Shown one piece after another: positions 1 through 64,000 of a DNA stretch of 64,000 bases (the stretch's first letter is position 1; the number at the start of each line of letters is the position of its first letter). The notes beneath the pieces are model-generated. The model ran no database searches. It worked only from the letters and a program-made list of their open reading frames with translations, and was not told the DNA's origin. This DNA is from Candidatus Korarchaeum sp. (lineage in GTDB: Archaea; Korarchaeota; Korarchaeia; Korarchaeales; Korarchaeaceae). Both the position numbers and the translations under genes were made by a program. The stretch is from positions 83,714 through 147,713 of the forward strand of contig JAJHQZ010000003.1 of NCBI GenBank assembly GCA_020833055.1, written 5' to 3'.

Positions 1-32
1 GTTATAGGGGGGCCCTCCTCTCAGAGCATTGG

Positions 33-371
33 ATGAACTCCCTCAATTACGAGACCAGATGGATGAGCAAGAGGGAGATAGCTGAGGCTTCACTCGATGC
101 ATATGAGAGATTGCTCACCGAGAGGTACCTCCAGGGGATCGTTGATGAGGAAGCTTATGAGCTAGCCATGGGGAGGATAGAGCTCGATAAGATCATCCTG
201 GATAGAGTTGAGAGGGGGATCCCTATAGATGATTTGAAGGATAGGATAGATGAATTAGCGAGGGAGTATGATGCTAGAGTTAAGAAGGGGCTCTCCCTAT
301 ATCCGACGAGCGGATTAGCAGAGAGTATCAGGAACCCCATCTTAAGGGCCCTCATAGCTTTAGTCAGATGA
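33..371 (+). CDS. Hypothetical protein, possibly partial at the window edge
   Basis: I do not recognise this 112-residue protein. It is rich in charged residues (many Glu, Arg, Asp) and should be mostly helical, with a short hydrophobic stretch near the C-terminus (LRALIALVR). The reading frame stays open upstream to base 3, so the gene could start before the window; ATG 33 is only the first ATG seen. It converges on the radical SAM gene on the other strand and overlaps its end by 8 bases. No catalytic motif, signal peptide or full membrane helix is visible. Confidence 0.5.
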   Translation: MNSLNYETRWMSKREIAEASLDAYERLLTERYLQGIVDEEAYELAMGRIELDKIILDRVERGIPIDDLKDRIDELAREYDARVKKGLSLYPTSGLAESIRNPILRALIALVR

Positions 372-1182
372 AACTACCGATGAGTTCCTCTGGGATGGAG
401 CAGCAAGCTTCAACTCTCTCCAGATTCAGGGAACCGTGGGGGTTCGCTATCCTATCCACTATACCCAGGAGCATCCTATCATATTCTCTCTTTAGCCAGG
501 GAGCCCTCATGCATCCTAAGCTCACCCTAGAGACCTTCCTCAACTCCTCGGCTGCCCCTCTGAGGGTTTCAGGGCTTGGAGCTGTTTCATTCGAAAACTT
601 AGTCCCTGGAGTAGGTATGAACCCTAAAATAACGGTCCTCCTTATCTTGAGTTCCCTTATGATATCGATATACTCCCCTAGGGAGCCCTCCCTGGAGCCG
701 GGGAGCCCCAATATTATGTGGGGAACTACCTCTATCCCCTCCCCCGAGAGGTTCTCCATCCCCCTCAGATGATCCTCGAGGCTGAGATTGAGCCCCTTCG
801 CAATCCTAGCGGAGTTCTCATCCATTAACTCAAAATCTGCAATATCAACTCCAGCCTTCCCTAGATCCTGAGCCTCCTTCTTATCCAGAGGACCTGTATG
901 AACGCTTATTACGAAACCTATCCTCTTGAGCTCTCTCATAGCCCATAGGAAAGGTTGAATGGGTAGTTTCCCCTCTCTATTATATCCCCCGCTTATCAGG
1001 ATCCCCCTGGCTCCCCTCTTCCACCCAGAAATGCCTAGTTTAACTAAATCCTCCGGTCTATTCACGCTGAGCATCCCCTCTAGCCACCTCCCCCCGCAAA
1101 TCGGGCAGTTCAGCTGACAAGTCCTCCCAGTTATACTGACCTCTATGAACTTCCCCCTAGGGAAGAAACCTGAGGTAGTCAA
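364..1182 (-). CDS. Radical SAM protein, LipS2-like (lipoyl synthase partner)
   Basis: This 272-residue radical SAM enzyme carries the cluster motif CQLNCPIC near residues 18-25 in the context SITGRTCQLNC. Near the C-terminus there is a GCMRAPW segment and a vicinal Cys pair (EACCSI). The whole resembles the archaeal 'uncharacterized biotin synthase homologue' family that includes LipS2, which with LipS1 inserts sulfur to make lipoate. The start is a TTG inside the end of the upstream radical SAM gene (26-base overlap), so the two are co-transcribed and probably translationally coupled. The lipoate role is inferred from recalled family motifs and the pairing; radical SAM membership is seen directly. 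Confidence 0.72.
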   Translation of the reverse strand: MTTSGFFPRGKFIEVSITGRTCQLNCPICGGRWLEGMLSVNRPEDLVKLGISGWKRGARGILISGGYNREGKLPIQPFLWAMRELKRIGFVISVHTGPLDKKEAQDLGKAGVDIADFELMDENSARIAKGLNLSLEDHLRGMENLSGEGIEVVPHIILGLPGSREGSLGEYIDIIRELKIRRTVILGFIPTPGTKFSNETAPSPETLRGAAEELRKVSRVSLGCMRAPWLKREYDRMLLGIVDRIANPHGSLNLERVEACCSIPEELIGSFI

Positions 1183-2074
1183 GAGAGGCCCTCACCTCCT
1201 CCCTCACTCCTTCCCATTTCGACTCCAGGAGCTCCTTAGATGGGAAATTGTACAGCTTGCCGCTGGGTCTCTCGTTGTAGAAGGGCCTGTTGCATCCCGG
1301 GCATCCCGATGTCAGGAAAGCCTCCTTATAATCATCGGGATCCAGAGATCTGACCCTCCCGAGCGGGATCCCCTCCCTCAGGAAGTAATTGACGATCTGG
1401 ACGAACCTGTAGTAAGTTATTGGAGGGGGCTCCCTATCCTGGAGCGGGGTCCCCGGGACTGGAGTGAAAGCGAAGAGGGCGACTGCTCCTCCTCTATCGT
1501 ATATATACGACATGATCCTCACTATATCCTTCAGATCCTCGCCCAATCCAGCTATTAAGTGGACGTAAACGTTCCCCTTACCGTATACCCTCAATGATCT
1601 CTCGAAGAATTTTAGATAGGATTCGAAGGATCCGGGCTTCCTAACCGCTTCGAATAATGAGCTTGAAGTTGCATCTATACCTATCCCTATCATTTGAGAG
1701 TTCCTCCTCAGTTCAAAGAGCTCCCTCTCCCCCACTGGGTTAGTCGAGATAGATACGGGGATCTCGAAGAGTGATGAAATTTTCACTAAATCCCTCCAGA
1801 ACATCCTCCTCAGGACGGATTGTATACAAACCCTCTCGAATAGCTTCTGAGCGCTCAAAATATACTCCAATTCCACCTCAGGCCAGCTCACCCTTGAGAC
1901 TCGAGATTCCTCGATCCATTGAGGGCAGAAGAGACAGCTAGCTGAACAGCCTCCCGAGAGGAGGAGGTAAGCTGTCCTCGGATAAACTTCCAATTTCACT
2001 CGCGTTATTCCGATCCTCGCTAGAGTCCCGATAGAGGCTCTTATTTTTATGCCATCTCCCGGATTATCGAGCAT
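1157..2074 (-). CDS. Radical SAM protein, LipS1-like (lipoyl synthase partner)
   Basis: A 305-residue radical SAM protein with CSASCLFC near residues 43-50. Its C-terminus has the distinctive segment SGCPGCNRPFYNERP, followed by a YNFP motif, which I associate with the biotin-synthase-related family containing archaeal LipS1; the extra cysteines could bind an auxiliary Fe-S cluster that donates sulfur. ATG 2074 follows a purine-rich GGAGAGGGG. The gene leads the two-gene unit with the LipS2-like gene and is divergent from the aldehyde oxidoreductase. Radical SAM fold is near certain, the lipoyl synthase assignment moderate. Another thiolation or methylation chemistry cannot be excluded. Confidence 0.72.
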   Translation of the reverse strand: MLDNPGDGIKIRASIGTLARIGITRVKLEVYPRTAYLLLSGGCSASCLFCPQWIEESRVSRVSWPEVELEYILSAQKLFERVCIQSVLRRMFWRDLVKISSLFEIPVSISTNPVGERELFELRRNSQMIGIGIDATSSSLFEAVRKPGSFESYLKFFERSLRVYGKGNVYVHLIAGLGEDLKDIVRIMSYIYDRGGAVALFAFTPVPGTPLQDREPPPITYYRFVQIVNYFLREGIPLGRVRSLDPDDYKEAFLTSGCPGCNRPFYNERPSGKLYNFPSKELLESKWEGVREEVRASLDYLRFLP

Positions 2075-2133
2075 CCCCTCTCCAGTGCAAAGTAAGTTTT
2101 TAACTTTTCAGTACCGCTACCCCGGGTGCTCTC

Positions 2134-3996
2134 ATGAGGGGTGGATGGACCGGTAAGTTACTCAGGGTCGATCTCAGCAAGGGTAAGTCAGTGGTCCAGG
2201 ATCTAGATCCTAAAGTCGCCGTGGACTTCCTGGGAGGGAGGGGATTCGCGGTAAAAACTTTGTGGGATGAGCTCCCCCGGGGAACTGATCCTCTATCCCC
2301 TGAAAACTTACTGATACTCGCCACGGGCCCCCTAACTGGAATAAGTATGCCTAGCAGCGGGAAGCTGGTCGTCGCCGCTAAATCGCCCCTCACCGGGGGC
2401 TACGGGGATGGGAACATAGGGACGAGGGCATCAGTCCAGCTTAAGAAAGCTGGATACGATGCTGTAGTAATATCGGGGAAAGCTGAGAAGCCATCTATTC
2501 TGAGCATAGAGAACGATAAAGTTGAGATAAAGGATGGTAGAGATCTATGGGGTCTCGATACTTACAAAGCCCAGGAAGAGCTCGAGAGACAGTATGGGAA
2601 GAACTCAGGGATATTGGTCATAGGGCCTGGCGGCGAGAGGCTCGTGAAGTTCGCAGTGATAACTTCTGAGAAGGGAAGGGCGGGCGGGAGGCCGGGGATA
2701 GGTGCTGTGATGGGTTCGAAGAACTTGAAAGCGATAGTGATAAGGGGGAGCAAGGAGATCCCGTTAGCAGACCCTAAGGAGGTAGCGAGACTGGGAGCTG
2801 AGTCCTTCAGAGACATAAAGTCCAAGGATAATTACGATTTCTGGGTGAGGCAGGGGACGATGGCTACTGTCGAGTGGGCGAATGCAAATGCTGCCCTACC
2901 GACTTACAACATGAGCGAGGGCGTTTTCGATGGTTACGATAAAGTGGGCGGTAATGCTATGGAGAAGATATACAAGATAGGGCAGAAGGGATGCCCGAAT
3001 TGCAATATGCCCTGCGGGAACATAAATGAGATAAAGGAGGGTCCGTACAAGGGGAGAGATACTGAAGTGGATTACGAGAACATAGCGATGCTGGGGCCCA
3101 ACTTGGGGATAGATAATATGAATTGGGCCCTCACTCTCAACTTGATCGCTGATGAATTTGGTGTGGATACGATAAGCTTGGGAAGCGTGCTAGCGTTCAC
3201 TACGGAAGCGATGAAGAAGGGTTTAGTTAGCGAGGGAGACATCGGCCTCAAGCTCGATTGGGGGGACGGGCAGGCTTACGTGGAACTAGCTAAGAGGATA
3301 GTGAGTAAGGAAGGTTTCGGATCTATTCTTGCTGAGGGAGTGGCTTATGCATCGCAGAAGATAGGTAAGGGATCGGAGAGGTTTGCGATGCATGTGAAGG
3401 GGCTTGAGATAAGCGCATACGATTGCCACGCATACATAGGGATGGCACTAGCCTATGGGACGAGCCCCATAGGCGCCCATCACAAGGACGCTTGGTTCAT
3501 CTCTTACGAAGTGAGGGAGGGCAGAGGTATAGTTAGCGAGGAGAGGGCCAAGAAGCTGATATGGATGCAGAACGTAAGAGGTGGTTTCTTCGAAAGCGCT
3601 GCTGCTTGCAGATTACCATGGGTAGAGGTCGGTTACGATCTCGGGTGGTATCCCAAGTTCCTGAAGGCAGCTACGGGACTGGACTACAGTTGGGATGACC
3701 TCCACGTAGTAGCTGATAGGATCTACACGCTGATGAGGGCGTTCTGGGTCAGGGAGAAGGGAGGATGGAGCAGGTCCCTAGATACTCCCCCAGCTAAGTG
3801 GTTCGAGGAGCCCCAGACTAAGGGTCCTCTAGCCGGTAGCAAGCTCAACAGGGATGATTACGAGAAGATGCTGACTTGGTACTATGAGAACAGGGGATGG
3901 GATCAGAACGGTATCCCGAGGAAGAGTACCTTGAGGAAGTTGGGCCTCGATTGGGTCATACCTGAGCTGGAGAGAGTGGTCTCCCTGAGTGAGTAG
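2134..3996 (+). CDS. aor: Tungsten-dependent aldehyde:ferredoxin oxidoreductase
   Basis: This 620-residue enzyme of the AOR/FOR/WOR family oxidises aldehydes to carboxylic acids in the cytoplasm and passes electrons to ferredoxin, using tungsten held by two pyranopterins. The N-terminal domain (FLGGRGFAVKTLWDELP, then ATGPLTG) is typical. The [4Fe-4S] ligands are visible as C287, C290 and C294 (CPNCNMPC) with C492, matching the spacing in Pyrococcus furiosus AOR. The start ATG lies about 30 bases after a T/A-rich promoter element at 2094-2106. A MoaD-like gene follows after 8 bases, and pterin cofactor genes lie further down the window. Which of the AOR family substrates it uses cannot be read from sequence. 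Confidence 0.95.
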   Translation: MRGGWTGKLLRVDLSKGKSVVQDLDPKVAVDFLGGRGFAVKTLWDELPRGTDPLSPENLLILATGPLTGISMPSSGKLVVAAKSPLTGGYGDGNIGTRASVQLKKAGYDAVVISGKAEKPSILSIENDKVEIKDGRDLWGLDTYKAQEELERQYGKNSGILVIGPGGERLVKFAVITSEKGRAGGRPGIGAVMGSKNLKAIVIRGSKEIPLADPKEVARLGAESFRDIKSKDNYDFWVRQGTMATVEWANANAALPTYNMSEGVFDGYDKVGGNAMEKIYKIGQKGCPNCNMPCGNINEIKEGPYKGRDTEVDYENIAMLGPNLGIDNMNWALTLNLIADEFGVDTISLGSVLAFTTEAMKKGLVSEGDIGLKLDWGDGQAYVELAKRIVSKEGFGSILAEGVAYASQKIGKGSERFAMHVKGLEISAYDCHAYIGMALAYGTSPIGAHHKDAWFISYEVREGRGIVSEERAKKLIWMQNVRGGFFESAAACRLPWVEVGYDLGWYPKFLKAATGLDYSWDDLHVVADRIYTLMRAFWVREKGGWSRSLDTPPAKWFEEPQTKGPLAGSKLNRDDYEKMLTWYYENRGWDQNGIPRKSTLRKLGLDWVIPELERVVSLSE

Positions 3997-4004
3997 GGGG
4001 GAGC

Positions 4005-4295
4005 ATGAGGATAAGGTTCTTAGGGAAGCCCAAGGAGATCATGGGAGGGGTCATTGAGCTAGATATCGGGAGGGCCACACTCAGAGAAGTGCTGGAGAGG
4101 CTGCCTGAGGACGTAAGGAGGCTCATAACTGATGGAGAGAAGCTGAAGATGATAGTACTGATAAATGGAGTCTCCGCTGAGTCCAAAGGCGGACTAGATG
4201 CTCCTGTATCCCAAGATGACGAGCTCACTGTGATGCCAGAGATAAGCGGGGGCTCCCCCACTATTTTCGTTCCGCTCACTACTCAAAGGGAGTAA
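4005..4295 (+). CDS. MoaD/ThiS-family sulfur carrier with C-terminal extension
   Basis: A 96-residue beta-grasp protein of the MoaD/ThiS family, which carries sulfur as a C-terminal thiocarboxylate for molybdopterin or related cofactors. The fold signature is clear (IRFLGKPKE, LINGVSA, DDELTVMPEISGG). The expected terminal Gly-Gly is at residues 82-83, but translation continues for 13 more residues (SPTIFVPLTTQRE). Other members need a free Gly-Gly end, so this protein would have to be trimmed or is not activated. A strong GGGGGGAG ribosome site precedes ATG 4005, 8 bases after aor, so the two form an operon. The 3' end overlaps the convergent gene by 13 bases. Confidence 0.85.
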   Translation: MRIRFLGKPKEIMGGVIELDIGRATLREVLERLPEDVRRLITDGEKLKMIVLINGVSAESKGGLDAPVSQDDELTVMPEISGGSPTIFVPLTTQRE

Positions 4296-4684
4296 CCGAT
4301 ACCCTCCTCCGACTTGGGCTGGGGTATCGGTGGGAGGGGTGGGGGCACCCCTATCGATCTGCACACTATTATTACCTCACTAGTCCCGACCGTATATACG
4401 CTCTGAACTATGGGAGCTGGCAATTTCCCCTCCTTAACATCTGAGAGCAGCTTCTCAATCTCATCCGGGGAGCCCCTAGTGATTACTCTACCCTCTACAG
4501 TTATCCTAGCTATAGAGGGCATATAGCTAACATCTATCACGAATTTGCACTTAGTGGAATTACCCTGTCTCTCTACCCTACCTATGTTCATATTGACTGC
4601 TATCTGGAGGTTCTCAGGCAGTGGATCCTCGGGCTCCACGAACCTCTCGCCCAGCACTCTCATGACCCTAACGACAACTTCCAT
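4283..4684 (-). CDS. Conserved-looking hypothetical protein
   Basis: A protein of about 133 residues that I cannot name. It alternates beta-like stretches (KCKFVIDVSY, ARITVEGRVITRG) with a helix and ends in a proline-rich tail (PPPLPPIPQP). The arrangement vaguely recalls SecB-like domains but no diagnostic residue is visible. I chose ATG 4684 because a longer reading would run back through the divergent promoter of the ATP-cone gene; a start at a later internal ATG is possible. It converges with the MoaD-like gene and diverges from the ATP-cone gene. Confidence 0.55.
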   Translation of the reverse strand: MEVVVRVMRVLGERFVEPEDPLPENLQIAVNMNIGRVERQGNSTKCKFVIDVSYMPSIARITVEGRVITRGSPDEIEKLLSDVKEGKLPAPIVQSVYTVGTSEVIIVCRSIGVPPPLPPIPQPKSEEGIGYSL

Positions 4685-4751
4685 CTGGGGAGCGTGTATG
4701 AGGAGCAGAAAAGTTTTTCGTATACTTAAGGTATGGAGGTCGGGTGATAGT

Positions 4752-5009
4752 TTGACCAAGGTGAGGAAGAGGGATGGGAGGGAGGAGGAGTTCTCCAAGA
4801 TGAAGATAGTTTCTGCGTTGATAAAGGCCGGATCTTCTGTCGAGCTAGCTGATAAGATAGCTGAAGAATGTGAAAGCGTATTCAGGGGTAAGGATTACGT
4901 GGAGACCTCTGAGATAAGGGAATTCGTATTGAGTAAGTTGAGAGATGTAGATAAGCAATCTTACGAGAATTGGTTGAGGTTCGATTCTAGAGCCAAGGGA
5001 TTGGGGTGA
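4752..5009 (+). CDS. Stand-alone ATP-cone domain protein
   Basis: About 85 residues consisting almost wholly of an ATP-cone, the nucleotide-sensing domain found at the N-terminus of ribonucleotide reductases and in NrdR. The signature is KVRKRDGREEEFSKMKIVSAL followed by the helical repeat and LRDVDKQSYENWLRF. No zinc ribbon or reductase domain is attached. The start is probably TTG 4752, with GGAGGT at 4735-4740 as ribosome site; GTG 4761 is the alternative. A TATA-like stretch lies at about 4712-4728. The phosphatase gene follows after 9 bases. A regulatory role in nucleotide sensing is inference from the domain alone. Confidence 0.75.
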   Translation: MTKVRKRDGREEEFSKMKIVSALIKAGSSVELADKIAEECESVFRGKDYVETSEIREFVLSKLRDVDKQSYENWLRFDSRAKGLG

Positions 5010-5018
5010 GAGCCTTAG

Positions 5019-5774
5019 ATGATCCTCGAGGATCTCATAGATCTCTCTCTGAGAATAAAGGATCGCGTGACAGAGTACTTAGGCTCCGATGAGGAGTTAG
5101 AATACTTGAGTGAAGGGGGAGACTATGCTAGGGCTGTCGATGAAGCAGCGAAGCTCGAGATAGAGAGATGGGCATCGGAATCGAGGAGACCGAGTATTCT
5201 GAGCGAGGAGAACGGTTTCATAGAGGGTGAGTGCGATGGGCTCATCTTAATAGATCCCGTGGATGGCAGCTCTAATGCTGACAGGGGGATACCTTTCTCG
5301 TGCGTCTCAGTAGCGTATTCCCTCTCCAATTCCATCAAGGACCTCTCCGCTTCTGTAATACTCAATATATTCTCAGGCGATCTCTACTATGCTGAGAGAG
5401 GGAAGGGGGCGTATAAGAACGGTTGTAGGGTGAGAGTGAGGGACTTCAGGGGGACTCCAGTGATATATGCCCCTTGTCAGGAACCGGATCCATTAGCTGG
5501 TCTTTACTTCAAGCAAATAGCTAGGAGAGATTATGGGTCGATAGCCCTAGGGCTCGCTCTCGTATCCGAGGGGAAGCTGGACCTCCTCATCGATTTGAAG
5601 GGGGACCTCAGGATAGTGGATATAGCAGCAGGCTTATTGTTAGTTAAGGAAGCTGGAGGATCCGTTTTCATAAATAAAGTCGAGATAAGTGGGTTGAATA
5701 GAGAATTCGGCCTAGTGGCAGGTGTTGAGGAACTATCATCGATTTTGGCTCCTAAAAATTATCTTAGACTTTAA
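5019..5774 (+). CDS. Inositol monophosphatase / fructose-1,6-bisphosphatase family enzyme
   Basis: A 251-residue Mg-dependent sugar phosphatase of the IMPase/FBPase IV family. Metal-binding motifs are visible: SEEN at residues 62-65, DPVDGSSNAD at 79-88, and the later VDIAAG segment where the third Asp lies. In archaea this family hydrolyses inositol-1-phosphate or fructose-1,6-bisphosphate, serving compatible-solute or lipid headgroup synthesis or gluconeogenesis; the sequence does not tell which. ATG 5019 lies 9 bases after the ATP-cone gene, so the two are likely co-transcribed. A short A/T stretch and a tRNA-Thr gene on the other strand follow. Confidence 0.88.
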   Translation: MILEDLIDLSLRIKDRVTEYLGSDEELEYLSEGGDYARAVDEAAKLEIERWASESRRPSILSEENGFIEGECDGLILIDPVDGSSNADRGIPFSCVSVAYSLSNSIKDLSASVILNIFSGDLYYAERGKGAYKNGCRVRVRDFRGTPVIYAPCQEPDPLAGLYFKQIARRDYGSIALGLALVSEGKLDLLIDLKGDLRIVDIAAGLLLVKEAGGSVFINKVEISGLNREFGLVAGVEELSSILAPKNYLRL

Positions 5775-5851
5775 AAAATCGTTTTTTATTGACTCTCAAA
5801 TAAGAGGTCCTATCGAGAGATGAGAGATCGTCCCGAAATCTTTTATGAGCG

Positions 5852-5926
5852 AAGCCCCGGGGGGGTCTCGAACCCCCGACCTGCCGCTTACAAGGCGGCC
5901 GCTCTGCCGACTGAGCTACCGGGGCT
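5852..5926 (-). tRNA. tRNA-Thr (anticodon TGT)
   Basis: Cloverleaf on the minus strand: acceptor stem AGCCCCG/CGGGGCT, anticodon stem GCCGC/GCGGC closing loop CTTGTAA with anticodon TGT, and TPsiC arm with GGTTCGAGACC. The discriminator is U and CCA is not encoded. No intron is seen. It lies between the phosphatase gene and the aspartate kinase gene. Its acceptor and anticodon stems are the same as in the second Thr tRNA near 17.1 kb. Confidence 0.95.
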
Positions 5927-5956
5927 CTTTAATACTTCCGTATGGAAAATTTAAGC

Positions 5957-7309
5957 TTAATCCTCTATCTTACTGAGCTCGAACTCCTCATGCAGAGCCC
6001 TCACAGCTTCCTCCCCATCGCTACCATTCACCACGAAGGATATGCTCAGCTCAGACGAGCCCTGAGCTATCATCTTAACGTTTATACCTCTCTCAGCTAC
6101 AGCTCTGAAGACCCTAGCGGCCACTCCCGGGGTCCCCCTCATACCTGAGCCTATCGCCGCTACAGCTGCGCAATCCCTCTCTATCAATACCTCCCTGAAG
6201 AGGGTCCCGAGCCTCGCTTCCACTAGACCTCTAGCTCTCTCAGCTGCCTTACTATCTAGTAATACAGATATATCTGACTCTGAGATCGATTGCGATATCA
6301 TCCCGACGTTTATATGACTCTCACCCAGGACTTTGAAGAACATATGAGCTATCCCAGGCCTCCCAACCATGCGAGCCCCCCTGACGGTCAGTATGGATAC
6401 CCCTTTCTTCATCCCGATTGCTCTGACCACACTTCCAGACGAGCTCTCCGATATGAGGGTCCCCTCACACCCCCTATTTCTGAAGTTCCTTATCCTTATT
6501 GGGGTCTTAGTAGGTATTGCCGGCTCCAAAAACCTTGGATTCATTCTTTTTGCTCCAAAATGAGCCATCTCTATAGCTTCGGAGTAGGAGACATTCTTCA
6601 GAACTCTAGCGTCCCTGACTACCTTGGGATCGGCCGTCATGAGGCCGTCCACATCCGTCCAAAGGCAGACCTCACGAGCTGAGAGTGAGGAGCCTATCAG
6701 TACGGCCGTCAGATCGCTCCCCCCTCTGCCTAGCGTCGTGATCTTGCCGAGCATAGTGACGCCTGAGAAACCCGCAACTACTGGAACGGTGTCTTCGAGG
6801 AGAGGCAAGAGCCTCGTCCTCAAGTATACCCTAGTGGCCTTGATAAGGGGGTTGGCATTACCGTAGCATTCATCAGTGACTATACCAGCCTCCCCACCAG
6901 TTAGGAACCTTGAATTAACCCCTCTTTCCCTTAAGAGTCCAGCTAGGATCTTACCGCTGAGGTTCTCGCCGAACGATGCGATAAGATCCCTTATCCTAGG
7001 GGTCGATTCCCCTAAGTAAAGCATTCCCCTCACTATCCTCTCCAACTTATTTAGATCCTTCCTCACGTCCTCGCATCTGATCCCCAATTCCTCGCAAATC
7101 CTAAGATGTACCTCTTCTAGGTCGGATAGGACTCTGCTCGCGTTAACTTCATCGCCAGATGCAGCTAAGTTGTGGAGCTTGAGTAAGGAATCAGTCACAC
7201 CCTTAATCGCTGAGATAACTATGACCTTCCTCTCATTCTGCTCCATTATGTAATCTGAGATCTCAATGAAGTCCCTCGATCCCTCTAGTATCGATCCCCC
7301 GAATTTCAT
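5957..7309 (-). CDS. lysC: Aspartate kinase
   Basis: A protein of about 450 residues that phosphorylates aspartate, the first step toward homoserine, threonine, methionine and lysine. The N-terminus has KFGGS (ATP binding), and the kinase core shows TLGRGGSDLTA and WTDVDGLMTADP. The last 150 residues hold two ACT domains (around IGMKKGVSILTV and AAIGSGMRGTPGVAARVF) that normally bind the end-product inhibitor. ATG 7309 overlaps the TGA of the upstream homoserine dehydrogenase; TTG 7318 or GTG 7312 would add up to three residues. The two genes clearly form one operon. Allosteric control by threonine or lysine is expected for the family but not provable here. Confidence 0.93.
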   Translation of the reverse strand: MKFGGSILEGSRDFIEISDYIMEQNERKVIVISAIKGVTDSLLKLHNLAASGDEVNASRVLSDLEEVHLRICEELGIRCEDVRKDLNKLERIVRGMLYLGESTPRIRDLIASFGENLSGKILAGLLRERGVNSRFLTGGEAGIVTDECYGNANPLIKATRVYLRTRLLPLLEDTVPVVAGFSGVTMLGKITTLGRGGSDLTAVLIGSSLSAREVCLWTDVDGLMTADPKVVRDARVLKNVSYSEAIEMAHFGAKRMNPRFLEPAIPTKTPIRIRNFRNRGCEGTLISESSSGSVVRAIGMKKGVSILTVRGARMVGRPGIAHMFFKVLGESHINVGMISQSISESDISVLLDSKAAERARGLVEARLGTLFREVLIERDCAAVAAIGSGMRGTPGVAARVFRAVAERGINVKMIAQGSSELSISFVVNGSDGEEAVRALHEEFELSKIED

Positions 7310-8325
7310 CACAAGCAAGCTCCCACCTCGCTCAACCTCATCCTGAGCTCTACTAAGTCCCTTATCAGAGCCATCGCTGTCTCATCGCCTCCCGCGCCCT
7401 TCCCTATCAGTGTGTGCCTCCCCGACGACTCAGCGAAGAACGAGACTGCGTTCAAAGCGCCGGATACTGCTAGGGGATCTGTCCTCTCTATTATCTCAGG
7501 CCTAACTCTCGCTCCCGATTCATCAGAACTTGCTATCAATCTTAAGGTCCTTCCCTCCTCTAATATCCTCTCATCCAATTCTATCCCTCTAATGCCCGTT
7601 ATCTCCACATCTCTTATAGTCAGATCAGTCTCCATCGCGAGGTTAGATAGTATGACGAGCTTAGCAGCTGAGTCGAGGCCATCTATATCATTGGACGGAT
7701 CTGCTTCTGCATAACCCAGTTCTTGAGCCTCCCTCAGGGCACTCTCGAATGGTAGTCCTGATTCCATCCTCGTCAATATGTAATTCGTAGTCCCATTGAG
7801 GACCCCCTTTATAGCTAGCACTCTCTCCCCTATCAGGCATTTCCTGATGAACCTGACGAAGGGCACGCCCCCTCCTACTGTAGCGCTGAATAGGAGATGA
7901 AGACCACTCTCTTGAAACATTTCAATTAAAGCAGGCATTTCTAAAGCAAATGGACCCTTATTAGCTGTTATCACATGCTTTCCAGTGTTCAAGGCTGCTT
8001 TAATATATGAAAGGGATGGTTCCCCAGTCTTGAAATCCGATGGGGTGACATCTATGAGCACTTCAGCGTCCACGCTCCTTATCAGTTCCACCCCTCTGAT
8101 CCCTACTTCGCGAGAGTGCCCAGATAGAGAGCCCTCCCTGACCTTCAGCTCTAGTATCTCCCTGGGGTCAAGCCCCCTCTCATCTTGGACAGCTGAGGAG
8201 GAATCTGCTACAGCTACTAAAGTCGGGTTCAGACCATACTTCGACCTCAATTCCGGGGCCTTCTCAATGAACAAACGTAAGAAGGATCTACCGACTACAC
8301 CCAGCCCCATCAATACCACACGCAT
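7309..8325 (-). CDS. hom: Homoserine dehydrogenase
   Basis: 338 residues. It reduces aspartate-4-semialdehyde to homoserine with NAD(P)H. The Rossmann glycine motif GLGVVGRSF is at residues 7-15. The catalytic region is recognisable in NTGKHVITANKGPFA, GGGVPFVRF, GVLNGTTNYILTRME and AQELGYAEADPSNDIDGLDSAAK. There is no C-terminal ACT domain, as in many short archaeal enzymes, so feedback control would rest on the kinase. The kinase start overlaps its stop codon. The start ATG 8325 is divergent from moeA, with a T-rich promoter zone between. Confidence 0.94.
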   Translation of the reverse strand: MRVVLMGLGVVGRSFLRLFIEKAPELRSKYGLNPTLVAVADSSSAVQDERGLDPREILELKVREGSLSGHSREVGIRGVELIRSVDAEVLIDVTPSDFKTGEPSLSYIKAALNTGKHVITANKGPFALEMPALIEMFQESGLHLLFSATVGGGVPFVRFIRKCLIGERVLAIKGVLNGTTNYILTRMESGLPFESALREAQELGYAEADPSNDIDGLDSAAKLVILSNLAMETDLTIRDVEITGIRGIELDERILEEGRTLRLIASSDESGARVRPEIIERTDPLAVSGALNAVSFFAESSGRHTLIGKGAGGDETAMALIRDLVELRMRLSEVGACL

Positions 8326-8403
8326 ATTAGGGGAGCTTGAGAGGTCATGTATTTAAAAAATTTACACGGCAATTATTTTAACTGGGGAGCTCAGTTAACC
8401 CAG

Positions 8404-9666
8404 ATGAGCAAGCTCTTCGATAGGCTCAGTAAGGTCGATGAAGCTATCTCGAAGATATCGACCTATATAAGTAATCTCCCGAGCGAGATCGTGAGCACTG
8501 AGCGGGCCTTGGGGAGGGTCTTAGCTGAGGACATAGTATCACCTACAGACCTTCCCCCTTACGATAGAGTCGCTTTCGATGGCTACGCAGTGAGATCTGA
8601 GAGTACCTTCGGGGCCTCTCCAGATAATCCTATAGTCCTGAGAGTGATAGGATCCTCCTCGCCAGGGGAGGAATGCGGATTTGAGATAGAGGGCATGGAA
8701 GCAGTTGAAGTAGCTACCGGAGCCCCCCTCCCGAAAGGTGCCGATTCCGTCGTCCCACTCGAATATTCGAGGAGAGTAGGCGAGTACGTTGAGATATTGA
8801 AGCAAGTAGCTCCTGGAGCTAATGTAGATAGAGCTGGGAGCGATATAAGGAAGGGAGAGGTCCTCATCAAGAAGGGGACATTTTTAGGCCCATTCGAAAT
8901 ACTCGCGATATCTTCCTTGAACATAACGCAGGTCAGAGTTGTGAGGAAGCCGAGAGTATGCATTATAGCGAGCGGAGATGAGCTCGTAGAACTTGGATCT
9001 GAGCTCAAGAGGGGTAAAGTCGTGAACTCAAATGTATTCGGGATCAGAGCTATCATAGGGGAGTTAGCTGAGACTAGGTATTTAGGTATAGCGAGGGATG
9101 AGCCGGATTCTATCAAGAGTCTAATAGGAGCCTGTGATGACTGTGATATCATCTTAACTATAGCTGGGAGCAGCGTCGGGAGTAAGGATTATCTATATGA
9201 TGTAATAAAGTCGATGGGCGGTGAGATCTTAGTACGAGGCCTCAGCATAATGCCTGGGAAACCTACGGTTCTCGCTACACTAGGAGGGAAGCTCCTAGTC
9301 GGGATACCAGGCTACCCTGTATCCGCTATGGTAGCGACTAGCGAGGTACTACTACCGATAATACAGAGGCTCTTGGGGATCAGGGGAGTGGAGGTTAAGG
9401 CTAGAGTGAGAGCCAAGCTCTCACAGAGGGTTCCCTCTTCTCCGGGAGTGAGGCATTACGTTAGAGTAAAACTCAATAAGAGAGGTGATTCATACATCGC
9501 AACCCCAGTGAGGATAGGCGGCGCTGGTATAGTGAGCTCCCTCTTGAGATCTGACGGCTTCCTCGTAGTCCCCGAGGAAGTCGAGGGATATGAGGAAGGT
9601 GATGAAGTAGATGTGATAGTTTACAAGAGGTGGTTGGATCTTGAGGAAGGTCTTCAGACATCTTAA
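8404..9666 (+). CDS. moeA: MoeA-type molybdopterin molybdenum/tungsten transferase
   Basis: About 420 residues. MoeA inserts molybdate or tungstate into adenylylated molybdopterin. Typical segments are LPPYDRVAFDGYAVR (residues 39-53), EVATGAPLPKGADSVVP, IASGDELVELG and the PGKPTVLA/GIPGYPVSAM active-site loops. I chose ATG 8404 over an upstream ATG at 8347 because A/T sequence at about 8350-8362 looks like the TATA box, which would put the transcript start at this ATG. It overlaps the next gene, a second MoeA, by 26 bases. Archaea often carry two MoeA copies, thought to divide tungsten and molybdenum insertion. Confidence 0.93.
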   Translation: MSKLFDRLSKVDEAISKISTYISNLPSEIVSTERALGRVLAEDIVSPTDLPPYDRVAFDGYAVRSESTFGASPDNPIVLRVIGSSSPGEECGFEIEGMEAVEVATGAPLPKGADSVVPLEYSRRVGEYVEILKQVAPGANVDRAGSDIRKGEVLIKKGTFLGPFEILAISSLNITQVRVVRKPRVCIIASGDELVELGSELKRGKVVNSNVFGIRAIIGELAETRYLGIARDEPDSIKSLIGACDDCDIILTIAGSSVGSKDYLYDVIKSMGGEILVRGLSIMPGKPTVLATLGGKLLVGIPGYPVSAMVATSEVLLPIIQRLLGIRGVEVKARVRAKLSQRVPSSPGVRHYVRVKLNKRGDSYIATPVRIGGAGIVSSLLRSDGFLVVPEEVEGYEEGDEVDVIVYKRWLDLEEGLQTS

Positions 9667-11593
9667 GAGCTTAGAGGAAGTTAAGGAATTGATTATGAGA
9701 TACGAGAGACCGGAAAGGAGGGAAAGAATACCTATTTGGGATGCTTTCGGTAGGATCTTAGCCGAAGATGTCGTATCGAGTGTAGATGTACCGGGATTCG
9801 ATAGGGTGATGCTCGATGGTTACGCTGTGAGGGCGGAGGATACATTCTGGGCCGATGAGGATAATCCCGTCGAGCTCAAGGTAGTGGGAGTGGCTTCAGC
9901 TGGGCATCCCTTCCAGGGGGAGGTGGGGGAGGGGGAGGCTGTCGAAGTAGCTACCGGTGCTCCAATGCCTAGAGGAGCCAATTCCGTCGTTAAGGAAGAG
10001 TTCACTGTGAGGAGAGGCGATAGTATCCTTGTAATGAGATCAGTAGCTCCTGGGGAGAATGTGCAAGGAGCTGGATCTGATGTGAGAGTCGGTGAGACTA
10101 TAGCTTACAGGGGGACGAGGCTGACAGCTAGGGAGATAGGGATGCTCGCTGCAGCCGGTATAAGGGAAGTAGAAGTGTTCTCGAGACCTAGGGTGGGGAT
10201 ATTCTCGACAGGGGATGAGTTAGCTCAACTGGGGGAGCCTTTAGGATATGGGAAGATATACGACGTGAACTCACCATCCCTCATGGCTTCCGTGCTAGAG
10301 GACGGAGGGGAGCCCACTTTCCTAGGCATACTCCCAGATGATTATGAAGCTATAAGGGATTCTCTTGAGAGGGAGATCGGGAAATTCGATATCATCCTGA
10401 TTTCAGGGAGCACTAGTGTCGGAGCTGGTGATGTTATGTATAGAGTACTCGAGGAACTAGGCCCACCAGGCGTCATCGTCCACGGTATAGCTATGCACCC
10501 GGGGAAACCGACTATAATAGCTGAGGCGAGAGGGAAACTTGTGATAGGCCTCCCAGGCTATCCCACGAGCTGCCTCACGGTTTATAGGGAGATAGTCTCC
10601 CCTCTCATAAGGAAGTGGAGCGGCAGGCCTCTGGAGACTGGGAAGGAGATAATCGGAAGGGCCGCGGAGAGGATAATCGGGGAGAGGGGGAGGAGGGATC
10701 TACTCCCCGTCCATGTAGTGAGGGATGAGGAGTTCTTAGTTTTCCCTGTCCCAACTGGATCTGAGGCTATTTCGACGCTCTCGAGAGCGGATGGTTACGT
10801 TGAGATGGAGGAGCTTGAGGAGATCATAGAGGAAGGGGAAACCGTTAGAGTGAAGCTCTTCACAGATAAGATCGCTGATATCTCTATAATAGGTAGCCAT
10901 TGCATCGGATTAGAGTTGATAATGGCTGAGATGAGGAGGAGGGGGTTCCACGTTAAATCTGTATTCGTCGGATCCTCCGGGGGGTTCAAAGCAATAGCTA
11001 GAGGGGAAGCCGATCTAGCTGGAGTGCATGCACTCGATCCGGAGACTATGGAGTATAACGTACCTTTCATGCGGAAGTTCTCGATAGAGGATAAGGCTGT
11101 CCTGATAAGGGGCTATAAGAGAGTCCAGGGCCTCATAGTAGCGAAGGGGAACCCCAAGGGGATAAGGGGGATCAGGGATATCCTTGAGAGGAGGGATATC
11201 GTTATCATGAACAGGAATAAGGGCTCGGGCACTAGGATACTGCTAGATCATCTCCTTAAGGTAGAAGCCGATAGGATAGGTATGGATATCTCCGAAGCCA
11301 TCAAGGAAATCAGAGGCTACTGGAACGAGGCTAAATCCCATAACGCAGTTGCCATAGCTGTTAAGAATGGTATCGCTGACGTGGGGATCGGGATAAAGAC
11401 TGTAGCTGCACTTTACAATCTAGATTTTATTCCAATAGCTGAGGAAAGTTATGATTTCTTGATCAGGAGATCCTCAATGAGAAAGAGAGCTGTCGAGGAA
11501 TTCATCAATATTTTGAGGGAATTCAGAAGTAAGCTAAATGAATTGGATGGCATTGAGGCTGATGATGATATAGGCCTCCCTATTAGCCCCTAG
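9641..11593 (+). CDS. MoeA fused to a periplasmic-binding-protein-like domain
   Basis: 650 residues in two parts. Residues 1-405 are a second MoeA (VPGFDRVMLDGYAVR, EVATGAPMPRGANSVV, HPGKPTIIAEARG, GLPGYPTSC). Residues 410-640 resemble a type II periplasmic-binding or LysR effector-binding domain (IIGSHCIGLELI, AGVHALDPETMEYNVPF, NRNKGSGTRILLDHLL, NAVAIAVKNGIADVGIGIKT). In that family the C-terminal half may sense or deliver an oxyanion such as tungstate; this is inference. There is no signal peptide, so it acts in the cytoplasm. TTG 9641 lies inside the first moeA; an ATG at codon 19 is an alternative start. Confidence 0.92.
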   Translation: MRKVFRHLKSLEEVKELIMRYERPERRERIPIWDAFGRILAEDVVSSVDVPGFDRVMLDGYAVRAEDTFWADEDNPVELKVVGVASAGHPFQGEVGEGEAVEVATGAPMPRGANSVVKEEFTVRRGDSILVMRSVAPGENVQGAGSDVRVGETIAYRGTRLTAREIGMLAAAGIREVEVFSRPRVGIFSTGDELAQLGEPLGYGKIYDVNSPSLMASVLEDGGEPTFLGILPDDYEAIRDSLEREIGKFDIILISGSTSVGAGDVMYRVLEELGPPGVIVHGIAMHPGKPTIIAEARGKLVIGLPGYPTSCLTVYREIVSPLIRKWSGRPLETGKEIIGRAAERIIGERGRRDLLPVHVVRDEEFLVFPVPTGSEAISTLSRADGYVEMEELEEIIEEGETVRVKLFTDKIADISIIGSHCIGLELIMAEMRRRGFHVKSVFVGSSGGFKAIARGEADLAGVHALDPETMEYNVPFMRKFSIEDKAVLIRGYKRVQGLIVAKGNPKGIRGIRDILERRDIVIMNRNKGSGTRILLDHLLKVEADRIGMDISEAIKEIRGYWNEAKSHNAVAIAVKNGIADVGIGIKTVAALYNLDFIPIAEESYDFLIRRSSMRKRAVEEFINILREFRSKLNELDGIEADDDIGLPISP

Positions 11594-12092
11594 CGAGTTT
11601 GATCAAGTGAGGGGCCTCAGGTATTATCAACTTCTCGAGAGCTAGCTTAACAGCGTCCGGTGATCCCGGGAGCATGAAGACGAGTGATTTTAAGTAAAAT
11701 CCAGCTGAAGCCCTGCTAGCGATAGCTGAGCTACCTATCTGAGAGTAACTTAGCCATCTGAATATCTCCCCGAATCCGGGAAGTTCCTTCTTAAGTAATG
11801 GCCCTATAGCTTCTGGCGTTATATCTGAGGGGCTGACACCGGTCCCCCCGCAGAATATTATCACATCGGAGTCCTCAGCTGCCCTTATCAAAGATGCCCT
11901 TATTAGACCTTCATCATCAGGTATCACCTCCTTCCTCACGACTAGATTCCCTGAGGCCTCTATAATCTCCACAGCGACCTTCCCCGTTAGGTCCTCCTTG
12001 CTCTCATCAAAGAACCTAGATGTACTGACTACGAATACCGAATAGCTCAGCTTCTGGGGGGCTCCCCTCTTGTGTTCCTCAGGTACTCCCAT
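11583..12092 (-). CDS. moaB: MoaB/Mog-family molybdopterin adenylyltransferase
   Basis: 169 residues of the MoaB/MogA family, which adenylylates molybdopterin before metal insertion by MoeA. Diagnostic motifs are VFVVSTSRF at the N-terminus, the GGTGVSPSDITPEAI loop near residues 86-100 and the MLPGSPDAVKLAL loop near the C-terminus. It converges with the MoeA fusion (11-base overlap) and diverges from the DtxR-like regulator, with which it shares the promoter region at 12107-12137. Its place among moeA, AOR and a metalloregulator fits tungsten or molybdenum cofactor assembly. Confidence 0.92.
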   Translation of the reverse strand: MGVPEEHKRGAPQKLSYSVFVVSTSRFFDESKEDLTGKVAVEIIEASGNLVVRKEVIPDDEGLIRASLIRAAEDSDVIIFCGGTGVSPSDITPEAIGPLLKKELPGFGEIFRWLSYSQIGSSAIASRASAGFYLKSLVFMLPGSPDAVKLALEKLIIPEAPHLIKLARG

Positions 12093-12106
12093 AGGTCAAT
12101 GGTAGT

Positions 12107-12137
12107 GGGGTAACTTTAAAACTATCTAATTTACCCC
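12107..12137. promoter_or_regulatory. Shared divergent promoter with flanking inverted repeat (candidate operator)
   Basis: GGGGTAA (12107-12113) and TTACCCC (12131-12137) form a perfect 7-base inverted repeat separated by 17 bases. Between them sits TTTAAA (12115-12120), a palindromic TATA box about 25 bases from the moaB ATG on one side and 30 from the regulator ATG on the other. A dimeric winged-helix regulator bound here would cover the promoter of both genes. The DtxR-like protein encoded next door is the obvious candidate; that is inference. Confidence 0.5.
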
Positions 12138-12147
12138 CAATCTCGAG

Positions 12148-12600
12148 ATGGCGGAGCTTCGAGTTAAAATAACTCCAGGGCTTCAGGAGTACCTCACAGC
12201 AATCTACAGATTACAGAGGAGGGGGAAGGCCGTCGGAGTTAAGGAACTCGCGGATGAGCTCGATGTCACATTACCGAGTGTGATAGATGCATTGAAGAGA
12301 CTCTCTAAGGCCGGTTTAGTCAATTACAATAGGTACAGGAAGGTCACTCTCACGGAGAGCGGGGAGAAATCCGCAATACTCATAATGAATAAAGAGGAGA
12401 TTTTCTACGAGTTCCTCAAGGAGATCTTAGGGATAGAGGATGAGAGAGCTAGGGAGGAGGCATGCTGGATGGAGCATGGGGTGAGTTGGGAGAGTGCTGA
12501 GAGGTTAAAATTATTCATCGAATTTCTGAGGGAAAATATGTATGATATAAACGAAGAGTTCAAAAAATATATAAATAAGAGACAGAATTTCACTACCTAG
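12148..12600 (+). CDS. DtxR/MntR-family metal-dependent transcriptional regulator
   Basis: 150 residues. Residues 8-75 form a winged helix-turn-helix (YLTAIYRLQRRGKAVGVKEL, LPSVIDALKRLSKAGLV). Residues 80-135 form the dimerisation and metal domain, with FLKEILGI and the ligand cluster EEACWMEHGVS that matches the Cys-Glu-His set of DtxR. There is no SH3-like third domain. The family represses genes when bound to Fe or Mn. Divergence from moaB through a palindromic promoter suggests control of that gene and of itself; a link to tungsten or molybdenum cofactor supply is inference. Confidence 0.85.
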   Translation: MAELRVKITPGLQEYLTAIYRLQRRGKAVGVKELADELDVTLPSVIDALKRLSKAGLVNYNRYRKVTLTESGEKSAILIMNKEEIFYEFLKEILGIEDERAREEACWMEHGVSWESAERLKLFIEFLRENMYDINEEFKKYINKRQNFTT

Positions 12601-12618
12601 ATGTTATTATGAAAGTGT

Positions 12619-12628
12619 GTACGCGTAC
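12619..12628. promoter_or_regulatory. Palindrome upstream of ferredoxin gene
   Basis: GTACGCGTAC is a perfect 10-base palindrome in the 90-base gap before the ferredoxin gene, just upstream of an A/T run (12638-12652) that could be its TATA region. It may be a protein-binding site, but palindromes this short can arise by chance. Confidence 0.25.
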
Positions 12629-12690
12629 TATCACTACAAAAAATTAAATTAAACCTACTCACAGCTTAGCTTAACTGAGGAGGTGTTACC

Positions 12691-12918
12691 ATGCCCAAGT
12701 ACTTGATAGAGCAGGATAGGGAGAGTTGCATAGCCGATGGTGTCTGCGCATCCCTCTGCCCGGACAACTGGATCATAGATGAGGATGGGCTGGCTTCCCC
12801 CGTAAAGAAGGAGCTCGATGATCTCGGTTGCAACATGGAAGCTGCCCAAGCCTGCCCCGTCAATATAATACATATATACGAGGTTCAGCCGGACGGCTCC
12901 AAGAAGCAGTTGATCTAA
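12691..12918 (+). CDS. [4Fe-4S] ferredoxin with aspartate ligand
   Basis: A 75-residue single-cluster ferredoxin. The first motif is CIADGVCASLCP: Cys, Asp three residues on, Cys at +6, Cys at +10, exactly the Pyrococcus furiosus pattern in which Asp14 replaces the second cysteine. The second motif CNMEAAQACPV supplies the remaining Cys pair. In the Pyrococcus protein two of these cysteines form a disulfide and the Asp-ligated cluster readily interconverts between 3Fe and 4Fe forms. A strong AGGAGGTG ribosome site lies 5 bases before ATG 12691. It is a natural electron acceptor for the AOR. A T-rich terminator follows. Confidence 0.95.
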   Translation: MPKYLIEQDRESCIADGVCASLCPDNWIIDEDGLASPVKKELDDLGCNMEAAQACPVNIIHIYEVQPDGSKKQLI

Positions 12919-12924
12919 ACACCC

Positions 12925-12936
12925 TTTTTCTTTTTT
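12925..12936 (+). terminator. T-rich terminator after ferredoxin
   Basis: TTTTTCTTTTTT lies 6 bases beyond the ferredoxin stop codon on the coding strand, the usual archaeal intrinsic termination signal. It abuts the 3' end of the SRP RNA gene coming from the opposite strand. Confidence 0.6.
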
Positions 12937-12938
12937 AT

Positions 12939-13259
12939 GGGGGCGGTGGGCTCCCCCGAGGTGGAGTTGATGGATCAGGTTTCCCTATTCTCCCCATACC
13001 CTTCCCCCAGTTACCCAGCAGCACCGGACGTCCACCTTAGGGCTGCTCCCTTCCGGGCCTGACCCGGTTCGGTGGTAAAGGTGACTCCCCGTCCCTCCGG
13101 ACGGGTTATCACCACCGCCGGTCCACCGGGACCGAGGTTCATCGGTTAGGAGGAGGTAGGGACCCCCTACCATCAACTCGCCCCCGGGAGTTGCTGACCC
13201 CGGCATTAGCCTTCCGGTCGAGGGGACGGCTACCCCCCCGGTCCTACCCCACCGCCCCC
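12939..13259 (-). ncRNA. Signal recognition particle (7S) RNA
   Basis: About 320 bases on the minus strand. The universally conserved helix 8 motif GTCAGGCCCGGAAGGGAGCAGC reads at plus positions 13042-13063 in reverse. The two ends pair as GGGGGCGGTGGG with CCCACCGCCCCC, the long archaeal helix 1/5 closure. The RNA binds SRP54, encoded in this window near 39 kb, and SRP19. A TATA element (reverse of CCTTAAAAACC, 13277-13287) lies about 23 bases upstream, overlapping the last codons of rpiA. End positions are judged from the terminal pairing. Confidence 0.95.
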
Positions 13260-13276
13260 TTGATCGGGCGTCACTC

Positions 13277-13287
13277 CCTTAAAAACC
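13277..13287 (-). promoter_or_regulatory. TATA box of SRP RNA gene
   Basis: On the minus strand this reads GGTTTTTAAGG, centred about 23 bases before the inferred SRP RNA 5' end at 13259. It overlaps the stop codon of rpiA, so the RNA promoter is embedded in the end of the coding gene. Confidence 0.55.
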
Positions 13288-13956
13288 CTGGCGTATGACC
13301 TTGACCTCGCTTCCCCTCGCTATTAGGACTAAATCCGCTAAGCCGACGAATATACCTACTTCAACGACGCCCGGCACTCCCTTTATCTCGCTCTCCATAG
13401 AAGCGGGATCCTCTATCGGGGGGCATGATATATCCACTATCAGGTTACCATTGTCCGTTATGAAGGGCGTTAGATCCTTCATCCTGATCCCAGCATCGCA
13501 ATTGAGTTTCCTCTTGAGATTATAGAGTGTCCAAGAGATCCCATAAGGTAGTACTTCAACTGGGAGAGCTCTCTTTGAGCAGAGCTTCTCCACTAATTTC
13601 GTGTGATCCGCTATAATCACGTAAGTTGAACTGTTGTATGCTAGAACTTTCTCCCTCAGTAAAGCACCACCTCCCCCCTTCAGCAAGTTCAAATTACTAT
13701 CTATCTCATCAGCACCATCTATAGTTATCTCAGGCCTCTCGTCATCAGGGTGAATAACCTTAAGGCCCTTATCCTTAGCTACCTCCTCTATCTGCTTAGA
13801 TGATGGTATAACCGATACTTTATCCGCCCTATCGGATTTAGCTAACTCCTCCACGAATATAGCTACCGTGGATCCGGAGCCTAGGCCCACTAATCTCGCA
13901 TCCCCTATCAATTTGAGCGCTTCCCTAGCCACTACCCTCTTCTCTAACTCTATCAT
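13279..13956 (-). CDS. rpiA: Ribose-5-phosphate isomerase A
   Basis: 225 residues. It interconverts ribose-5-phosphate and ribulose-5-phosphate, feeding nucleotide synthesis. Signature motifs are VGLGSGSTVAIF (residues 23-34), TIDGADEIDSNLNLLKGGGGALLREK with the catalytic Asp, Lys and Glu, and IADHTKLVEKL. The length fits the family. ATG 13956 abuts the stop codon of the upstream DRG GTPase gene, suggesting co-transcription. Together with the hexulose-phosphate isomerase at 21.9 kb it could serve the archaeal ribulose monophosphate route to ribose-5-phosphate, if the synthase partner is present elsewhere. Confidence 0.95.
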   Translation of the reverse strand: MIELEKRVVAREALKLIGDARLVGLGSGSTVAIFVEELAKSDRADKVSVIPSSKQIEEVAKDKGLKVIHPDDERPEITIDGADEIDSNLNLLKGGGGALLREKVLAYNSSTYVIIADHTKLVEKLCSKRALPVEVLPYGISWTLYNLKRKLNCDAGIRMKDLTPFITDNGNLIVDISCPPIEDPASMESEIKGVPGVVEVGIFVGLADLVLIARGSEVKVIRQGF

Positions 13957-15123
13957 TCAGCCCACCACTATCTCGACTACATCCCCGTCCTCCAGGAGGA
14001 AATCCGGACCCACTCTCATCGGGGAGTAGGGGAGCCTCTTAGCCCATACCTTAGCGTACTTGAACCTCTCCCTGAATGACTCGTGGATTAACTCCGCTAG
14101 GTCTATCACGCTCGAATTCCTAGATAGAATAACTGCCTTATCCGATGGATATTTCTCGTTCTTAGATTTCGTGAATACTCTTATGAGCCCCAGTTCCTTG
14201 AGTATCATCTCCCCTAGCTCCTCTTTAGATGGGAGTCCAGTGGGTGAGGGTATTATCCCCATGACCTTATCTCCGTAGAGCTTCTTGACTTCCTCCACCA
14301 AACCCTTATCCTCGACGATATCATATTTCGTCAGGAAGATTATCGCTGGTTTGTAACTCTTCTCCCCGAATATCGCTTCCTCAACATCCTCGAGCTTCAC
14401 ATATCCTTCTATCTCAACCCAAGCCCTATCTATCCCGAATTGGAGCAGTAGCTCCCTCACATCCCCCTCAGAGCAATCAATTAGCCTCCCCTTATTCATT
14501 ATTATAAGAGCGGGGGCCGCTTTACTCCTCTTTATCCTGACCCTACCGGTCGGCCTCTCTAGAGATATCTCCCTAGACTCTAAGAGTGAGAATATCTTAG
14601 AGAGGGAATCCAGAGGGTCATCGAGAGAGCTCACTGTTATCCCTAGGACATCTGAGTTCTTCGCTAGAGCGACTGCTAGGTTCGTTGGGCCTCCCTGAGC
14701 CTCAAGTATGAGTGGGGGCGCCTCAACTATTTGGATCTGGGTACCGGATATCTCCATCATCCCCTCAACGGGTCTCATAGTAGTGAAGGGGTTCGGGGAT
14801 ATTGAAGGCTTAGCGTTCGTTAATTTAGCTAAGAGGGTGCTCCTTCCGGAATTTGTGAACCCTATAAGGACCATTTGTGCTGCTCCTCTCTTCTCAACCA
14901 TTAAAGATACTCCTTTACTCTTCTTTGCTGCTTTTTTCCTTTCTATTTCCTCTTTAAGCTCAGATATCCTCCTCTTGACGAATTTCTCCATTTTCTCTGT
15001 TCCCTTATGCTTAGGTATTAATGAGTAGAACTCCTTAAGTTTCTGGAGCTTCTCCTCCGGGGTTTTAGCTTTGGAGTACTCCTCCCACTTAGCCTGAGCC
15101 TCTGGTGGGAGGTTGGTCGGCAT
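13957..15123 (-). CDS. DRG-type (OBG superfamily) GTPase with TGS domain
   Basis: 388 residues resembling eukaryotic and archaeal developmentally regulated GTP-binding proteins. An N-terminal charged helix is followed by the G domain with P-loop GFTNSGRS (about residues 87-94), a G3-region EAPPL where most DRGs have DLPG-like sequence, and TKYD as G4. The C-terminal 75 residues are a TGS domain ending in EDGDVVEIVVG. These GTPases associate with ribosomes or tRNA. It lies between MBF1 and rpiA with only one to two bases between genes, so an operon with a translation flavour is likely. Confidence 0.9.
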   Translation of the reverse strand: MPTNLPPEAQAKWEEYSKAKTPEEKLQKLKEFYSLIPKHKGTEKMEKFVKRRISELKEEIERKKAAKKSKGVSLMVEKRGAAQMVLIGFTNSGRSTLLAKLTNAKPSISPNPFTTMRPVEGMMEISGTQIQIVEAPPLILEAQGGPTNLAVALAKNSDVLGITVSSLDDPLDSLSKIFSLLESREISLERPTGRVRIKRSKAAPALIIMNKGRLIDCSEGDVRELLLQFGIDRAWVEIEGYVKLEDVEEAIFGEKSYKPAIIFLTKYDIVEDKGLVEEVKKLYGDKVMGIIPSPTGLPSKEELGEMILKELGLIRVFTKSKNEKYPSDKAVILSRNSSVIDLAELIHESFRERFKYAKVWAKRLPYSPMRVGPDFLLEDGDVVEIVVG

Positions 15124-15124
15124 A

Positions 15125-15691
15125 TCACCTCTTCCTCCTCTTCCTCTTAACTTCTACTGCTTCTCCAAGCGTGATAGAGCTATAAACTTGTTGAGGGGCT
15201 GAACTAGTGACATACGACCTCTCAGGATTTCTCTGTATTATAGAGACCTCTAGAAGCTTCTCTATACTCCTAGCTACCTCGAAGCTCGGGACGACTCTCT
15301 CAGATTCTATATTCCTGAGGAGCGATGCTTTTATATTCAATGCCGCAGCTACTTGTTCTATTGATAGGCCAAGAGCTTCCCTAGCTTCTCTTATCTTCCT
15401 CCCGTAATCCTCAACGAGCTCGATCTCCTCCTTCTCCCTCTTGGGGATCCTGAGTTCCATAGGCTTACTGAGGGAGGGCTTCTCTAAGGGTTTTTCTAAT
15501 TTCTTCTGAGGTAGAGTAGCTCCCTCCTCTTTCCTCTTAACTTTCTTGACTTTTCTAGCACAGTTATTGCATAGAGATGCTTTATAGCCATCTAGATCCA
15601 CTATAACGGGCTTCCCATAGAAGGTCCCCCCGCATAACTCACAGACGTAAACTTCCCCCGACAAGCTCACCAGCTCCCACTGATGATGCAA
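15125..15691 (-). CDS. MBF1-like multiprotein bridging factor
   Basis: 188 residues. Near the N-terminus is a zinc ribbon (CELCGG, then CNNCARK), followed by a Lys/Pro-rich linker and a Cro/C1-type helix-turn-helix at about residues 90-150 (IREAREALGLSIEQVAAALNIKASLLRNIESERVVPS). That layout is archaeal MBF1, which binds ribosomes or TBP. The C-terminus is basic (KRKRRKR). The start shown is TTG; a GTG at codon 8 is possible. It diverges from the NAC gene and leads into the DRG GTPase gene. Confidence 0.88.
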   Translation of the reverse strand: MHHQWELVSLSGEVYVCELCGGTFYGKPVIVDLDGYKASLCNNCARKVKKVKRKEEGATLPQKKLEKPLEKPSLSKPMELRIPKREKEEIELVEDYGRKIREAREALGLSIEQVAAALNIKASLLRNIESERVVPSFEVARSIEKLLEVSIIQRNPERSYVTSSAPQQVYSSITLGEAVEVKRKRRKR

Positions 15692-15723
15692 AAGCTTTAG
15701 ATTAACCTTTGGGTATATACCCG

Positions 15724-16071
15724 ATGAAGAGGATAAGGCCCAGGGACTTAGATAGGATGATGAAGAGCATGGGGATTCAAGTTCAGGGCATAGATGCGAT
15801 AGAAGTATTGATAAAATTGAGTAGCGGTGAGTCTATAATCATAAGGGACCCCCAAGTCTCGCTCATGAGAGTGGGCGGTGAGGAAATTTATCAGATAATC
15901 GGGAGATCCGAGAGATTGAGCGTTGAAACGGAGTACTCACCATCTGAGGAGGATGTGATGTTAGTAGCAACTCAAGCGGGAGTAGATCCCGATAGAGCGA
16001 GGAAGGCTCTCATAGAGACGCATGGGGATCTTGCGGAGGCGATAATCAGACTGAAGGAGGGTTTAATTTGA
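15724..16071 (+). CDS. nac: Nascent polypeptide-associated complex protein (alpha-NAC)
   Basis: 115 residues. The NAC domain spans residues 20-70 (IDAIEVLIKLSSGESIIIRDPQVSLMRVGGEEIYQIIG), and a UBA domain occupies the C-terminus (EEDVMLVATQAGVDPDRARKALIETHGDLAEAIIRL). Archaeal NAC is a homodimer that contacts nascent chains at the ribosome exit. ATG 15724 follows the A/T-rich promoter stretch and is preferred over TTG 15709. Its stop overlaps the start of the HIT gene (TTGA), with GGAGG serving as that gene's ribosome site. Confidence 0.93.
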   Translation: MKRIRPRDLDRMMKSMGIQVQGIDAIEVLIKLSSGESIIIRDPQVSLMRVGGEEIYQIIGRSERLSVETEYSPSEEDVMLVATQAGVDPDRARKALIETHGDLAEAIIRLKEGLI

Positions 16072-16583
16072 GCTTGAGGAGGCTCTGGGCCATCTGGAGG
16101 ATGCCTTACATAAAACTATTGGCTAGTGAGGGTGGGAAAGAGTGCATTTTTTGCAAACTACCGAAGGAGAACAGTGATAAGGAGAACTTGATACTCCACA
16201 GATCCAGCAACTCCTTCATGATAATGAACAAGTACCCCTATAATCCGGGCCACCTGATGGTCGCACCATACAGGCATGTAGCCAACCTCGATGAGTTGAA
16301 CGATGACGAGCTCATTGATATCATGAATCTCGTGAGGCTCTCCATAAGGATTTTGAAAGAGGCAATGAGACCGGATGGATTCAACATAGGGATGAACGTG
16401 GGTAAGGCTGCTGGCGCTGGTTTCGAGGGCCACATACACATACATATAGTGCCTAGATGGATCGGGGACGCTAACTTCATGCCGATAGTGAGTGACACGA
16501 AAGTGATAAGCGAGGCACTATCTAGCACTTACGATGAGCTCAAGAGAGTCTTAGACGATCTGATAGCTAAATCTAAATCTTAA
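16068..16583 (+). CDS. HIT-family nucleotide hydrolase
   Basis: 171 residues. The histidine triad HIHIHIV is at about residues 124-130, and a zinc-binding Cys pair CIFCKLP is near residue 27, as in Fhit/HinT-like archaeal proteins. These enzymes cleave dinucleoside polyphosphates or AMP-linked compounds. TTG 16068 overlaps the NAC stop in TTGA and has GGAGG 7 bases upstream, so start choice is well supported. No membrane or signal segment is present. Confidence 0.9.
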   Translation: MSLRRLWAIWRMPYIKLLASEGGKECIFCKLPKENSDKENLILHRSSNSFMIMNKYPYNPGHLMVAPYRHVANLDELNDDELIDIMNLVRLSIRILKEAMRPDGFNIGMNVGKAAGAGFEGHIHIHIVPRWIGDANFMPIVSDTKVISEALSSTYDELKRVLDDLIAKSKS

Positions 16584-16749
16584 TCTGATCATAAAGGAAA
16601 TTATATTGATAATATTTGCAGCTTTTGAATATATATTCTACTTAGCTCACTGTTAATTCAAAAATACGTCAAGTAGGGGGAGAATCCGGGTGAACACCTC
16701 CGCCATACTAGCCTCCAAAATCTTTATCTATTAACATCAGCTAGACCAA

Positions 16750-16823
16750 GGGGCCGTGGTCTAGCTAGGTAGGATGCCGGCCTTGGGAGCCGGAGGTCCC
16801 GGGTTCAAATCCCGGCGGCCCCA
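16750..16823 (+). tRNA. tRNA-Pro (anticodon TGG)
   Basis: Acceptor stem GGGGCCG/CGGCCCC, anticodon stem CCGGC/GCCGG around loop CTTGGGA with anticodon TGG, and TPsiC arm CCCGGGTTCAAATCCCGG. The discriminator is A and CCA is not encoded. No intron is seen. Confidence 0.95.
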
Positions 16824-17024
16824 TCCGCTAGCGATATCTCCCGCTACCTACATGGGAAGTTCTTACATATCGCTTTCTATCTAAAATTTTGAATTTTCTG
16901 GCAACTTTTCGATACGATTAGAATTATATCCTAGGACATCAGGTAATAGATCCCCTGTGAATATTCGTAGAGCAACTGCCCCGAGTAGAAAAGCTTATTT
17001 GAGCTTACGCATAATAATATCGTG

Positions 17025-17101
17025 AAGCCCCGGGCGGGATTCGAACCCGCGACCTGCCGCTTACGAGGCGGCCGCTCTGACCGAGCTGAGCTACCGGGGC
17101 T
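17025..17101 (-). tRNA. tRNA-Thr (anticodon CGT)
   Basis: Minus-strand cloverleaf with acceptor AGCCCCG/CGGGGCT and anticodon stem GCCGC/GCGGC around CTCGTAA, anticodon CGT. The discriminator is U and CCA is not encoded. Acceptor and anticodon stems are the same as in the Thr(TGT) gene at 5.9 kb, so the two are paralogous isoacceptors. Confidence 0.95.
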
Positions 17102-17147
17102 TTAATAGGGTGCGATGCTCACCTATAAACTTTACTGGATGATGTGT

Positions 17148-17678
17148 ATGAGGGACGAGGAGCTGATAATACTTGCCCTCGCTGTGATCAGCAGGGATCT
17201 CGAGTTAGTCAGGAGAATCGTCGAACTCGCTAATAACGGTGTCATAGAGGAGGGAGAGTTGCAGCAGAACCTCAAGCTATCAGTCACAGATCTGAGGGTC
17301 ATGCTATACAGAATGCAGGACTCCAACTTAGTGATCCAACTCGGAGCTAAGGAGGACGGTAATGGGGGTTACCTATCCTATTGGAGGATAAATAAAGATG
17401 CAGCGAGGTCCTTCCTCTTGAGGAGGCTGAAGAACACGAAGAACGAATTGATGAGGAGGAAGGAGGAGGATCTATCTGGAGAGTACTATGTATGCGCCGC
17501 AGACCCATCTCACGCTAGATTGAGCTTCGATGATATCATAAGGAACATAGGGGAGGGCTCCCCCACTTGCCCCGTATGCGGAGCGATGATGGAACCCGTG
17601 AATAAGGAAGAGGTCATTAAGATCATAGACTCTCTGATAGAGTTGATAGATAGGGCGATCGAAGCACTGGAAGGATGA
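17148..17678 (+). CDS. tfe: Transcription factor E (TFE alpha)
   Basis: About 176 residues. An N-terminal winged helix (residues 20-75, NNGVIEEGELQQNLKLSVTDLRVMLYRMQDSNLV) is followed by a charged helix and a zinc-ribbon region. TFE helps open promoters with TBP, TFB and RNA polymerase. The second zinc knuckle CPVC is intact, but the first reads CAADPSH rather than C-x2-C, so zinc binding may use a histidine. ATG 17148 sits about 21 bases from the TATA box CTATAAAC, which fits a leaderless mRNA; a start at 17115 would lie upstream of that box. The stop overlaps the next gene in ATGA. Confidence 0.87.
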   Translation: MRDEELIILALAVISRDLELVRRIVELANNGVIEEGELQQNLKLSVTDLRVMLYRMQDSNLVIQLGAKEDGNGGYLSYWRINKDAARSFLLRRLKNTKNELMRRKEEDLSGEYYVCAADPSHARLSFDDIIRNIGEGSPTCPVCGAMMEPVNKEEVIKIIDSLIELIDRAIEALEG

Positions 17679-18463
17679 TTAACTTGACTAGAGAGTTCTT
17701 CATACAGGAGAGGATCCCGGAGGATCTGAACGTCGACGCAGTTCTCGAGGAACTAGGTTGGGAGATGATGCAATTGATGAGGGGTATAGAGGTAGAAGCG
17801 CTGGACCTCGATATCGAGGACTGTTGGGTTAAGGTGAAGGTGAGCGGAGCTGATGAGGGAGCTGCAGAGAACTTGATCTCTAGGACGTACGGGAGGCTGA
17901 AGAGAGTTGAGGAAGTGAGGGTAGGGGAGATTTTCAAGGGTTTCATAACGGATCTCGGTGAAGTTGGCTATGGTATTTACTTCAAGGCTTTTCTTGGGGA
18001 AAAAGATGGACTCTATCCGCTCTATGAGATGAGGAGACAACTCGTTGATGAGAAGAAGCTCTCAGTAAGAGCTATAGCTAATATTTATGGTTTCATGAAT
18101 GATATGTCGATGGAGATAAATGTAACCAAGATAGATGAGAAGGGGATTTACATCTCACTATCTCAGAGGCAAGTCCGCATTATGAGGGACATGGTCAATA
18201 TGGGGAGGGAGATATTATTCATAGTTAGGGCCACACCTAAGCAAGTTAAGAGAGCCCTGAATAGGACGGGGCACTTCAGAGATGTCTCCTTAGTTAGGAG
18301 ATCGTTCCTCTCCCACATGCTCATATGCAAGCGTAAGACTCAAGCTAAGGGGCTAATACCGAGGCTTGGGCCGTATCTCCCCGGCGCTAAGTTCTCGACG
18401 ATATCTCAAGATAAGTTCCGCAAGTTAACGGAAGTCAACTTTTTAAATCATCCCACTCAATAG
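17675..18463 (+). CDS. Conserved archaeal protein, DUF2110-like
   Basis: 262 residues translated from ATG 17675, overlapping the TFE stop by 4 bases. The centre (VRVGEIFKGFITDLGEVGYGIYF) looks like an S1/OB-type beta barrel, and the protein ends in a basic region. I think it belongs to the uncharacterised archaeal DUF2110 family, which I recall as a TFE neighbour. A role in transcription or RNA binding is only an inference from the neighbour and the possible S1-like segment. No enzymatic motif is visible. Confidence 0.7.
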   Translation: MINLTREFFIQERIPEDLNVDAVLEELGWEMMQLMRGIEVEALDLDIEDCWVKVKVSGADEGAAENLISRTYGRLKRVEEVRVGEIFKGFITDLGEVGYGIYFKAFLGEKDGLYPLYEMRRQLVDEKKLSVRAIANIYGFMNDMSMEINVTKIDEKGIYISLSQRQVRIMRDMVNMGREILFIVRATPKQVKRALNRTGHFRDVSLVRRSFLSHMLICKRKTQAKGLIPRLGPYLPGAKFSTISQDKFRKLTEVNFLNHPTQ

Positions 18464-18472
18464 TAAGGGATT

Positions 18473-18560
18473 GCCGGGGTGCCCTAGCTCGGTAGGGGGC
18501 TGGCCTGCTAAGCCAGTGGCCCACTGGGCCGCGAGGGTTCAAATCCCTCCCCCGGCGCCA
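18473..18560 (+). tRNA. tRNA-Ser (anticodon GCT), CCA encoded
   Basis: Type II tRNA with acceptor GCCGGGG/CCCCGGC, anticodon stem CTGGC/GCCAG around CTGCTAA (anticodon GCT) and a long variable arm (TGGCCCACTGGGCCG). The discriminator is G at 18557 and the next three bases are CCA, so the mature 3' end is genomically encoded. Base 18561 is the first base of the following tRNA-Val. Confidence 0.95.
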
Positions 18561-18633
18561 GGGCCGGTGGTCTAGTGGCTATGACGCCGCCCTTACGAGG
18601 CGGAGGTCGGGGGTTCGAGTCCCCCCCGGCCCA
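18561..18633 (+). tRNA. tRNA-Val (anticodon TAC)
   Basis: Acceptor GGGCCGG/CCGGCCC, anticodon stem CCGCC/GGCGG around CTTACGA (anticodon TAC), and TPsiC arm with GGGGGTTCGAGTCCCCC. The discriminator is A and CCA is not encoded. It starts immediately after the encoded CCA of tRNA-Ser, with no spacer, so the two must be co-transcribed. Confidence 0.95.
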
Positions 18634-18647
18634 CTTGGGAGGGAAGT

Positions 18648-20144
18648 ATGCCTATCGAGGAGGGTGGATTTTACGATAGGGATCCCAGGGTCTTCGAGCT
18701 GAAAGTCGCTATCGTCTATCCGGGTCCATATAGAGTAGCTGTGAGCTCCCTGGGGCACCAGATCCTCTATTTCATGATGAATTCTATAGATGGAGTGATG
18801 GCTGAGAGGTTCGTGAGCGACCTCAATGGCTCTGTGGAGAGCGGTAGGCCCCTGGATGAATTCGATATCGTTCTAGCTACTCTGCATTTCGAGGGACAGT
18901 ATCCGGTATTACTCAGGATGATAGAGGGAATAAAGAAGCCTGTATTAGTTGGAGGACCTGCTGTTAGTTTCAATCCCCTCCCCATGAGCCCCCTCGTCTC
19001 TGCGGTTGGTTTAGGAGATTTTGAGGAGCTCATCGGGGAGATCTTAAAGGTCAAGGATGAGGGAATTGCCTCCCTTCCCCCGAAGTTCTTCGTCTATGAG
19101 CTCAGGAATAGAGCTAAGTTCAATAGGACCCCCCGTTTGAGACCCCTACGCGATCAAATAAGGGTCGTTGAGAGCGGAGTCACTTTGAATAAATTCCTCT
19201 TAGAGATATCTAGGGGTTGTGGGTGGGGGTGTAGGTTCTGCGGTATAGGGTGGCACTGGAGACCCCGTTTAGATGCCCCGATTAGCGAGGTGAGGGAAGC
19301 TATAGAATACGCTTCGGATCTGGGCTTCAGTGAGATCTACATAATAGGATCTGATGCAGCTTCATCGAAAGCTATGAAGGATGTACTCTGGGAGATAGTT
19401 GAGAGGGGGTTGAGGGCTAGCATCCCATCCATAAGGGCCGATCAAGTGGATAGTGATCTCCTCGATCTGATAAGGAGGACGGGGGGGAGGATGATAACTA
19501 TAGCCCCTGAGACGGGGAGCGATAGATTGAAGGGGATAATAAACAAGAGGATAGATAATGATGAGGTGATCAGGATTGCCGAGGAGGCTAAGGACAAGGG
19601 GTTGAGACATATAAAGCTTTACTTCATGATAGGGCTCCCCTTCGAGCAAGAATCAGACGTAATTGAATCCGTTAAACTAGCTAGCAAAGTCAATTCCATA
19701 ATCAGGGCGAAGATAACCTTGAGTGTATTCGTACCGAAGGCCGGGACGCCTTTCGAACTTTCCCCCTTGGTTAGAGAGATCGATTTCAGGAGGAGAGCTT
19801 CTCTCTTCTGGAAGGAGTTTAAGGAGGAGCTGAATATCTCTCATTACGGAAGGGCTTATGTACAAGCCCTCCTCTCCTTAGGAGGGTTTGAAATGAGTGA
19901 GATATTGAGGAAGGGGTACAAGAGACCGTTCAACAGGTGGACTTATAAGTCTATAGCGAGGGACCTCGGTATAGATGCCGATCGGATAGTCTATGGGGAG
20001 AGGGAGACGCCTTGGTGGGATTACGTCGACAATATACCCAAGGATTTCATCAGGGGGGAGTATGAGAGAGCGAAGAGTGGACTGCCCTCACCATCCTGCG
20101 ATGAATTTTGCTCCGAATGTGCTATCGGGTGCCTTATGAAGTGA
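18648..20144 (+). CDS. Radical SAM protein with N-terminal cobalamin-binding-like domain
   Basis: 498 residues. Residues 20-140 look like the B12-binding-like Rossmann domain of the B12-radical SAM class (VAIVYPGPYRVAVSSLGHQ, PVLVGGPAVSFNPLP). The SAM cluster motif is CGWGCRFC at about residues 190-197, followed by APETGSDRL and HIKLYFMIGLP segments. The C-terminus has four cysteines (CDEFCSECAIGC) that could hold a second cluster. The substrate is unknown; relatives modify tRNA or methylate unreactive carbons. It starts 14 bases after tRNA-Val and may be read from the same transcript. Confidence 0.82.
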   Translation: MPIEEGGFYDRDPRVFELKVAIVYPGPYRVAVSSLGHQILYFMMNSIDGVMAERFVSDLNGSVESGRPLDEFDIVLATLHFEGQYPVLLRMIEGIKKPVLVGGPAVSFNPLPMSPLVSAVGLGDFEELIGEILKVKDEGIASLPPKFFVYELRNRAKFNRTPRLRPLRDQIRVVESGVTLNKFLLEISRGCGWGCRFCGIGWHWRPRLDAPISEVREAIEYASDLGFSEIYIIGSDAASSKAMKDVLWEIVERGLRASIPSIRADQVDSDLLDLIRRTGGRMITIAPETGSDRLKGIINKRIDNDEVIRIAEEAKDKGLRHIKLYFMIGLPFEQESDVIESVKLASKVNSIIRAKITLSVFVPKAGTPFELSPLVREIDFRRRASLFWKEFKEELNISHYGRAYVQALLSLGGFEMSEILRKGYKRPFNRWTYKSIARDLGIDADRIVYGERETPWWDYVDNIPKDFIRGEYERAKSGLPSPSCDEFCSECAIGCLMK

Positions 20145-20224
20145 CTTGTCCGATAGGTCCCTACTTTGGAGGGTCCCCTCTCAACATTATAATAATCTCC
20201 TAGAGCGGTACCCAGGGTGTTCGC

Positions 20225-20503
20225 ATGCCGACATATGTATACTTCGTGTTCTACAAATTGAAGGAGCTCACTCAAGAGGAAGAGGAGAGAGCTAAGAACG
20301 AGTGGGGGAAGATAACTGAAGAATGGCCCCCTGAAGTCAGACTTATCGGGGTATACGATCATGCTTGGGGGACTGAGTATAACGGAGTAATGGTGCTAGA
20401 GTCTGAGAGCATGGATTCTTTCACTAGATTCTGGAAGTGGTTCAGGGACAAAGTGAGGTGGTATGTCCCTGAGACTAAGACCGTAATAGCGACTAAGAGA
20501 TAG
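20225..20503 (+). CDS. Small hypothetical protein, dimeric alpha-beta-barrel type
   Basis: 92 residues with a beta-alpha-beta pattern (YVYFVFYKL, RLIGVYDHAWGTEYNGVMVLES, SFTRFWKWFRDKV) that resembles ferredoxin-like dimeric barrels. It is rich in Trp. No catalytic motif is visible and I cannot assign a function. ATG 20225 lies about 25-30 bases after a TATA-like TTATAATAATC at 20188-20198. It overlaps the 3' end of truA on the other strand by 11 bases. Confidence 0.7.
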   Translation: MPTYVYFVFYKLKELTQEEEERAKNEWGKITEEWPPEVRLIGVYDHAWGTEYNGVMVLESESMDSFTRFWKWFRDKVRWYVPETKTVIATKR

Positions 20504-21182
20504 AATTTATGAGCCCAAGGATCATTCTAGAGGACTCAAGCCTCCATAACTCTCTTTCAATAATTTTTCCAAATATGTAGAGTTTCCTCTTATGGAACTC
20601 CTCCCAACGTATGTCTGTCACGGTCTTAGTTAGGACGAGCCCTTCAGGAGGGGCCAAGCCTATCCTCCTCCCGAGACTTAGTTCTAAGGCTCTACCCACT
20701 ATCCTCCTTATCTCATTCCTTTTAAATGATTTCCCATAAATCTCAATATATGTGAAGTTTTCTCCAACTTTCACATCAAGACTCTCAATATTTTTCCCTA
20801 ATCCTAACTGCGCTAACTCATCTAACGCTCTCCTCACGCACTCCTCAGCTCCTTTGATCCTGAAGGGGATCGCGTAGCAATACGCTCTAGCCCTAGGCTT
20901 AGGCGTCCCCCCAGTAGCCACAGCCCATACTACTATATCCCTCGGGAGCTCTGAGTTGAGGAGGGATATATTAGGAACTGGGCCCCTGTAGAAAGCTATA
21001 TTATCTAGTGCAGATACTCCTCTATCAGTCCTAGATGTGAACTTGAGTCTCGCTCTTATGCCTTGCGATTCCATCGCTTCCCTCAGAGCTGAGCCTACAG
21101 TAGGTAGGTTCGGTTGTTCTACGACCCCGTGATAGTTCCACCCCAAGTAAGCGATCCTCAGGGAGACTACACTCCAAGCCAA
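20493..21182 (-). CDS. truA: tRNA pseudouridine synthase A
   Basis: 229 residues. TruA isomerises uridines at positions 38-40 of the tRNA anticodon arm. The catalytic Asp lies in SRTDRGVSA near residues 48-56. RIAYLGWNYHGVV at the N-terminus and NEIRRIVGRAL near the C-terminus are typical. The start is TTG 21182, overlapping the end of the VIT-like gene by 16 bases; a GTG a few codons in is possible. The protein is shorter than bacterial TruA, as is usual in archaea. Confidence 0.9.
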   Translation of the reverse strand: MAWSVVSLRIAYLGWNYHGVVEQPNLPTVGSALREAMESQGIRARLKFTSRTDRGVSALDNIAFYRGPVPNISLLNSELPRDIVVWAVATGGTPKPRARAYCYAIPFRIKGAEECVRRALDELAQLGLGKNIESLDVKVGENFTYIEIYGKSFKRNEIRRIVGRALELSLGRRIGLAPPEGLVLTKTVTDIRWEEFHKRKLYIFGKIIERELWRLESSRMILGLINSIS

Positions 21183-21808
21183 AACATCACCACCAATAGG
21201 AGGAGTCCTGCGCCGAGCGTGAAGATAGCGTAACTAAACTTCCTCCCTCCAGAGAGGGATCCTAAGTAGAAGCCCATGAAGAAGAGGAGAAGTAGGGCCT
21301 GAAGGATCGATAGGGTATAAGAGAACGTTATCCCCATTAGACCGAGCTCGCATATCTTAAAGGGTATTGAGAGAGTCATCACTATCATCGATGGAACCCC
21401 TCCGCTCGCTAAAGATATTAATATAGCTTTTCTTCTCTCCATCTCGCTGATAACTGTCTCATCCAGCGTCATCAGGACTGCTTTCTCCAGCTCCCTGACC
21501 TTCAGTTCCCTCTCCGCTCTCTCCGATATATAAGTCCCCAAGGACCCTGAGAAAAATATGGATATAGCTCCAGCCCATATCAATTTGAGGAGCACCGATG
21601 GATCCTCTATCCCCCCGAAGTACCCTCCCAGCACGATCCCGAGCAGCATTAGAATGCTATCGAAACTATTAGTGACAGCATACCTCCTAGCTATCTCCCA
21701 AAAATCCCCTAGATCTATTAAGTCCTCTAGATTTTCTTTAGCCCTCGCCAAGATATCTCCCATCTTCCTCAACGTTCCCCTCAAAGTAATCCTAGTCGCT
21801 GCACCCAT
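21167..21808 (-). CDS. VIT1/CCC1-family membrane protein
   Basis: 213 residues with about five hydrophobic helices (SILMLLGIVLGGYFGG, LIWAGAISIFFSGSLGTYIS, VPSMIVMTLSIPF, TLSILQALLLLFFMGFYLG, IFTLGAGLLLLVVMFW) and a charged loop (ERAERELKVRELEKAV) after the second helix. This matches the vacuolar iron/manganese transporter family, in which the charged loop binds metal. It probably exports or buffers Fe/Mn at the cell membrane. ATG 21808 is divergent from the hexuloisomerase gene. Confidence 0.7.
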   Translation of the reverse strand: MGAATRITLRGTLRKMGDILARAKENLEDLIDLGDFWEIARRYAVTNSFDSILMLLGIVLGGYFGGIEDPSVLLKLIWAGAISIFFSGSLGTYISERAERELKVRELEKAVLMTLDETVISEMERRKAILISLASGGVPSMIVMTLSIPFKICELGLMGITFSYTLSILQALLLLFFMGFYLGSLSGGRKFSYAIFTLGAGLLLLVVMFWLGV

Positions 21809-21865
21809 CTTAGGGGATGGGGTAAGTAAAGGTTATTTTGTTATCTAGAGACGTTGAGCTGGGTG

Positions 21866-22468
21866 ATGGGCACGCCAGTAGTTGATAAGATCGGTAAGCT
21901 GATAGAAGTCGTTAAGGAAAATCTATCTACAGTCGATGAAGAATCCGCGAATATGTTCATAAAGGCTCTCTTCAGGACTATGGGCGAGGGCAAGATATTC
22001 GTAGTCGGGGCCGGTAGATCCGGGCTAGTGGCTAAGGCCTTCGCGATGAGGCTCCTCCACGTCGGCTTCCAAGTTTACGTAGTAGGTGAGACTGTCACTC
22101 CATCTATGAGGAGCGGTGATCTACTGATAGCTGTGAGTGGATCTGGGGAGACTAAATTCCCCGTTACAGCAGCTCAAGTAGCTAAGAGCGTTGGGGCCCA
22201 TGTAGTAGCTATCACGAGTTATCCTAATTCTACATTGGGGAAGATAGCCGATTTCGTTGTCAGGATAGGAGGAAGGGTCCTCCCGGAGGATGAGAGCAGG
22301 GATTACTTCACGAGACAGATACTGGGTATACATGAGCCCCTAACACCGCTAGGGACGTTATTCGAGCTTAGCGCCATGATATACTTAGACGCTCTGATAT
22401 CCGAGATAGTTGAGCTCATGGGGAAGAGTGAAGAGGACCTTGCCAGGAGGCACGCGAACATCGAGTGA
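21866..22468 (+). CDS. hxlB: 6-phospho-3-hexuloisomerase-like SIS protein
   Basis: About 200 residues with one SIS domain (GKIFVVGAGRSGLVAKAFAMRLLHVG, DLLIAVSGSGETKF). The C-terminal TPLGTLFELSAMIYLDAL matches hexuloisomerases, which convert 3-hexulose-6-phosphate and fructose-6-phosphate in the ribulose monophosphate pathway; many archaea run this backwards to make ribose-5-phosphate. I chose ATG 21866 over an upstream TTG at 21854. The synthase partner is not in the window. The 3' end overlaps the CCA enzyme gene. Confidence 0.87.
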   Translation: MGTPVVDKIGKLIEVVKENLSTVDEESANMFIKALFRTMGEGKIFVVGAGRSGLVAKAFAMRLLHVGFQVYVVGETVTPSMRSGDLLIAVSGSGETKFPVTAAQVAKSVGAHVVAITSYPNSTLGKIADFVVRIGGRVLPEDESRDYFTRQILGIHEPLTPLGTLFELSAMIYLDALISEIVELMGKSEEDLARRHANIE

Positions 22469-23843
22469 TTTAGAGCTCATCCTGAGGGAAGCCGAGAGGA
22501 TAGTCTCACCCTCAGCTGAGGAGAGGGAGAGATTAGAGAGGGTACTTGGAGAAGCCCTCAGAAGGGTAAAGGAGAGCGTCAAGAGGCTGAATTTAGACGC
22601 TGAGGTAGTAGCTGTCGGTTCCTCTGTGAGAGATACTTGGCTCCCGAATAACAATGAACTCGATATATTCGTCCTCTTCCCCAAGGGGATAGGGGATAAG
22701 GAGGTTTTGGGGGGCCTCATAATAGATATAGCTAAGGATGCCTTCGGGGAGTATGAGCAGAATTACGCTGAGCACCCTTACGTCAGGGTCAGATACTCAG
22801 ATTTCGAGATAGATCTCGTCCCCGCTTTCAAGATACTACCTGGGGAGAGGATAGTGAGCGCTGTAGATAGGACGCCCCTCCACAATTCTTACGTCAAGGA
22901 GAAGCTCAAGAGACCGAATGATGTGAGGTTACTCAAGGCCTTCCTCAAATCGATCGATGCTTATGGTGCTGAGGAGAGAGTGGGTGGCTTCAGTGGTTAC
23001 GTATGCGAGCTCCTGATAATAAATTACGGGAGCTTCCTCAAGACGATAGAGGAAGCATCGAAGTGGGGACCGAGGGTCTACATAGATATTGAGCACCACT
23101 TAACTGAGGAGTACGCGTTCTCAGCTTTCAATGGGCCGCTGATATTGATAGATCCTACAGACCCCAGGAGGAACGCTGCCGCGGCCCTCACTGAGACGCA
23201 GTTCAACAGATTCAAGGTAGCAGCTAGAGCTTTCCTCAAGAACCCGGATATCGAGTTCTTCACTAGGGGGTTGGGGGGAGAGAAGGGGAGAGTATCCGCT
23301 AAGCAGATAGAGGAACAACTCTCGGAGAGGAGGACAAGAGTTTTAATCATAGAGATCAGTGATCTAGATCTCCCTAGGGAGCTATTATGGTCTCAAGCGA
23401 AGAGGATGGCTAGGCTCCTTGAGGAGGAGCTTAAAGCGAATGGCTTCGATCCGCTCTGGGTCTCAGGTTGGACGGATGAGAGGAACAAGATATTCGTTGC
23501 GATGGAACTCCCCTCATTGACTCTCCCTACCATTGAAAGGAGGCAGGGGCCCCCAGTTGGATCGAAGGAAGAGATCAACTTCCTCAAGAGTTACCTCAAC
23601 TCTGGATTCGGGGGGCCTTTCATCGAGGGGGATAGGTGGTACGTCTATAGGAGGAGGAGGCATAGCGATGTAATTAACCTCATAAATGAGTTGATGAATC
23701 TGAAAGTACCCACGCTACTGAGGGGAGCGAGATTCAAGACATTAACTGATAGGGAGCTCCTGATCTTAGATAGGGACGTCCTGAGATGGATATATAAGGA
23801 GATGAGGAGAGAGGAATTCTTCATAAGGCATCTAGTTGGCTGA
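22440..23843 (+). CDS. cca: CCA-adding tRNA nucleotidyltransferase, class I (archaeal)
   Basis: About 467 residues. It adds or repairs the 3' CCA of tRNAs. The nucleotidyltransferase motif VGSSVRDTWLPNNNELDIF carries Glu-x-Asp in place of Asp-x-Asp, as in the Archaeoglobus enzyme (E59, D61), and the third carboxylate is in FEIDLVPAF. Helical and tail domains follow, with YVYRRRRHSDV near the end. TTG 22440 gives the N-terminus expected for the family; TTG 22410 would add ten residues. Only the two Ser tRNAs of the seven here encode CCA, so this enzyme is needed. The 3' end overlaps convergent eno by 23 bases. Confidence 0.92.
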   Translation: MPGGTRTSSDLELILREAERIVSPSAEERERLERVLGEALRRVKESVKRLNLDAEVVAVGSSVRDTWLPNNNELDIFVLFPKGIGDKEVLGGLIIDIAKDAFGEYEQNYAEHPYVRVRYSDFEIDLVPAFKILPGERIVSAVDRTPLHNSYVKEKLKRPNDVRLLKAFLKSIDAYGAEERVGGFSGYVCELLIINYGSFLKTIEEASKWGPRVYIDIEHHLTEEYAFSAFNGPLILIDPTDPRRNAAAALTETQFNRFKVAARAFLKNPDIEFFTRGLGGEKGRVSAKQIEEQLSERRTRVLIIEISDLDLPRELLWSQAKRMARLLEEELKANGFDPLWVSGWTDERNKIFVAMELPSLTLPTIERRQGPPVGSKEEINFLKSYLNSGFGGPFIEGDRWYVYRRRRHSDVINLINELMNLKVPTLLRGARFKTLTDRELLILDRDVLRWIYKEMRREEFFIRHLVG

Positions 23844-25086
23844 AGGATGCTACTGATCCCAGTTCCTCCTCTATCTCCAGCAACCTATTATACTTCGCTA
23901 CTCTCTCCCCCCTAGCTGGAGCTCCCGCCTTTATGTAGCCACAGTTCAGAGCGACGGAGAGATCGCTTATGAAGGGATCGTTAGTCTCCCCCGATCTGTG
24001 GCTCACGATAACCTTATATCCATATCTGAAAGCGAGTGATGCAGTCCTAAAAGCCTCAGTTAGCGTCCCTATCTGATTCAACTTGAGCAAAATAGCATTC
24101 CCAGCTTTCGCTTCGATACCCTTCCTGAGGTATCTCTCATTCGAGACGAAGTAATCATCTCCTACTAGTAAGATCCTATGGCCGAGTTTTTTAGTGAGCT
24201 CAGAGAGGGAATCTAAGTCTTCCTCGTGGAAGGGATCTTCTATCGCTATTATCGGGTACCTATCCACTATGCTCTCGTAGAATGACATCAACTCCTCTCT
24301 AGTCAGGGATGCTCCATCTATGTTATACTTTCCATCTGCATATAAGTTACTAGCAGCGCAATCAATAGCTAGCTTAACTTCTCCCTCAAATCCAGCCCTC
24401 TCTATCGAGTTGACCAGAGAGTCTAAGGCTTCCTCAGTCCTCTTCATCGGAGGAGCGAAACCTCCCTCATCCCCCAAGTTAATAGCATGCCTACCGTATC
24501 TCTCCTCAAGGAGGGATCTTAACTCCATGTATATACTGACTCCAGCAAATAGAGCATCTTTAAATGTCTTAAAGTTCACTGGCACTATCATGAATTCTTG
24601 AATAGATAAATCATTGCCAGCATGCTTCCCACCATTTATTATATTCATTAAGGGTACGGGTAAGACGTTTGAGAAAGCTCCCCCTAAGTACCTATATACC
24701 GGGATATTCAGTTGATCAGCAGATGCTTTCGCAGAAGCTACTGAAACACCTAAGATTGAGTTAGCTCCTAATCTCGATTTATTCGGCGTTCCATCCAACT
24801 GAATCAATATACTATCTACTAAAGCTTGGATGGATGCGTCCACCCCGAGTAGAGATGGCCTTATTATCTCATTGACGTTCCTCACAGCCTTAATGACGCC
24901 CATCCCTCTCAACCATTTCCCACCGTCTCTGAGCTCTAAGGCCTCCCTCTTCCCCTTCGAGGCACCGGACGGGACTGAGAACTTCCCTAAGCCCCCTCCC
25001 TCTAATCTAACTGTCACTTCAACTGTTGGGTTCCCTCTGGAGTCCAGTACCTCCCTCGCCCTTATATCCTCTATCCTGAAGGACAT
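23821..25086 (-). CDS. eno: Enolase
   Basis: About 421 residues. It interconverts 2-phosphoglycerate and phosphoenolpyruvate. Recognisable segments are AREVLDSRGNPTVEV, PSGASKGKREALELRD, IEDPFHEEDLD (metal Asp/Glu), LLKLNQIGT (catalytic Lys) and SHRSGETND. I chose ATG 25086, with AGGGAG just upstream and a TATA-like stretch (25101-25115) shared with the divergent M42 peptidase gene; TTG 25101 would fall in that promoter. Length and motifs are complete, so it should be active. Confidence 0.96.
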   Translation of the reverse strand: MSFRIEDIRAREVLDSRGNPTVEVTVRLEGGGLGKFSVPSGASKGKREALELRDGGKWLRGMGVIKAVRNVNEIIRPSLLGVDASIQALVDSILIQLDGTPNKSRLGANSILGVSVASAKASADQLNIPVYRYLGGAFSNVLPVPLMNIINGGKHAGNDLSIQEFMIVPVNFKTFKDALFAGVSIYMELRSLLEERYGRHAINLGDEGGFAPPMKRTEEALDSLVNSIERAGFEGEVKLAIDCAASNLYADGKYNIDGASLTREELMSFYESIVDRYPIIAIEDPFHEEDLDSLSELTKKLGHRILLVGDDYFVSNERYLRKGIEAKAGNAILLKLNQIGTLTEAFRTASLAFRYGYKVIVSHRSGETNDPFISDLSVALNCGYIKAGAPARGERVAKYNRLLEIEEELGSVASFSQLDAL

Positions 25087-25141
25087 CTCCCTTAGGTCCA
25101 AGTTTTATTATTTATCCTTTGACGAATCACTAGGTGGTCGT

Positions 25142-26185
25142 TTGGGTTCACCGCCCGAGGTCGTGAGAGAGATATTGAATAAACTGACATCTACTCCCAG
25201 GGTCACGGGGAGTGAGAGGCTCTTCGCCCCATCTATAGCCGAGCTCCTCGAGCCTCACTGCGATATGATCAGGATAGACCCCTGGGGGAATGTGGAGGGC
25301 ATCATCAACCCCGGAGGAAAGCCCCCTGTAATGATAGCAGCTCATGTCGACCAGATCGGGATAATAGTTAAGGAAGTGACGAATGAAGGGTACATAAAGT
25401 TCGATGGGGTTGGGTGGGATCCCAGAGTCCTTTACGGGTCTCGTGTCAAGTTGATAACTAGCAAGGGGATAATTAGAGGGGTCATAGGAGTAGTACCGAC
25501 GCACCTCCTGAAGGCCTACAAAGAGTTAGAGGAGAAGAAGATAGAGATCAAGGATCTAATGATAGATATCGGAGCTCGCAGTAAGGAGGAAGCTGAGAGC
25601 ATGGGGGTGAAACCGGGAGTCTACGGAGTCCCTGATTATGATCCGATTCTACTTGGATCCGAATTATTCTCCTCTCCAGGTCTCGATAATGCTGCGGGTG
25701 TCGCAGCTATGATATATGGAGCGATGCTGAGCCGGGAGAGAGGGGGGATAGATGCCGAAGTCCACTTCACCGCTACGATACAGGAGGAAATAGGGCTCAG
25801 GGGTGCTGAGATGATGGCATATAAGTTGAGACCTGAAGTAGCTATAGCTATCGATGTAACATTCGCTGAACAACCGATGCTGCCCGAAGCTCCGAAGATC
25901 TCCTTGGGGAAGGGACCTGTCATAAGCAAGGGTCCCATATACCATCCTGAGATAGTGGAGTTAATAGAGAGAGCCGCAGAGGAGAACGAGATCCCTCACC
26001 AGTACGAAGCTGATTTCAAGGGCGCTGGGACCGATACATGGGTGATACAAGTCGCTAGAGGAGGAGTGAAGACTGCTCTCATCTCGATACCCTTGAGGTA
26101 CATGCACAGCCCTTGCGAAGTCATCAGTCTCAAGGATGTAGCCTGGGGAGGGGCTCTCTTGCAGAAGACTTTGGAGTTATTGTAA
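25142..26185 (+). CDS. M42-family aminopeptidase
   Basis: About 347 residues of the M42 (TET aminopeptidase / deblocking aminopeptidase) family. Two-metal ligands are visible in AAHVDQIG, PGLDNAAG, QEEIGLRG (catalytic Glu pair), AIDVTFA and YMHSPCE. These enzymes form large tetrahedral particles that trim peptides in the cytoplasm. The probable start is TTG 25142 with AGGTGG a few bases upstream; GTG 25163 is an alternative. It diverges from eno. A short T-run at about 26231-26239 may end the transcript. Confidence 0.92.
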   Translation: MGSPPEVVREILNKLTSTPRVTGSERLFAPSIAELLEPHCDMIRIDPWGNVEGIINPGGKPPVMIAAHVDQIGIIVKEVTNEGYIKFDGVGWDPRVLYGSRVKLITSKGIIRGVIGVVPTHLLKAYKELEEKKIEIKDLMIDIGARSKEEAESMGVKPGVYGVPDYDPILLGSELFSSPGLDNAAGVAAMIYGAMLSRERGGIDAEVHFTATIQEEIGLRGAEMMAYKLRPEVAIAIDVTFAEQPMLPEAPKISLGKGPVISKGPIYHPEIVELIERAAEENEIPHQYEADFKGAGTDTWVIQVARGGVKTALISIPLRYMHSPCEVISLKDVAWGGALLQKTLELL

Positions 26186-26240
26186 GTACTCAGCTCCCAC
26201 TCCCTGATACCCTTGAGAAAAACTATAAATGAGCCTTTTT

Positions 26241-27896
26241 TCACTCATGCACTTTTAAGGAGACCTCGAATATAGCTACGGGCACTGTTATCCCCAATCT
26301 GATTAGGACCTCGGGATCTATCTCGCCTATAACTCCAACTTCCTCCCCATCCCTGAGCACGCTCGCGCACCTCCCCTCTATGAAGGGCCTCTCCCTCTTG
26401 GGCTCCAGCTCTATTCTATATGAGAGGTTCTCAGATAGGACCTTCAGATGGGAATATATGTCCTCGAAGCCCACGGAATCATCTGCATACGCAGCAGCTA
26501 CTCTCCTCTCATCCCTCGTCTTGTTCTCGAGCCCCTCATCTATGAGCACGACATCCCCTATCTCGAAGACCTTCTGAGGGTACTTGACGTGCGTATTATT
26601 AGCTAGGAATGAGAGTAGTCCCGGGAATAAGGCGTCCCTTAAGACGCTATAACTCTCAGAAACTGGATTTGATACCTCAACTACTTCCCTTTCCTCCCTA
26701 CCGACCATGTGGAAGAGGGAGGCCCTGCTCGTCATTATGTAGTTCAAGACCTCCTGGTAGCCGAGCCCTATCATAACTGTCCTCACTCTCCTCGATATCT
26801 TCTCCACAGGATGGGGCTTTCCGACAGTCATTACATTCTTTGGAAGCTCATATCCAATTTTATTCAGTCCTAAAGTTATTGAGACTTCCTCAGCCACATC
26901 GACCGCATGCAAGAAATCTGACCTATATCCTGGAATGAGCACTCTGACTTTACCATCCGAACACTCCGCGTCTAGTCTGGCCCTGAGGAGCTGCTTGACG
27001 ACATCTTCCTCAGATAAGTTCAGGCCAACGATACTCCTTATGAAATCGAGCTCCACTTCCATCTCTTCAGGCTCGTATCTCGGGGTCTCTATCCTCCTAC
27101 CGTCAGGATATAAGATATCTAATGTGCTTATCTCCCCTCCTCTCTCAGCTAGGGCTGACGATATTATCTCGAGGGCATACCATATCGCTTTGAGATCCGT
27201 CCCGGTCACGTCTATGAAGACGTCCCTCACACCCGGCGTGAGTCTCGTGAGCTCAGAGTTTATTATAGGGGGCATGCTGAGGACCTCCCCCCTCGAGTCC
27301 ATTATTAATGGGACTAAATTTTCTGGATTTTTTATTAAATGAGAATAAATTTTCCCTTTTTCTGTCTGCTCTAATATCTCCTTAGCACTCATTTCCGCAT
27401 ATTCGCCCAGAGGTACGAAGTGGACTTCCTCAGCCTTCCTAGCGTCGTATATTATAGGGGGCTTGACCTTCGAGAAGTCATGAAGCCCGATCGCGACCCT
27501 CCTCCTCTTCCTCCCTAAAGTGTCATGTATCTTCTCTTGGGCCTCTATAAGGGCTACTAAAGATTCCTCAGTCCTCAGATCGACATCCCTAACGAGAGCG
27601 GCGACAACATAAGGCCTGATCTCAGCTACTCTCTCGCCCACTCTGACCTCGAAGGCCCTCCTCCTAATCTTATACTTAGGTAGGCCCAGCTCCTCGTTCG
27701 AGATCCCCTTGAGGCACCTCACTATCCCCTCTAACGTCACGAGGTCCATCCTATCGGAAGTTACCTCGAATTCAACTTCCTCACCGAAGGATTCCAAATT
27801 TATCTTCGTGAAGTCCAAGAGGTCGACGAGTTCCTCCTCACTGAAACTCCTCCAGAGCCTCTCAATCTCCCTCCTGCTGAAACTAACGACTGGCAA
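26241..27896 (-). CDS. pheT: Phenylalanyl-tRNA synthetase beta subunit
   Basis: 551 residues of the archaeal/eukaryal type, shorter than bacterial PheT because it lacks the N-terminal EMAP-like and C-terminal ferredoxin-like domains. The B3/4 editing domain is around residues 90-260 and the B5 domain around 270-350. The class II-like core contains FEIGDVVLIDEG and GEIDPEVLIRLGI near the end. It starts at TTG 27896, with GGTGAG as ribosome site, 4 bases after pheS. The alpha and beta subunits form the (alpha-beta)2 enzyme. Confidence 0.95.
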   Translation of the reverse strand: MPVVSFSRREIERLWRSFSEEELVDLLDFTKINLESFGEEVEFEVTSDRMDLVTLEGIVRCLKGISNEELGLPKYKIRRRAFEVRVGERVAEIRPYVVAALVRDVDLRTEESLVALIEAQEKIHDTLGRKRRRVAIGLHDFSKVKPPIIYDARKAEEVHFVPLGEYAEMSAKEILEQTEKGKIYSHLIKNPENLVPLIMDSRGEVLSMPPIINSELTRLTPGVRDVFIDVTGTDLKAIWYALEIISSALAERGGEISTLDILYPDGRRIETPRYEPEEMEVELDFIRSIVGLNLSEEDVVKQLLRARLDAECSDGKVRVLIPGYRSDFLHAVDVAEEVSITLGLNKIGYELPKNVMTVGKPHPVEKISRRVRTVMIGLGYQEVLNYIMTSRASLFHMVGREEREVVEVSNPVSESYSVLRDALFPGLLSFLANNTHVKYPQKVFEIGDVVLIDEGLENKTRDERRVAAAYADDSVGFEDIYSHLKVLSENLSYRIELEPKRERPFIEGRCASVLRDGEEVGVIGEIDPEVLIRLGITVPVAIFEVSLKVHE

Positions 27897-27900
27897 GCTC

Positions 27901-29385
27901 TCACCACACCAGAGGGGCGTTCCTCAGGTATTCAAGGTTCTGGGAGTGGAGTTCCCTTATATCCTCCAATCCGAGTTTTATCATAGCCAATCTCCCTATC
28001 CCTATCCCCCAAGCTAGTGCTTGAACTCTGGGGTAATCGTAACCTAAGGGTATCAACATCTCAGGTCTGAAGAGACCAGAGCCAGCTATCTCTATCCATC
28101 CTAATTTCTCATGCTTGACGTAAGCTTCAACACTCGGCTCAGTGAACGGGAAGTAAGCCGGCTTGAACTTCACCTCTTTAAAGCCCAGGTTCTTGGAGAA
28201 CTCAGCTAGGAAGCCCATCAAGTTCCTAACATTCATTCCCTCAGCTAGAACGACCCCCTCACACTGATGGAACTCGAATGCATGCGTCTTATCCGGGGCC
28301 TCCGGTCTGAAGACCTTATCTATAGCGAATATCTTACTCGGGACCTCTAATCCACTGGCTAAGGATCTAGCTGATGCAGCAGTCGTCTGAGATCTCAATA
28401 TGAGCCTCCTAGCTATCTCAAAGTTCCATTTATATCCCCATCCCTTCGATCCAGTTATCCAGCCATCTTCATGAGTCCTAGCTATCTTATCGATGAGCTC
28501 ACTGTACTTAGAGAGATCCGCTACCTTAGGATGGGCTAGTTTGTAAGAATCGTGAACTTCCCTAGCTGGGTGGTCTTGAGCTTGAAATAGGACATCGAAA
28601 TTCCAGAACTCACTCTCAACTATCGGGCTCTTCACTTCAGTGAACCCCATCCCGATCAATATCTCCCTCACTTCCTCCAAGAAAGAGACATATGGGTGGG
28701 GTTTCCCCGGGTAGACTAAAGGAGGGCTCGCTCTGACATCGTAAGCCTTTAGTTTCTTCTTCTTCCATTCTCCAGTCACTATGAGATCTCTATTGAGTTT
28801 ACCCACTTCCTCCACTAACGCTATCTTACCTCCGACGGCATCTAGACCCAGGGGGGTTAATATCACCTCAGCCTCACTGACTTCCTCTACCTCAACAAGC
28901 CCCCTCCTCCTCAAGTTCTTCAGGATCCCCTGATCTAAATCTCCCTCCTCCAGCTCTCCACCCATTATCCTATCTAATATCTCCCTCTCAGGTACCTCCC
29001 AAGATAGCGGGATTACCACTACCTCCCCGCCCCTATTCTCTATCTTCAGGAGGCCCTTCCTCCTCCCCTCGCCTAACGCTACGTTGAGTTCATCCTCCCC
29101 CATGAACTCAGACAGTTCGGAGAGGCTGACCTCTCCTCTCCCCTTAATGATCCTCAGGAGCTTCTCCTCAGGAAGACCCTCCTTAGCATGCTTCATCCCC
29201 CTATCTGTGAGCTTCAGGACTCTCCTCTTCCTCTCAATAATTTCTATTAGCCCTTTTTCCTTGAGAAGTATTGATAGAGCCGCTACCCTACTCCTATCCC
29301 CTATATCCTCTACTCTAGCTCTCCCTCCCCTGGATTTCAGGATCTCGAGGAGCTCCATTTCCCCTTTAGATAACGCTATTTCCAT
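27901..29385 (-). CDS. pheS: Phenylalanyl-tRNA synthetase alpha subunit
   Basis: About 494 residues. The N-terminal 200 residues contain several winged-helix units, as in archaeal and eukaryal PheS. The class II catalytic core follows (HPYVSFLEEVREILIGMGF, LFQAQDHPAREVHDSY, FEFHQCEGVVLAEG, PAYFPFTEPSVEA, and GIGIGRLAMIKLG as motif 3). ATG 29385 is preceded by GGAGGTGGAGG, a very strong ribosome site, which excludes the longer reading to 29427. It is the first gene of the pheS-pheT operon. Confidence 0.96.
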   Translation of the reverse strand: MEIALSKGEMELLEILKSRGGRARVEDIGDRSRVAALSILLKEKGLIEIIERKRRVLKLTDRGMKHAKEGLPEEKLLRIIKGRGEVSLSELSEFMGEDELNVALGEGRRKGLLKIENRGGEVVVIPLSWEVPEREILDRIMGGELEEGDLDQGILKNLRRRGLVEVEEVSEAEVILTPLGLDAVGGKIALVEEVGKLNRDLIVTGEWKKKKLKAYDVRASPPLVYPGKPHPYVSFLEEVREILIGMGFTEVKSPIVESEFWNFDVLFQAQDHPAREVHDSYKLAHPKVADLSKYSELIDKIARTHEDGWITGSKGWGYKWNFEIARRLILRSQTTAASARSLASGLEVPSKIFAIDKVFRPEAPDKTHAFEFHQCEGVVLAEGMNVRNLMGFLAEFSKNLGFKEVKFKPAYFPFTEPSVEAYVKHEKLGWIEIAGSGLFRPEMLIPLGYDYPRVQALAWGIGIGRLAMIKLGLEDIRELHSQNLEYLRNAPLVW

Positions 29386-29443
29386 GCCTCCACCTCCCCA
29401 TCGCTCTATCGAGTAAGACATAAGCAAGACTGGTCAGCGTCCT

Positions 29444-30451
29444 TCACACACCCCCCGCGAACCTCGCGTAATATATATTATCCTTGTCCCTGATCACTCT
29501 AACTTTCATTAATGAACCTGGCGACACAGGAGGGGAGTCTATGACAGTCACAACCCTATTCCTCGCGACAGCTAAGACCTCTCCTACCTTCCACCCTTCC
29601 CCCAGGACTTTCACGCTCACTACTTCCCCCTTCCTGAGACTGGGCTCTATCCCCCCGACTTTCCTTATCCCGAAGTCCTCCGGGCTGAGTATGAGTTTCA
29701 CGCCAAACTCTTCCTCGAGTCCCATTAACTTCCGGTAGAATTCATCCCAACTCATCGGTTTAACTCCCCTGGGCTTCCTCCCACCCTTATAAGCCTCATA
29801 CTTCTGGATGCCTAGCGCAGGCCACCTCTTCCCAGCCCCTATCTTCAGAGCGAACTCTATGAGCTCTGGGATATCCTCGTCGTTGAGCCCCGGGACCCAG
29901 ATAGGTGCTATTAGGAGGTCTATAGAGCTCTGGGATATCCTCTTAGCCGCCTCGACTACCTTGCCTATCCTGAACCAATCCGACCCAGCTAAGTACTTAG
30001 CCTTCCCTTCCTCTAGCGAGTCTATGCTCAAGTTTATCCTATCGATCCCCGCCCTCTCTAGCTCCTCTATGAGCTTCTGAGTCAGCAGGGGGCCGTGCGT
30101 CTGCGCGGATATCACTTTAACCTCGGGGATCTCCCTGAGCCTCCTTACAAGGTTCACTATCTCTGGATAGAGGAAAGGGTCCCCCACCGTATCTATATGA
30201 GCTTCAATATCGTTAACTCCCTTCTTCTCAACTATCCTCTCGAACCAAGAGATGAGGTAACTTAAGTCCACTAGGAACTCCGTCCTCCTCGTCCTCGACT
30301 TGGGTCCAGCATCAGTAGAGCAGAATATGCATGATAGAGGGCATGATGAGACTGGTCTCACTTGTATCAGATTAGTCCCCCTATCTATTAAGCCGAAGGC
30401 CACGGATCCCATCAAAGGGATATCTCCTCTTATCCTGACGACCTTCCTCAT
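29444..30451 (-). CDS. Radical SAM protein with C-terminal TRAM-like domain
   Basis: 335 residues. The cluster motif is CPLSCIFC at about residues 37-44. The SAM barrel includes EAHIDTVGDPFLYPEI and INLSIDSLEEGKAKYLAG. The last 70 residues resemble a TRAM beta-barrel (KGEVVSVKVLGEGWKVGEVLAVARNR), a domain that binds RNA in tRNA-modifying enzymes such as MiaB. A tRNA-modifying role is therefore plausible but the substrate is unknown. It lies downstream of the phosphoesterase promoter region and upstream of pheS on the same strand. Confidence 0.82.
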   Translation of the reverse strand: MRKVVRIRGDIPLMGSVAFGLIDRGTNLIQVRPVSSCPLSCIFCSTDAGPKSRTRRTEFLVDLSYLISWFERIVEKKGVNDIEAHIDTVGDPFLYPEIVNLVRRLREIPEVKVISAQTHGPLLTQKLIEELERAGIDRINLSIDSLEEGKAKYLAGSDWFRIGKVVEAAKRISQSSIDLLIAPIWVPGLNDEDIPELIEFALKIGAGKRWPALGIQKYEAYKGGRKPRGVKPMSWDEFYRKLMGLEEEFGVKLILSPEDFGIRKVGGIEPSLRKGEVVSVKVLGEGWKVGEVLAVARNRVVTVIDSPPVSPGSLMKVRVIRDKDNIYYARFAGGV

Positions 30452-30495
30452 GATTTCAACCTAAATTCTTAAATCGAAGTAGGGCAGGTAGCTTT

Positions 30496-31131
30496 ATGAA
30501 ATTGCTAGCGATCTCCGATGTGCATTCATCATTCTCTAAGCTGAAGTCCTTACTAGAGAGGGAAAATTTTGATGTTATACTTATAGCTGGAGATATCTCT
30601 AATGGTGATATTAGTGATGTTAGGAAAATCCTGAAATTTGTTAAGGATTTCAGTGAGTATGTCTTCTTCGTCCCCGGTAACATGGATCCCGCTCCCCTCC
30701 TCGAGATCAAAGAGCTCGAGGGATGCCTCAACTTACACCGTAATAAAACTTACCTAAGGGGGTACTCGATCGGCGGTGTGGGAGGAGGTCTCATCTCACC
30801 TTTCCTGACTAGAATCGAGTTCACTGATCATGAGATCTCGATTGCGCTTGAAGAACTCGGGTACGTCGATATCCTGCTGAGCCACACCCCTCCATTCGAT
30901 AGTGGGCTAGATAGAGTGAGATCGGGGCTTAGCGTCGGATCTAAATCCCTGAGGGATTACATAGAGAGGAGAGCTCCCCTACTCTGTATCTGCGGTCACA
31001 TACATGAGTCCAGGGGTATAGAGAGGATAGGGGTTACTTTCGCGATAAATCCAGGGCCTCTCTCCTGGGGGAATTATGCCATAATAGATTTAGAGGGCAG
31101 GGAAGTGAGGCCGAAGCTCCTCAATCTCTAG
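30496..31131 (+). CDS. Calcineurin-like metallophosphoesterase
   Basis: 211 residues of the small archaeal YfcE/MJ0936-like class. The two-metal ligands are visible in SDVHS (residues 7-11), AGDISNG, PGNMDP and CGHIHESRG. These enzymes act as phosphodiesterases on small substrates; the natural one is unknown. ATG 30496 follows a T/A-rich zone (TTCTTAAATC, 30465-30474) shared with the divergent radical SAM gene. It may be linked to the membrane-protein gene 35 bases downstream, but that gene has its own TATA-like box. Confidence 0.88.
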   Translation: MKLLAISDVHSSFSKLKSLLERENFDVILIAGDISNGDISDVRKILKFVKDFSEYVFFVPGNMDPAPLLEIKELEGCLNLHRNKTYLRGYSIGGVGGGLISPFLTRIEFTDHEISIALEELGYVDILLSHTPPFDSGLDRVRSGLSVGSKSLRDYIERRAPLLCICGHIHESRGIERIGVTFAINPGPLSWGNYAIIDLEGREVRPKLLNL

Positions 31132-31166
31132 CCAAAATTTTAATTTTGGTGACTCGAGCATTAGAG

Positions 31167-31700
31167 ATGGATCTGAGGGATATCGCTATATCAGCTATAG
31201 GGGGAGCTCTGTACGCTCTCGTAGGTTACGTGAGCTGGTTAGGCCTCACTTTCTACGGCGTCAGGTTCTGGCCCTCTGTAGTGATACCAGCGACTATATC
31301 ATGCCTCTATGGAGCGAGCGTAGGCGGGTTATCCGCTGCGATAGGGATATTCATATCAGATATCGCCACTCATGGGAACGCGATCTTAAGCTTGACAGTT
31401 GGTGTTACATCTAACTTCTCATGCTTCTACATAATAGGGAAGCTCGCTGGGGGGAGTAAGTATAGCTTGAGGAGGTACCTATTAGCTTCTACTCTCGGGC
31501 TCACAGTAGGTCACTTGATAATAGGGGTGGGTCTCCTCCTCTGGAGCCAATATTTCCCCCTCCCATTTCAAGAGAGATTAACCCCGTTATCTATCGCTGC
31601 TGCACTCACGATATCATTCGTCACATTTGCTTGGGAGCTCCCATTCGCTCTCATACTAGTCCCTCCCATAGTGCATGCTGTCAAGAGGGCCGTGGGATGA
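31167..31700 (+). CDS. ECF-transporter S-component-like membrane protein (possibly pantothenate)
   Basis: About 177 residues with five to six hydrophobic helices (AISAIGGALYALVGYVSW, VVIPATISCLYGASVGGLSAAIGIFIS, LLASTLGLTVGHLIIGVGLLLW, AALTISFVTFAWELPFALILVPPIV). Size and the glycine/alanine-rich helices fit a substrate-binding S component of ECF vitamin transporters. It is followed, with a 4-base ATGA overlap, by a type II pantothenate kinase, so pantothenate uptake is a reasonable guess. The energising A and T components are not in the window. ATG 31167 lies about 25 bases after a TATA-like AATTTTAATTTT. Confidence 0.6.
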   Translation: MDLRDIAISAIGGALYALVGYVSWLGLTFYGVRFWPSVVIPATISCLYGASVGGLSAAIGIFISDIATHGNAILSLTVGVTSNFSCFYIIGKLAGGSKYSLRRYLLASTLGLTVGHLIIGVGLLLWSQYFPLPFQERLTPLSIAAALTISFVTFAWELPFALILVPPIVHAVKRAVG

Positions 31701-32554
31701 TGTTCATCATAGGGCTTGATATGGGAGGCACTACTACGAAGGGTGTCCTGCTATCTGAGGGAGGAGTTAGCTTGAAGACTCTAGTCGTCTCCTCGGATCC
31801 CTTAGCGGCAGCAGCTGGCACGATAGGGAAGATATTGACTCAAGGGGGGCTCGATATCGATGATATAGAGGCTATCGCTGCGAGCGGAGGGAGAGTGAGA
31901 TCTCTCCCCAAGCGTATCCTCGGCCTCCCTCTCTTCGAAGTGGATGAGATAGAAGCTATAGGGAGGGGAGGCGCCTTCTTAGCGAGGATGAGGGAGTGCG
32001 TAGTCGTAAGCGCTGGTACGGGGACTGCGATAGTTGAAGTCAGAGAGAGGAACTCTGGATACGATGTCAAGCATCTGGGAGGAACCGGTGTCGGAGGTGG
32101 GACCCTTTTAGGCTTAGGAAAGCTCTTACTCGGTAGATCATCTATAGAATCCCTCCTTGAACTAGCATCGAAGGGGAACTCTGAGAACCTAGATCTCAAG
32201 GTAGGAGATATAGTGGGGGGTCCAGTGGGGAAGTTGGATGTCAACACCACTGCCTCAAACTTCGGGAGGTTAGTAGATGACGCTAAGCAGGAGGACATCG
32301 CTGCAGCCCTCGTTAATATGGTGGGGCAAGTGATCGGGGTCGTCTCAATCTTCGCAGCTAAGTCAGCGGGATTGGAAGATAAAATAGTCCTCGTCGGAGG
32401 ATTGGCGAGTTATGAACTGATAGTTGAGGCAATAAGGAGACCTATAAAGCTCTTCGGTGGTAGTCTAATCGTCCCAGAGGATCCCCAATACGCTACTGCA
32501 TTAGGCGCATCTCTTAAGCTATTCTCCTCCCTCACATCCTTAGTGAGGGGTTAA
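31697..32554 (+). CDS. coaW: Type II pantothenate kinase-like protein (ASKHA fold)
   Basis: About 285 residues of the actin/hexokinase ATPase fold. The phosphate-1 motif is GLDMGGTTTKGVLL, and SAGTGTAIVEV and HLGGTGVGGGTLLGLGKLLLG match type II pantothenate kinases (human PANK, staphylococcal CoaW). The adenosine motif VLVGGLAS is near the end. Most archaea make phosphopantothenate by pantoate kinase instead, so this gene points to pantothenate salvage. ATG 31697 overlaps the S-component stop in ATGA, and its TAA overlaps the next ATG. A BadF-like activator ATPase is the main alternative, but the Cys motif of that family is absent. Confidence 0.75.
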   Translation: MMFIIGLDMGGTTTKGVLLSEGGVSLKTLVVSSDPLAAAAGTIGKILTQGGLDIDDIEAIAASGGRVRSLPKRILGLPLFEVDEIEAIGRGGAFLARMRECVVVSAGTGTAIVEVRERNSGYDVKHLGGTGVGGGTLLGLGKLLLGRSSIESLLELASKGNSENLDLKVGDIVGGPVGKLDVNTTASNFGRLVDDAKQEDIAAALVNMVGQVIGVVSIFAAKSAGLEDKIVLVGGLASYELIVEAIRRPIKLFGGSLIVPEDPQYATALGASLKLFSSLTSLVRG

Positions 32555-33255
32555 TGACTGTAAGCTATACAGTAGAACTGAGAGGGGCTGTCATCAAGGG
32601 AGATAGCTTGCTCTTGATAAGGGAGAAGGGTAAGAAGGATTGGTCTATCCCCGGAGACTTAGTTGAGCCTGGAAGGAGTTTCAGGGATTCCTTAAGGGGG
32701 ATTATATCGGATTCCACTGGCGTCCATGCCGAAGTCATTAGAGCTATCGATGTGAGCGATGAAGCGGATGCAGAGCATAGGATACGCATAACTTACCTCT
32801 GCAAGCCGGTCTCAGGGAAACTGAGGCCCGGGAGGGGAGCTAAGGAAGTGAGGTGGGTCGAGCTCAGTAAGGCCACTGAACTACCTCTCTCAGGAGCTGC
32901 TAGAGAGGCAGTGAATATCCTGACCTCAAAGTTCGCACTCTTCATCAGGAATAGGGACTTGAGGAGGGTGATCATAGGGGTCCCTAGGGGGCACGTCCAC
33001 AAAAGGGTAGTTATGGAGCTCTTTGATGGGATAATAGTACTTCATGAGGCGACTGTTGAGAACATCGTCAGGGCTTTCGTAGAGGTAGAGATGCACCCAT
33101 CCAGGAGAGCGATAGTGCTAGAGGGGAGGGAGTTAGAGAGGAGGAAGGAAGGTTATTCAAAGTACCAACTCCTTGAGGTCGAGATGAGCGATGAGGAAGT
33201 CGAGAATATGATAACCGAGATCCTGGGCCTCGGTAGTGAGAGAAGTGAAGATTAA
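32554..33255 (+). CDS. Degenerate Nudix-like domain fused to an unknown C-terminal domain
   Basis: 233 residues. Residues 5-125 follow the Nudix fold (LRGAVIKGDSLLLIREKGKKDWSIPGDLVEPG), but the Nudix box reads RGIISDSTGV where REUxEExGU is expected, so the catalytic glutamates are missing. Residues 130-233 form a second, unrecognised domain (RRVIIGVPRGHVHKRVVMEL, MHPSRRAIVLEGREL). This could be a sensor of a nucleotide-like cofactor rather than a hydrolase, as in NrtR-type regulators, but no DNA-binding motif is obvious. The ATG shares one base with the kinase stop codon, so it belongs to the same operon. Confidence 0.7.
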   Translation: MTVSYTVELRGAVIKGDSLLLIREKGKKDWSIPGDLVEPGRSFRDSLRGIISDSTGVHAEVIRAIDVSDEADAEHRIRITYLCKPVSGKLRPGRGAKEVRWVELSKATELPLSGAAREAVNILTSKFALFIRNRDLRRVIIGVPRGHVHKRVVMELFDGIIVLHEATVENIVRAFVEVEMHPSRRAIVLEGRELERRKEGYSKYQLLEVEMSDEEVENMITEILGLGSERSED

Positions 33256-33348
33256 AAAGTTGTACTTAAATCTCAGTGGGGGATGAGGAGGAGTTACTCC
33301 ATAGATGCGAGATGACCTCTCAGGTGCTGCTGACCCCGGGTGTTAGGG

Positions 33349-33879
33349 ATGATCAGGAGAGCCCTCGTCATAGGGAGGTTTCAACCCCTCCATCACGGTC
33401 ATCTCTACTTGTTCAGGTACGCTCTATCTAGAGCTGAGGAGTTAGTGATAGGTATAGGGAGCTCTCAATTCTGCTGCCAGCCGAGGAACCCCCTCTCAGC
33501 TGGGGAGAGGATGGAGCTCATAGTGAGGACGTTGAGGAGGGAGGGCTTCCCAATGGAGAGGATATTCATATCCTGCATACCAGATACTCAATCCCCCGAG
33601 GAGAATTGGGGACTTATAGTCTTGGATAGAGTTCCCAGAGTAGATATCGCTTTCTCTAATGATCCTGAGACAGTGAGGTGCCTTAAGGAAGTTGGATTGC
33701 ATGTAGAGAACGTCCCCTTCTTCAAGAGGGAGATTTATGAAGCCACTAAGATAAGGGAGCTCATATTGAAGGGAGATAGTTCTTGGAAGTCTTTAGTACC
33801 GGAATCTTCACTCGACTTCCTCATTGAAGTGGATTTTGAGGGTAGAGTGAGGAGGTCCGCGGGGAATAATTCACTCTGA
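33349..33879 (+). CDS. nadM: Nicotinamide-nucleotide adenylyltransferase (archaeal NadM type)
   Basis: About 176 residues. It joins NMN or nicotinate mononucleotide to ATP to give NAD or its deamido form. The nucleotidyltransferase motif GRFQPLHHGH is at residues 9-18, followed by IGIGSSQFCCQPRNPLSAGERMELI, all typical of archaeal NadM. ATG 33349 is preferred over GTG 33340. A separate TATA-like AATTAAAAAG-type box near 33251-33260 may drive it. It follows the pantothenate kinase and Nudix-like genes and converges on the PIN ATPase gene with a 9-base overlap. Confidence 0.9.
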   Translation: MIRRALVIGRFQPLHHGHLYLFRYALSRAEELVIGIGSSQFCCQPRNPLSAGERMELIVRTLRREGFPMERIFISCIPDTQSPEENWGLIVLDRVPRVDIAFSNDPETVRCLKEVGLHVENVPFFKREIYEATKIRELILKGDSSWKSLVPESSLDFLIEVDFEGRVRRSAGNNSL

Positions 33880-35460
33880 TGGGAATTCGTACTCCTCGCT
33901 CCTCTCCCCTGGGACTACCCTCAAATTCTCGTTCTTTATAGCTTCTAGGATCTTCCTTCCAAGAGGGCTGCTCTTCGCAAGCGTTATCCTCCCCCTCGAA
34001 TCTGTGACTAATGTGACCACTTCCCTCTCACCCGAGTAGATAGTCACTTCGGTATCTGACATAGCCGGACCTAAGTCCAGTATTATCGTGTGCTTCCTCC
34101 TCTTCAACCTGAACTTAGGGGCTCCCTCTACTAAGGGCTCTTTAATTGAGATAGGCATCACTATTACCTCCTCCCCAAATGTGTAAATCTCGTACTCTAC
34201 TGTATCCGTCTCGAAGTCCTTAACTAAGACCACTGGCCTCGCTAGAGCTACATCCCTCATCCCCGTCGGCATCTTCACCGTTATCTTCAGGGAGTATACT
34301 TTCTCGATCCTCCCGTCCTTTATGAATATGACAGTATCGACTACGTGAGGAAGGACTCCTAAGTCCACTCTATCTATGAACCTCTGTATCGCCTCTATCG
34401 GGAAGCCGCAGTGAACGACACCAACCATCCCTACACCAGCTAGCCTCATATCCACGAATATCTTGAAGTCTTGAGTCTTCCTCATCTCATCGAATATCAC
34501 GTAATCCGGCCTGACTAAGAGGAGGAGATCTGCTGTGTTCTCGAAGGAACCAGCTAGCTTCCCGTATTGAGTTATCTCGGGCCCTACTTGTAGGTCCCTG
34601 GGTGACTCGAGTGTCTTCACTATCCTCCCCTTCTCCCTATAGAACTCCGCTAATGCGCTCGCGAAAGTCGTCTTTCCAGCGCCCGGAGGTCCAGCTATCA
34701 AGATACCTTCAGCTCTCTCACTCAACCTCCTCTTCAGCTTATCGCTCAAGTTGTAATCATCTAAAGTGACCTTGACGAGGGGTCTGACAGCAGTTATCTC
34801 GATACCATCTGAGAATGGGGGGAAGGCCGCCAATACCCTGAGATCCCCGAGTTGCACTATGTAAGCATCGTCGTACATCACCTCTATGAACGCGTCTATC
34901 CCCGTCTTCGCTCTCTCCAGTATTTCGTAAGCTATCGTCCTCACTTCGAATTCCTCCAGTTTCTTATCCGAGAGCTTAACTAATCTGAAGTTCCCTGGAC
35001 GTCCTTTCTTCGCCATAGGTGGGGCTCCTTCTTTCAGATGGACGCTCATCGTCTCCTCGTCGAAGTAGTCATATATCCTCAGTCCATCCATCCTAGGGCC
35101 TATGTAATGGACATCCACTCCCCTAGCTAGTAGGGATAGGGTGGTTATCCTGTCCCCTGTGAGGACCTTCGCTGAGAACTTCTTAGCTAGTTCCTGTAGA
35201 GCGTCTATCCCCTTCCCCCTATGACCCTCGACCTTCACTTCCTCTATGTAACCCTCCCTCGCGAGTTCTTGAAGCCATATTATCTCCCCTAAAGCGCCCA
35301 CACTGAACCTATCTCCTCTTAGAGCATCTTCCTCTATCTTAGAGAGTACTTCTTCCGGTATTATGAGCTTAGATCCCTTTATCATAGAGTATCCCGGCTC
35401 ATATCTCGCTAGAGATCTCATCAGCACGTCTGAACTCAGCACGTATATTGAATCACTCAT
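33871..35460 (-). CDS. PIN-domain ATPase (PINA-like)
   Basis: 529 residues. An N-terminal PIN/PilT domain (residues 1-125: YVLSSDVLMRS, LTGDRITTLSLLARGVDVHYIG) is followed by a secretion-ATPase-like motor with Walker A GPPGAGKTTFASAL at about residues 271-284 and Walker B YVIFDEM, then a C-terminal KH-like region. This is the layout of archaeal PINA, which forms hexamers and promotes Holliday-junction branch migration in Sulfolobus. It diverges from isopentenyl phosphate kinase and converges on nadM. Confidence 0.9.
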   Translation of the reverse strand: MSDSIYVLSSDVLMRSLARYEPGYSMIKGSKLIIPEEVLSKIEEDALRGDRFSVGALGEIIWLQELAREGYIEEVKVEGHRGKGIDALQELAKKFSAKVLTGDRITTLSLLARGVDVHYIGPRMDGLRIYDYFDEETMSVHLKEGAPPMAKKGRPGNFRLVKLSDKKLEEFEVRTIAYEILERAKTGIDAFIEVMYDDAYIVQLGDLRVLAAFPPFSDGIEITAVRPLVKVTLDDYNLSDKLKRRLSERAEGILIAGPPGAGKTTFASALAEFYREKGRIVKTLESPRDLQVGPEITQYGKLAGSFENTADLLLLVRPDYVIFDEMRKTQDFKIFVDMRLAGVGMVGVVHCGFPIEAIQRFIDRVDLGVLPHVVDTVIFIKDGRIEKVYSLKITVKMPTGMRDVALARPVVLVKDFETDTVEYEIYTFGEEVIVMPISIKEPLVEGAPKFRLKRRKHTIILDLGPAMSDTEVTIYSGEREVVTLVTDSRGRITLAKSSPLGRKILEAIKNENLRVVPGERSEEYEFPSE

Positions 35461-35480
35461 CTCACTAAGTTCCGATCAAC

Positions 35481-35490
35481 CGTTATAAAT
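35481..35490 (+). promoter_or_regulatory. TATA box of isopentenyl phosphate kinase gene
   Basis: CGTTATAAAT centred about 25 bases before ATG 35510, the spacing expected when the transcript begins at the start codon. It overlaps the upstream ATG at 35489, which argues against that ATG as start. Confidence 0.55.
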
Positions 35491-35509
35491 GATAACTTCA
35501 GATCGAGGT

Positions 35510-36244
35510 ATGCTTTACGTAAAACTCGGGGGCTCCCTGATAACACTCAAGAAGGAGGGGAGAAGGGAGATAAGGTTAGATGTCCTCAGGAGAATTTCTA
35601 ATGAAATTAAGAGCATAATGAATGACTTCAAGATATTTCTAGCTCATGGGGCTGGGCAGTATGGACATGAGCCCGCTCTGAGGAGCGGTCTACATTTGGG
35701 GATGGGGGATCGGAATAGGATAGGGGCCTCGGAGACGATGATAGGAGTGAGCGAGCTCAACGTGAGGGTCGCGAGCATAATGATGGAGGAGGGAATACCT
35801 GTAGCCCCTTTCCCACCCAGATCGATTATGAGGAGGTACCGTGGGAAGGTACTCTGCGAGACCTCTTCATTGAGGGAACTCATTAAAGTAGGATTCATAC
35901 CATTAACTCACGGCGACCTGATACCAGACGATGAGAGGGGGGTATACATACTCTCTGCCGATGAGATACCCCTCCACTTGGACCTAGGGTTCGAGAAAGT
36001 GATATACCTCATAGATGAACCCGGAGTCCTCGACGAAACTGGGAAAGTGATTCCCGTTATTAATAGGAGCTCACTCGAGGGCATGAGCTTCCCCTCCTTA
36101 GATGCGACTGGATCTATGAGGGGAAAGCTCGAATCCGCTATTAAACTAGCTGAGAGGGGGATCGAAGTGAGGATCTCAGGTTACAGGGAAACCGGAGATT
36201 TAATTAGAGCAATTAATGGAGAAATAGGGACAAAAGTTATCTAA
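35510..36244 (+). CDS. ipk: Isopentenyl phosphate kinase
   Basis: About 244 residues of the amino acid kinase fold. It phosphorylates isopentenyl phosphate in the archaeal alternative mevalonate pathway, supplying isoprenoid lipids. The N-terminus LYVKLGGSLIT holds the ATP-binding Lys and glycines. HGAGQYGH carries the histidine characteristic of the family, and LTHGDLIPDDERGVYILSADEI and DATGSMRGKLESAIKLA follow. ATG 35510 is chosen from the TATA box position. The 3' end overlaps convergent DUF655 by 8 bases. Confidence 0.93.
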   Translation: MLYVKLGGSLITLKKEGRREIRLDVLRRISNEIKSIMNDFKIFLAHGAGQYGHEPALRSGLHLGMGDRNRIGASETMIGVSELNVRVASIMMEEGIPVAPFPPRSIMRRYRGKVLCETSSLRELIKVGFIPLTHGDLIPDDERGVYILSADEIPLHLDLGFEKVIYLIDEPGVLDETGKVIPVINRSSLEGMSFPSLDATGSMRGKLESAIKLAERGIEVRISGYRETGDLIRAINGEIGTKVI

Positions 36245-36812
36245 TTTCCTCTTCCTCAATTTCTAATATTTCCTTGGGTGCCACAAGTATATAATATTTA
36301 TCCTTACCCATCATCTCATCCATCACTCTCCTCACTATAAGCTCCGCGGGGTCCTTTATACCAGCTCTCTCAGCGAGATCTGAGAAACTAGAGAAGGGCT
36401 TCTTCGCTCTCTCCTCGAGTATCTTTAAGAGAGTCTTTTTACCTATCCCAGGTAGTAGCTCGAGTTGATGTAGCCTAGTAGTCACGGGAACGCTTTCATT
36501 GAACAAATTGATGAAGAATTGTTCCCCCTCTCTCACTATCCTTGAGATAACGGATTCCAGGATCATCTTAGCTGTCGGGGGGAGTTCCTCATACGTGAGG
36601 TATCTCACGAACTTACTGACCTCCTTCCTAGCCCCCTTACCTACGTATATCTTATCCATTACATTGACATTGACGTTGGGCCTAAGGACAAATTCCATGA
36701 GTATGAAATACCTATCTCCGACTAACTGGACCCTCCTCTTAGCCTCATCCACATATAGGACGTAAGCCCAGCTATCGTGAGGTCTCCTCCTGCCTTGCGC
36801 AAGCCTCCACAT
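36237..36812 (-). CDS. DUF655 helix-hairpin-helix protein
   Basis: 191 residues. An N-terminal beta domain (DSWAYVLYVDEAKRRVQLVGDRYFILMEF) is followed by helix-hairpin-helix segments (LHQLELLPGIGKKTLLKILEE, FSSFSDLAERAGIKDP). This matches archaeal DUF655, usually found directly after rpl21e and rpo4 as here. Nucleic-acid binding is likely from the hairpins; the exact role is unknown. The start ATG is 21 bases after rpo4. Confidence 0.9.
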   Translation of the reverse strand: MWRLAQGRRRPHDSWAYVLYVDEAKRRVQLVGDRYFILMEFVLRPNVNVNVMDKIYVGKGARKEVSKFVRYLTYEELPPTAKMILESVISRIVREGEQFFINLFNESVPVTTRLHQLELLPGIGKKTLLKILEERAKKPFSSFSDLAERAGIKDPAELIVRRVMDEMMGKDKYYILVAPKEILEIEEEEIR

Positions 36813-36833
36813 TTTGAGACACCGATTATTCTT

Positions 36834-37196
36834 TTATCCTCTGAGGGACTTCAATAAATTAAGCATTTCCTTATAGTCCTGTTGGCTGAGCAATGGATAA
36901 TCCTTGAAGAGGTATGCCCTCAGCTCTTCCTCGTCCTCAGGGAGGACGTTTACTAACATAACAGCGTGTTCTTCCTTCAGTTTGAACTTATTCATGAGTT
37001 CCTCCACAGCTTCCCTAGCTCTCTTAGGATCGGATACTTTAGTGAACTTCGATAAGTATATGAGGAGCCTCCTCTGATCTAGAGTCAAGGATTCAACTGC
37101 TGAGGACCATCTATCGAACACTAAAGCCTTGACTTCAGCTAACGTGAGAGCTCTCTTATTATGAGGTCCTCTCTCATTCGAATCCATAATCCTCAT
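36834..37196 (-). CDS. rpo4: RNA polymerase subunit Rpo4 (RpoF)
   Basis: 120 residues, mostly helical, with an HRDC-like second half (ESLTLDQRRLLIYLSKFTKVSDPKRAREAVEELMNKFKLKEEHAVMLVNVLP). Rpo4 pairs with Rpo7 to form the polymerase stalk. ATG 37196 overlaps the rpl21e stop in ATGA; an internal ATG at codon 4 is possible. Its place between rpl21e and DUF655 is the standard archaeal order, which supports the assignment of this fast-evolving protein. Confidence 0.9.
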   Translation of the reverse strand: MRIMDSNERGPHNKRALTLAEVKALVFDRWSSAVESLTLDQRRLLIYLSKFTKVSDPKRAREAVEELMNKFKLKEEHAVMLVNVLPEDEEELRAYLFKDYPLLSQQDYKEMLNLLKSLRG

Positions 37197-37489
37197 CCTG
37201 CGTGCTTCTTGAGGTGGACGGGGAGGACTATCAAGTGCTTCGTCTTACCACCTATCTTGACGTCCACGAGATAAGCTTCTCCTCTCTTACCAGTCACGAC
37301 ACCCACCTTTCCCTGATATCTCCTGTGAGGCATCCCCCTTCTGATCGATGGTTCCACATCTATTACTACTTTATCGCCCACTTCGAATTCCTTGAGGAAC
37401 TTCGCAGGGGATGGCCTGCCCCTCTCACGCGGGCTCTTCGATAGGAAGTCCCTCGACTTATGGAGGAACCCAGCTGATCTCCTACCCAT
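37193..37489 (-). CDS. rpl21e: Ribosomal protein eL21
   Basis: 98 residues, basic, with the SH3-like core GDKVVIDVEPSIRRGMPHRRYQGKVGVVTGKRGEAYLVDV typical of L21e, which binds 5S/23S rRNA. ATG 37489 starts 14 bases after pus10. It overlaps rpo4 by 4 bases. Confidence 0.96.
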   Translation of the reverse strand: MGRRSAGFLHKSRDFLSKSPRERGRPSPAKFLKEFEVGDKVVIDVEPSIRRGMPHRRYQGKVGVVTGKRGEAYLVDVKIGGKTKHLIVLPVHLKKHAG

Positions 37490-37503
37490 GCACCCTCACC
37501 ACT

Positions 37504-38676
37504 TTACTCAACCATCACCTCGAGTACATCTAGTTCACTACAAAAAGATTTTTTCCCCAGGATCTCGGTCACACTGGGACTAGTCCTTCCATCATCCCCA
37601 CTGATGAGTTCCTTAACGTAAAGTCCACCATCGCATAGGACAAATAACTCAAATTTTTTGTCATCTATCCTCTTGAAATTCACCTCGTATACCCTCTTCA
37701 ATCTAGTTATATCGGACCTCCTCCAGAGAACTCTCTTAGGTGTCCTCTGCTTTACCAGAGCCCCCTCTAGCCTCTTCAAGAGCAGGAGCTCCTCGTCACT
37801 AATTCCCCCCTCTACTTCTACTAAAGCTCTATATAATTTTTTAACGTTCGGTGATTTTTCCTTTAATATTCTTATTCTCTCTCTCGAGGAAAATTCCAAA
37901 TTTCTAACTTCAATTAGGCCAGCTGCTCTCTTATTTATCTCAGATTCCAGCTCCCTCAGATCCGCGTTCCTCTTCCTAGGGCTCACTAACTCCATCACGA
38001 ACGGCCTCCCCTCACCTAACATTCTAGCGTCTACGTCTTCCCTCCCGGCCCCGTGAAGGACGTAATCTTCAGCTGAGAAGAACTCCCTCATAACCTCTCC
38101 TATAATACCCTCAACGCTTCCCTGAGGGATCTTGCCCTTCCAATTGCATGCCTCACATCCCCTACCCCCGCACGCAGAACACTTCCTCCTCGATTGAGAG
38201 ATCCCCCTCTGAAGCTTCCTATACCTACCGGAGATGAATACAGGGGCTAATTCTAACTTGACATCCCCTCCCTCGAGATCGAATATCAGGATAGCATCTG
38301 GATCCTGACTTATCTTGATGCCAGTGAGGGAATTCAACGCTAAATCTAGTAATTTCGTCAGAGTGACCTTGAGGGACCTCATCGCTGGAGGGTTGTAATT
38401 CGCTCTTATCCTGTCCTCTCTCTCTATCAAGATATCTGGTAGCGAGACGCCCGCTTTCAATGACGATATCTCCACCCCTTCGAGCTTACTCAAGGCCTTT
38501 CTCAGCATCCCCCCGAGCTCTCTACTCAAGAGTCCACCGCAGAGATCACAACTCTCCCCTGAGGGGCTCTCAGAATTCAGCAGACTCAACAACTTATTCA
38601 GGAGCCTGCCTATCGGTCTACCCAGTATGCTGGCCTCACAGAACTCACAGAGGACGATCCCCCTGAGCTCATCCAC
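37504..38676 (-). CDS. pus10: tRNA pseudouridine synthase Pus10
   Basis: 390 residues. Pus10 makes pseudouridine 54 and 55 in archaeal tRNA. The N-terminus has two CxxC zinc pairs (CEFC, CDLC), and a further CSACGGRGCEAC cluster lies in the middle. The catalytic Asp is in HGAGREDVDARMLGEGRPFVME. The start is GTG 38676, overlapping the srp54 stop by 8 bases. Its position between srp54 and rpl21e is common in archaea. Confidence 0.93.
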   Translation of the reverse strand: MDELRGIVLCEFCEASILGRPIGRLLNKLLSLLNSESPSGESCDLCGGLLSRELGGMLRKALSKLEGVEISSLKAGVSLPDILIEREDRIRANYNPPAMRSLKVTLTKLLDLALNSLTGIKISQDPDAILIFDLEGGDVKLELAPVFISGRYRKLQRGISQSRRKCSACGGRGCEACNWKGKIPQGSVEGIIGEVMREFFSAEDYVLHGAGREDVDARMLGEGRPFVMELVSPRKRNADLRELESEINKRAAGLIEVRNLEFSSRERIRILKEKSPNVKKLYRALVEVEGGISDEELLLLKRLEGALVKQRTPKRVLWRRSDITRLKRVYEVNFKRIDDKKFELFVLCDGGLYVKELISGDDGRTSPSVTEILGKKSFCSELDVLEVMVE

Positions 38677-39985
38677 TTATGCCCATCCTCCTGAAGAGAC
38701 GCATAGCTTTGGATTCAGATGATATAGACTCTATGAACTTCTTCGCTTGATTATAAGATTTCAACAACTTCCTGACTTCTTTAGCTGTGACTCCAGCTCC
38801 TCTAGCTATCCTCTCTATCCTGGATCCTCTTATTAAGGAGGGATCCCTCCTCTCCTCGGGAGTCATCGAATTTATTATCGCTACCCACTTCCTCATCTCC
38901 TCGGAGCTCATATCGAGGTACTGCATCCTCCCACTGATCCCAGGGATCATCTCCAGGAGCTTCTCCATAGGACCAGCTTTCCCAAGTTGCTGAATGTATT
39001 CCCTGAAATCCTCTAAGTCGAACTTCCCCCTAGAAATCCTCTCCATCAACCTGCTCTCCTTGAATGCCTCTTCTATCCTCATAGCGAGTTCAATTATATC
39101 CCCACCGCCTAGGAGCCTGGAAACGAATCTCTCTGGATCGAACCTCTCGAGATCCTCTATCTTCTCTCCAGTACCTATGAAGAGTATCGGAGCCCCTGAT
39201 GCAGCTACTGCTGAGAGAGCGCCACCTCCCTTCGCTGCCCCATCGAGCTTAGTCACTATGACACCTCCCACAGGGACTCTCTCAGCGAAAGCCCTCGCTT
39301 GAGCGTAAGCTGCTTGCCCGATCGTCCCATCTATCGTTAAGATGACTAGATCGGGCCCTATCTCCTTATAGGAATCTAGTTCATCCATCAGGCCCCTCTC
39401 GTCCTTATGCCTCCCTGCTGTATCTATTATCACGAAGTTATATCTCTCCCTCTTGAAGAACTCTATACCCTCCCTCATTATCTCCACGGGATCCCTGGAT
39501 TCCTTGGAGAAGACGGGGATATCCGGACCGACTAGTTGCTCTATCTGAAGTTTGGAAGCCGGTCTCACGACATCAGCAGAGATTATCCCGACTCTCCCGA
39601 ATCTCTTCGATAACCAGAAAGCCAGTTTAGCGGCAGTAGTTGTCTTCCCTGAACCCTCTATCCCCACCATCAGGATCACGTTCGTCTTCTTACTCTCAAT
39701 AGGTATCTCAGCTGGCTTCCTCCCCAAGAGATTCGTGAGCTCCTCGTAGAGTATCTTTACAGCTAAGTCCCTTCTAGTGAAGCCCGGCGGTGGGCTCTCC
39801 TTCAGGGCCCTCTCCTTAATCCTCTTACTCATCTCCAAGACGAGCTTGACATCGACATCGGCTTCTATCAGGGACCTCTGGATCTCCCGAATGAACTCAT
39901 TAACAGCAGCCTCATCTACGATCGATTTACCCATTATCCTACTCACAGCGTTCCTGAGGGAGTTCCCCAGCTTCTCTAGAACCAA
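38669..39985 (-). CDS. srp54: Signal recognition particle protein SRP54
   Basis: 438 residues. An N-domain four-helix bundle is followed by the GTPase G domain (GIEGSGKTTTAAKLA, DTAGRHKDE, TKLDGAAKGGG) and a methionine-containing M domain (residues 300-438) that binds SRP RNA and signal sequences. The RNA partner is encoded at 12.9-13.3 kb. TTG 39985 starts 4 bases after aIF5A, so the two are co-transcribed with pus10 and rpl21e. Confidence 0.97.
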   Translation of the reverse strand: MVLEKLGNSLRNAVSRIMGKSIVDEAAVNEFIREIQRSLIEADVDVKLVLEMSKRIKERALKESPPPGFTRRDLAVKILYEELTNLLGRKPAEIPIESKKTNVILMVGIEGSGKTTTAAKLAFWLSKRFGRVGIISADVVRPASKLQIEQLVGPDIPVFSKESRDPVEIMREGIEFFKRERYNFVIIDTAGRHKDERGLMDELDSYKEIGPDLVILTIDGTIGQAAYAQARAFAERVPVGGVIVTKLDGAAKGGGALSAVAASGAPILFIGTGEKIEDLERFDPERFVSRLLGGGDIIELAMRIEEAFKESRLMERISRGKFDLEDFREYIQQLGKAGPMEKLLEMIPGISGRMQYLDMSSEEMRKWVAIINSMTPEERRDPSLIRGSRIERIARGAGVTAKEVRKLLKSYNQAKKFIESISSESKAMRLFRRMGISG

Positions 39986-39989
39986 TTAA

Positions 39990-40394
39990 CTACACGCCAC
40001 CCCTCGTCCTCACTATCTTCCTCTTCCCCATCGATTCCCAGTACTCCACTTCTATCCCGCTCTTCAGCTTAGAGGCCAATTCCGGATCCTCGGGGAGAGG
40101 TAACTCGAAGGTCTCATAAGTCTCTAGATCCATGAGTTGCACTACATTACCGTAGACGTTTATCACTTGAGCTGTCTTCTTATCGACGATCGGTATCTCT
40201 ACTAAGGCATCAGCTGGGAATATCTTCGATCTCCTCGCTCCATCGAATATCCCCCTGGCCTCAACCCTCACTTTAGCTGAACCGTGCTTCCCTGGCTTCG
40301 ATTTCGATACTTCTAGGACTTCGCATGGCTCATCATCTAGGATAACGTAACTACCCTTCTTCAGATCCCCTGCGCTACCCCTAGTGACTGACAT
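39990..40394 (-). CDS. eif5a: Translation factor aIF5A
   Basis: 134 residues. The hypusination loop is KSKPGKHGSAKVR, with the target Lys between PG and HG, in the N-terminal SH3-like domain; an OB fold forms the C-terminal half. aIF5A relieves ribosome stalling. It lies 26 bases after rps9 and just before srp54. The modifying deoxyhypusine synthase is not in this window. Confidence 0.97.
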   Translation of the reverse strand: MSVTRGSAGDLKKGSYVILDDEPCEVLEVSKSKPGKHGSAKVRVEARGIFDGARRSKIFPADALVEIPIVDKKTAQVINVYGNVVQLMDLETYETFELPLPEDPELASKLKSGIEVEYWESMGKRKIVRTRGGV

Positions 40395-40420
40395 GAGATC
40401 ACCCAGCTCTTATCGGGGAC

Positions 40421-40840
40421 TCACCTATAAGACTTCTGGAACCTGGCCCTAGCGCTCCTACCACCGTACTTCTTAGGTTCTGTCTGCCTTGGATCTCCCT
40501 TCAATATAGTCCTATCGTATTCCTTGAAGATCTCCTTCAGGCGATCGCTCTTTGTGTAGTTGACTAAGGCCCTGCCGATAGCCATCCTCAGGGCGTCGGC
40601 CTGAGCCATGAAACCCCCTCCCTTCACTCTCGCGAATATGTCTAAGTCCTTGACGTAATCCATCGCTAACCACAGTGGCTCAAGTATCTTCATCCTAACG
40701 AACTCATTAGGCGCGAAGACTTCTATGGGTAAGCCATTTATGTATAGCCTCCCGGATCCCTTCCTTATCACAGCCATAGCCCTAGCAGTCTTCCTCCTAG
40801 CTGACGCTAGAGCGTATACTTCCTTAGCTTTCGGAGACAT
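40421..40840 (-). CDS. rps9: Ribosomal protein uS9
   Basis: 139 residues with ASARRKTARAMAVIRKGSGRLYINGLP at the N-terminus and the typical C-terminal tail (GGRSARARFQKSYR) that contacts P-site tRNA. It overlaps rpl13 by 17 bases. Rpo10/Rpo6 genes, which often follow rps9 in archaea, are absent here. Confidence 0.97.
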   Translation of the reverse strand: MSPKAKEVYALASARRKTARAMAVIRKGSGRLYINGLPIEVFAPNEFVRMKILEPLWLAMDYVKDLDIFARVKGGGFMAQADALRMAIGRALVNYTKSDRLKEIFKEYDRTILKGDPRQTEPKKYGGRSARARFQKSYR

Positions 40841-41300
40841 ATTTCCCGCCCCAACCTAACAGTTTCGAGAGCGTGAGGACAGTAATATAACGCTTGCTCT
40901 CCTTAGGCTTCAGGGAATCTATCGTGTATTTAACATCCCCTTTTATTATAGAATCCTTCTCTACATTTGCGAGCTCCTCCGGGACCCCTATGAAGACCCT
41001 GAGCCTCCTAAGGGCCTCCCTACCCTTAGCTTTCTTCATCGGGAGCATCCCCCTCACGGTCTTCCATACAATCCTATCGGGCGTCCTAGGTTGCACTGGA
41101 GATTTCTTCGGGTTCATTCTGCTCTGGATAGACCTCCTCGTCTGATATTTCTTGAGTATCGTCGCTGGATTTCCTGAGATTACTGCCTTCTCCGCATTCA
41201 CTATCGCGACCCTCTTTCCCTTCAAAAGCTCCTTAGCAACTAAAGAAGCTATCCTGCCGAGGATCTTATTCTCAGCATCTATAACGAGATCAAAATTCAT
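40824..41300 (-). CDS. rpl13: Ribosomal protein uL13
   Basis: 158 residues of the L13 family: DAENKILGRIASLVAKELLKGKRVAIVNAEKAVISG and TVRGMLPMKKAKGREALRRLRVFIGVP. ATG 41300 lies 5 bases after rpl18e. Part of the standard rpl18e-rpl13-rps9 unit. Confidence 0.97.
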   Translation of the reverse strand: MNFDLVIDAENKILGRIASLVAKELLKGKRVAIVNAEKAVISGNPATILKKYQTRRSIQSRMNPKKSPVQPRTPDRIVWKTVRGMLPMKKAKGREALRRLRVFIGVPEELANVEKDSIIKGDVKYTIDSLKPKESKRYITVLTLSKLLGWGGKYVSES

Positions 41301-41305
41301 TCAAA

Positions 41306-41674
41306 TCACCCGATTATCCTTGTGTAAGATCCCTTTGGGTTTATCTTAACGTAATCATCCAACAGGATAGCTTTTCCTCCTGCTTCCTCTATCTTCCTCT
41401 TAGCTGACTTTGTGAAGCCAGCTGCTGCGACTATCACCGGTTTAGTTATCTCACCTTCCCCCAAGACCTTCCCTGGGACTATTACAGCAGCCACACCATC
41501 TGAATATTTCTCTATCTTCCATAGATTGACCTCTATCCTCCTCCTCGTCGGCCTCTTCAACTTCTCAGCCACAGCCCTCCAGATAGGCGCATCGTTCACC
41601 CTAGATGCTATCTCGAGATTCCTTATCATCCTCACTAGCCTCATGTTAGTGGGTCCCGTCGGTTTCAACTTCAC
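41306..41674 (-). CDS. rpl18e: Ribosomal protein eL18
   Basis: 122 residues: [37 protein letters not shown] and [37 protein letters not shown] are typical of L18e. The start is GTG 41674 or, better spaced from GGAGG, TTG 41668. A TATA-like TTTATTTAAGG lies at 41701-41711 on this strand, so this unit has its own promoter after the break from rpoD. Confidence 0.95.
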
Positions 41675-41761
41675 CCTCCTCTCGAACAGAGAGTCCTCCT
41701 TAAATAAATTTAGCTCACTCCCTCCAGCGTACCTACGGACAATCTCATGACTATCGGATGG

Positions 41762-41775
41762 AAAAAATTGAAAAA
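41762..41775 (-). terminator. T-rich terminator after MFS transporter gene
   Basis: On the minus strand, T runs of five and six bases lie about 15-25 bases after the MFS stop codon, a typical archaeal termination signal separating the transporter from the rpl18e promoter. Confidence 0.45.
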
Positions 41776-41787
41776 TTTTTATAATTT

Positions 41788-43089
41788 TCAGACAAGCTCT
41801 TCTAAAGATTTTCCCATTGTTTCGATGCCGAGTAAAATGACTGATAGGCCCGCGAATATATGTACGAAGGAGAATACGATGAAGGGACCCGAGAGACCGG
41901 TGGTCGCGAATAGATAACCGGTTATCGATGGAGCTAATATTCCCATGAGCCTACCGAAGCTAGCTGCAGCACCAGAGCCAGTCCCCCTTATCTCAGTAGG
42001 ATAGAGCTCTGGAGTATAAGCGTAAAGACCAGCCCAAGCCCCCAAGTTGAAGAAGGATATCGTAGAGCTGAAGATGAAAACCCAAATGAGATCAATTCTG
42101 AGGCTCAGAAGAGCGGATGCAAGTCCAGCAGCCGTTAGGTATATCGCGAGGACCTTCTTCCTCCCTATCTTATCTAAGAGGAACGATGCAGAGTAGTAAC
42201 CGGGTATCTGGAAGAGAGTGACTAGTAAGCTCCACCCTATGGATGTGACATCTTCCAATCCGAACTGCTTCGCGTATATCGTGGGGAGCCAGAGGAATAT
42301 CCCGTGATACGTGTATATGAGCCCTCCCCAGAGGATGAAGAGGAGCACGGTCCTCTTCATGTACTCCGGGGAGAAGAGGTCCCTCAAACTGTGCTTCTTA
42401 ACAGAGTCAAATCTTACTTCCTCCAATTCGGTTACCCCTATCTTACGTAACAGGGAATTGACGTCCTCTACCCTTCCCCTCGCTATTAGGAACCTGAGGC
42501 TCTCGGGTAGGTAAGCTAACGTGAGGGGAAGAGCTATCAAGGGGAGCAGAGCTACTGAGAAAGTCAATCTCCACCCTAGAGATGGGAGCAGGAAATATGG
42601 TATCAGTAAGGATAGTATTGCCCCGTAGACCCAACTAGTCTCTACGAGGCCTAGGAATAATCCCCTCTTCCCCTTAGGTATGTACTCCGAGACGTAGACA
42701 GCCGGCTGAGGCAATGCCCCGCCCAGCCCTATCCCAGCCAGGAATCTGAGTGCATAAAGTGTTAATAAATCTGGGGCTAATCCGCAGGATGCTGTGAAAA
42801 TTGATTCTATTATTATGACAGATATTAGGACTTTCCTCCTACCTATAACATCAGCTAACCTGCCGAATAGCAGAGCGCCTAAGAACATGCCGAGGTAACC
42901 TACGCTCAACAGATAGCCCACTGTGATAGTATCCAGTCCCCATTCCCTAGCTATAGGACGCACTAGGGATGCGATAAGCATCACATCCATTCCAGTGAGG
43001 CCGTAGATTAGGGAGGAGGTCAATAGTATCTTGTAGTGGAATCTCCCTATCTCAACTCTATCCAAGAGCTCCGTTAGGTGCATAACCAT
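41788..43089 (-). CDS. MFS transporter, sugar/organic-acid porter type
   Basis: About 433 residues and 12 predicted membrane helices. MFS signatures are [13 protein letters not shown] after helix 2, [14 protein letters not shown] in helix 4, and [14 protein letters not shown] after helix 8. [13 protein letters not shown] in the second half recalls aromatic-acid and sugar porters. The substrate is not evident. ATG 43089 has GGAGG 9 bases upstream. It is divergent from the bd-oxidase genes, and both lie as an island inside the ribosomal run. Confidence 0.87.
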
Positions 43090-43290
43090 CAGAACTATCC
43101 TCCAATGCACCTTTTAATCTTTCCGGGCTCTGAATTATGGCAGTAATGATGAGTTTCTATCTATGAGGTTATTAAAATATTCTTGACACAATAACGCCCG
43201 TGTTTCTAAGTTTTTGTTTCTATTAGTAGTGAAATTCCTCACGATTATTACTGAAAATCATACTATAGCCTGTAGTTAATTATCATAACC

Positions 43291-43344
43291 ATAAAATTTA
43301 TAAAAAAATCTGGATATAGACTACATTAAAACTCTGGGGGTGAT
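43291..43344 (+). promoter_or_regulatory. Promoter and ribosome site of the bd-oxidase genes
   Basis: ATAAAATTTATAAAAAAATC (43291-43310) is a strong TATA region, and GGGGGTGAT (43336-43344) is a ribosome site 3 bases before TTG 43348. The 240-base gap to the divergent MFS gene is otherwise A/T-rich with nothing else convincing. Confidence 0.5.
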
Positions 43345-43347
43345 GTA

Positions 43348-43719
43348 TTGGACCTCGTTGGTCAATGGTTAGGTTACCCCGCCCCCCTAGATAGGATACT
43401 GTCCATCATAGGGATAGAGCTCCACTGGCTCATATTGCAGTACGTCCTCGGCTTGCCCCTCTTCATAATCCTCTCGCTACTGCTCTACGCGAGGAGAAGG
43501 GATGAGAAGTGGAATGAGATGGCCAGGACCATGACGAAGGCATTGGGCATAATATTCGCGGTAGGAGCCGCTAGCGGGACATTGAGCGAGTTCGGTTTGG
43601 TTTTAATATGGCCCAACTTACTCGAGGCTGCTGGTAGATACATATTCTTCCCCCTCTACGCTGAGATCTTCGCCTTCCTCATAGAGATAACCTTCATATA
43701 CTTCTTAGTGTTCGGATGA
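43348..43719 (+). CDS. cydA: Cytochrome bd oxidase subunit I (CydA), N-terminal part, ending at an in-frame TGA
   Basis: 123 residues from TTG 43348. It covers the first three helices of CydA: His26 in GIELHWLILQY matches the heme b595 ligand, and E106 and E113 in the third helix lie in the region of the conserved glutamates near the heme site. The frame stops at TGA 43717-43719, but the same frame continues for the rest of CydA. E. coli CydA reads FGWDR at this point; here it is FG, stop, WKK. So this is one gene interrupted by a single codon, not a natural short protein. The cause may be a recent mutation, a sequence error or recoding. Confidence 0.8.
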   Translation: MDLVGQWLGYPAPLDRILSIIGIELHWLILQYVLGLPLFIILSLLLYARRRDEKWNEMARTMTKALGIIFAVGAASGTLSEFGLVLIWPNLLEAAGRYIFFPLYAEIFAFLIEITFIYFLVFG

Positions 43720-43800
43720 TGGAAGAAGATAGGAGTTAGGGGGAGGCTGATCTTAGCATTCCTAGCTTTAACAGGAGCCTGGCTTTCAGGAGCCCTCATA

Positions 43801-44967
43801 ATGAGTGTGAACAGCTACATGGTCGCCCCCACTGGGATACAGGCTTCATATGATCCGATGAGCGGATGGAAGTACGATAAGGGATATCCAAAGGTCCTCC
43901 TAGTAGTCCCTAAGGAGATAGTAAGCGTATTGGATGTGAACAAGCTCTTATCTCTCGGCATGGAAGTTCTGGGAGAGAGAAACGAAGGCGTCGCTGTCCT
44001 ACTCCCATCTAAGATAGTATCCAAGCTCGCGAGTGAGTCCTGGAGTAACGTCAGAGTAGGGGATAGCGTACTCTCACTCGTAATAAAGGAAGAGGCCCTC
44101 GGAAGCGTTAAGGATCTCCTCGTGAAGGATATCGTCGATAAAATACTGACTAACACTGTTAAGAGCGTTGGATATACTATGGTCACCTTCCTCTCCCCGG
44201 TTTACGCCGGAAGCATATTGCATGCCCTGGGGGCAGCGATTACAGTGACGGGGTTCACTATATTCGGGGGCTACTCCCTACTACTCCTGAGATCTAGGAG
44301 CGATAAGAAGAAAGTCTATTATGTCAGTGGAATGAAGCTGGGGATCTTCTTGGGCTTGATCTTCATAGCTGTTCAAGGACTCGTTTTCGGGCACATCATA
44401 GGGACTGAGATAGCCTCATACAATCCCGAGAAATTGGCTGCAATGGAAGGTACTAGTAAAGAGATATTCAGCTTCAGCAGATCTCTAGGGATCGAGAGGA
44501 TCATGAGCTTCATAGCTTATGGGAGCTTCGAAGCTAAACTGCCTGATTACGATTCGATACCCCAAGATTATTGTACGCTAGCTGGAGCTGCACTCGACTG
44601 CAGGCCTCCTCTCATGCTGCACTACCTATACTACTTCAAGACTGGCTTAAGCATCCTCTTAGGCCTATATGCTTTGATCTCAGCGATATTAGTCATGAGA
44701 GGAAGCCTTTCACAAGCTCTGCTCAAAATAAACATTCTGACCCCTATAGTGGCCCAGATCATAAGTTTCCTAGGATGGGCCGTCAGGGAGATGGGGAGGA
44801 AGCCCTGGTCCATCTACGGCATAATGACTGTGGATGTAGCTCACACAGCTAACCCGGGAGATCCACTATCTTATGGCTTAATAGCTTTAATAGTGATTTC
44901 CGTGGCTCTAGCTCTGATATTAGCCGTTTGGAAGCTCCTTTACGTTCCATCAGTTAGGGAGGTGTGA
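43801..44967 (+). CDS. cydA: Cytochrome bd oxidase subunit I (CydA), C-terminal part
   Basis: Homology really begins at 43720, directly after the TGA; 43801 is only the first ATG and lies at the end of helix 4. Readable CydA features are ALTGAWLSGALIMSVNSYMVAPTG, a His in SILHALGA at the place of the second axial ligand, GTEIASYNPEKLAAMEG, and EMGRKPWSIYG in the C-terminal region. No other stop or frameshift is seen over about 415 codons. The Q-loop is short. The stop overlaps the next gene in GTGATCATGA. If translated alone from 43801 it would lack most of helix 4. Confidence 0.8.
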   Translation: MSVNSYMVAPTGIQASYDPMSGWKYDKGYPKVLLVVPKEIVSVLDVNKLLSLGMEVLGERNEGVAVLLPSKIVSKLASESWSNVRVGDSVLSLVIKEEALGSVKDLLVKDIVDKILTNTVKSVGYTMVTFLSPVYAGSILHALGAAITVTGFTIFGGYSLLLLRSRSDKKKVYYVSGMKLGIFLGLIFIAVQGLVFGHIIGTEIASYNPEKLAAMEGTSKEIFSFSRSLGIERIMSFIAYGSFEAKLPDYDSIPQDYCTLAGAALDCRPPLMLHYLYYFKTGLSILLGLYALISAILVMRGSLSQALLKINILTPIVAQIISFLGWAVREMGRKPWSIYGIMTVDVAHTANPGDPLSYGLIALIVISVALALILAVWKLLYVPSVREV

Positions 44968-46118
44968 TCATGATCCCGCAGGTCTACTTCATAGCTCTCG
45001 TTTTCGGCATACATATAGTGGCCGTTAATCTGGGGATAGCTCTCTCTACGATAATACCACTGCTGAAGAGGAAGGCCGATCTAACGAGGAACGAGAGGTT
45101 GGATGGAATAGCTAAGGGGATCTTCAGGATATATGCAGCTATATATGCGATAGCTGGAGTCATGGGGACTGCCTTCACAGTATTCCTGCTCAGCTTCTAT
45201 CCGGAGTTCATAGGGATCGCTGGAAACATAACACTGCTCCCATTCGGGATAGCGATACTCTCAATACTGGTCCACTTCCTAGCTATAGTGCTCTACTACT
45301 ACGGTTGGGACTCCTTCCCGAGATGGGCTCACCTCTCCTCCGGGATCCTATTAGCTATCACAGCATACACAATACCCCTGGGCTTCAGGCTGGTTTTCGC
45401 CTTCCTGAACACGCCAGCTGGACTTAAAATAGATGGAAAGCCCTATATAGATGCTTTCGAGGCCCTAACCAACCCGACTTTCGCGCCCCTCTACCTCAAG
45501 AGTATCTTCGGCGCCATAACGTTCGGCTCCCTCTTCATCTCAGCCCTGTCAGCTTATCGAATAGCTAGGGAGAGGAGTGAGGAGAGCTCCCAGATTTACT
45601 CTACTTCATTGAGGATAGCTGTAATAGGGACTTTCATAATGCTGATACTGGGCCCATGGTACTCCATGTCATTGATATCGACGCCGATGAAGTTCAACAA
45701 TATCTTCAGATCCTTCGGATGGGGATTAGGCGGAGCTGAGACAGTCGACATGAGCTGGCTCTTCCTGATCAAGATAATACTCATAGCTGTCCAGATATAC
45801 GCTATACTGAGACTAATGTTCGGTAACGTTAACTTCAAGCTCTCAGCTCTCGCAACGACATCGGCAGCTCTCACGATATTGACTGGAGAGTACCTGAATA
45901 TGTTCAGTCAGTACCCGTACTTCCTAGCTAATCTACCGATAGTAGCTGATAAGATACCTGAACCATGGAGGACAGTGCTGGGGAGAGCTCTATACCTGGA
46001 GAACGTTAGTCCACTGGCCAACGACCCCACACTGCTCTCAATAACAGCTCTCGGGGTAGCGATATTGCTCGCAGCGATAGGCTACTTCATATATGAAACG
46101 CTGATTAAAGGAGAATAA
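44964..46118 (+). CDS. CydA-like second subunit of bd-type oxidase (CydA')
   Basis: 384 residues with about nine hydrophobic helices. It does not look like CydB; the N-terminus GIHIVAVNLGIALSTIIPLL mirrors the first CydA helix with its His, and GPWYSMSL and ITLLPFGIAIL are CydA-like. Some archaeal bd oxidases pair CydA with a paralogous CydA' and lack CydB, and this fits. ATG 44964 overlaps the cydA stop, so the two are translationally coupled. It is intact. A T-rich terminator follows. The low conservation makes the CydA' name moderate. Confidence 0.7.
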   Translation: MIMIPQVYFIALVFGIHIVAVNLGIALSTIIPLLKRKADLTRNERLDGIAKGIFRIYAAIYAIAGVMGTAFTVFLLSFYPEFIGIAGNITLLPFGIAILSILVHFLAIVLYYYGWDSFPRWAHLSSGILLAITAYTIPLGFRLVFAFLNTPAGLKIDGKPYIDAFEALTNPTFAPLYLKSIFGAITFGSLFISALSAYRIARERSEESSQIYSTSLRIAVIGTFIMLILGPWYSMSLISTPMKFNNIFRSFGWGLGGAETVDMSWLFLIKIILIAVQIYAILRLMFGNVNFKLSALATTSAALTILTGEYLNMFSQYPYFLANLPIVADKIPEPWRTVLGRALYLENVSPLANDPTLLSITALGVAILLAAIGYFIYETLIKGE

Positions 46119-46120
46119 TC

Positions 46121-46137
46121 TCTCTTTTTCTTTTTTT
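46121..46137 (+). terminator. T-rich terminator after bd-oxidase genes
   Basis: TCTCTTTTTCTTTTTTT directly follows the CydA' stop codon on the coding strand and abuts the 3' end of tRNA-Leu on the other strand. Confidence 0.6.
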
Positions 46138-46139
46138 AG

Positions 46140-46226
46140 TGCGGGGGGTGGGATTTGAACCCACGCGGGCCTGACGCCCACCCGCCCCTCAAGCGGGCGC
46201 CTTGGACCTGGCTTGGCTACCCCCGC
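46140..46226 (-). tRNA. tRNA-Leu (anticodon GAG)
   Basis: Type II cloverleaf on the minus strand: acceptor GCGGGGG/CCCCCGC, anticodon stem CCCGC/GCGGG around TTGAGGG (anticodon GAG), long variable arm, and TPsiC GTGGGTTCAAATCCCAC. The discriminator is A; CCA is not encoded. Confidence 0.95.
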
Positions 46227-46262
46227 TCGAGCCTATATGCATCAACAGATTAAAAACGTTAT

Positions 46263-47027
46263 CTATATCTTACTGAGCAGCTCCCCGAGCTTCCCCTTAA
46301 GTTGATTCAATGCCTCACTGAATATCTCCTCCGGTCTCAGAGAACCAGTGGATTCATAGCTTATTATGATCCTGGATTCATCCCACCTCCTGACTATCTT
46401 ATCCGGGTTCCTGACCCTGCACCTCTCCAGAGCCTCCAAACATCCCTCGCAGAGGACTGGGTATTCTACTCTCGAAATTCCACCATCCAACTCGATGCAG
46501 CCAGAGCACTGGCTCAGATCACAATCTACTGGATCCTTCAGTTCGTAAATTGGCATGTAACTATAACCGACTGCTGCAGCCGGCGACCACTTGGAATGAT
46601 CCTTCCCTCTGCCGATCCTAGCTATAGCCTGGAACCTCAATTTCTGCCCTTTCCTCATCTTTATTATCGGTATCTTATCGTTAGCCGGATATATGAGGGG
46701 ATCCGAGGACTTGAGCTCCCCTGAATAGACTATCTCTATCGGATCCTTCGCCTTCTTCGACAATTCTAACACTACAGTCCTATTCGGATCGACCCTCACT
46801 ACATCTAAGCTCGTCTTGAGCGGTATCATCGCTAACCTATGCGCTATATATTCATCGAAGAAGGGCGTGGTGTTCTCAAAGAATATGACTTCGTCTATCG
46901 CGAAAGTCGGGACTTCTGCTATTATTGCCCTCCTTATCGAGTTCGCGAACGATGGAGAGACCCCCTCTAGGACCAGGAGAGTCCTTTGATCAGATAACTC
47001 AATCACTCTCACTTTCAAGCTCCTCAC
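46263..47027 (-). CDS. rpo3: RNA polymerase subunit Rpo3 (RpoD)
   Basis: 254 residues. Rpo3 with Rpo11 forms the alpha-like assembly platform of the polymerase. The dimerisation core is clear (GVSPSFANSIRRAIIAEVPTFAIDEV, LAHRLAMIPL-like IAHRLAMIPL). The inserted domain at about residues 165-205 has six cysteines (C169, C174, C177, C193, C196, C203) that may carry an Fe-S cluster, in a spacing unlike the Sulfolobus protein. GTG 47027 overlaps the upstream unknown gene by 29 bases. Confidence 0.95.
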   Translation of the reverse strand: MRSLKVRVIELSDQRTLLVLEGVSPSFANSIRRAIIAEVPTFAIDEVIFFENTTPFFDEYIAHRLAMIPLKTSLDVVRVDPNRTVVLELSKKAKDPIEIVYSGELKSSDPLIYPANDKIPIIKMRKGQKLRFQAIARIGRGKDHSKWSPAAAVGYSYMPIYELKDPVDCDLSQCSGCIELDGGISRVEYPVLCEGCLEALERCRVRNPDKIVRRWDESRIIISYESTGSLRPEEIFSEALNQLKGKLGELLSKI

Positions 47028-47886
47028 CTTTCCTCCTCAGGATGCTCACCCATGGATTATTAAATATCTCCGAGAGCACGTCCTCTGTAGAGCTCGCTTC
47101 TAATCTGACATCAGGTGGACTCCCCTCTACCTTCGGGATAATGGGCTCCTCCACTCTCTCTACCTTAGGCTTTTGTTTAGGTGAGCTCTCTACGAGGGGC
47201 TCCCTGAGATCTTGGACGCTGAGCTTGGGGAGGGAGGGGACAGTGCCATAGCTTCCCAGTATCTTGATGAAGGATTCCAAGAGCTCTATTCTCCTCTCTA
47301 GTTCATGTATCCTATTCCTCAACTCCGGATCTTCCTTCTTGATGTCCGAGGACAGGATTTCCTTTATGAAGACCTCTAGATTCTTGGAGATCTCTTCAGC
47401 CAGTCCCTTCCCGATCTCATGGACTAACTTCCTCATATCGACATCTTGTACTACCCTATCCGATCTCAATGCTTGCGACCTTCTCGGAACTTTGAGATCC
47501 TCCTCTTCCTTACTCGCGGATTTCATCTCGAGATCCAGGGCGAATGACCTATCTAGAGATCTAACAGTTACCTTCGAGGCCCAACTATCTCCCTTAGCTC
47601 TCCCCTCTTCAACTTCCCTATTAGCAATAGCATAGAGGTTCTTAGGGACCCATAAGTCGAGCCTATCGAACCCTATCCCCGCCCTCCTGTAGGAATCTAT
47701 GAGTGATTCAACGAACTCCTGCACGCTCTCATAAGAGGGGTCGAGGATAGAGACTAGGATCCTTATCTCCTTCCTCCCGGATACCTCTATTACGAAAGAT
47801 CTCTCATCGAGCCCCCCTCTTAACTTTATGTCACCAGCTCCCCTGTAGAACTCTATTAGCTGACTACTGACACTCAAGGGGGGCAT
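46999..47886 (-). CDS. Unknown protein inserted between rps11 and rpo3
   Basis: 295 residues that I do not recognise. Residues 1-120 look like a mixed alpha/beta domain (KLRGGLDERSFVIEVSGRKEI, RILVSILDPSYESVQEFVESLID). Residues 150-215 are strongly helical and probably coiled coil (ELRNRIHELERRIELLESFIKIL). A proline- and charge-rich linker and a short helix follow (EIFNNPWVSILRRK). It overlaps rpo3 by 29 bases and follows rps11 by 71, so it is expressed with the ribosomal operon. A role in ribosome or polymerase function is only inferred from context. Confidence 0.75.
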   Translation of the reverse strand: MPPLSVSSQLIEFYRGAGDIKLRGGLDERSFVIEVSGRKEIRILVSILDPSYESVQEFVESLIDSYRRAGIGFDRLDLWVPKNLYAIANREVEEGRAKGDSWASKVTVRSLDRSFALDLEMKSASKEEEDLKVPRRSQALRSDRVVQDVDMRKLVHEIGKGLAEEISKNLEVFIKEILSSDIKKEDPELRNRIHELERRIELLESFIKILGSYGTVPSLPKLSVQDLREPLVESSPKQKPKVERVEEPIIPKVEGSPPDVRLEASSTEDVLSEIFNNPWVSILRRKGEELESESD

Positions 47887-47957
47887 CCCTCATAATACTG
47901 TAATCGAGGCTTAATAAATTTCCCATCCGGAGTTGAAAACGTGATGCGAAATTCCGC

Positions 47958-48359
47958 TCAGACCCTCCTTCCCCTCCTACCGTGAGGCCTCCTGCAGCCA
48001 TCGTGAGGTATGGGGGTCACGTCCTCGACCCTTATTATCGTGAGTTGAGATCTAGATAAGCCCCTTATAGCTGCCGTCGCGCCTGGACCCGGGATCCTGC
48101 TCTTTATACCCCCAGGTGCCCTCACCTTGACTATCAGATGAGTTATCCCCTTTCTCTGAGCTTCTTTAGCTGCAGCCATAGCTGCTTTCAGAGCTGCATA
48201 AGGGGAGCCCTCTAGCCTATCTGCGTCCACGAACATACCACCGGAGTACCTGGCTATAGTCTCAGCCCCCGTTATATCAGTTATGTGGACTATAGTATCG
48301 TTGAACGATGAGTATATGTGGGCCACTCCCACCTTACCCTTCCTCTCAGCCGACATCAT
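47958..48359 (-). CDS. rps11: Ribosomal protein uS11
   Basis: 133 residues with [34 protein letters not shown] and the C-terminal [17 protein letters not shown], all typical of S11 on the platform of the small subunit. ATG 48359 overlaps the rps4 stop. Confidence 0.98.
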
Positions 48360-48856
48360 CTCACCTCCTTCTCAACCTCCAAGCACGAGGGATGGAGGCA
48401 CTCTATCTTATCTTCCTCCTCTAACTTGACTAAGTAACCTGGCTGCCTTATCCTCCTTCCGTTAACCCTTATATGGCCATGAGTTATGAGCTGCCTAGCC
48501 ATATATGGGCTCTTAGCGAACCCCTTCCTCCAAACGATCGTCTGCAACCTCCTCTCCAAGAACTGCTCTACACTCAAATCTAGTAGATCATCCAATGTCG
48601 CGTCCTTACCGAGGATCCCGAGATCTTGCAGTTTCTTTATTATGGGTTCGACCTTCCAGCTCTCGCTCTTAGGAGCGGCTAAGAGCTGCCTAGCTATCCT
48701 CCTATATTTCTTCGCTAGAAAGCTCATCCTCCAGAGCTCCCTCTTGTTTCTCAGACCATAGTAACCAGCTAGCCTATTCGTCTCCTCAAGGACTCTCCTA
48801 TCCCAGGGTTTGTAAGGCCTCTCGTATTTCTTCCTATGCTTCTTTATATCCCCCAT
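48356..48856 (-). CDS. rps4: Ribosomal protein uS4
   Basis: 166 residues of the archaeal/eukaryal S4 type. The S4 RNA-binding domain is near residues 100-150 ([37 protein letters not shown]). It follows rps13 by 9 bases in the conserved S13-S4-S11 order. Confidence 0.98.
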
Positions 48857-48865
48857 ACTATCACC

Positions 48866-49315
48866 TCATTTCTTCCTCTGATAACCGACAGTCCTCCCCT
48901 TCCTCCCAGTAGTCTTCGTCCTCTGTCCCCTAACCTTGAGACCTAACTCATGCCTTATCCCCTTCCAGCTACCTATCTTCTTCATTAAGTTGATATCCTG
49001 CGTCACGTACCAATTCACATCGTCCCCTATGAGTATCTTGGATTCATTAGTCCTGTAATCCTTCTGCCTGTTCATCAACCACCACGGGATCCCGTATTTA
49101 TGCGGGTCATTTACGACGTCCTCTATCTTAGCGTATTCCTCCTCAGTGAGTTCCCCTAGGAGCTTGTTTGGAGATACGCCAGCTTTTCTCAGTATAGCTA
49201 GAGCTAAAGTATGGCTTATCCCTTTTACGCCTGTTAACGCGACTACAGCGGGCTTAGTACCATCTAACGTCGTGTTCAGTAACCTCACTACTCTCCTCAG
49301 CTCAACTCCCGACAA
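48866..49315 (-). CDS. rps13: Ribosomal protein uS13
   Basis: 149 residues: VVRLLNTTLDGTKPAVVALTGVKGISHTLALAILRKAGV at the N-terminus and GLKVRGQRTKTTGRKGRTVG at the C-terminus. The start is TTG 49315 with GGGGTGAG upstream. A TATA-like CATTAAAATTGG on this strand at about 49351-49362 may be the promoter of this operon. Confidence 0.97.
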   Translation of the reverse strand: MSGVELRRVVRLLNTTLDGTKPAVVALTGVKGISHTLALAILRKAGVSPNKLLGELTEEEYAKIEDVVNDPHKYGIPWWLMNRQKDYRTNESKILIGDDVNWYVTQDINLMKKIGSWKGIRHELGLKVRGQRTKTTGRKGRTVGYQRKK

Positions 49316-49467
49316 CTACTCACCCCTTTTCGGGGTATATCATACCACCCAATTTTAATGTTTCGTACGCGGACTCTCGCCATCTAGGGGCTTTGGAACT
49401 GTTTCTCTCTAGCGTAAAGTTCATCAATCTAGCATAAGCTCCCATTGATGGAATATGTCGAAGCTGG

Positions 49468-49611
49468 AGTGACTTCTAGCCTGCGCCCGGTATTTGGGAA
49501 AAGGCTGAGCCCGAATGGGCGCAGGATGTTGAAGCGTAGAACTTGCTCCGCAGGTACCGGATGGATGTGGGGGCTCCGTCCGTTCACCCCGAAGGCCCTT
49601 TGCGAGTCACT
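49468..49611. other. Highly structured GC-rich element, unassigned RNA candidate
   Basis: A 144-base region with no convincing reading frame. Outer arms AGTGACT (49468-49474) and AGTCACT (49605-49611) can pair. Inside are three hairpins: CCTGCGCCC/GGGCGCAGG (49480-49488 with 49517-49525), extended by TTTGGG/CCCGAA; ACTTGC-TCC-GCAGGT (49541-49555); and CGGATGGA/TCCGTCCG (49558-49565 with 49575-49582). A closing helix with three arms implies a folded RNA. The strand is not settled. It is not SRP RNA and lacks the RNase P core motifs I know. A remnant of a transposon-associated guide RNA is one possibility. Confidence 0.45.
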
Positions 49612-49683
49612 ATCTATTATCTCGCGTGACTTAAGGCTCCTTATCACGAGCTCCCTCGTAAAATCTCAAAGTAATAGTTCGAG

Positions 49684-49771
49684 TGGCGCCGGGGGTGGGA
49701 TTTGAACCCACGCGGCCCAATGGGCCACTGGCTCTCCAGGCCAGCCCCCTTCCGGGCTAGGGCACCCCGGC
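49684..49771 (-). tRNA. tRNA-Ser (anticodon GGA), CCA encoded
   Basis: Type II cloverleaf on the minus strand: acceptor GCCGGGG/CCCCGGC, anticodon stem CTGGC/GCCAG around CTGGAGA (anticodon GGA), and a long variable arm. The discriminator is G and is followed by CCA at 49686-49684. Stems closely match the Ser(GCT) gene at 18.5 kb. Confidence 0.95.
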
Positions 49772-49826
49772 CCATGATCAATATAACAGCGACACATATT
49801 AAAACATTGAGACAGTAGAGGGGGGA

Positions 49827-50807
49827 TCACCCGGAGCTCTTCCACATAGGCGGATAGAGATCCCTCGGCATTATGACTCTCTCAATACTAGCAGCTACCC
49901 CGCTATCGGCTGAAATCATCTCATCGAAATCCATCATCGCCCTCCCTATCGCTATTAACTCACCCTTCAGGGTCATTAGAGCTACGATAGAGCCCTTCCT
50001 TATCCCCTTAGATAAGGAGCATATCCCCTTCACTTTGAGGGATGCCCCATGAGTTAGTGAAGCTACAGCACTGTCCTTCACGTATATCTTAGGGAGGTGT
50101 CTCACAGCTTCCTCTAGGGGTAGGACGACTCTCCTTATCTTACTCTCATCTCCGTATTCCTTCCAACTATCGTAAGCATCCTTGAGGTCCTCCAGGGTTA
50201 CACAATCCTTCTCCGTGAAGATACCACTCCTTACCCTCCTGAGATCCCTCATACTCCCCCCAACTCCTAAGAATTCTCCTATATCGAAGAAAAGCTTCCT
50301 TATGTACGTCCCCGATTCCACCCTGACTCTCAAAGTATGGAACCTGCCCTCGCTCCTCAGTAACTCGATGGAGTAAACTCTCCTCACTCTGAGCGACCTC
50401 TTAACAGCTGACTTAACCGGCGGCCTCTGGAATATCGGCCCTGTGAATTTGTTAAGGGCTCCCTTTAACTCATCTATCGAGACCTCACCGTGTAAGTAGA
50501 GCGTACCTACGTACTCCTTATCGTACCCCGCGATGAACCTACTCAACTTCGTTGCATTCCCTAAAACTATCGGGAGGACCCCTGATACCTTGGGGTCGAG
50601 CGTCCCACAGTGCCCGACCTTCCCGGGGTACTCTAATATCTTCTTCACCCTCTCAGTGACTTCGTGAGATGAGGGGCCCCTCGGTTTATCCAATATTATG
50701 ATCCCGTGATCTAAGTAAAGAAATATAGGCCTCTCTTGAGGTCTATATCCATAGGGGCCGGGTTCATAAGCGCTCTTAACAGCTATCTCCTCTACTTCAT
50801 CGATCAA
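49827..50807 (-). CDS. cbf5: Cbf5, H/ACA RNP pseudouridine synthase
   Basis: 326 residues. The TruB-type catalytic domain has GHCGTLDPKVSGVLPIVLG with the catalytic Asp. A PUA domain covers the last 90 residues (IYVKDSAVASLTHGASLKVKGI, AIGRAMM). Cbf5 works with Nop10, Gar1, L7Ae and H/ACA guide RNAs on rRNA, and also makes tRNA pseudouridine 55. TTG 50807 overlaps the rpl14e stop in TTGA. The order rpl14e-cbf5 is conserved in archaea. Confidence 0.96.
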   Translation of the reverse strand: MIDEVEEIAVKSAYEPGPYGYRPQERPIFLYLDHGIIILDKPRGPSSHEVTERVKKILEYPGKVGHCGTLDPKVSGVLPIVLGNATKLSRFIAGYDKEYVGTLYLHGEVSIDELKGALNKFTGPIFQRPPVKSAVKRSLRVRRVYSIELLRSEGRFHTLRVRVESGTYIRKLFFDIGEFLGVGGSMRDLRRVRSGIFTEKDCVTLEDLKDAYDSWKEYGDESKIRRVVLPLEEAVRHLPKIYVKDSAVASLTHGASLKVKGICSLSKGIRKGSIVALMTLKGELIAIGRAMMDFDEMISADSGVAASIERVIMPRDLYPPMWKSSG

Positions 50808-51085
50808 CTAGATACCCTAGCCTTCTGGATTAGCTTCTCATATAGATCCGTTCTCTTCAATGCCTCGATCACTTCCTCATCCTTCGCCCCCTCGCGTATA
50901 TCGAGCTTCACTGGGAGGGGTACTAAGTGCTTCACGTTCACCCTCCTCCTCCTGACTCCCGTCAGTTCCTTCGGCCCTGTCGCCTCAACGAAGTTCTTAT
51001 CAATTATCCTGACTACTACACATAACCTCCCGGCTTCCCTACCAGCTACCTTCCTACAGACCCTACCTACTTCGATAACACCCAT
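50804..51085 (-). CDS. rpl14e: Ribosomal protein eL14
   Basis: 93 residues with an SH3-like KOW core (EVGRVCRKVAGREAGRLCVVVRIIDKNFVEATGPKELTGVRRRRVN). ATG 51085 is the first residue of the family domain. It follows rpl34e by 35 bases. A cytidylate kinase gene that often sits between rpl34e and rpl14e in archaea is absent. Confidence 0.95.
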   Translation of the reverse strand: MGVIEVGRVCRKVAGREAGRLCVVVRIIDKNFVEATGPKELTGVRRRRVNVKHLVPLPVKLDIREGAKDEEVIEALKRTDLYEKLIQKARVSS

Positions 51086-51120
51086 AATAACACCCCTCTC
51101 GCGAGTGGGTGACGCGTCCC

Positions 51121-51423
51121 TCAGGACGCGAGGAGGGCCAAGCCCTCCGAGACCGCAGAGGTTATCATTAGCTTCCTCATGCACTTGGGACAGAGGTTAC
51201 CTCCGTAAGGTCTGTTGGGCCTCCTCTGACTGAGGGGGAGCTTAGCTATCACAGACCTCGGACCAGTTGGTGTAGCATTTAGCCTAGCACCACATTTGCA
51301 TACGGCATATGAGTGTTTCTTATGCTTGTAGTGATAGACGAGCCTCCCTCCGGGCGTCCTCACAGCCACTCTTACTTTCTTCAACCTCCTCCTAGTTCCC
51401 CTCTTGTTCAAGCTCCTGATCAT
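51121..51423 (-). CDS. rpl34e: Ribosomal protein eL34
   Basis: 100 residues with two CxxC zinc pairs (CKCG and CPKC) and TPGGRLVYHYKHKKHSYAVC, typical of L34e. ATG 51423 is about 40 bases after a TATA-like CTTAAAAACTG on this strand (51459-51470), so the rpl34e-rpl14e-cbf5 unit may have its own promoter. Confidence 0.95.
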   Translation of the reverse strand: MIRSLNKRGTRRRLKKVRVAVRTPGGRLVYHYKHKKHSYAVCKCGARLNATPTGPRSVIAKLPLSQRRPNRPYGGNLCPKCMRKLMITSAVSEGLALLAS

Positions 51424-51536
51424 CGATTACCCCCGCGGCGCTGGAAGGATATTTTCTCAGTTTTTAAGTATTATGGGACTCGAGGTACCCTACCCTCCAA
51501 AATATTTTCACTATATTGAGAAATTGTGTTAAATAT

Positions 51537-52040
51537 TTAGTCAGAAGGTGTTATCCCTAGAAGTCTTTGGAATATCGCTGAGAATAGGAATGATGCTAAC
51601 ACGTAATAACCGACGTAACCCAGTGTCTGATTCGAGAGACCCGCATTACTATGGAAGTAATCCAAGATCCAGGGGAGCGGGAATGGTAGATTTATCACTG
51701 GTATATCAGCGTAGAAATTCCCTAGGAGCCAGAAGATTACTATTATTGGTATAGTCGTGTAGATGAATGGTCTCATGCTCATCCTGCTCATCTCAGCTCT
51801 AGCGGCATCGAATTGCGGTTTCATCTTATCCAACTTCTTCTTCAATCTCTTATCGTTCGGATTCTTCATCAATTCCCTCTGGAGATCTGTATATTCCTTC
51901 ACTATTTTCTGAAGCTCTCTCATCCTCTCATAATTTACCGTCCTCTTATTTATCAGATTAACCCCAAGGCTTATGACTAATGCTAAAAATGTGAGGAATA
52001 TTATTGAACCCGGCGGGAAGAGGATAAAATTCAGATCCAT
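51537..52040 (-). CDS. DUF106/EMC3-like membrane protein of the YidC/Oxa1 superfamily
   Basis: 167 residues. An N-terminal membrane helix (SIIFLTFLALVISLGVNLI), a long charged coiled-coil hairpin (MRELQKIVKEYTDLQRELMK, KKLDKMKPQFDAARAEMSRM) and two further helices match archaeal Ylp1/DUF106, the relative of EMC3, TMCO1 and YidC that helps insert membrane proteins. It directly follows secY, the usual archaeal position. Confidence 0.92.
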   Translation of the reverse strand: MDLNFILFPPGSIIFLTFLALVISLGVNLINKRTVNYERMRELQKIVKEYTDLQRELMKNPNDKRLKKKLDKMKPQFDAARAEMSRMSMRPFIYTTIPIIVIFWLLGNFYADIPVINLPFPLPWILDYFHSNAGLSNQTLGYVGYYVLASFLFSAIFQRLLGITPSD

Positions 52041-52050
52041 GAGATCACCT

Positions 52051-53454
52051 TCACCTTATGAACCTCTTGAGCCTCGGGTACATCTCCAGTGTACGCTCCT
52101 GAGCTAGCCTCTCGTAAAGCCCGGCTATTATAGTCACCGCGAGGAGTATACCGCTCCCAGTACCGAAGGCCCCTGTGAAGTTAGCCACTGCCGCGAGTAA
52201 GCCCACCATTATCCCCCCGAGGTAAGTAACTGCCTCTATGTACTTCTCTATAGTCTTAGCTACTACTTTCGCTGAAGCCCTCCTCCCCGGTACGACTATC
52301 CCCTGCCTGACGAGCTGCTCGCTCACAGTCCTCGGATCCATACCGGCTGTCATAACCCATATCTTAGCGAAAGCCACGCACGAAGCTACTAGAACCAATA
52401 TATACACTATAGCCCTTATGGGATCCTGGACGAAGACAGAGGGTCCGTGAGGCGTAGCTAAGTAATAAGCTAATCCCTGTACTGGGACTACGCTCCCGCT
52501 GACGGGATCCGCTTCGTACCTCCCCAAGAAGTCCACTAGGTACTTAGCCCATCCGCTAGTCTCGGAGCCCAACCTGGACCAAGCTATCTTAGCCAATATA
52601 TCTATATCCCCTAAGAGCGCTGAGGCGAATATTATGGGGACGTTGCTCACGTAAAGGAGCCTTATCGGGTACCTAGTCCTCAAGCCGCCGTAGAGAGAGT
52701 GGGCTATAGAGATATTCACCCTAACTTCGTAAGCCCATATGACTGCTATGAAGACTACGAATGTCGATATCAAGCCGACTAGCCCAGGGAGGGAGCCCCT
52801 GTATATCGCTCCAACGCCCTCGGTTATTAAGGCCGGTATAACGCCCACATACCTCTTTGTAGTAGGCTCTATCTTAGGTGAGAACATAGACCATATCGCT
52901 TCTTGAGCGACCCCCGCTAATATGAAGAGACTTATACCGCTCCCTATCCCCCACTTCGCCACTAAATCGTCTAACATCATGAGGAGAAACGAGCCCAGCG
53001 ATAATTGAGCTATCACTATCAACGCTTGTTGAGTCGTGAGATTGCCGAACCTCCCCCCTAGAGTGTAAGCCGATACCTCAAATAATATGAAGAATATAGC
53101 CGCAACCCTCTGAGCCTCCTGGAAGAACTTCCTATCATCAGGATCTGTCAGATCTAGTTTGACGATCTTACTACCCACTAGGAGCTCTAAAACTATGCCA
53201 GCTGTGACTATAGGGCCTATCCCAAGCTCAACTATGCTACCTTGAGCGCCAGCGAATATCACCCTTATCTGAGCGAGGTAGTCGAGGCCCCCCCTAGGCG
53301 CACCGTAGATAGGTACTTGCGTTAAGAAGTAATACACTATGAGAGCGAGAGCCGTCCAAGCGAGTTTCTCCTTTAGAGTCGGCGCTCTCTCTGGTCTCTC
53401 TACCTCTGGTATTCCCTTATTCATCTTAGAGATTATCTGCCTAACTAAGCTCAT
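52051..53454 (-). CDS. secY: Protein translocase subunit SecY
   Basis: 467 residues with ten membrane helices, the pore of the Sec translocon. Typical archaeal segments are LVGSKIVKLDLTDPDDRKFFQ, KWGIGSGISLFI, YEVRVNISIAHSLYGGLRTRYPIRLLYVSNVPIIFAS and the C-terminal TYLGGIMVGLLAAVANFTGAFGTGSG. It overlaps rpl15 by 14 bases. Confidence 0.97.
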   Translation of the reverse strand: MSLVRQIISKMNKGIPEVERPERAPTLKEKLAWTALALIVYYFLTQVPIYGAPRGGLDYLAQIRVIFAGAQGSIVELGIGPIVTAGIVLELLVGSKIVKLDLTDPDDRKFFQEAQRVAAIFFILFEVSAYTLGGRFGNLTTQQALIVIAQLSLGSFLLMMLDDLVAKWGIGSGISLFILAGVAQEAIWSMFSPKIEPTTKRYVGVIPALITEGVGAIYRGSLPGLVGLISTFVVFIAVIWAYEVRVNISIAHSLYGGLRTRYPIRLLYVSNVPIIFASALLGDIDILAKIAWSRLGSETSGWAKYLVDFLGRYEADPVSGSVVPVQGLAYYLATPHGPSVFVQDPIRAIVYILVLVASCVAFAKIWVMTAGMDPRTVSEQLVRQGIVVPGRRASAKVVAKTIEKYIEAVTYLGGIMVGLLAAVANFTGAFGTGSGILLAVTIIAGLYERLAQERTLEMYPRLKRFIR

Positions 53455-53920
53455 CCGAACCCCCCTCCACTAATATGACCCCGCCACCTATACTCTCTAG
53501 CTTGCTCACAGCGTTCTTAGATGCTTTCTCAACTTTAACTAACAGGGGTTTGCTCACTTCCCCTCTCCCGAGCAGTTTATTGTAACCGATCTCCCCGAGA
53601 TCGAGCTCTATCCTCCCGTCCTCGAGTTCCCTAGCTAATCCGGAGCTGAGGAGATCTGGGAGCATCTTATCTAGATCAGCTAAGTTTATACTCCTGATCT
53701 CCCTCCTGACAGCTCTAGGCCTCTTGAACCCCCTCCTCCCCCTCCCGAAGTAATCAGGTTCATACGCTGTGACCCAAGTCCATAAGTGCTTCTTCGTCCC
53801 GGCCATACCGAAGCCTCCTCTCCTCCCGCTCCTCCTATGTTGCCTCTGCAATCCGTATCCATGGAGCCTCGAGCCCCTCATCTTCCTCGATCTCTTCCTC
53901 CTCCTGGGTATGCTCATCAT
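53441..53920 (-). CDS. rpl15: Ribosomal protein uL15
   Basis: 159 residues; basic glycine/arginine-rich N-terminus (RKMRGSRLHGYGLQRQHRRSGRRGGFGMAG) and a globular C-terminal half with LLVKVEKASKNAVSKLESIGG. ATG 53920 overlaps the rpl30 stop in ATGA. Confidence 0.97.
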   Translation of the reverse strand: MMSIPRRRKRSRKMRGSRLHGYGLQRQHRRSGRRGGFGMAGTKKHLWTWVTAYEPDYFGRGRRGFKRPRAVRREIRSINLADLDKMLPDLLSSGLARELEDGRIELDLGEIGYNKLLGRGEVSKPLLVKVEKASKNAVSKLESIGGGVILVEGGSDELS

Positions 53921-54405
53921 ATCATCCTCCTGATAAGCGTATTTATCTCCTTCCCTCTATATCCTAGCTCCCCTCCATCGCTCCAAGCCCTCTTAGTCGT
54001 CCTCTTGAAGCCTCCCTTAGGTGGATGGAGCCTGAAATATGGTTTCATCCATCCTAGCTTATGTAAGTACACTCTCTTGCTGAGAAGAGCTTCTGCTAGC
54101 TCTTCTATACTCGAGAAGTCTGTGTTACTAGAGAGCCACTCATCGCTCAAGCTCCCACCCATCTTGAGCTCGCCCCTCTCCTTGAGGAGCGTTAAGAGAG
54201 TGGGCTTGTCTATCTCACCGTAAGTAGAGTAGTCCTTCACTTTATGGAGCATGCCTCTGTAGGAATCCGTTAGAGGGACTAAAGTCGCCCAGAACTTCCT
54301 ACGTAAGTGCAGCATCTCCAGAGTTCTCTTTATCTCAGGTCTCACGTCAACTCTACCCCTTATCCTGACTACTGCTATCAGAGGTACCTCCTCCAGACCG
54401 ACCAC
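53917..54405 (-). CDS. rpl30: Ribosomal protein uL30
   Basis: 162 residues of the long archaeal L30: PLIAVVRIRGRVDVRPEIKRTLEMLHLRRKF, then an extended C-terminal half (YLHKLGWMKPYFRLHPPKGGFKRTTKR). The start is GTG 54405, just after a strong hairpin in the leader; the start is less certain than for its neighbours. Confidence 0.95.
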   Translation of the reverse strand: MVGLEEVPLIAVVRIRGRVDVRPEIKRTLEMLHLRRKFWATLVPLTDSYRGMLHKVKDYSTYGEIDKPTLLTLLKERGELKMGGSLSDEWLSSNTDFSSIEELAEALLSKRVYLHKLGWMKPYFRLHPPKGGFKRTTKRAWSDGGELGYRGKEINTLIRRMI

Positions 54406-54411
54406 CTCCGG

Positions 54412-54451
54412 GCGCGCCCGCCATCGTGCGCCCCGCGCCTAACGGGCGCGC
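54412..54451 (-). promoter_or_regulatory. Strong hairpin in the rpl30 leader
   Basis: On the minus strand GCGCGCCCG and CGGGCGCGC form a perfect 9-base G/C stem around a 22-base loop, ending 6 bases before the rpl30 start codon. A TATA-like element (reverse of CAGTTTAAAAAAG, 54471-54483) lies about 25 bases upstream, so a transcript could begin right at this hairpin. It may control rpl30 and downstream genes, or be a processing site. Confidence 0.45.
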
Positions 54452-54489
54452 TCCACTGGAATCAGTCCCTCAGTTTAAAAAAGAGATAG

Positions 54490-55122
54490 TCAGCCCCTCC
54501 AGTCCTGGGGGAGGTTCATAGTCAATAATTTGCGTAGAGCATCATGCAATGCGAAAGCGTAGTTCATCCTATTCCTAGTATGACCTCTGGAGAATACTCT
54601 GACATCCTGAAGTCCCCCTAGCCCGAGGACTATCTTAGCTGTCTCATTCCCGACTATCCCCAGCTTCCTAGGGGCTGGGAAGAGGGTCACTCTCACGGAC
54701 CCAGATGAGCCGGTCACAGTAGCGGCTATTGAGTGAGGCCTCCCGCAACCGCACTCCCAAGAACCGCACCCCTTCCTAACTTTGATCAAGTTGAGCTTAG
54801 CGTTCCTCACTGCATCAGCTAAAGCTATATTGAACTCCTTCCCCTTGCCCTTGCCCACGCCCACGTAATTCATCCCGTCGCCCACAGCAGCAACTACCCT
54901 CAGTTGAGTTAACTCACCAGCGTCAGTCTGCCTCTGAACTCTTATGACCTCTACTACTTCCTCCTTGATCCCTGGGACGAGTATATCGACTATCTCAGGC
55001 TCCTGAATCGGTATGCCTCTCCTCAGTATCTCCTCGAGGCTCTTTATCTTACCCTCAGCTACTAAGCGACCCACCCAAGTCCTCGGCACCCACTCCCTCT
55101 CTATCTCAAACTCTTCATGCAT
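54490..55122 (-). CDS. rps5: Ribosomal protein uS5
   Basis: 210 residues. The S5 double-stranded-RNA-like domain has VVAAVGDGMNYVGVGKGKGKEFNIALADAVRNAKLNLI and the C-terminal domain has VTLFPAPRKLGIVGNETAKIVLGLGGLQDV. It follows rpl18 by 25 bases. Confidence 0.98.
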   Translation of the reverse strand: MHEEFEIEREWVPRTWVGRLVAEGKIKSLEEILRRGIPIQEPEIVDILVPGIKEEVVEVIRVQRQTDAGELTQLRVVAAVGDGMNYVGVGKGKGKEFNIALADAVRNAKLNLIKVRKGCGSWECGCGRPHSIAATVTGSSGSVRVTLFPAPRKLGIVGNETAKIVLGLGGLQDVRVFSRGHTRNRMNYAFALHDALRKLLTMNLPQDWRG

Positions 55123-55147
55123 CTAGATCACCTCCACCATCCCAATT

Positions 55148-55744
55148 TTAATCGTTACTTAACGCCGCTATCCTCCCTAAGACACTCTCAAAAGCCTCGG
55201 GTATGCCCTTGGGATCCGCCCCCCTCCTGAGGTAATCTGAGAATTGTCTCTCTAGGGCCCCTTCTTCCTCTAATTTCTCCGCGAATGAGACTATATGCTC
55301 CCCTCTTATCCTGCCCTCATCCGGTAGGATCTCGGGTGAGTGAGGCACGTTTATACCAGCATCCAGCACTCCCTTCAAGGCTGCGTAGAGCCTCGATCCC
55401 TTCGTCGATGAGAACCTACCTATATCTAAGACAGCTTCCACGATACCGGCCTTCTTGGCCCTCATAGCTGCTAGATATCCAGTCAAATATGCTGCTGGGA
55501 GGTTCTTTCCTCCATATGGCCATCCATACTTCTCCAATTCCTTAGAGAAAGCGTAAGCTATCACTTCATCACCTCCCTCTCTGAACTTGACGAACTGCAC
55601 TATTATATACCTATTCGTCCTCCTCACGACGACCCTCGGCTTCCTGCTCTTTAGAAGGGCTAATCTCTTCACATAATCTGTCTTTCCCTCCCTCCTCCTT
55701 CTGAACTTCACTTTATATCTACCGGATCTAGCCAAAGAGCTCAC
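55148..55744 (-). CDS. rpl18: Ribosomal protein uL18
   Basis: 198 residues; binds 5S rRNA. N-terminal basic GRYKVKFRRRREGKTDYVKRLALLKSRKPRVVVRRTNRY and LTGYLAAMRAKKAGIVEAVLDIG are typical. GTG 55744 overlaps the rpl19e stop in GTGA. Confidence 0.97.
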   Translation of the reverse strand: MSSLARSGRYKVKFRRRREGKTDYVKRLALLKSRKPRVVVRRTNRYIIVQFVKFREGGDEVIAYAFSKELEKYGWPYGGKNLPAAYLTGYLAAMRAKKAGIVEAVLDIGRFSSTKGSRLYAALKGVLDAGINVPHSPEILPDEGRIRGEHIVSFAEKLEEEGALERQFSDYLRRGADPKGIPEAFESVLGRIAALSND

Positions 55745-56145
55745 CCCCTAGTTACATGAGCCCTGAGCTGTGAGACGCTGTTGAAACTCGCTAGCTTATC
55801 ATAAAGCTCCCTGTATTCCTTATTGCTTATCAATCCCTGTTCTTTCATCCTCCTCAGTTCCCTCCTCAATGCCCTTATCTTCCTAACCCATCTCCTCTTC
55901 CTCGGGAGCCTTGAGTACTTGCCACCCTTCCTGCTACCGGGTCCCTTCCTCCTGGGCTTCTTCCTCGCTCTACTAACGCCTCTCTTCTGCAGTATCTCTA
56001 TAGCCCCCGATTTTATCAATCTCCTTATATCAGCTCTAGTCACAGCTTCAGAGACCAGATCTATCTTCTCTGGATTTATCCTGACTCTATCCAACCCAAC
56101 TCCCGCTACCTTGGCAGCGAGCTTCCTCTGATACTCTAGATCCAT
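55741..56145 (-). CDS. rpl19e: Ribosomal protein eL19
   Basis: About 134 residues: MDLEYQRKLAAKVAGVGLDRVRI and the very basic KKPRRKGPGSRKGGKYSRLPRK. ATG 56145 with GAGGGGG upstream gives the family N-terminus; TTG 56160, overlapping the rpl32e stop, would add five residues. Confidence 0.96.
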   Translation of the reverse strand: MDLEYQRKLAAKVAGVGLDRVRINPEKIDLVSEAVTRADIRRLIKSGAIEILQKRGVSRARKKPRRKGPGSRKGGKYSRLPRKRRWVRKIRALRRELRRMKEQGLISNKEYRELYDKLASFNSVSQLRAHVTRG

Positions 56146-56156
56146 GGGCATCCCCC

Positions 56157-56528
56157 TCAATTAGCTAGTTTCAAACCCAACTTCGATGCCTCCTCTCTGA
56201 TGATGCTCCTCTTCCTCTCCCCCACTGTATGGGCTATGTAAACTACCACGCTCTCCCTCTCACTCGATAATTTCCTCAGTTCATCTAAGTTATGGACTAT
56301 AGCTACCCTCCTGCCGGAAGGATGGAGCCCCCTTATCTCATCAGGGTTCTTGTAACCTATGTTAGGTTGCTTGGGCCTGCTCTTCAACTTCAACCTCTGT
56401 TTATTGTCTATTCCTCTAGGCCTCCTCCAGCTCTTAGTAGCTCCTAATTTCCAATATAATGCTAGATTGAGGAACCTCGGTTTCTTCTTCTTGAGTTTCT
56501 TGAGAATCTCCTTCATATCTTCCTCCAT
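56157..56528 (-). CDS. rpl32e: Ribosomal protein eL32
   Basis: 123 residues with PRGIDNKQRLKLKSRPKQPNIGYKNPDEIRGLHPSG, the L32e signature. One base separates it from rpl6. It sits between rpl6 and rpl19e as in other archaea. Confidence 0.97.
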   Translation of the reverse strand: MEEDMKEILKKLKKKKPRFLNLALYWKLGATKSWRRPRGIDNKQRLKLKSRPKQPNIGYKNPDEIRGLHPSGRRVAIVHNLDELRKLSSERESVVVYIAHTVGERKRSIIREEASKLGLKLAN

Positions 56529-56529
56529 C

Positions 56530-57078
56530 TCACCTCACCACGTAAATACCGTCCATGAAGACCCTCGGGTCCTTCTTCCTTATCTTAGTAGCTAGCCTTA
56601 TATTAGCTGCAGTCTGCCCTACGTCCTCCTTAGAGATCCCCTCTATGTATATCCTATCTCCCTCAACTCTGACTTCAGTATCCCCTACTATCTTCGCGTA
56701 CCTCGGCATCTTCTCCCCCAGGAAGTTAGATATCTTCACGAGCTTCCTCTCCTTATCTACTTCGACTTTCATCGGGAAGTGAGCGTAAACTATCACCATC
56801 TCCTTCCTGAAGCCCTCAGTAACTCCCTTCATCATGTTCCTTATGTGAGCTCTCACAGTGCCCAAGTACGCTCTATTGAACTTCCTCCTCCCATAAGTCC
56901 TCACTTTGACCTTCCCTCCCTCAACTGAGAGCTCTATTATCTCGCTGTTGAATTCCTTCTCTAGAGTCCCCCTAGGACCGGAGACCCTTATCTTACTCCC
57001 ATCTAATTCCACTCTCACGCCATCGGGTATGGGGACCTCGGACTCTAGGGCTAATGTCACCACTCTGGGGTACCTCAT
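56530..57078 (-). CDS. rpl6: Ribosomal protein uL6
   Basis: 182 residues with two repeated L6 domains; NMMKGVTEGFRKEMVIVYAHFPMKV and VEGDRIYIEGISKEDVGQTAANI are diagnostic. ATG 57078 lies 9 bases after rps8. Confidence 0.97.
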   Translation of the reverse strand: MRYPRVVTLALESEVPIPDGVRVELDGSKIRVSGPRGTLEKEFNSEIIELSVEGGKVKVRTYGRRKFNRAYLGTVRAHIRNMMKGVTEGFRKEMVIVYAHFPMKVEVDKERKLVKISNFLGEKMPRYAKIVGDTEVRVEGDRIYIEGISKEDVGQTAANIRLATKIRKKDPRVFMDGIYVVR

Positions 57079-57087
57079 CAGATCACC

Positions 57088-57480
57088 TCAGTAGCAATAA
57101 GCTATCAGAACTCCCCCTATTCCCCTCTCCTTCGCCTCCTTATGTGTCATGATCCCCTGGTTCGTTGAGACTATTATCAAGCCCACGTTCTCAGCCGGGA
57201 GGTACATCTTCTCCCACTTCTGGAATTCGCTCACTTTGACTGGGTATCTAGGTTTTATCACACCGGCCTTATTTATCCTGCCGTTCAACCTCACTATATA
57301 CTTCCCGAACCTACCGTCATCGACGTACTCGAAATCATCTATGTAACCGTGCTCCTTCAATACCTTCAGGACCTTCCCTATAAGTTTAGAAGCTATGTTT
57401 ATCACGACTTCCCTCTTACCCAGCATCGAGCCGTTAGTGAGCGCGCTCATGGCATCAGCTAGGGGATCGAGTCTAGTCAT
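57088..57480 (-). CDS. rps8: Ribosomal protein uS8
   Basis: 130 residues from ATG 57480: [23 protein letters not shown] and the C-terminal [28 protein letters not shown] longer frame to 57489 exists but the internal ATG matches the family start. Confidence 0.97.
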
Positions 57481-57489
57481 GAGCACCAC

Positions 57490-57654
57490 CTACTCGTACT
57501 TCTTCCAACCCATCAGGGGGGCTACCTCTAGGAAGCAACTCCTACAGAGGTAGAGGCCGTACTTCCTGATTATACCGTACCCCACTCTCCCGCACCTCCT
57601 ACAGACGTAAGCACCCTTACCCTTCGTCCTGACCTTCTTCTTCTGTTTCGCCAT
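57490..57654 (-). CDS. rps14: Ribosomal protein uS14 (zinc type)
   Basis: A 54-residue protein between rpl5 and rps8. It begins [14 protein letters not shown], has two zinc pairs (CRRC and CRSC) separated by [15 protein letters not shown], and ends [10 protein letters not shown]. This is the short zinc-binding archaeal S14. ATG 57654 has GGTGA five bases upstream; an ATG six bases earlier would add two residues. Its place between rpl5 and rps8 is standard. Confidence 0.96.
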
Positions 57655-57663
57655 TCCCATCAC

Positions 57664-58221
57664 CTACTCCTCTTCATGGACTACCTGCAGATTTAAGTAC
57701 TTCTCAGCGAATAGGATCGACTCAGCTTTGCTCAATCTGTGCCTGAGCGGGATCCTCCTCCTCTCTATCCTCCTTCTAGCTATCCTATAGCCAGCTCTCC
57801 CCATTGTGACTATGACGTCCATCCCGAATATCCCTATATCAGCTCTGTACTTCACCCCTGGGATATCTATGTGTTCCTTTATCCCGAAAGCGAAATTACC
57901 GAATTCATCGAAAGAACTCGCTTTTATCCTCCTCCCCACTGCTTCAGCTACTCTATCTAGGAGCTCAACTGCCTTCTTACCTCTCACAGTCACTGAGACA
58001 GCTATAGGTTCCTTCTTCCTTATTCCAAACTCCCTTATCGTCCTCTTAGCCCTCCTCTCTACTGGTTTCTGACCAGTCAGTTCCTCTAAGACCTTCCCAG
58101 CTCTCTCCAAGACTTCTCCGCTCCTACCGACAGCTATATTGAGAGTCACTGCCATCACTCTAGGTATCAGCATCGGGTTGCTCTCCCATCTCCTCAGTAT
58201 CTCCTCCCTCTGGTCCTCCAT
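57664..58221 (-). CDS. rpl5: Ribosomal protein uL5
   Basis: 185 residues: NPMLIPRVMAVTLNIAVGRSGEVLERAGKVLEELTGQKPV and FGIKEHIDIPGVKYRADIGIFGMDVIVTM. L5 binds 5S rRNA. ATG 58221 is 4 bases after rps4e. Confidence 0.98.
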   Translation of the reverse strand: MEDQREEILRRWESNPMLIPRVMAVTLNIAVGRSGEVLERAGKVLEELTGQKPVERRAKRTIREFGIRKKEPIAVSVTVRGKKAVELLDRVAEAVGRRIKASSFDEFGNFAFGIKEHIDIPGVKYRADIGIFGMDVIVTMGRAGYRIARRRIERRRIPLRHRLSKAESILFAEKYLNLQVVHEEE

Positions 58222-58225
58222 CCGA

Positions 58226-58933
58226 TCACCTCAGCTTTAGCAAGGGCCTCTCCTTACCTACGACTATCAGATTTTCCTTCACTCCCCTGTAAGAGAGCTC
58301 AGGGTCCTCTATATCCCTCATCTCTATTATCGTCCCCATCCCCTCGATCCTACCGATGCGGCCCGCCATCCTACCCTTAGTCACGAGCGCTAAGGAGCCC
58401 AATTCGAACTTCAAATGATCTAACACCTTCTGAGAGGGGACTTCTATCAGTAGGGAATCCCCCGGTTTTACTTCCCTCCCATCTAAGAGGAAGTTCCTAC
58501 CGTCGTGAGATGTGAGTTGTATCCTCCCCCCTCTCACAGTCCTCTTCCCTATTATCTTCACTAACTTCATCCTGCTCTCAGATTGGGGTATCTCTATCAA
58601 CTTCAGGAACTTATGGGGATCGGGCACCATCCTGTAGTTCACTCCGATCTCAGGAATCGATATAACGTCCATTAACCCCACTTGGAACTTGTAATCGTAT
58701 CTAGGCTTCCCGTCCACTAATATCTTCTTCATGCTTATTATCCTCTTAGCCTCCCTAGCAGTAGTAGCTAGCTTCAAGACGTCCCTTATTATCAAGAGGA
58801 GGGGGATCCCCTCGTCTATAGCGTGAGGACCTGGGCTCGGCTTGACGACCCATACCCTCTCCTTCTTCGCTACTGGATAATAACCTGGAGCTGCTAGTCT
58901 CTTCAAATGCCTAGATCCACCCATTTTGCCCAT
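58226..58933 (-). CDS. rps4e: Ribosomal protein eS4
   Basis: About 235 residues: HLKRLAAPGYYPVAKKE, an S4-like RNA-binding domain (EAKRIISMKKILVDGKPR) and a KOW segment (LVTKGRMAGRIGRIEGMG). I prefer ATG 58933 to GTG 58942; ATG 58924 is also close to the family start. Confidence 0.97.
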   Translation of the reverse strand: MGKMGGSRHLKRLAAPGYYPVAKKERVWVVKPSPGPHAIDEGIPLLLIIRDVLKLATTAREAKRIISMKKILVDGKPRYDYKFQVGLMDVISIPEIGVNYRMVPDPHKFLKLIEIPQSESRMKLVKIIGKRTVRGGRIQLTSHDGRNFLLDGREVKPGDSLLIEVPSQKVLDHLKFELGSLALVTKGRMAGRIGRIEGMGTIIEMRDIEDPELSYRGVKENLIVVGKERPLLKLR

Positions 58934-58934
58934 T

Positions 58935-59333
58935 TCACTCACTCTCCTCTACTACTTCCTCTAATTTCACCCCTTTCCTCTCTAATAACCTCTTCCTAAC
59001 TTCATCCTTGAGATATAGCTTCGTTATGACTACCTTAGAGGGATGTATGGGCACTGGGACCTCGGTCCCATCGGCCCTCCTCCTCACTATCCCTTTTATC
59101 GCGATCCTGTACCTCTTCCTATCTACTGATATCACTTCACCCTCAGTGCCCTTATAATCCCCCCTCACTACTTTTACCCTATCGCCCTTCCTTATGGGGA
59201 GCGACCTTATCCCGTACTTAGCCCTCAGCTCATCAGAGAGAGGGGCTGACATTATCTTCCCCCTATGATGTAGTGGCGCGTTGTAAAGGTACTTCCTCTG
59301 CTTGCTCGGTTTATGCGATTTTACTCTCTTCAT
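58935..59333 (-). CDS. rpl24: Ribosomal protein uL24
   Basis: 132 residues: [58 protein letters not shown], containing the KOW motif. Its TGA lies 1 base before the chosen rps4e ATG. Confidence 0.98.
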
Positions 59334-59342
59334 GCGATCACC

Positions 59343-59768
59343 TCAGACAACTTGAGCTGAGATAACGCTCAAGCTAGGCCATCTCTCAATAGCTTCCTTA
59401 GCTATCGGACCCCTGAACTCAGATCCCTTAGGCGTACCGTCATCGTTGACTAGTACAGCAGCATTATCCTCGAATACCACCCACTGCCCGTTCTTCCTCC
59501 TGTAAGGCATCCTCTGCCTCACTACTATAGCCTTGAAGGGTTTGTGCATGAGATCGTACTTCCCCCTCTTCACTACTACTGTAACCATATCCCCGACGCT
59601 CGCAGTAGGCACTCTGTCCTTCCTCCCCTTATAACCGTGGACACCGATTATCATGAGTAGTTTCGCTCCAGTATTATCAGCGCACTTCAGCCTAGCCCTC
59701 ACAGGGAGGCCTCGAGTTATCTTGGGCTTTACACCCTCTACCTTCCTCCTCCTCGCTACCTTTGACAT
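59343..59768 (-). CDS. rpl14: Ribosomal protein uL14
   Basis: 141 residues: [53 protein letters not shown]. It is the first gene of this ribosomal run; the S17/L29/S3 genes that precede it in many archaea are missing. A TATA-like CATTTTTAAATCG on this strand (59798-59810) lies about 35 bases upstream of ATG 59768. Confidence 0.98.
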
Positions 59769-60053
59769 AGGCCCTCATCAGAGCTAGCGGGGATCACGAT
59801 TTAAAAATGTGATCTGAAGCCCCTCACTGGAGAGCATTAGCTCGCAGTATCTATCGCGATCCTCCCTAACATCAGCACATTACAGCTGGCTTGTTTCCCT
59901 TCGACAAGTTCCAGAGCTTTCTCGGGACATCTAACTTATCGGGAGAGTAGGAAGAGGCTATAAACGCTTCTTGAAGGTTCCATCTACTTCTCAGCTCTCT
60001 ATAGGCCTTCGGACAGGGGCCCGGGGATTCTTGAGCATAGAGAGCCCTCTATA
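59769..60053. other. Intergenic stretch between rpl14 and adk with one clear hairpin
   Basis: 285 bases without a gene. The rpl14 promoter is at its left end. CTGG-CTTGT (59886-59894) pairs with ACAAG-TT-CCAG (59904-59914) to make a hairpin with a two-base bulge, which might belong to a small RNA. I found no complete box pair for a C/D or H/ACA RNA and no reading frame of note. Confidence 0.35.
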
Positions 60054-60710
60054 TCACATCAACGATTTCAAGATGGATAGAGCCTCCTCCCTCACATCCT
60101 CTATACTCCTCGATGCATCTATCGATATCAATTTCCCCTTCCTCCTGTAGTATTCGAGGAGAGGCTCTGTCTCCTCCCTGAATACATCTAATCTCCTCAG
60201 TATCTTATCGTAGCAATCATCGACCCTCTGATATAGCCTTCCCCCACAAGAGCACTTCCTTATGTCCTCTGGGGGATCGTAGAATATGTTGTAAGTCCTA
60301 CCGCATCTCTCACAGACGAGCCTCCCCATCATCCTCCTGAGCACTATGAGATCGCTCACATCGAAGTATATGACAGCATCTAACTCCATATTTCTCGACG
60401 AGAGGAAGGAATCCAACCATTCAGCTTGCTCCAAGTTCCTAGGGAAGCCATCTAGGATGAAATCCTTCAAACGCTCTATCCCCCTCTCGAGGACGGTATA
60501 GACGATTTCATCCGGGACGAGCTTCCCCTCGCTCATGTACCCCTTTATGATGCTCCCCAGCTCTGATCCGGAATCCACTTCCCTCTTGAGCAGATCGCTC
60601 ATCACTATCCTCGGGATTCCGAGTTCCTTCGATAGGAACTCTCCCTGAGTACCCTTCCCAGCCCCGGGCTTACCGAGTAACACTAATCTCAAGGGTCGCA
60701 CCGCTCCCAA
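60054..60710 (-). CDS. adk: Adenylate kinase (long, zinc-lid type)
   Basis: 218 residues. P-loop GKPGAGKGTQ at about residues 13-22, FILDGFPRNLEQAEWLD, and a lid with a zinc site (CERCGRT, then CSCGG). This is the bacterial-type long Adk rather than the short archaeal AdkA, possibly acquired by transfer. The start is TTG 60710, or one of the GTG/TTG codons up to 60692; a TATA-like TTAAAAATTTG lies near 60725-60735. In many archaea adk follows secY, here it is detached upstream of rpl14. Confidence 0.93.
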   Translation of the reverse strand: MGAVRPLRLVLLGKPGAGKGTQGEFLSKELGIPRIVMSDLLKREVDSGSELGSIIKGYMSEGKLVPDEIVYTVLERGIERLKDFILDGFPRNLEQAEWLDSFLSSRNMELDAVIYFDVSDLIVLRRMMGRLVCERCGRTYNIFYDPPEDIRKCSCGGRLYQRVDDCYDKILRRLDVFREETEPLLEYYRRKGKLISIDASRSIEDVREEALSILKSLM

Positions 60711-60863
60711 CTATGGGACTGAATGTTAAAAATTTGACTGATTGCCCAGAGCCCGCTGCGTAGACTCAGCCGATCATTAGAGATCTGGCTAGCAGCAATA
60801 TCTGAGGTGATAAGAGCTTTCAGACCGTCTGCTTAAGCTTAAATATGTCAACCGTAAGGAGGG

Positions 60864-60977
60864 ATGATGACGAAAGTCGGGAGGATTAAGAAGATAAGAG
60901 TGAGAGTGGGTTGGATAAGGGGAGTCTCCCGTGGCCGTGAGAGTGAGGCTGAGGATAGAGAGAGGGGATGTAGTTAG
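60864..60977 (+). CDS. Possible 37-residue basic peptide
   Basis: Begins ATGATG with AAGGAGG directly upstream (60856-60862) and a TATA-like CTTAAATATG near 60837-60846, so expression signals are good. The product is very basic at its start (TKVGRIKKIRVRVGWIRG) and has no known relatives I can name. It overlaps the start of the next gene in another frame by 47 bases. It could be a leader peptide or only the untranslated leader of that gene. Confidence 0.3.
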   Translation: MMTKVGRIKKIRVRVGWIRGVSRGRESEAEDRERGCS

Positions 60978-61353
60978 GGAAGTCGTAGCTCTCGTCAATA
61001 GCGGGTACGAAGCCGATACACCGCAACTGATGTTACCAGCAGTATTAGCTAAGGAAATGGGCCTCTGGCCTCCCCCTCCTGATGCGAGAGAGGAGCTCTT
61101 CGATACTGCAGGAGGTCCTGTCAGGGTGTGGATCTTGAGATCGGCTGCTAAGATCAAGGCGGTAGCTGAGGACGCTGAATCAGGGCCAGTTGAGGCCGAT
61201 ATAGTGATATCACAACTCATAGATGAGCCCCTGATCAGCGATGTCCTAGCTGGTAAGCTCAGCATAGCTGTCGAGGATTTCCTAGAGGGACTCTGGAGGT
61301 TCAGGTGGGAGCCCACTGAGAGAGTGAGGAGGAGTGAGAGGGCTAGGAGTTGA
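60931..61353 (+). CDS. Hypothetical protein resembling a retropepsin-like fold
   Basis: 140 residues. The order of strands and the segment VALVNSGYEADTPQLMLPAVLAKEMGL resemble clan AA aspartic protease-like proteins, where DTG or DSG is expected; here the triad reads NSG, so proteolytic activity is doubtful. The C-terminus (LEGLWRFRWEPTERVRRSERARS) is basic. GTG 60931 follows GGGGAG by 6 bases and the frame is closed by a stop just upstream. Function unknown. Confidence 0.55.
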   Translation: MAVRVRLRIERGDVVREVVALVNSGYEADTPQLMLPAVLAKEMGLWPPPPDAREELFDTAGGPVRVWILRSAAKIKAVAEDAESGPVEADIVISQLIDEPLISDVLAGKLSIAVEDFLEGLWRFRWEPTERVRRSERARS

Positions 61354-61403
61354 AGGGATTTCTCCCAGCGATAAATCCCTTAGCTCTATCCCATCGAATC
61401 TAA

Positions 61404-61458
61404 TCAGTAGAACTCTTTATCATCTCTCGAGATCTCTTCAATGGGGAGAGGTCATCTC
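61404..61458 (-). ncRNA. Candidate C/D box small RNA
   Basis: Read on the minus strand: box C-like GAGATGA (61458-61452), 10 bases, D'-like TTGA (61441-61438), 11 bases, C'-like GAGATGA (61426-61420), 12 bases, and D box CTGA (61407-61404). The 12-base C'-to-D spacing and repeated boxes match archaeal 2'-O-methylation guides, but C boxes differ from RTGATGA at one position and D' from CTGA at one. Targets were not sought. Confidence 0.35.
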
Positions 61459-61531
61459 TTACTGATACCTCAGAGAGCCCAGTCGAGCTCCCGATGGAAA
61501 CTCTATTAAGGCCGTGATTATCGTAAAAAGT

Positions 61532-62737
61532 ATGCCCAGCCTCTCCGAAGACGAGGGTATGCTGCTCTTCCTGATGGATCTCGTCAGGATAGATACTAAT
61601 GCATCGGAAAGAAGGAATTATTGGGAGATAGTTAACTTAATAAGGGATAAGGCTGAATCAATAGGGATGAGGACTCATATTCAGGTTTTTAAAGATGAAA
61701 GGGGAGATTTACCTAATTTAATAGCTTGGAAAGACCTAGGGGCTGAGAGGAATTTGCTCCTGCTCTCCCATTATGATGTAGTCCCGGCTAAGGGGCCTTG
61801 GAGGATCGATTGTATGGAATTCGATCCCTTCGACCCCAAGAGGATCGATGGTAGGATCTACGGTAGGGGAGCTGCTGATGATAAGTCAGCGATAGCTCTC
61901 AGCCTCTCAGCTTGCCAGATCGTAATGGAGAGAGGGGAGGCTGAATACAACCCGATAGTAGCCGTAGTCGGTGATGAGGAAGTCGGAGGGACTGGTGTCG
62001 TAGCTTTGGCTGATAGAGGGTTTGATGAAGCCGGGATACATCCGGATGCTGTCGTAGTCATAGATGCCGCCCCCGATTTCATCGGGATAGGGGCTAGCGG
62101 TGTCATACATGGAGATATAATAGTCAGGGGAAGGAGCGGACATGCTGGGAGGCCTTTCTCAGCACTGAACCCTATTAACGTAGCTATAAAGCTAGCGGAT
62201 GAACTCCTGACTGGGTTCTCCCAGGTACATGCGATGAAGTTATCTAAGGTACCCTCTCCCCCAGGCTCCCCCGTCCCGAAGCTATGGGGTAGGTTCAGTA
62301 TAACTAAGATAGAAGCGGGGACTCAGCACAACGTCATCCCGAGCGAAGCTACAATAGGCTTCGATATAAGGTTCGTACCCGATGAGGACAAGGAGGAAGT
62401 TATAGAGAGGTTCAGAGCAGCATTGAGCGCTGCTTCATGTAAGGTAGGGGCTGATGTAGAGTTGAGGATAAAGGATACAGCTAATCCCGGTTGGATGGTC
62501 GATCCTGATGGAGATTTCGTTAAGGACGTCCTGAAGAGTTATGAGAAGCACTTCGGATCTAGTATTATAGCTGGATCCTTAGGGGGGAATGATGGTTTCG
62601 TTTTCGCGAGGAGGGGGATTCCTACTGTCTCCTTGGGGACTATAGAGATCGAGAGTAATGCCCATGGGGAGCTAGAGAACGTCAGAGAGGATATAATGTT
62701 GAGAGTGAGGGACACTATAGTGGATCTTCTCACTTGA
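61532..62737 (+). CDS. M20-family peptidase / deacylase (ArgE/DapE/ACY1-like)
   Basis: 401 residues from ATG 61532. Metal-site motifs are LSHYDVVP, GRGAADDKS, GDEEVGGTG (general base Glu pair) and GGNDG, and the dimerisation domain has RSGHAGRPFSALNPI. Members remove acyl groups or cleave dipeptides; the substrate is unknown, with deacetylation of an amino-acid intermediate or peptide use both plausible. A TATA-like CTCTATTAAGG lies about 25 bases upstream. GTG 61514 is an earlier alternative. The end overlaps convergent HTH gene by 8 bases. Confidence 0.9.
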   Translation: MPSLSEDEGMLLFLMDLVRIDTNASERRNYWEIVNLIRDKAESIGMRTHIQVFKDERGDLPNLIAWKDLGAERNLLLLSHYDVVPAKGPWRIDCMEFDPFDPKRIDGRIYGRGAADDKSAIALSLSACQIVMERGEAEYNPIVAVVGDEEVGGTGVVALADRGFDEAGIHPDAVVVIDAAPDFIGIGASGVIHGDIIVRGRSGHAGRPFSALNPINVAIKLADELLTGFSQVHAMKLSKVPSPPGSPVPKLWGRFSITKIEAGTQHNVIPSEATIGFDIRFVPDEDKEEVIERFRAALSAASCKVGADVELRIKDTANPGWMVDPDGDFVKDVLKSYEKHFGSSIIAGSLGGNDGFVFARRGIPTVSLGTIEIESNAHGELENVREDIMLRVRDTIVDLLT

Positions 62738-63026
62738 TTATGAACCTAGGGGGGTCTATCCACTCGCTCCCGCACTTCGGACATCTGCTAGGTTTCCTAG
62801 GTTTCTTGAGGTCTTTGAAAGTGTAACCGCACTTCCTACAGTACGGCGGATCCATCAAGAGAGCCTTACCGTACTTAGCCCTAACGGTCCTAGCTATATG
62901 CTCTAGATGATCGTATATCTCCCATGATTGACTAGGATCTATCTCCAAGCTCCTAGCTATCTCATTGACGGAGAGGGGCTCGGATGATGTCATGAGGAGC
63001 TCTATTATCCTCTCCCTGAAGCTCAA
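62730..63026 (-). CDS. Small HTH regulator with zinc ribbon
   Basis: About 97 residues. A winged helix (RERIIELLMTSSEPLSVNEIARSLEIDPSQSWEIYDHLEHI) is followed by a zinc ribbon (CRKCGYTF, CPKCGSEW). It belongs to the archaeal predicted regulators with HTH fused to Zn-ribbon. I favour TTG 63026, about 35 bases from a TATA-like GATTAAAAG on this strand (63058-63067); GTG 63056 would lie too close to it. Divergent from the truncated cyclo-ligase gene. Confidence 0.8.
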   Translation of the reverse strand: MSFRERIIELLMTSSEPLSVNEIARSLEIDPSQSWEIYDHLEHIARTVRAKYGKALLMDPPYCRKCGYTFKDLKKPRKPSRCPKCGSEWIDPPRFIIK

Positions 63027-63087
63027 CTTAAAACACCTGGGAGTCTGCCATATCACTCTTTTAATCTTAGCTGAGGATTACAGAGGG

Positions 63088-63372
63088 ATGAAGGAGGAGA
63101 AGGAGAGGATAAGGACATACATCTGGAAGCTATTGGAGGATAGGGGTGTCTCGAGGTTCCCGAAGCCCATATTCGGAAGGATACCTAACTTCGTGGGGGC
63201 TGAGGAAGCAGCTGAGAAGTTGAGTGAGCAGGAGGAGTGGAAGGAAGCTAGCGTTATCTTCGTGAGCCCTGATTCCCCTCAGAGGCATGTGAGGTATTTA
63301 GGCTTAGTTCAGGGTAAGCTAGTGATAATGGCCACCCCAAGGCTGAGGGAGGGGTTTGTCGGCATTTTCTGA
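63088..63372 (+). pseudogene. 5-formyltetrahydrofolate cyclo-ligase-like gene, truncated by IS607-type element
   Basis: Codons for the N-terminal 90 residues of an archaeal cyclo-ligase-family protein are present: RIRTYIWKLLEDRGVSRFPKP, GRIPNFVGAEEAAEKL, SPDSPQRHVRYLGLVQGKL and MATPRLREGF. Complete relatives continue for about 140 more residues; here the frame ends two codons after FVG, at the edge of the insertion element. So the gene has lost its C-terminal half, including the substrate loop, and is likely non-functional. The rest may lie beyond the element outside the window. Confidence 0.75.
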
Positions 63373-64000
63373 ATAGTTAACTTTATATAACTCCTCTTAA
63401 CAATTATTTACATGATGCCTGAAAAGCTACTGACGCTTCAAGAAGCTTGTAGAAGGTTGGGAATACATCCCAATACGCTCAGGAAGTGGGATAAACAGGG
63501 GAAGATAAGGGTCGTCAGGACTGTCGGTGGTAGAAGAAGGATACCTGAAAGCGAGCTTGAGCGTCTAATGGGATTTGTAAAGCCTGATGTATCAAAGAAA
63601 GCGGCAATTTATGTGAGGGTCTCTTCGCATGACCAAAAGCAGAAAGGTGATTTGGAAAGGCAGAAGCAAAGCCTGCTGGATTACGCAAAATCAAAGGGAT
63701 ACGAGGTTGTTGCAGTTTTAGAAGATGTAGCAAGCGGGCTTAAAGAGGAGAGGGAATCGTTGAGCAAGCTCTTCAATCTTGTTGAGAGGCGGGAGATAGG
63801 AGTTACAATAGTGGCTTTTAAGGACAGGCTAACTAGGTTTGGCTTCAGCTATTTGGAGAGGTACTTTTCATCGCATGGTGTTAGGATTGAGGTTGTTAAT
63901 GGGGAGGAGCCTGAGGACGCTTACCAAGAGCTTGTAGAGGACTTGATAGCCACAGTTACGAGCTTCGCTGGGAAGCTCTACGGCTTGAGGAGCCACAAGT
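63363..64000 (+). mobile_element. IS607-type insertion sequence, left part
   Basis: The element's left end is placed near 63361-63363, where homology to the cyclo-ligase ends in GTCGG followed by A/T-rich sequence; IS607 elements are known to insert at GG. The serine transposase gene follows. The element continues past the window, where a TnpB gene and the right end would be expected. The exact left boundary is inferred. Confidence 0.75.
63412..64000 (+). CDS. tnpA: IS607-family serine transposase TnpA, open at the window end
   Basis: At least 196 codons. A MerR-like helix-turn-helix at residues 6-50 (LTLQEACRRLGIHPNTLRKWDKQGKIRVVRTVGGRRR) is followed by the serine resolvase domain with YVRVSSHDQK (catalytic Ser), FKDRLTRFG and the C-terminal helix EDLIATVTSFAGKLYGLRS. 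This is the typical IS607 TnpA. No stop codon is reached by base 64000, although family length suggests the end is very near. Codon use is richer in AAA, GCA and CTT than the neighbours. Confidence 0.95.
   Translation, partial: MMPEKLLTLQEACRRLGIHPNTLRKWDKQGKIRVVRTVGGRRRIPESELERLMGFVKPDVSKKAAIYVRVSSHDQKQKGDLERQKQSLLDYAKSKGYEVVAVLEDVASGLKEERESLSKLFNLVERREIGVTIVAFKDRLTRFGFSYLERYFSSHGVRIEVVNGEEPEDAYQELVEDLIATVTSFAGKLYGLRSHK

Follow-up and report, generated by a model that had tools for sequence, protein, structure and literature searches.

An in-frame TGA, apparently from a three-base tandem duplication, interrupts cydA of a CydAA'-type bd oxidase in Candidatus Korarchaeum

The subunit I gene of a cytochrome bd-type oxidase, cydA, is interrupted by a single in-frame TGA in the stretch of Candidatus Korarchaeum DNA analysed here (64,000 nucleotides; the window). 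Alignment with related genes shows this TGA to be an additional codon and not a mutated Trp codon. The explanation is an ordinary one: one duplication event, whether genuine or an artefact, created a nonsense codon within an oxidase operon that was recently exchanged (or is chimeric). On balance we favour the reading that the TGA is a real, recent, lineage-specific nonsense allele. The features concerned are listed in Table 1.

Table 1. Features of the interrupted oxidase operon and its surroundings (window coordinates)
Feature	Position	Strand	Basis
cydA (cytochrome bd-type oxidase subunit I), one in-frame TGA	43348..44967	+	PF01654 when read through; uninterrupted ORF in G010
Truncated product, 123 aa, N-terminal helices only	43348..43719	+	ORF reading and profile match
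Premature TGA from 3-base tandem duplication	43717..43719	+	GGATGATGG in the window vs GGATGG in G010
Downstream open frame, 388 aa, beginning inside the conserved protein body; no natural gene start	43801..44967	+	ORF and alignment
cydA', second CydA-like subunit gene, intact, overlapping the cydA stop	44964..46118	+	PF01654, 89.5 bits; adjacency
Tract of ~98% identity to G010, within flanks of ~90%	43358..46342	.	Maximum-likelihood edges, dS
tRNA-Leu (GAG), right edge of the high-identity tract	46139..46226	-	tRNA match

The first-pass annotation had proposed that the frame from 43348 and the frame ending at 44967 are the same frame, broken solely by the TGA at 43717-43719, and this was confirmed. 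The frame starts with TTG, ends with TGA at 44965-44967 and contains no other internal stop. The read-through frame matched the Pfam family Cyt_bd_oxida_I (PF01654) with 221.3 bits against a cut-off of 26.2, and each half matched the same family separately (81.9 and 114 bits), so the two halves are one gene. A whole-genome search found a single cydA of this kind in the window's genome, with one TGA within the match; the continuous ORF of a functional cydA is thus broken at this codon. The ATG at 43801, named earlier as the nearest one downstream, is indeed the first of all ATG, GTG and TTG codons 3' of the premature stop.

The relatives used for comparison were CydA genes of the same genus and family found by a search of 61 genomes, and 17 such genes were aligned; one further relative from a contig search, apparently the contig of G005 since both the length and the match agree, adds no independent sequence. 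At cydA, the closest relative of the window's genome (1.39 Mb) is the closed genome G010 (1,590,757 bases), whose counterpart is an uninterrupted ORF of 538 aa that is 98.5% identical to the window's cydA, the gene differing by 30 substitutions. The alignment with archaeal CydA proteins showed that none of the 17 relatives, G010 included, has a residue at the TGA position, and all relatives covering the stop region have a single uninterrupted frame. In the longer context, TTCGGATGATGGAAG in the window stands against TTCGGATGGAAG in G010, three bases being tandemly duplicated as a perfect copy in a non-homopolymer context, with the placement of the extra bases ambiguous within 43714-43720. The comparison of GGATGATGG with GGATGG supports the earlier suggestion that a 3-base duplication created the codon. 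The first-pass annotation had also set FG-stop-WKK against FGWDR of E. coli CydA; the stop is in place, but the Trp in FGWDR finds its equivalent in the TGG immediately 3' of the stop, which makes the TGA extra. In a pattern search of the 61 genomes, the exact junction occurred only in the window's genome, and with two mismatches allowed it occurred in the other genomes at about the same frequency as a reversed control.

The protein otherwise has the features of the CydA family. H27, E106, E113, H292 and REMGRKPW are conserved in the relatives and aligned with solved bd oxidases, giving the helix-1 His, a further His beyond the Q-loop region, a pair of Glu residues in helix 3, and the GRQPW-like motif with its preceding Glu. 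The earlier statement that the heme ligands and the GRKPW motif are kept holds for His, Glu and GRKPW, but not for the Met that ligates heme b558 in solved bd oxidases (Met325 in 5doq): its aligned position is occupied by Lys in the window's CydA and in 17/17 relatives, an assignment that depends on the alignment. The Lys lies in a YYxK motif at 44610-44660 (protein residues 423-433). Because all 17 relatives carry it too, the alignment identifies the Lys as a trait of the archaeal family rather than damage, and heme coordination in the archaeal CydA subfamily may differ.

The gene that follows cydA is also CydA-like, and the two genes adjoin each other in the relatives as well, an adjacent CydA-like second subunit thus replacing CydB. 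This CydAA' arrangement is described for archaea in the passages of PMC7618691 and PMC9287336 that cite Murali, Gennis and Hemp (ISME J, 2021). No heme-copper oxidase (COX1) was found in the window's genome or in G010, which leaves the bd-type oxidase as the one oxygen reductase found among the two types searched for. Since the reference korarchaeote originates from a strictly anaerobic enrichment (PMC10469681), the loss of the oxidase is plausibly tolerable.

The operon also differs from its surroundings in its divergence from G010. Together, cydA, cydA' and the tRNA-Leu gene are ~98% identical to G010, while the window overall is ~87% identical. The edges of this tract fall within 43241-43431 on the left and 46210-46372 on the right, and the two-rate fit gained 136 in log-likelihood. 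In the tract dS is 0.063 and 0.055, whereas the contig median is 0.60 and the lowest value for any other gene in the window is 0.18. Strong codon constraint does not account for these low values, since the genes just upstream, among them a likely ribosomal protein L13 gene (40827-41300), have dS of 0.38-0.48. The pattern indicates a recent homologous replacement between related populations, or a strain chimera in the assembly. Both the exchanged (or chimeric) tract and the CydA-like identity of the second gene had been overlooked in the first-pass annotation. Two other stretches of the same contig, C3:94-960 (L088:94-960) and C3:46138-47493 (L090:6138-7493), have dS to G010 of 0.02-0.06; they hold one xylose-isomerase-like TIM barrel (PF01261) gene and two other ORFs in which no Pfam match was found.

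The sequence 3' of the stop bears on the age of the lesion. Between the window's genome and G010, cydA has a dN of 0.006 and a dS of 0.063. With four outgroups used to assign the post-stop changes to lineages, seven synonymous changes and one nonsynonymous change fell on the side of the window's genome, and five more were unassigned. This 7:1 excess is what would be expected if the gene had been functional until very recently. No sign of relaxed selection or decay was found 3' of the stop, and the lesion is therefore either very recent or a consensus error. The claim that cydA has no other lesion stands, the gene having one internal stop only and no decay after it.

A search for other genes with a lone in-frame stop, as suggested earlier, covered the window's own contig (147.7 kb); among the ~150 genes compared with G010, no mid-gene stop was found besides that of cydA, a result that speaks against an assembly full of errors. 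The remaining stops on the list lie close to ORF ends, in extensions at the start, or in ORFs that probably do not represent genes: within the window, alignments place them in N-terminal extensions or ORF ends, and elsewhere on the contig they were judged by position, in the first or last few residues. The stop in C3:33885-34346 was rejected as a gene lesion, the dS/dN pattern being that of a probable non-gene ORF. The assembly consists of 25 contigs with an estimated contamination of 0.55% and may be metagenomic.

Under the favoured reading, replication slippage would have produced the 3-base tandem duplication, and with it the TGA, in cydA of a CydAA'-type bd oxidase, and the duplication would be present in the cells beyond the assembled consensus. 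Translation would stop after 123 residues, and the oxidase would not be made, or would be non-functional, in carriers of the allele. The mutation would be young, lying inside an operon that this lineage and a G010-like strain exchanged recently, where decay has not yet begun. A minority allele or a rare consensus error could instead lie behind the TGA, the assembly being fragmented and perhaps metagenomic. An error of consensus or assembly is the one competing explanation that we consider a serious possibility, if clearly a less probable one: cydA of the population would be intact, and the three bases, perhaps together with a chimeric tract, would come from assembly or polishing. The gene shows no other decay, the assembly is fragmented, and the lesion lies in a tract of sharply different divergence from G010, where an assembler could merge co-occurring strains; the missing second lesion and the missing relaxed selection fit such an error equally well. 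However, no other gene of the 147.7 kb has a comparable lesion, and the two further low-dS stretches suggest that exchange is natural. To our knowledge, a short-read consensus error is not usually a 3-base tandem duplication outside a homopolymer, which also counts against an error. Recent loss and sequence error, both offered in the first-pass annotation, therefore remain, and its third option, readthrough of the TGA as Trp, is contradicted, like reassignment, by the tRNA set, the stop usage, the missing selenocysteine machinery and the lack of the codon in every relative.

Readthrough or recoding of the TGA, by Trp, selenocysteine or a suppressor tRNA, would place a single additional residue between helices 3 and 4. 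The downstream frame is open and under purifying selection, and a helix end could accommodate such an addition; however, 0/17 relatives have a residue there, and on the window's contig TGA serves as a stop more often than either other stop codon, ending 94 of the 153 ORFs of at least 100 aa and also cydA itself. A single tRNA-Trp was found; it has the anticodon CCA and contains an intron, and all 45 tRNA matches in the genome were examined without finding a UCA anticodon. This tRNA-Trp (G000:C2:86062-86157; L079) is a weak tRNA match (34 bits); its anticodon loop carries an intron of 22 bases, and one pair of the acceptor stem is mismatched. There was no tRNA-Sec match above the family cut-off, the best ones in the window's genome coinciding with ordinary tRNAs; SepSecS was not found in this genome but was detected in the control, Methanocaldococcus jannaschii; and the SelB-like matches, all below cut-off, are probably ordinary elongation and initiation factors. 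UGA is thus an ordinary stop on the contig, and neither the UCA-bearing tRNA-Trp of a UGA=Trp code nor the tRNA-Sec and SepSecS pair of archaeal selenoproteins was found in the genome. The cydA stop is no evidence for a variant genetic code; we consider recoding very improbable, and a full-length CydA with one added residue, made by efficient readthrough through an unrecognised mechanism, slightly more so. Least probable of all is a natural split of cydA into two proteins, each with its own start. The ATG at 43801 opens a frame of 388 aa and a purine-rich GGGGGAGG lies at ~43739-43746, but the second frame would begin in the middle of a conserved fold, ~50 bases past the purine-rich stretch. 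Separately started proteins in related strains, which the first-pass annotation had named as speaking against a broken gene, were not seen; the frame is continuous in every relative covering the region.

If the lesion is real, it catches a korarchaeote-like lineage in the act of losing the one oxygen-reducing oxidase detected in it, soon after this lineage and a neighbouring species exchanged the operon; the loss would then bear on how such organisms deal with oxygen. Should the lesion be an error, it warns against inferring recoding from one-off stops in fragmented assemblies.

Compared with recoded TGA genes (selenoproteins and UGA=Trp codes), the window's cydA is alike in having an in-frame TGA inside an open frame, but differs in that the codon corresponds to no conserved residue, the genome shows no UCA anticodon or SepSecS, and TGA is the main stop. 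With the archaeal CydAA' oxidases it shares the order of cydA directly followed by a CydA-like gene as well as the conserved His and Glu positions and GRKPW, and departs from them in the premature TGA; from the bacterial enzymes, with their Met heme ligand, all 18 sequences differ in the Lys at the aligned position. A further likeness is to recent nonsense pseudogenes formed by short tandem duplications, which also have a single lesion, a perfect copy of the neighbouring bases and an otherwise conserved gene; the orthologues are free of the lesion, and if the duplication read here from assembled sequence is also present in the cells, the window's cydA would show no essential difference from them.
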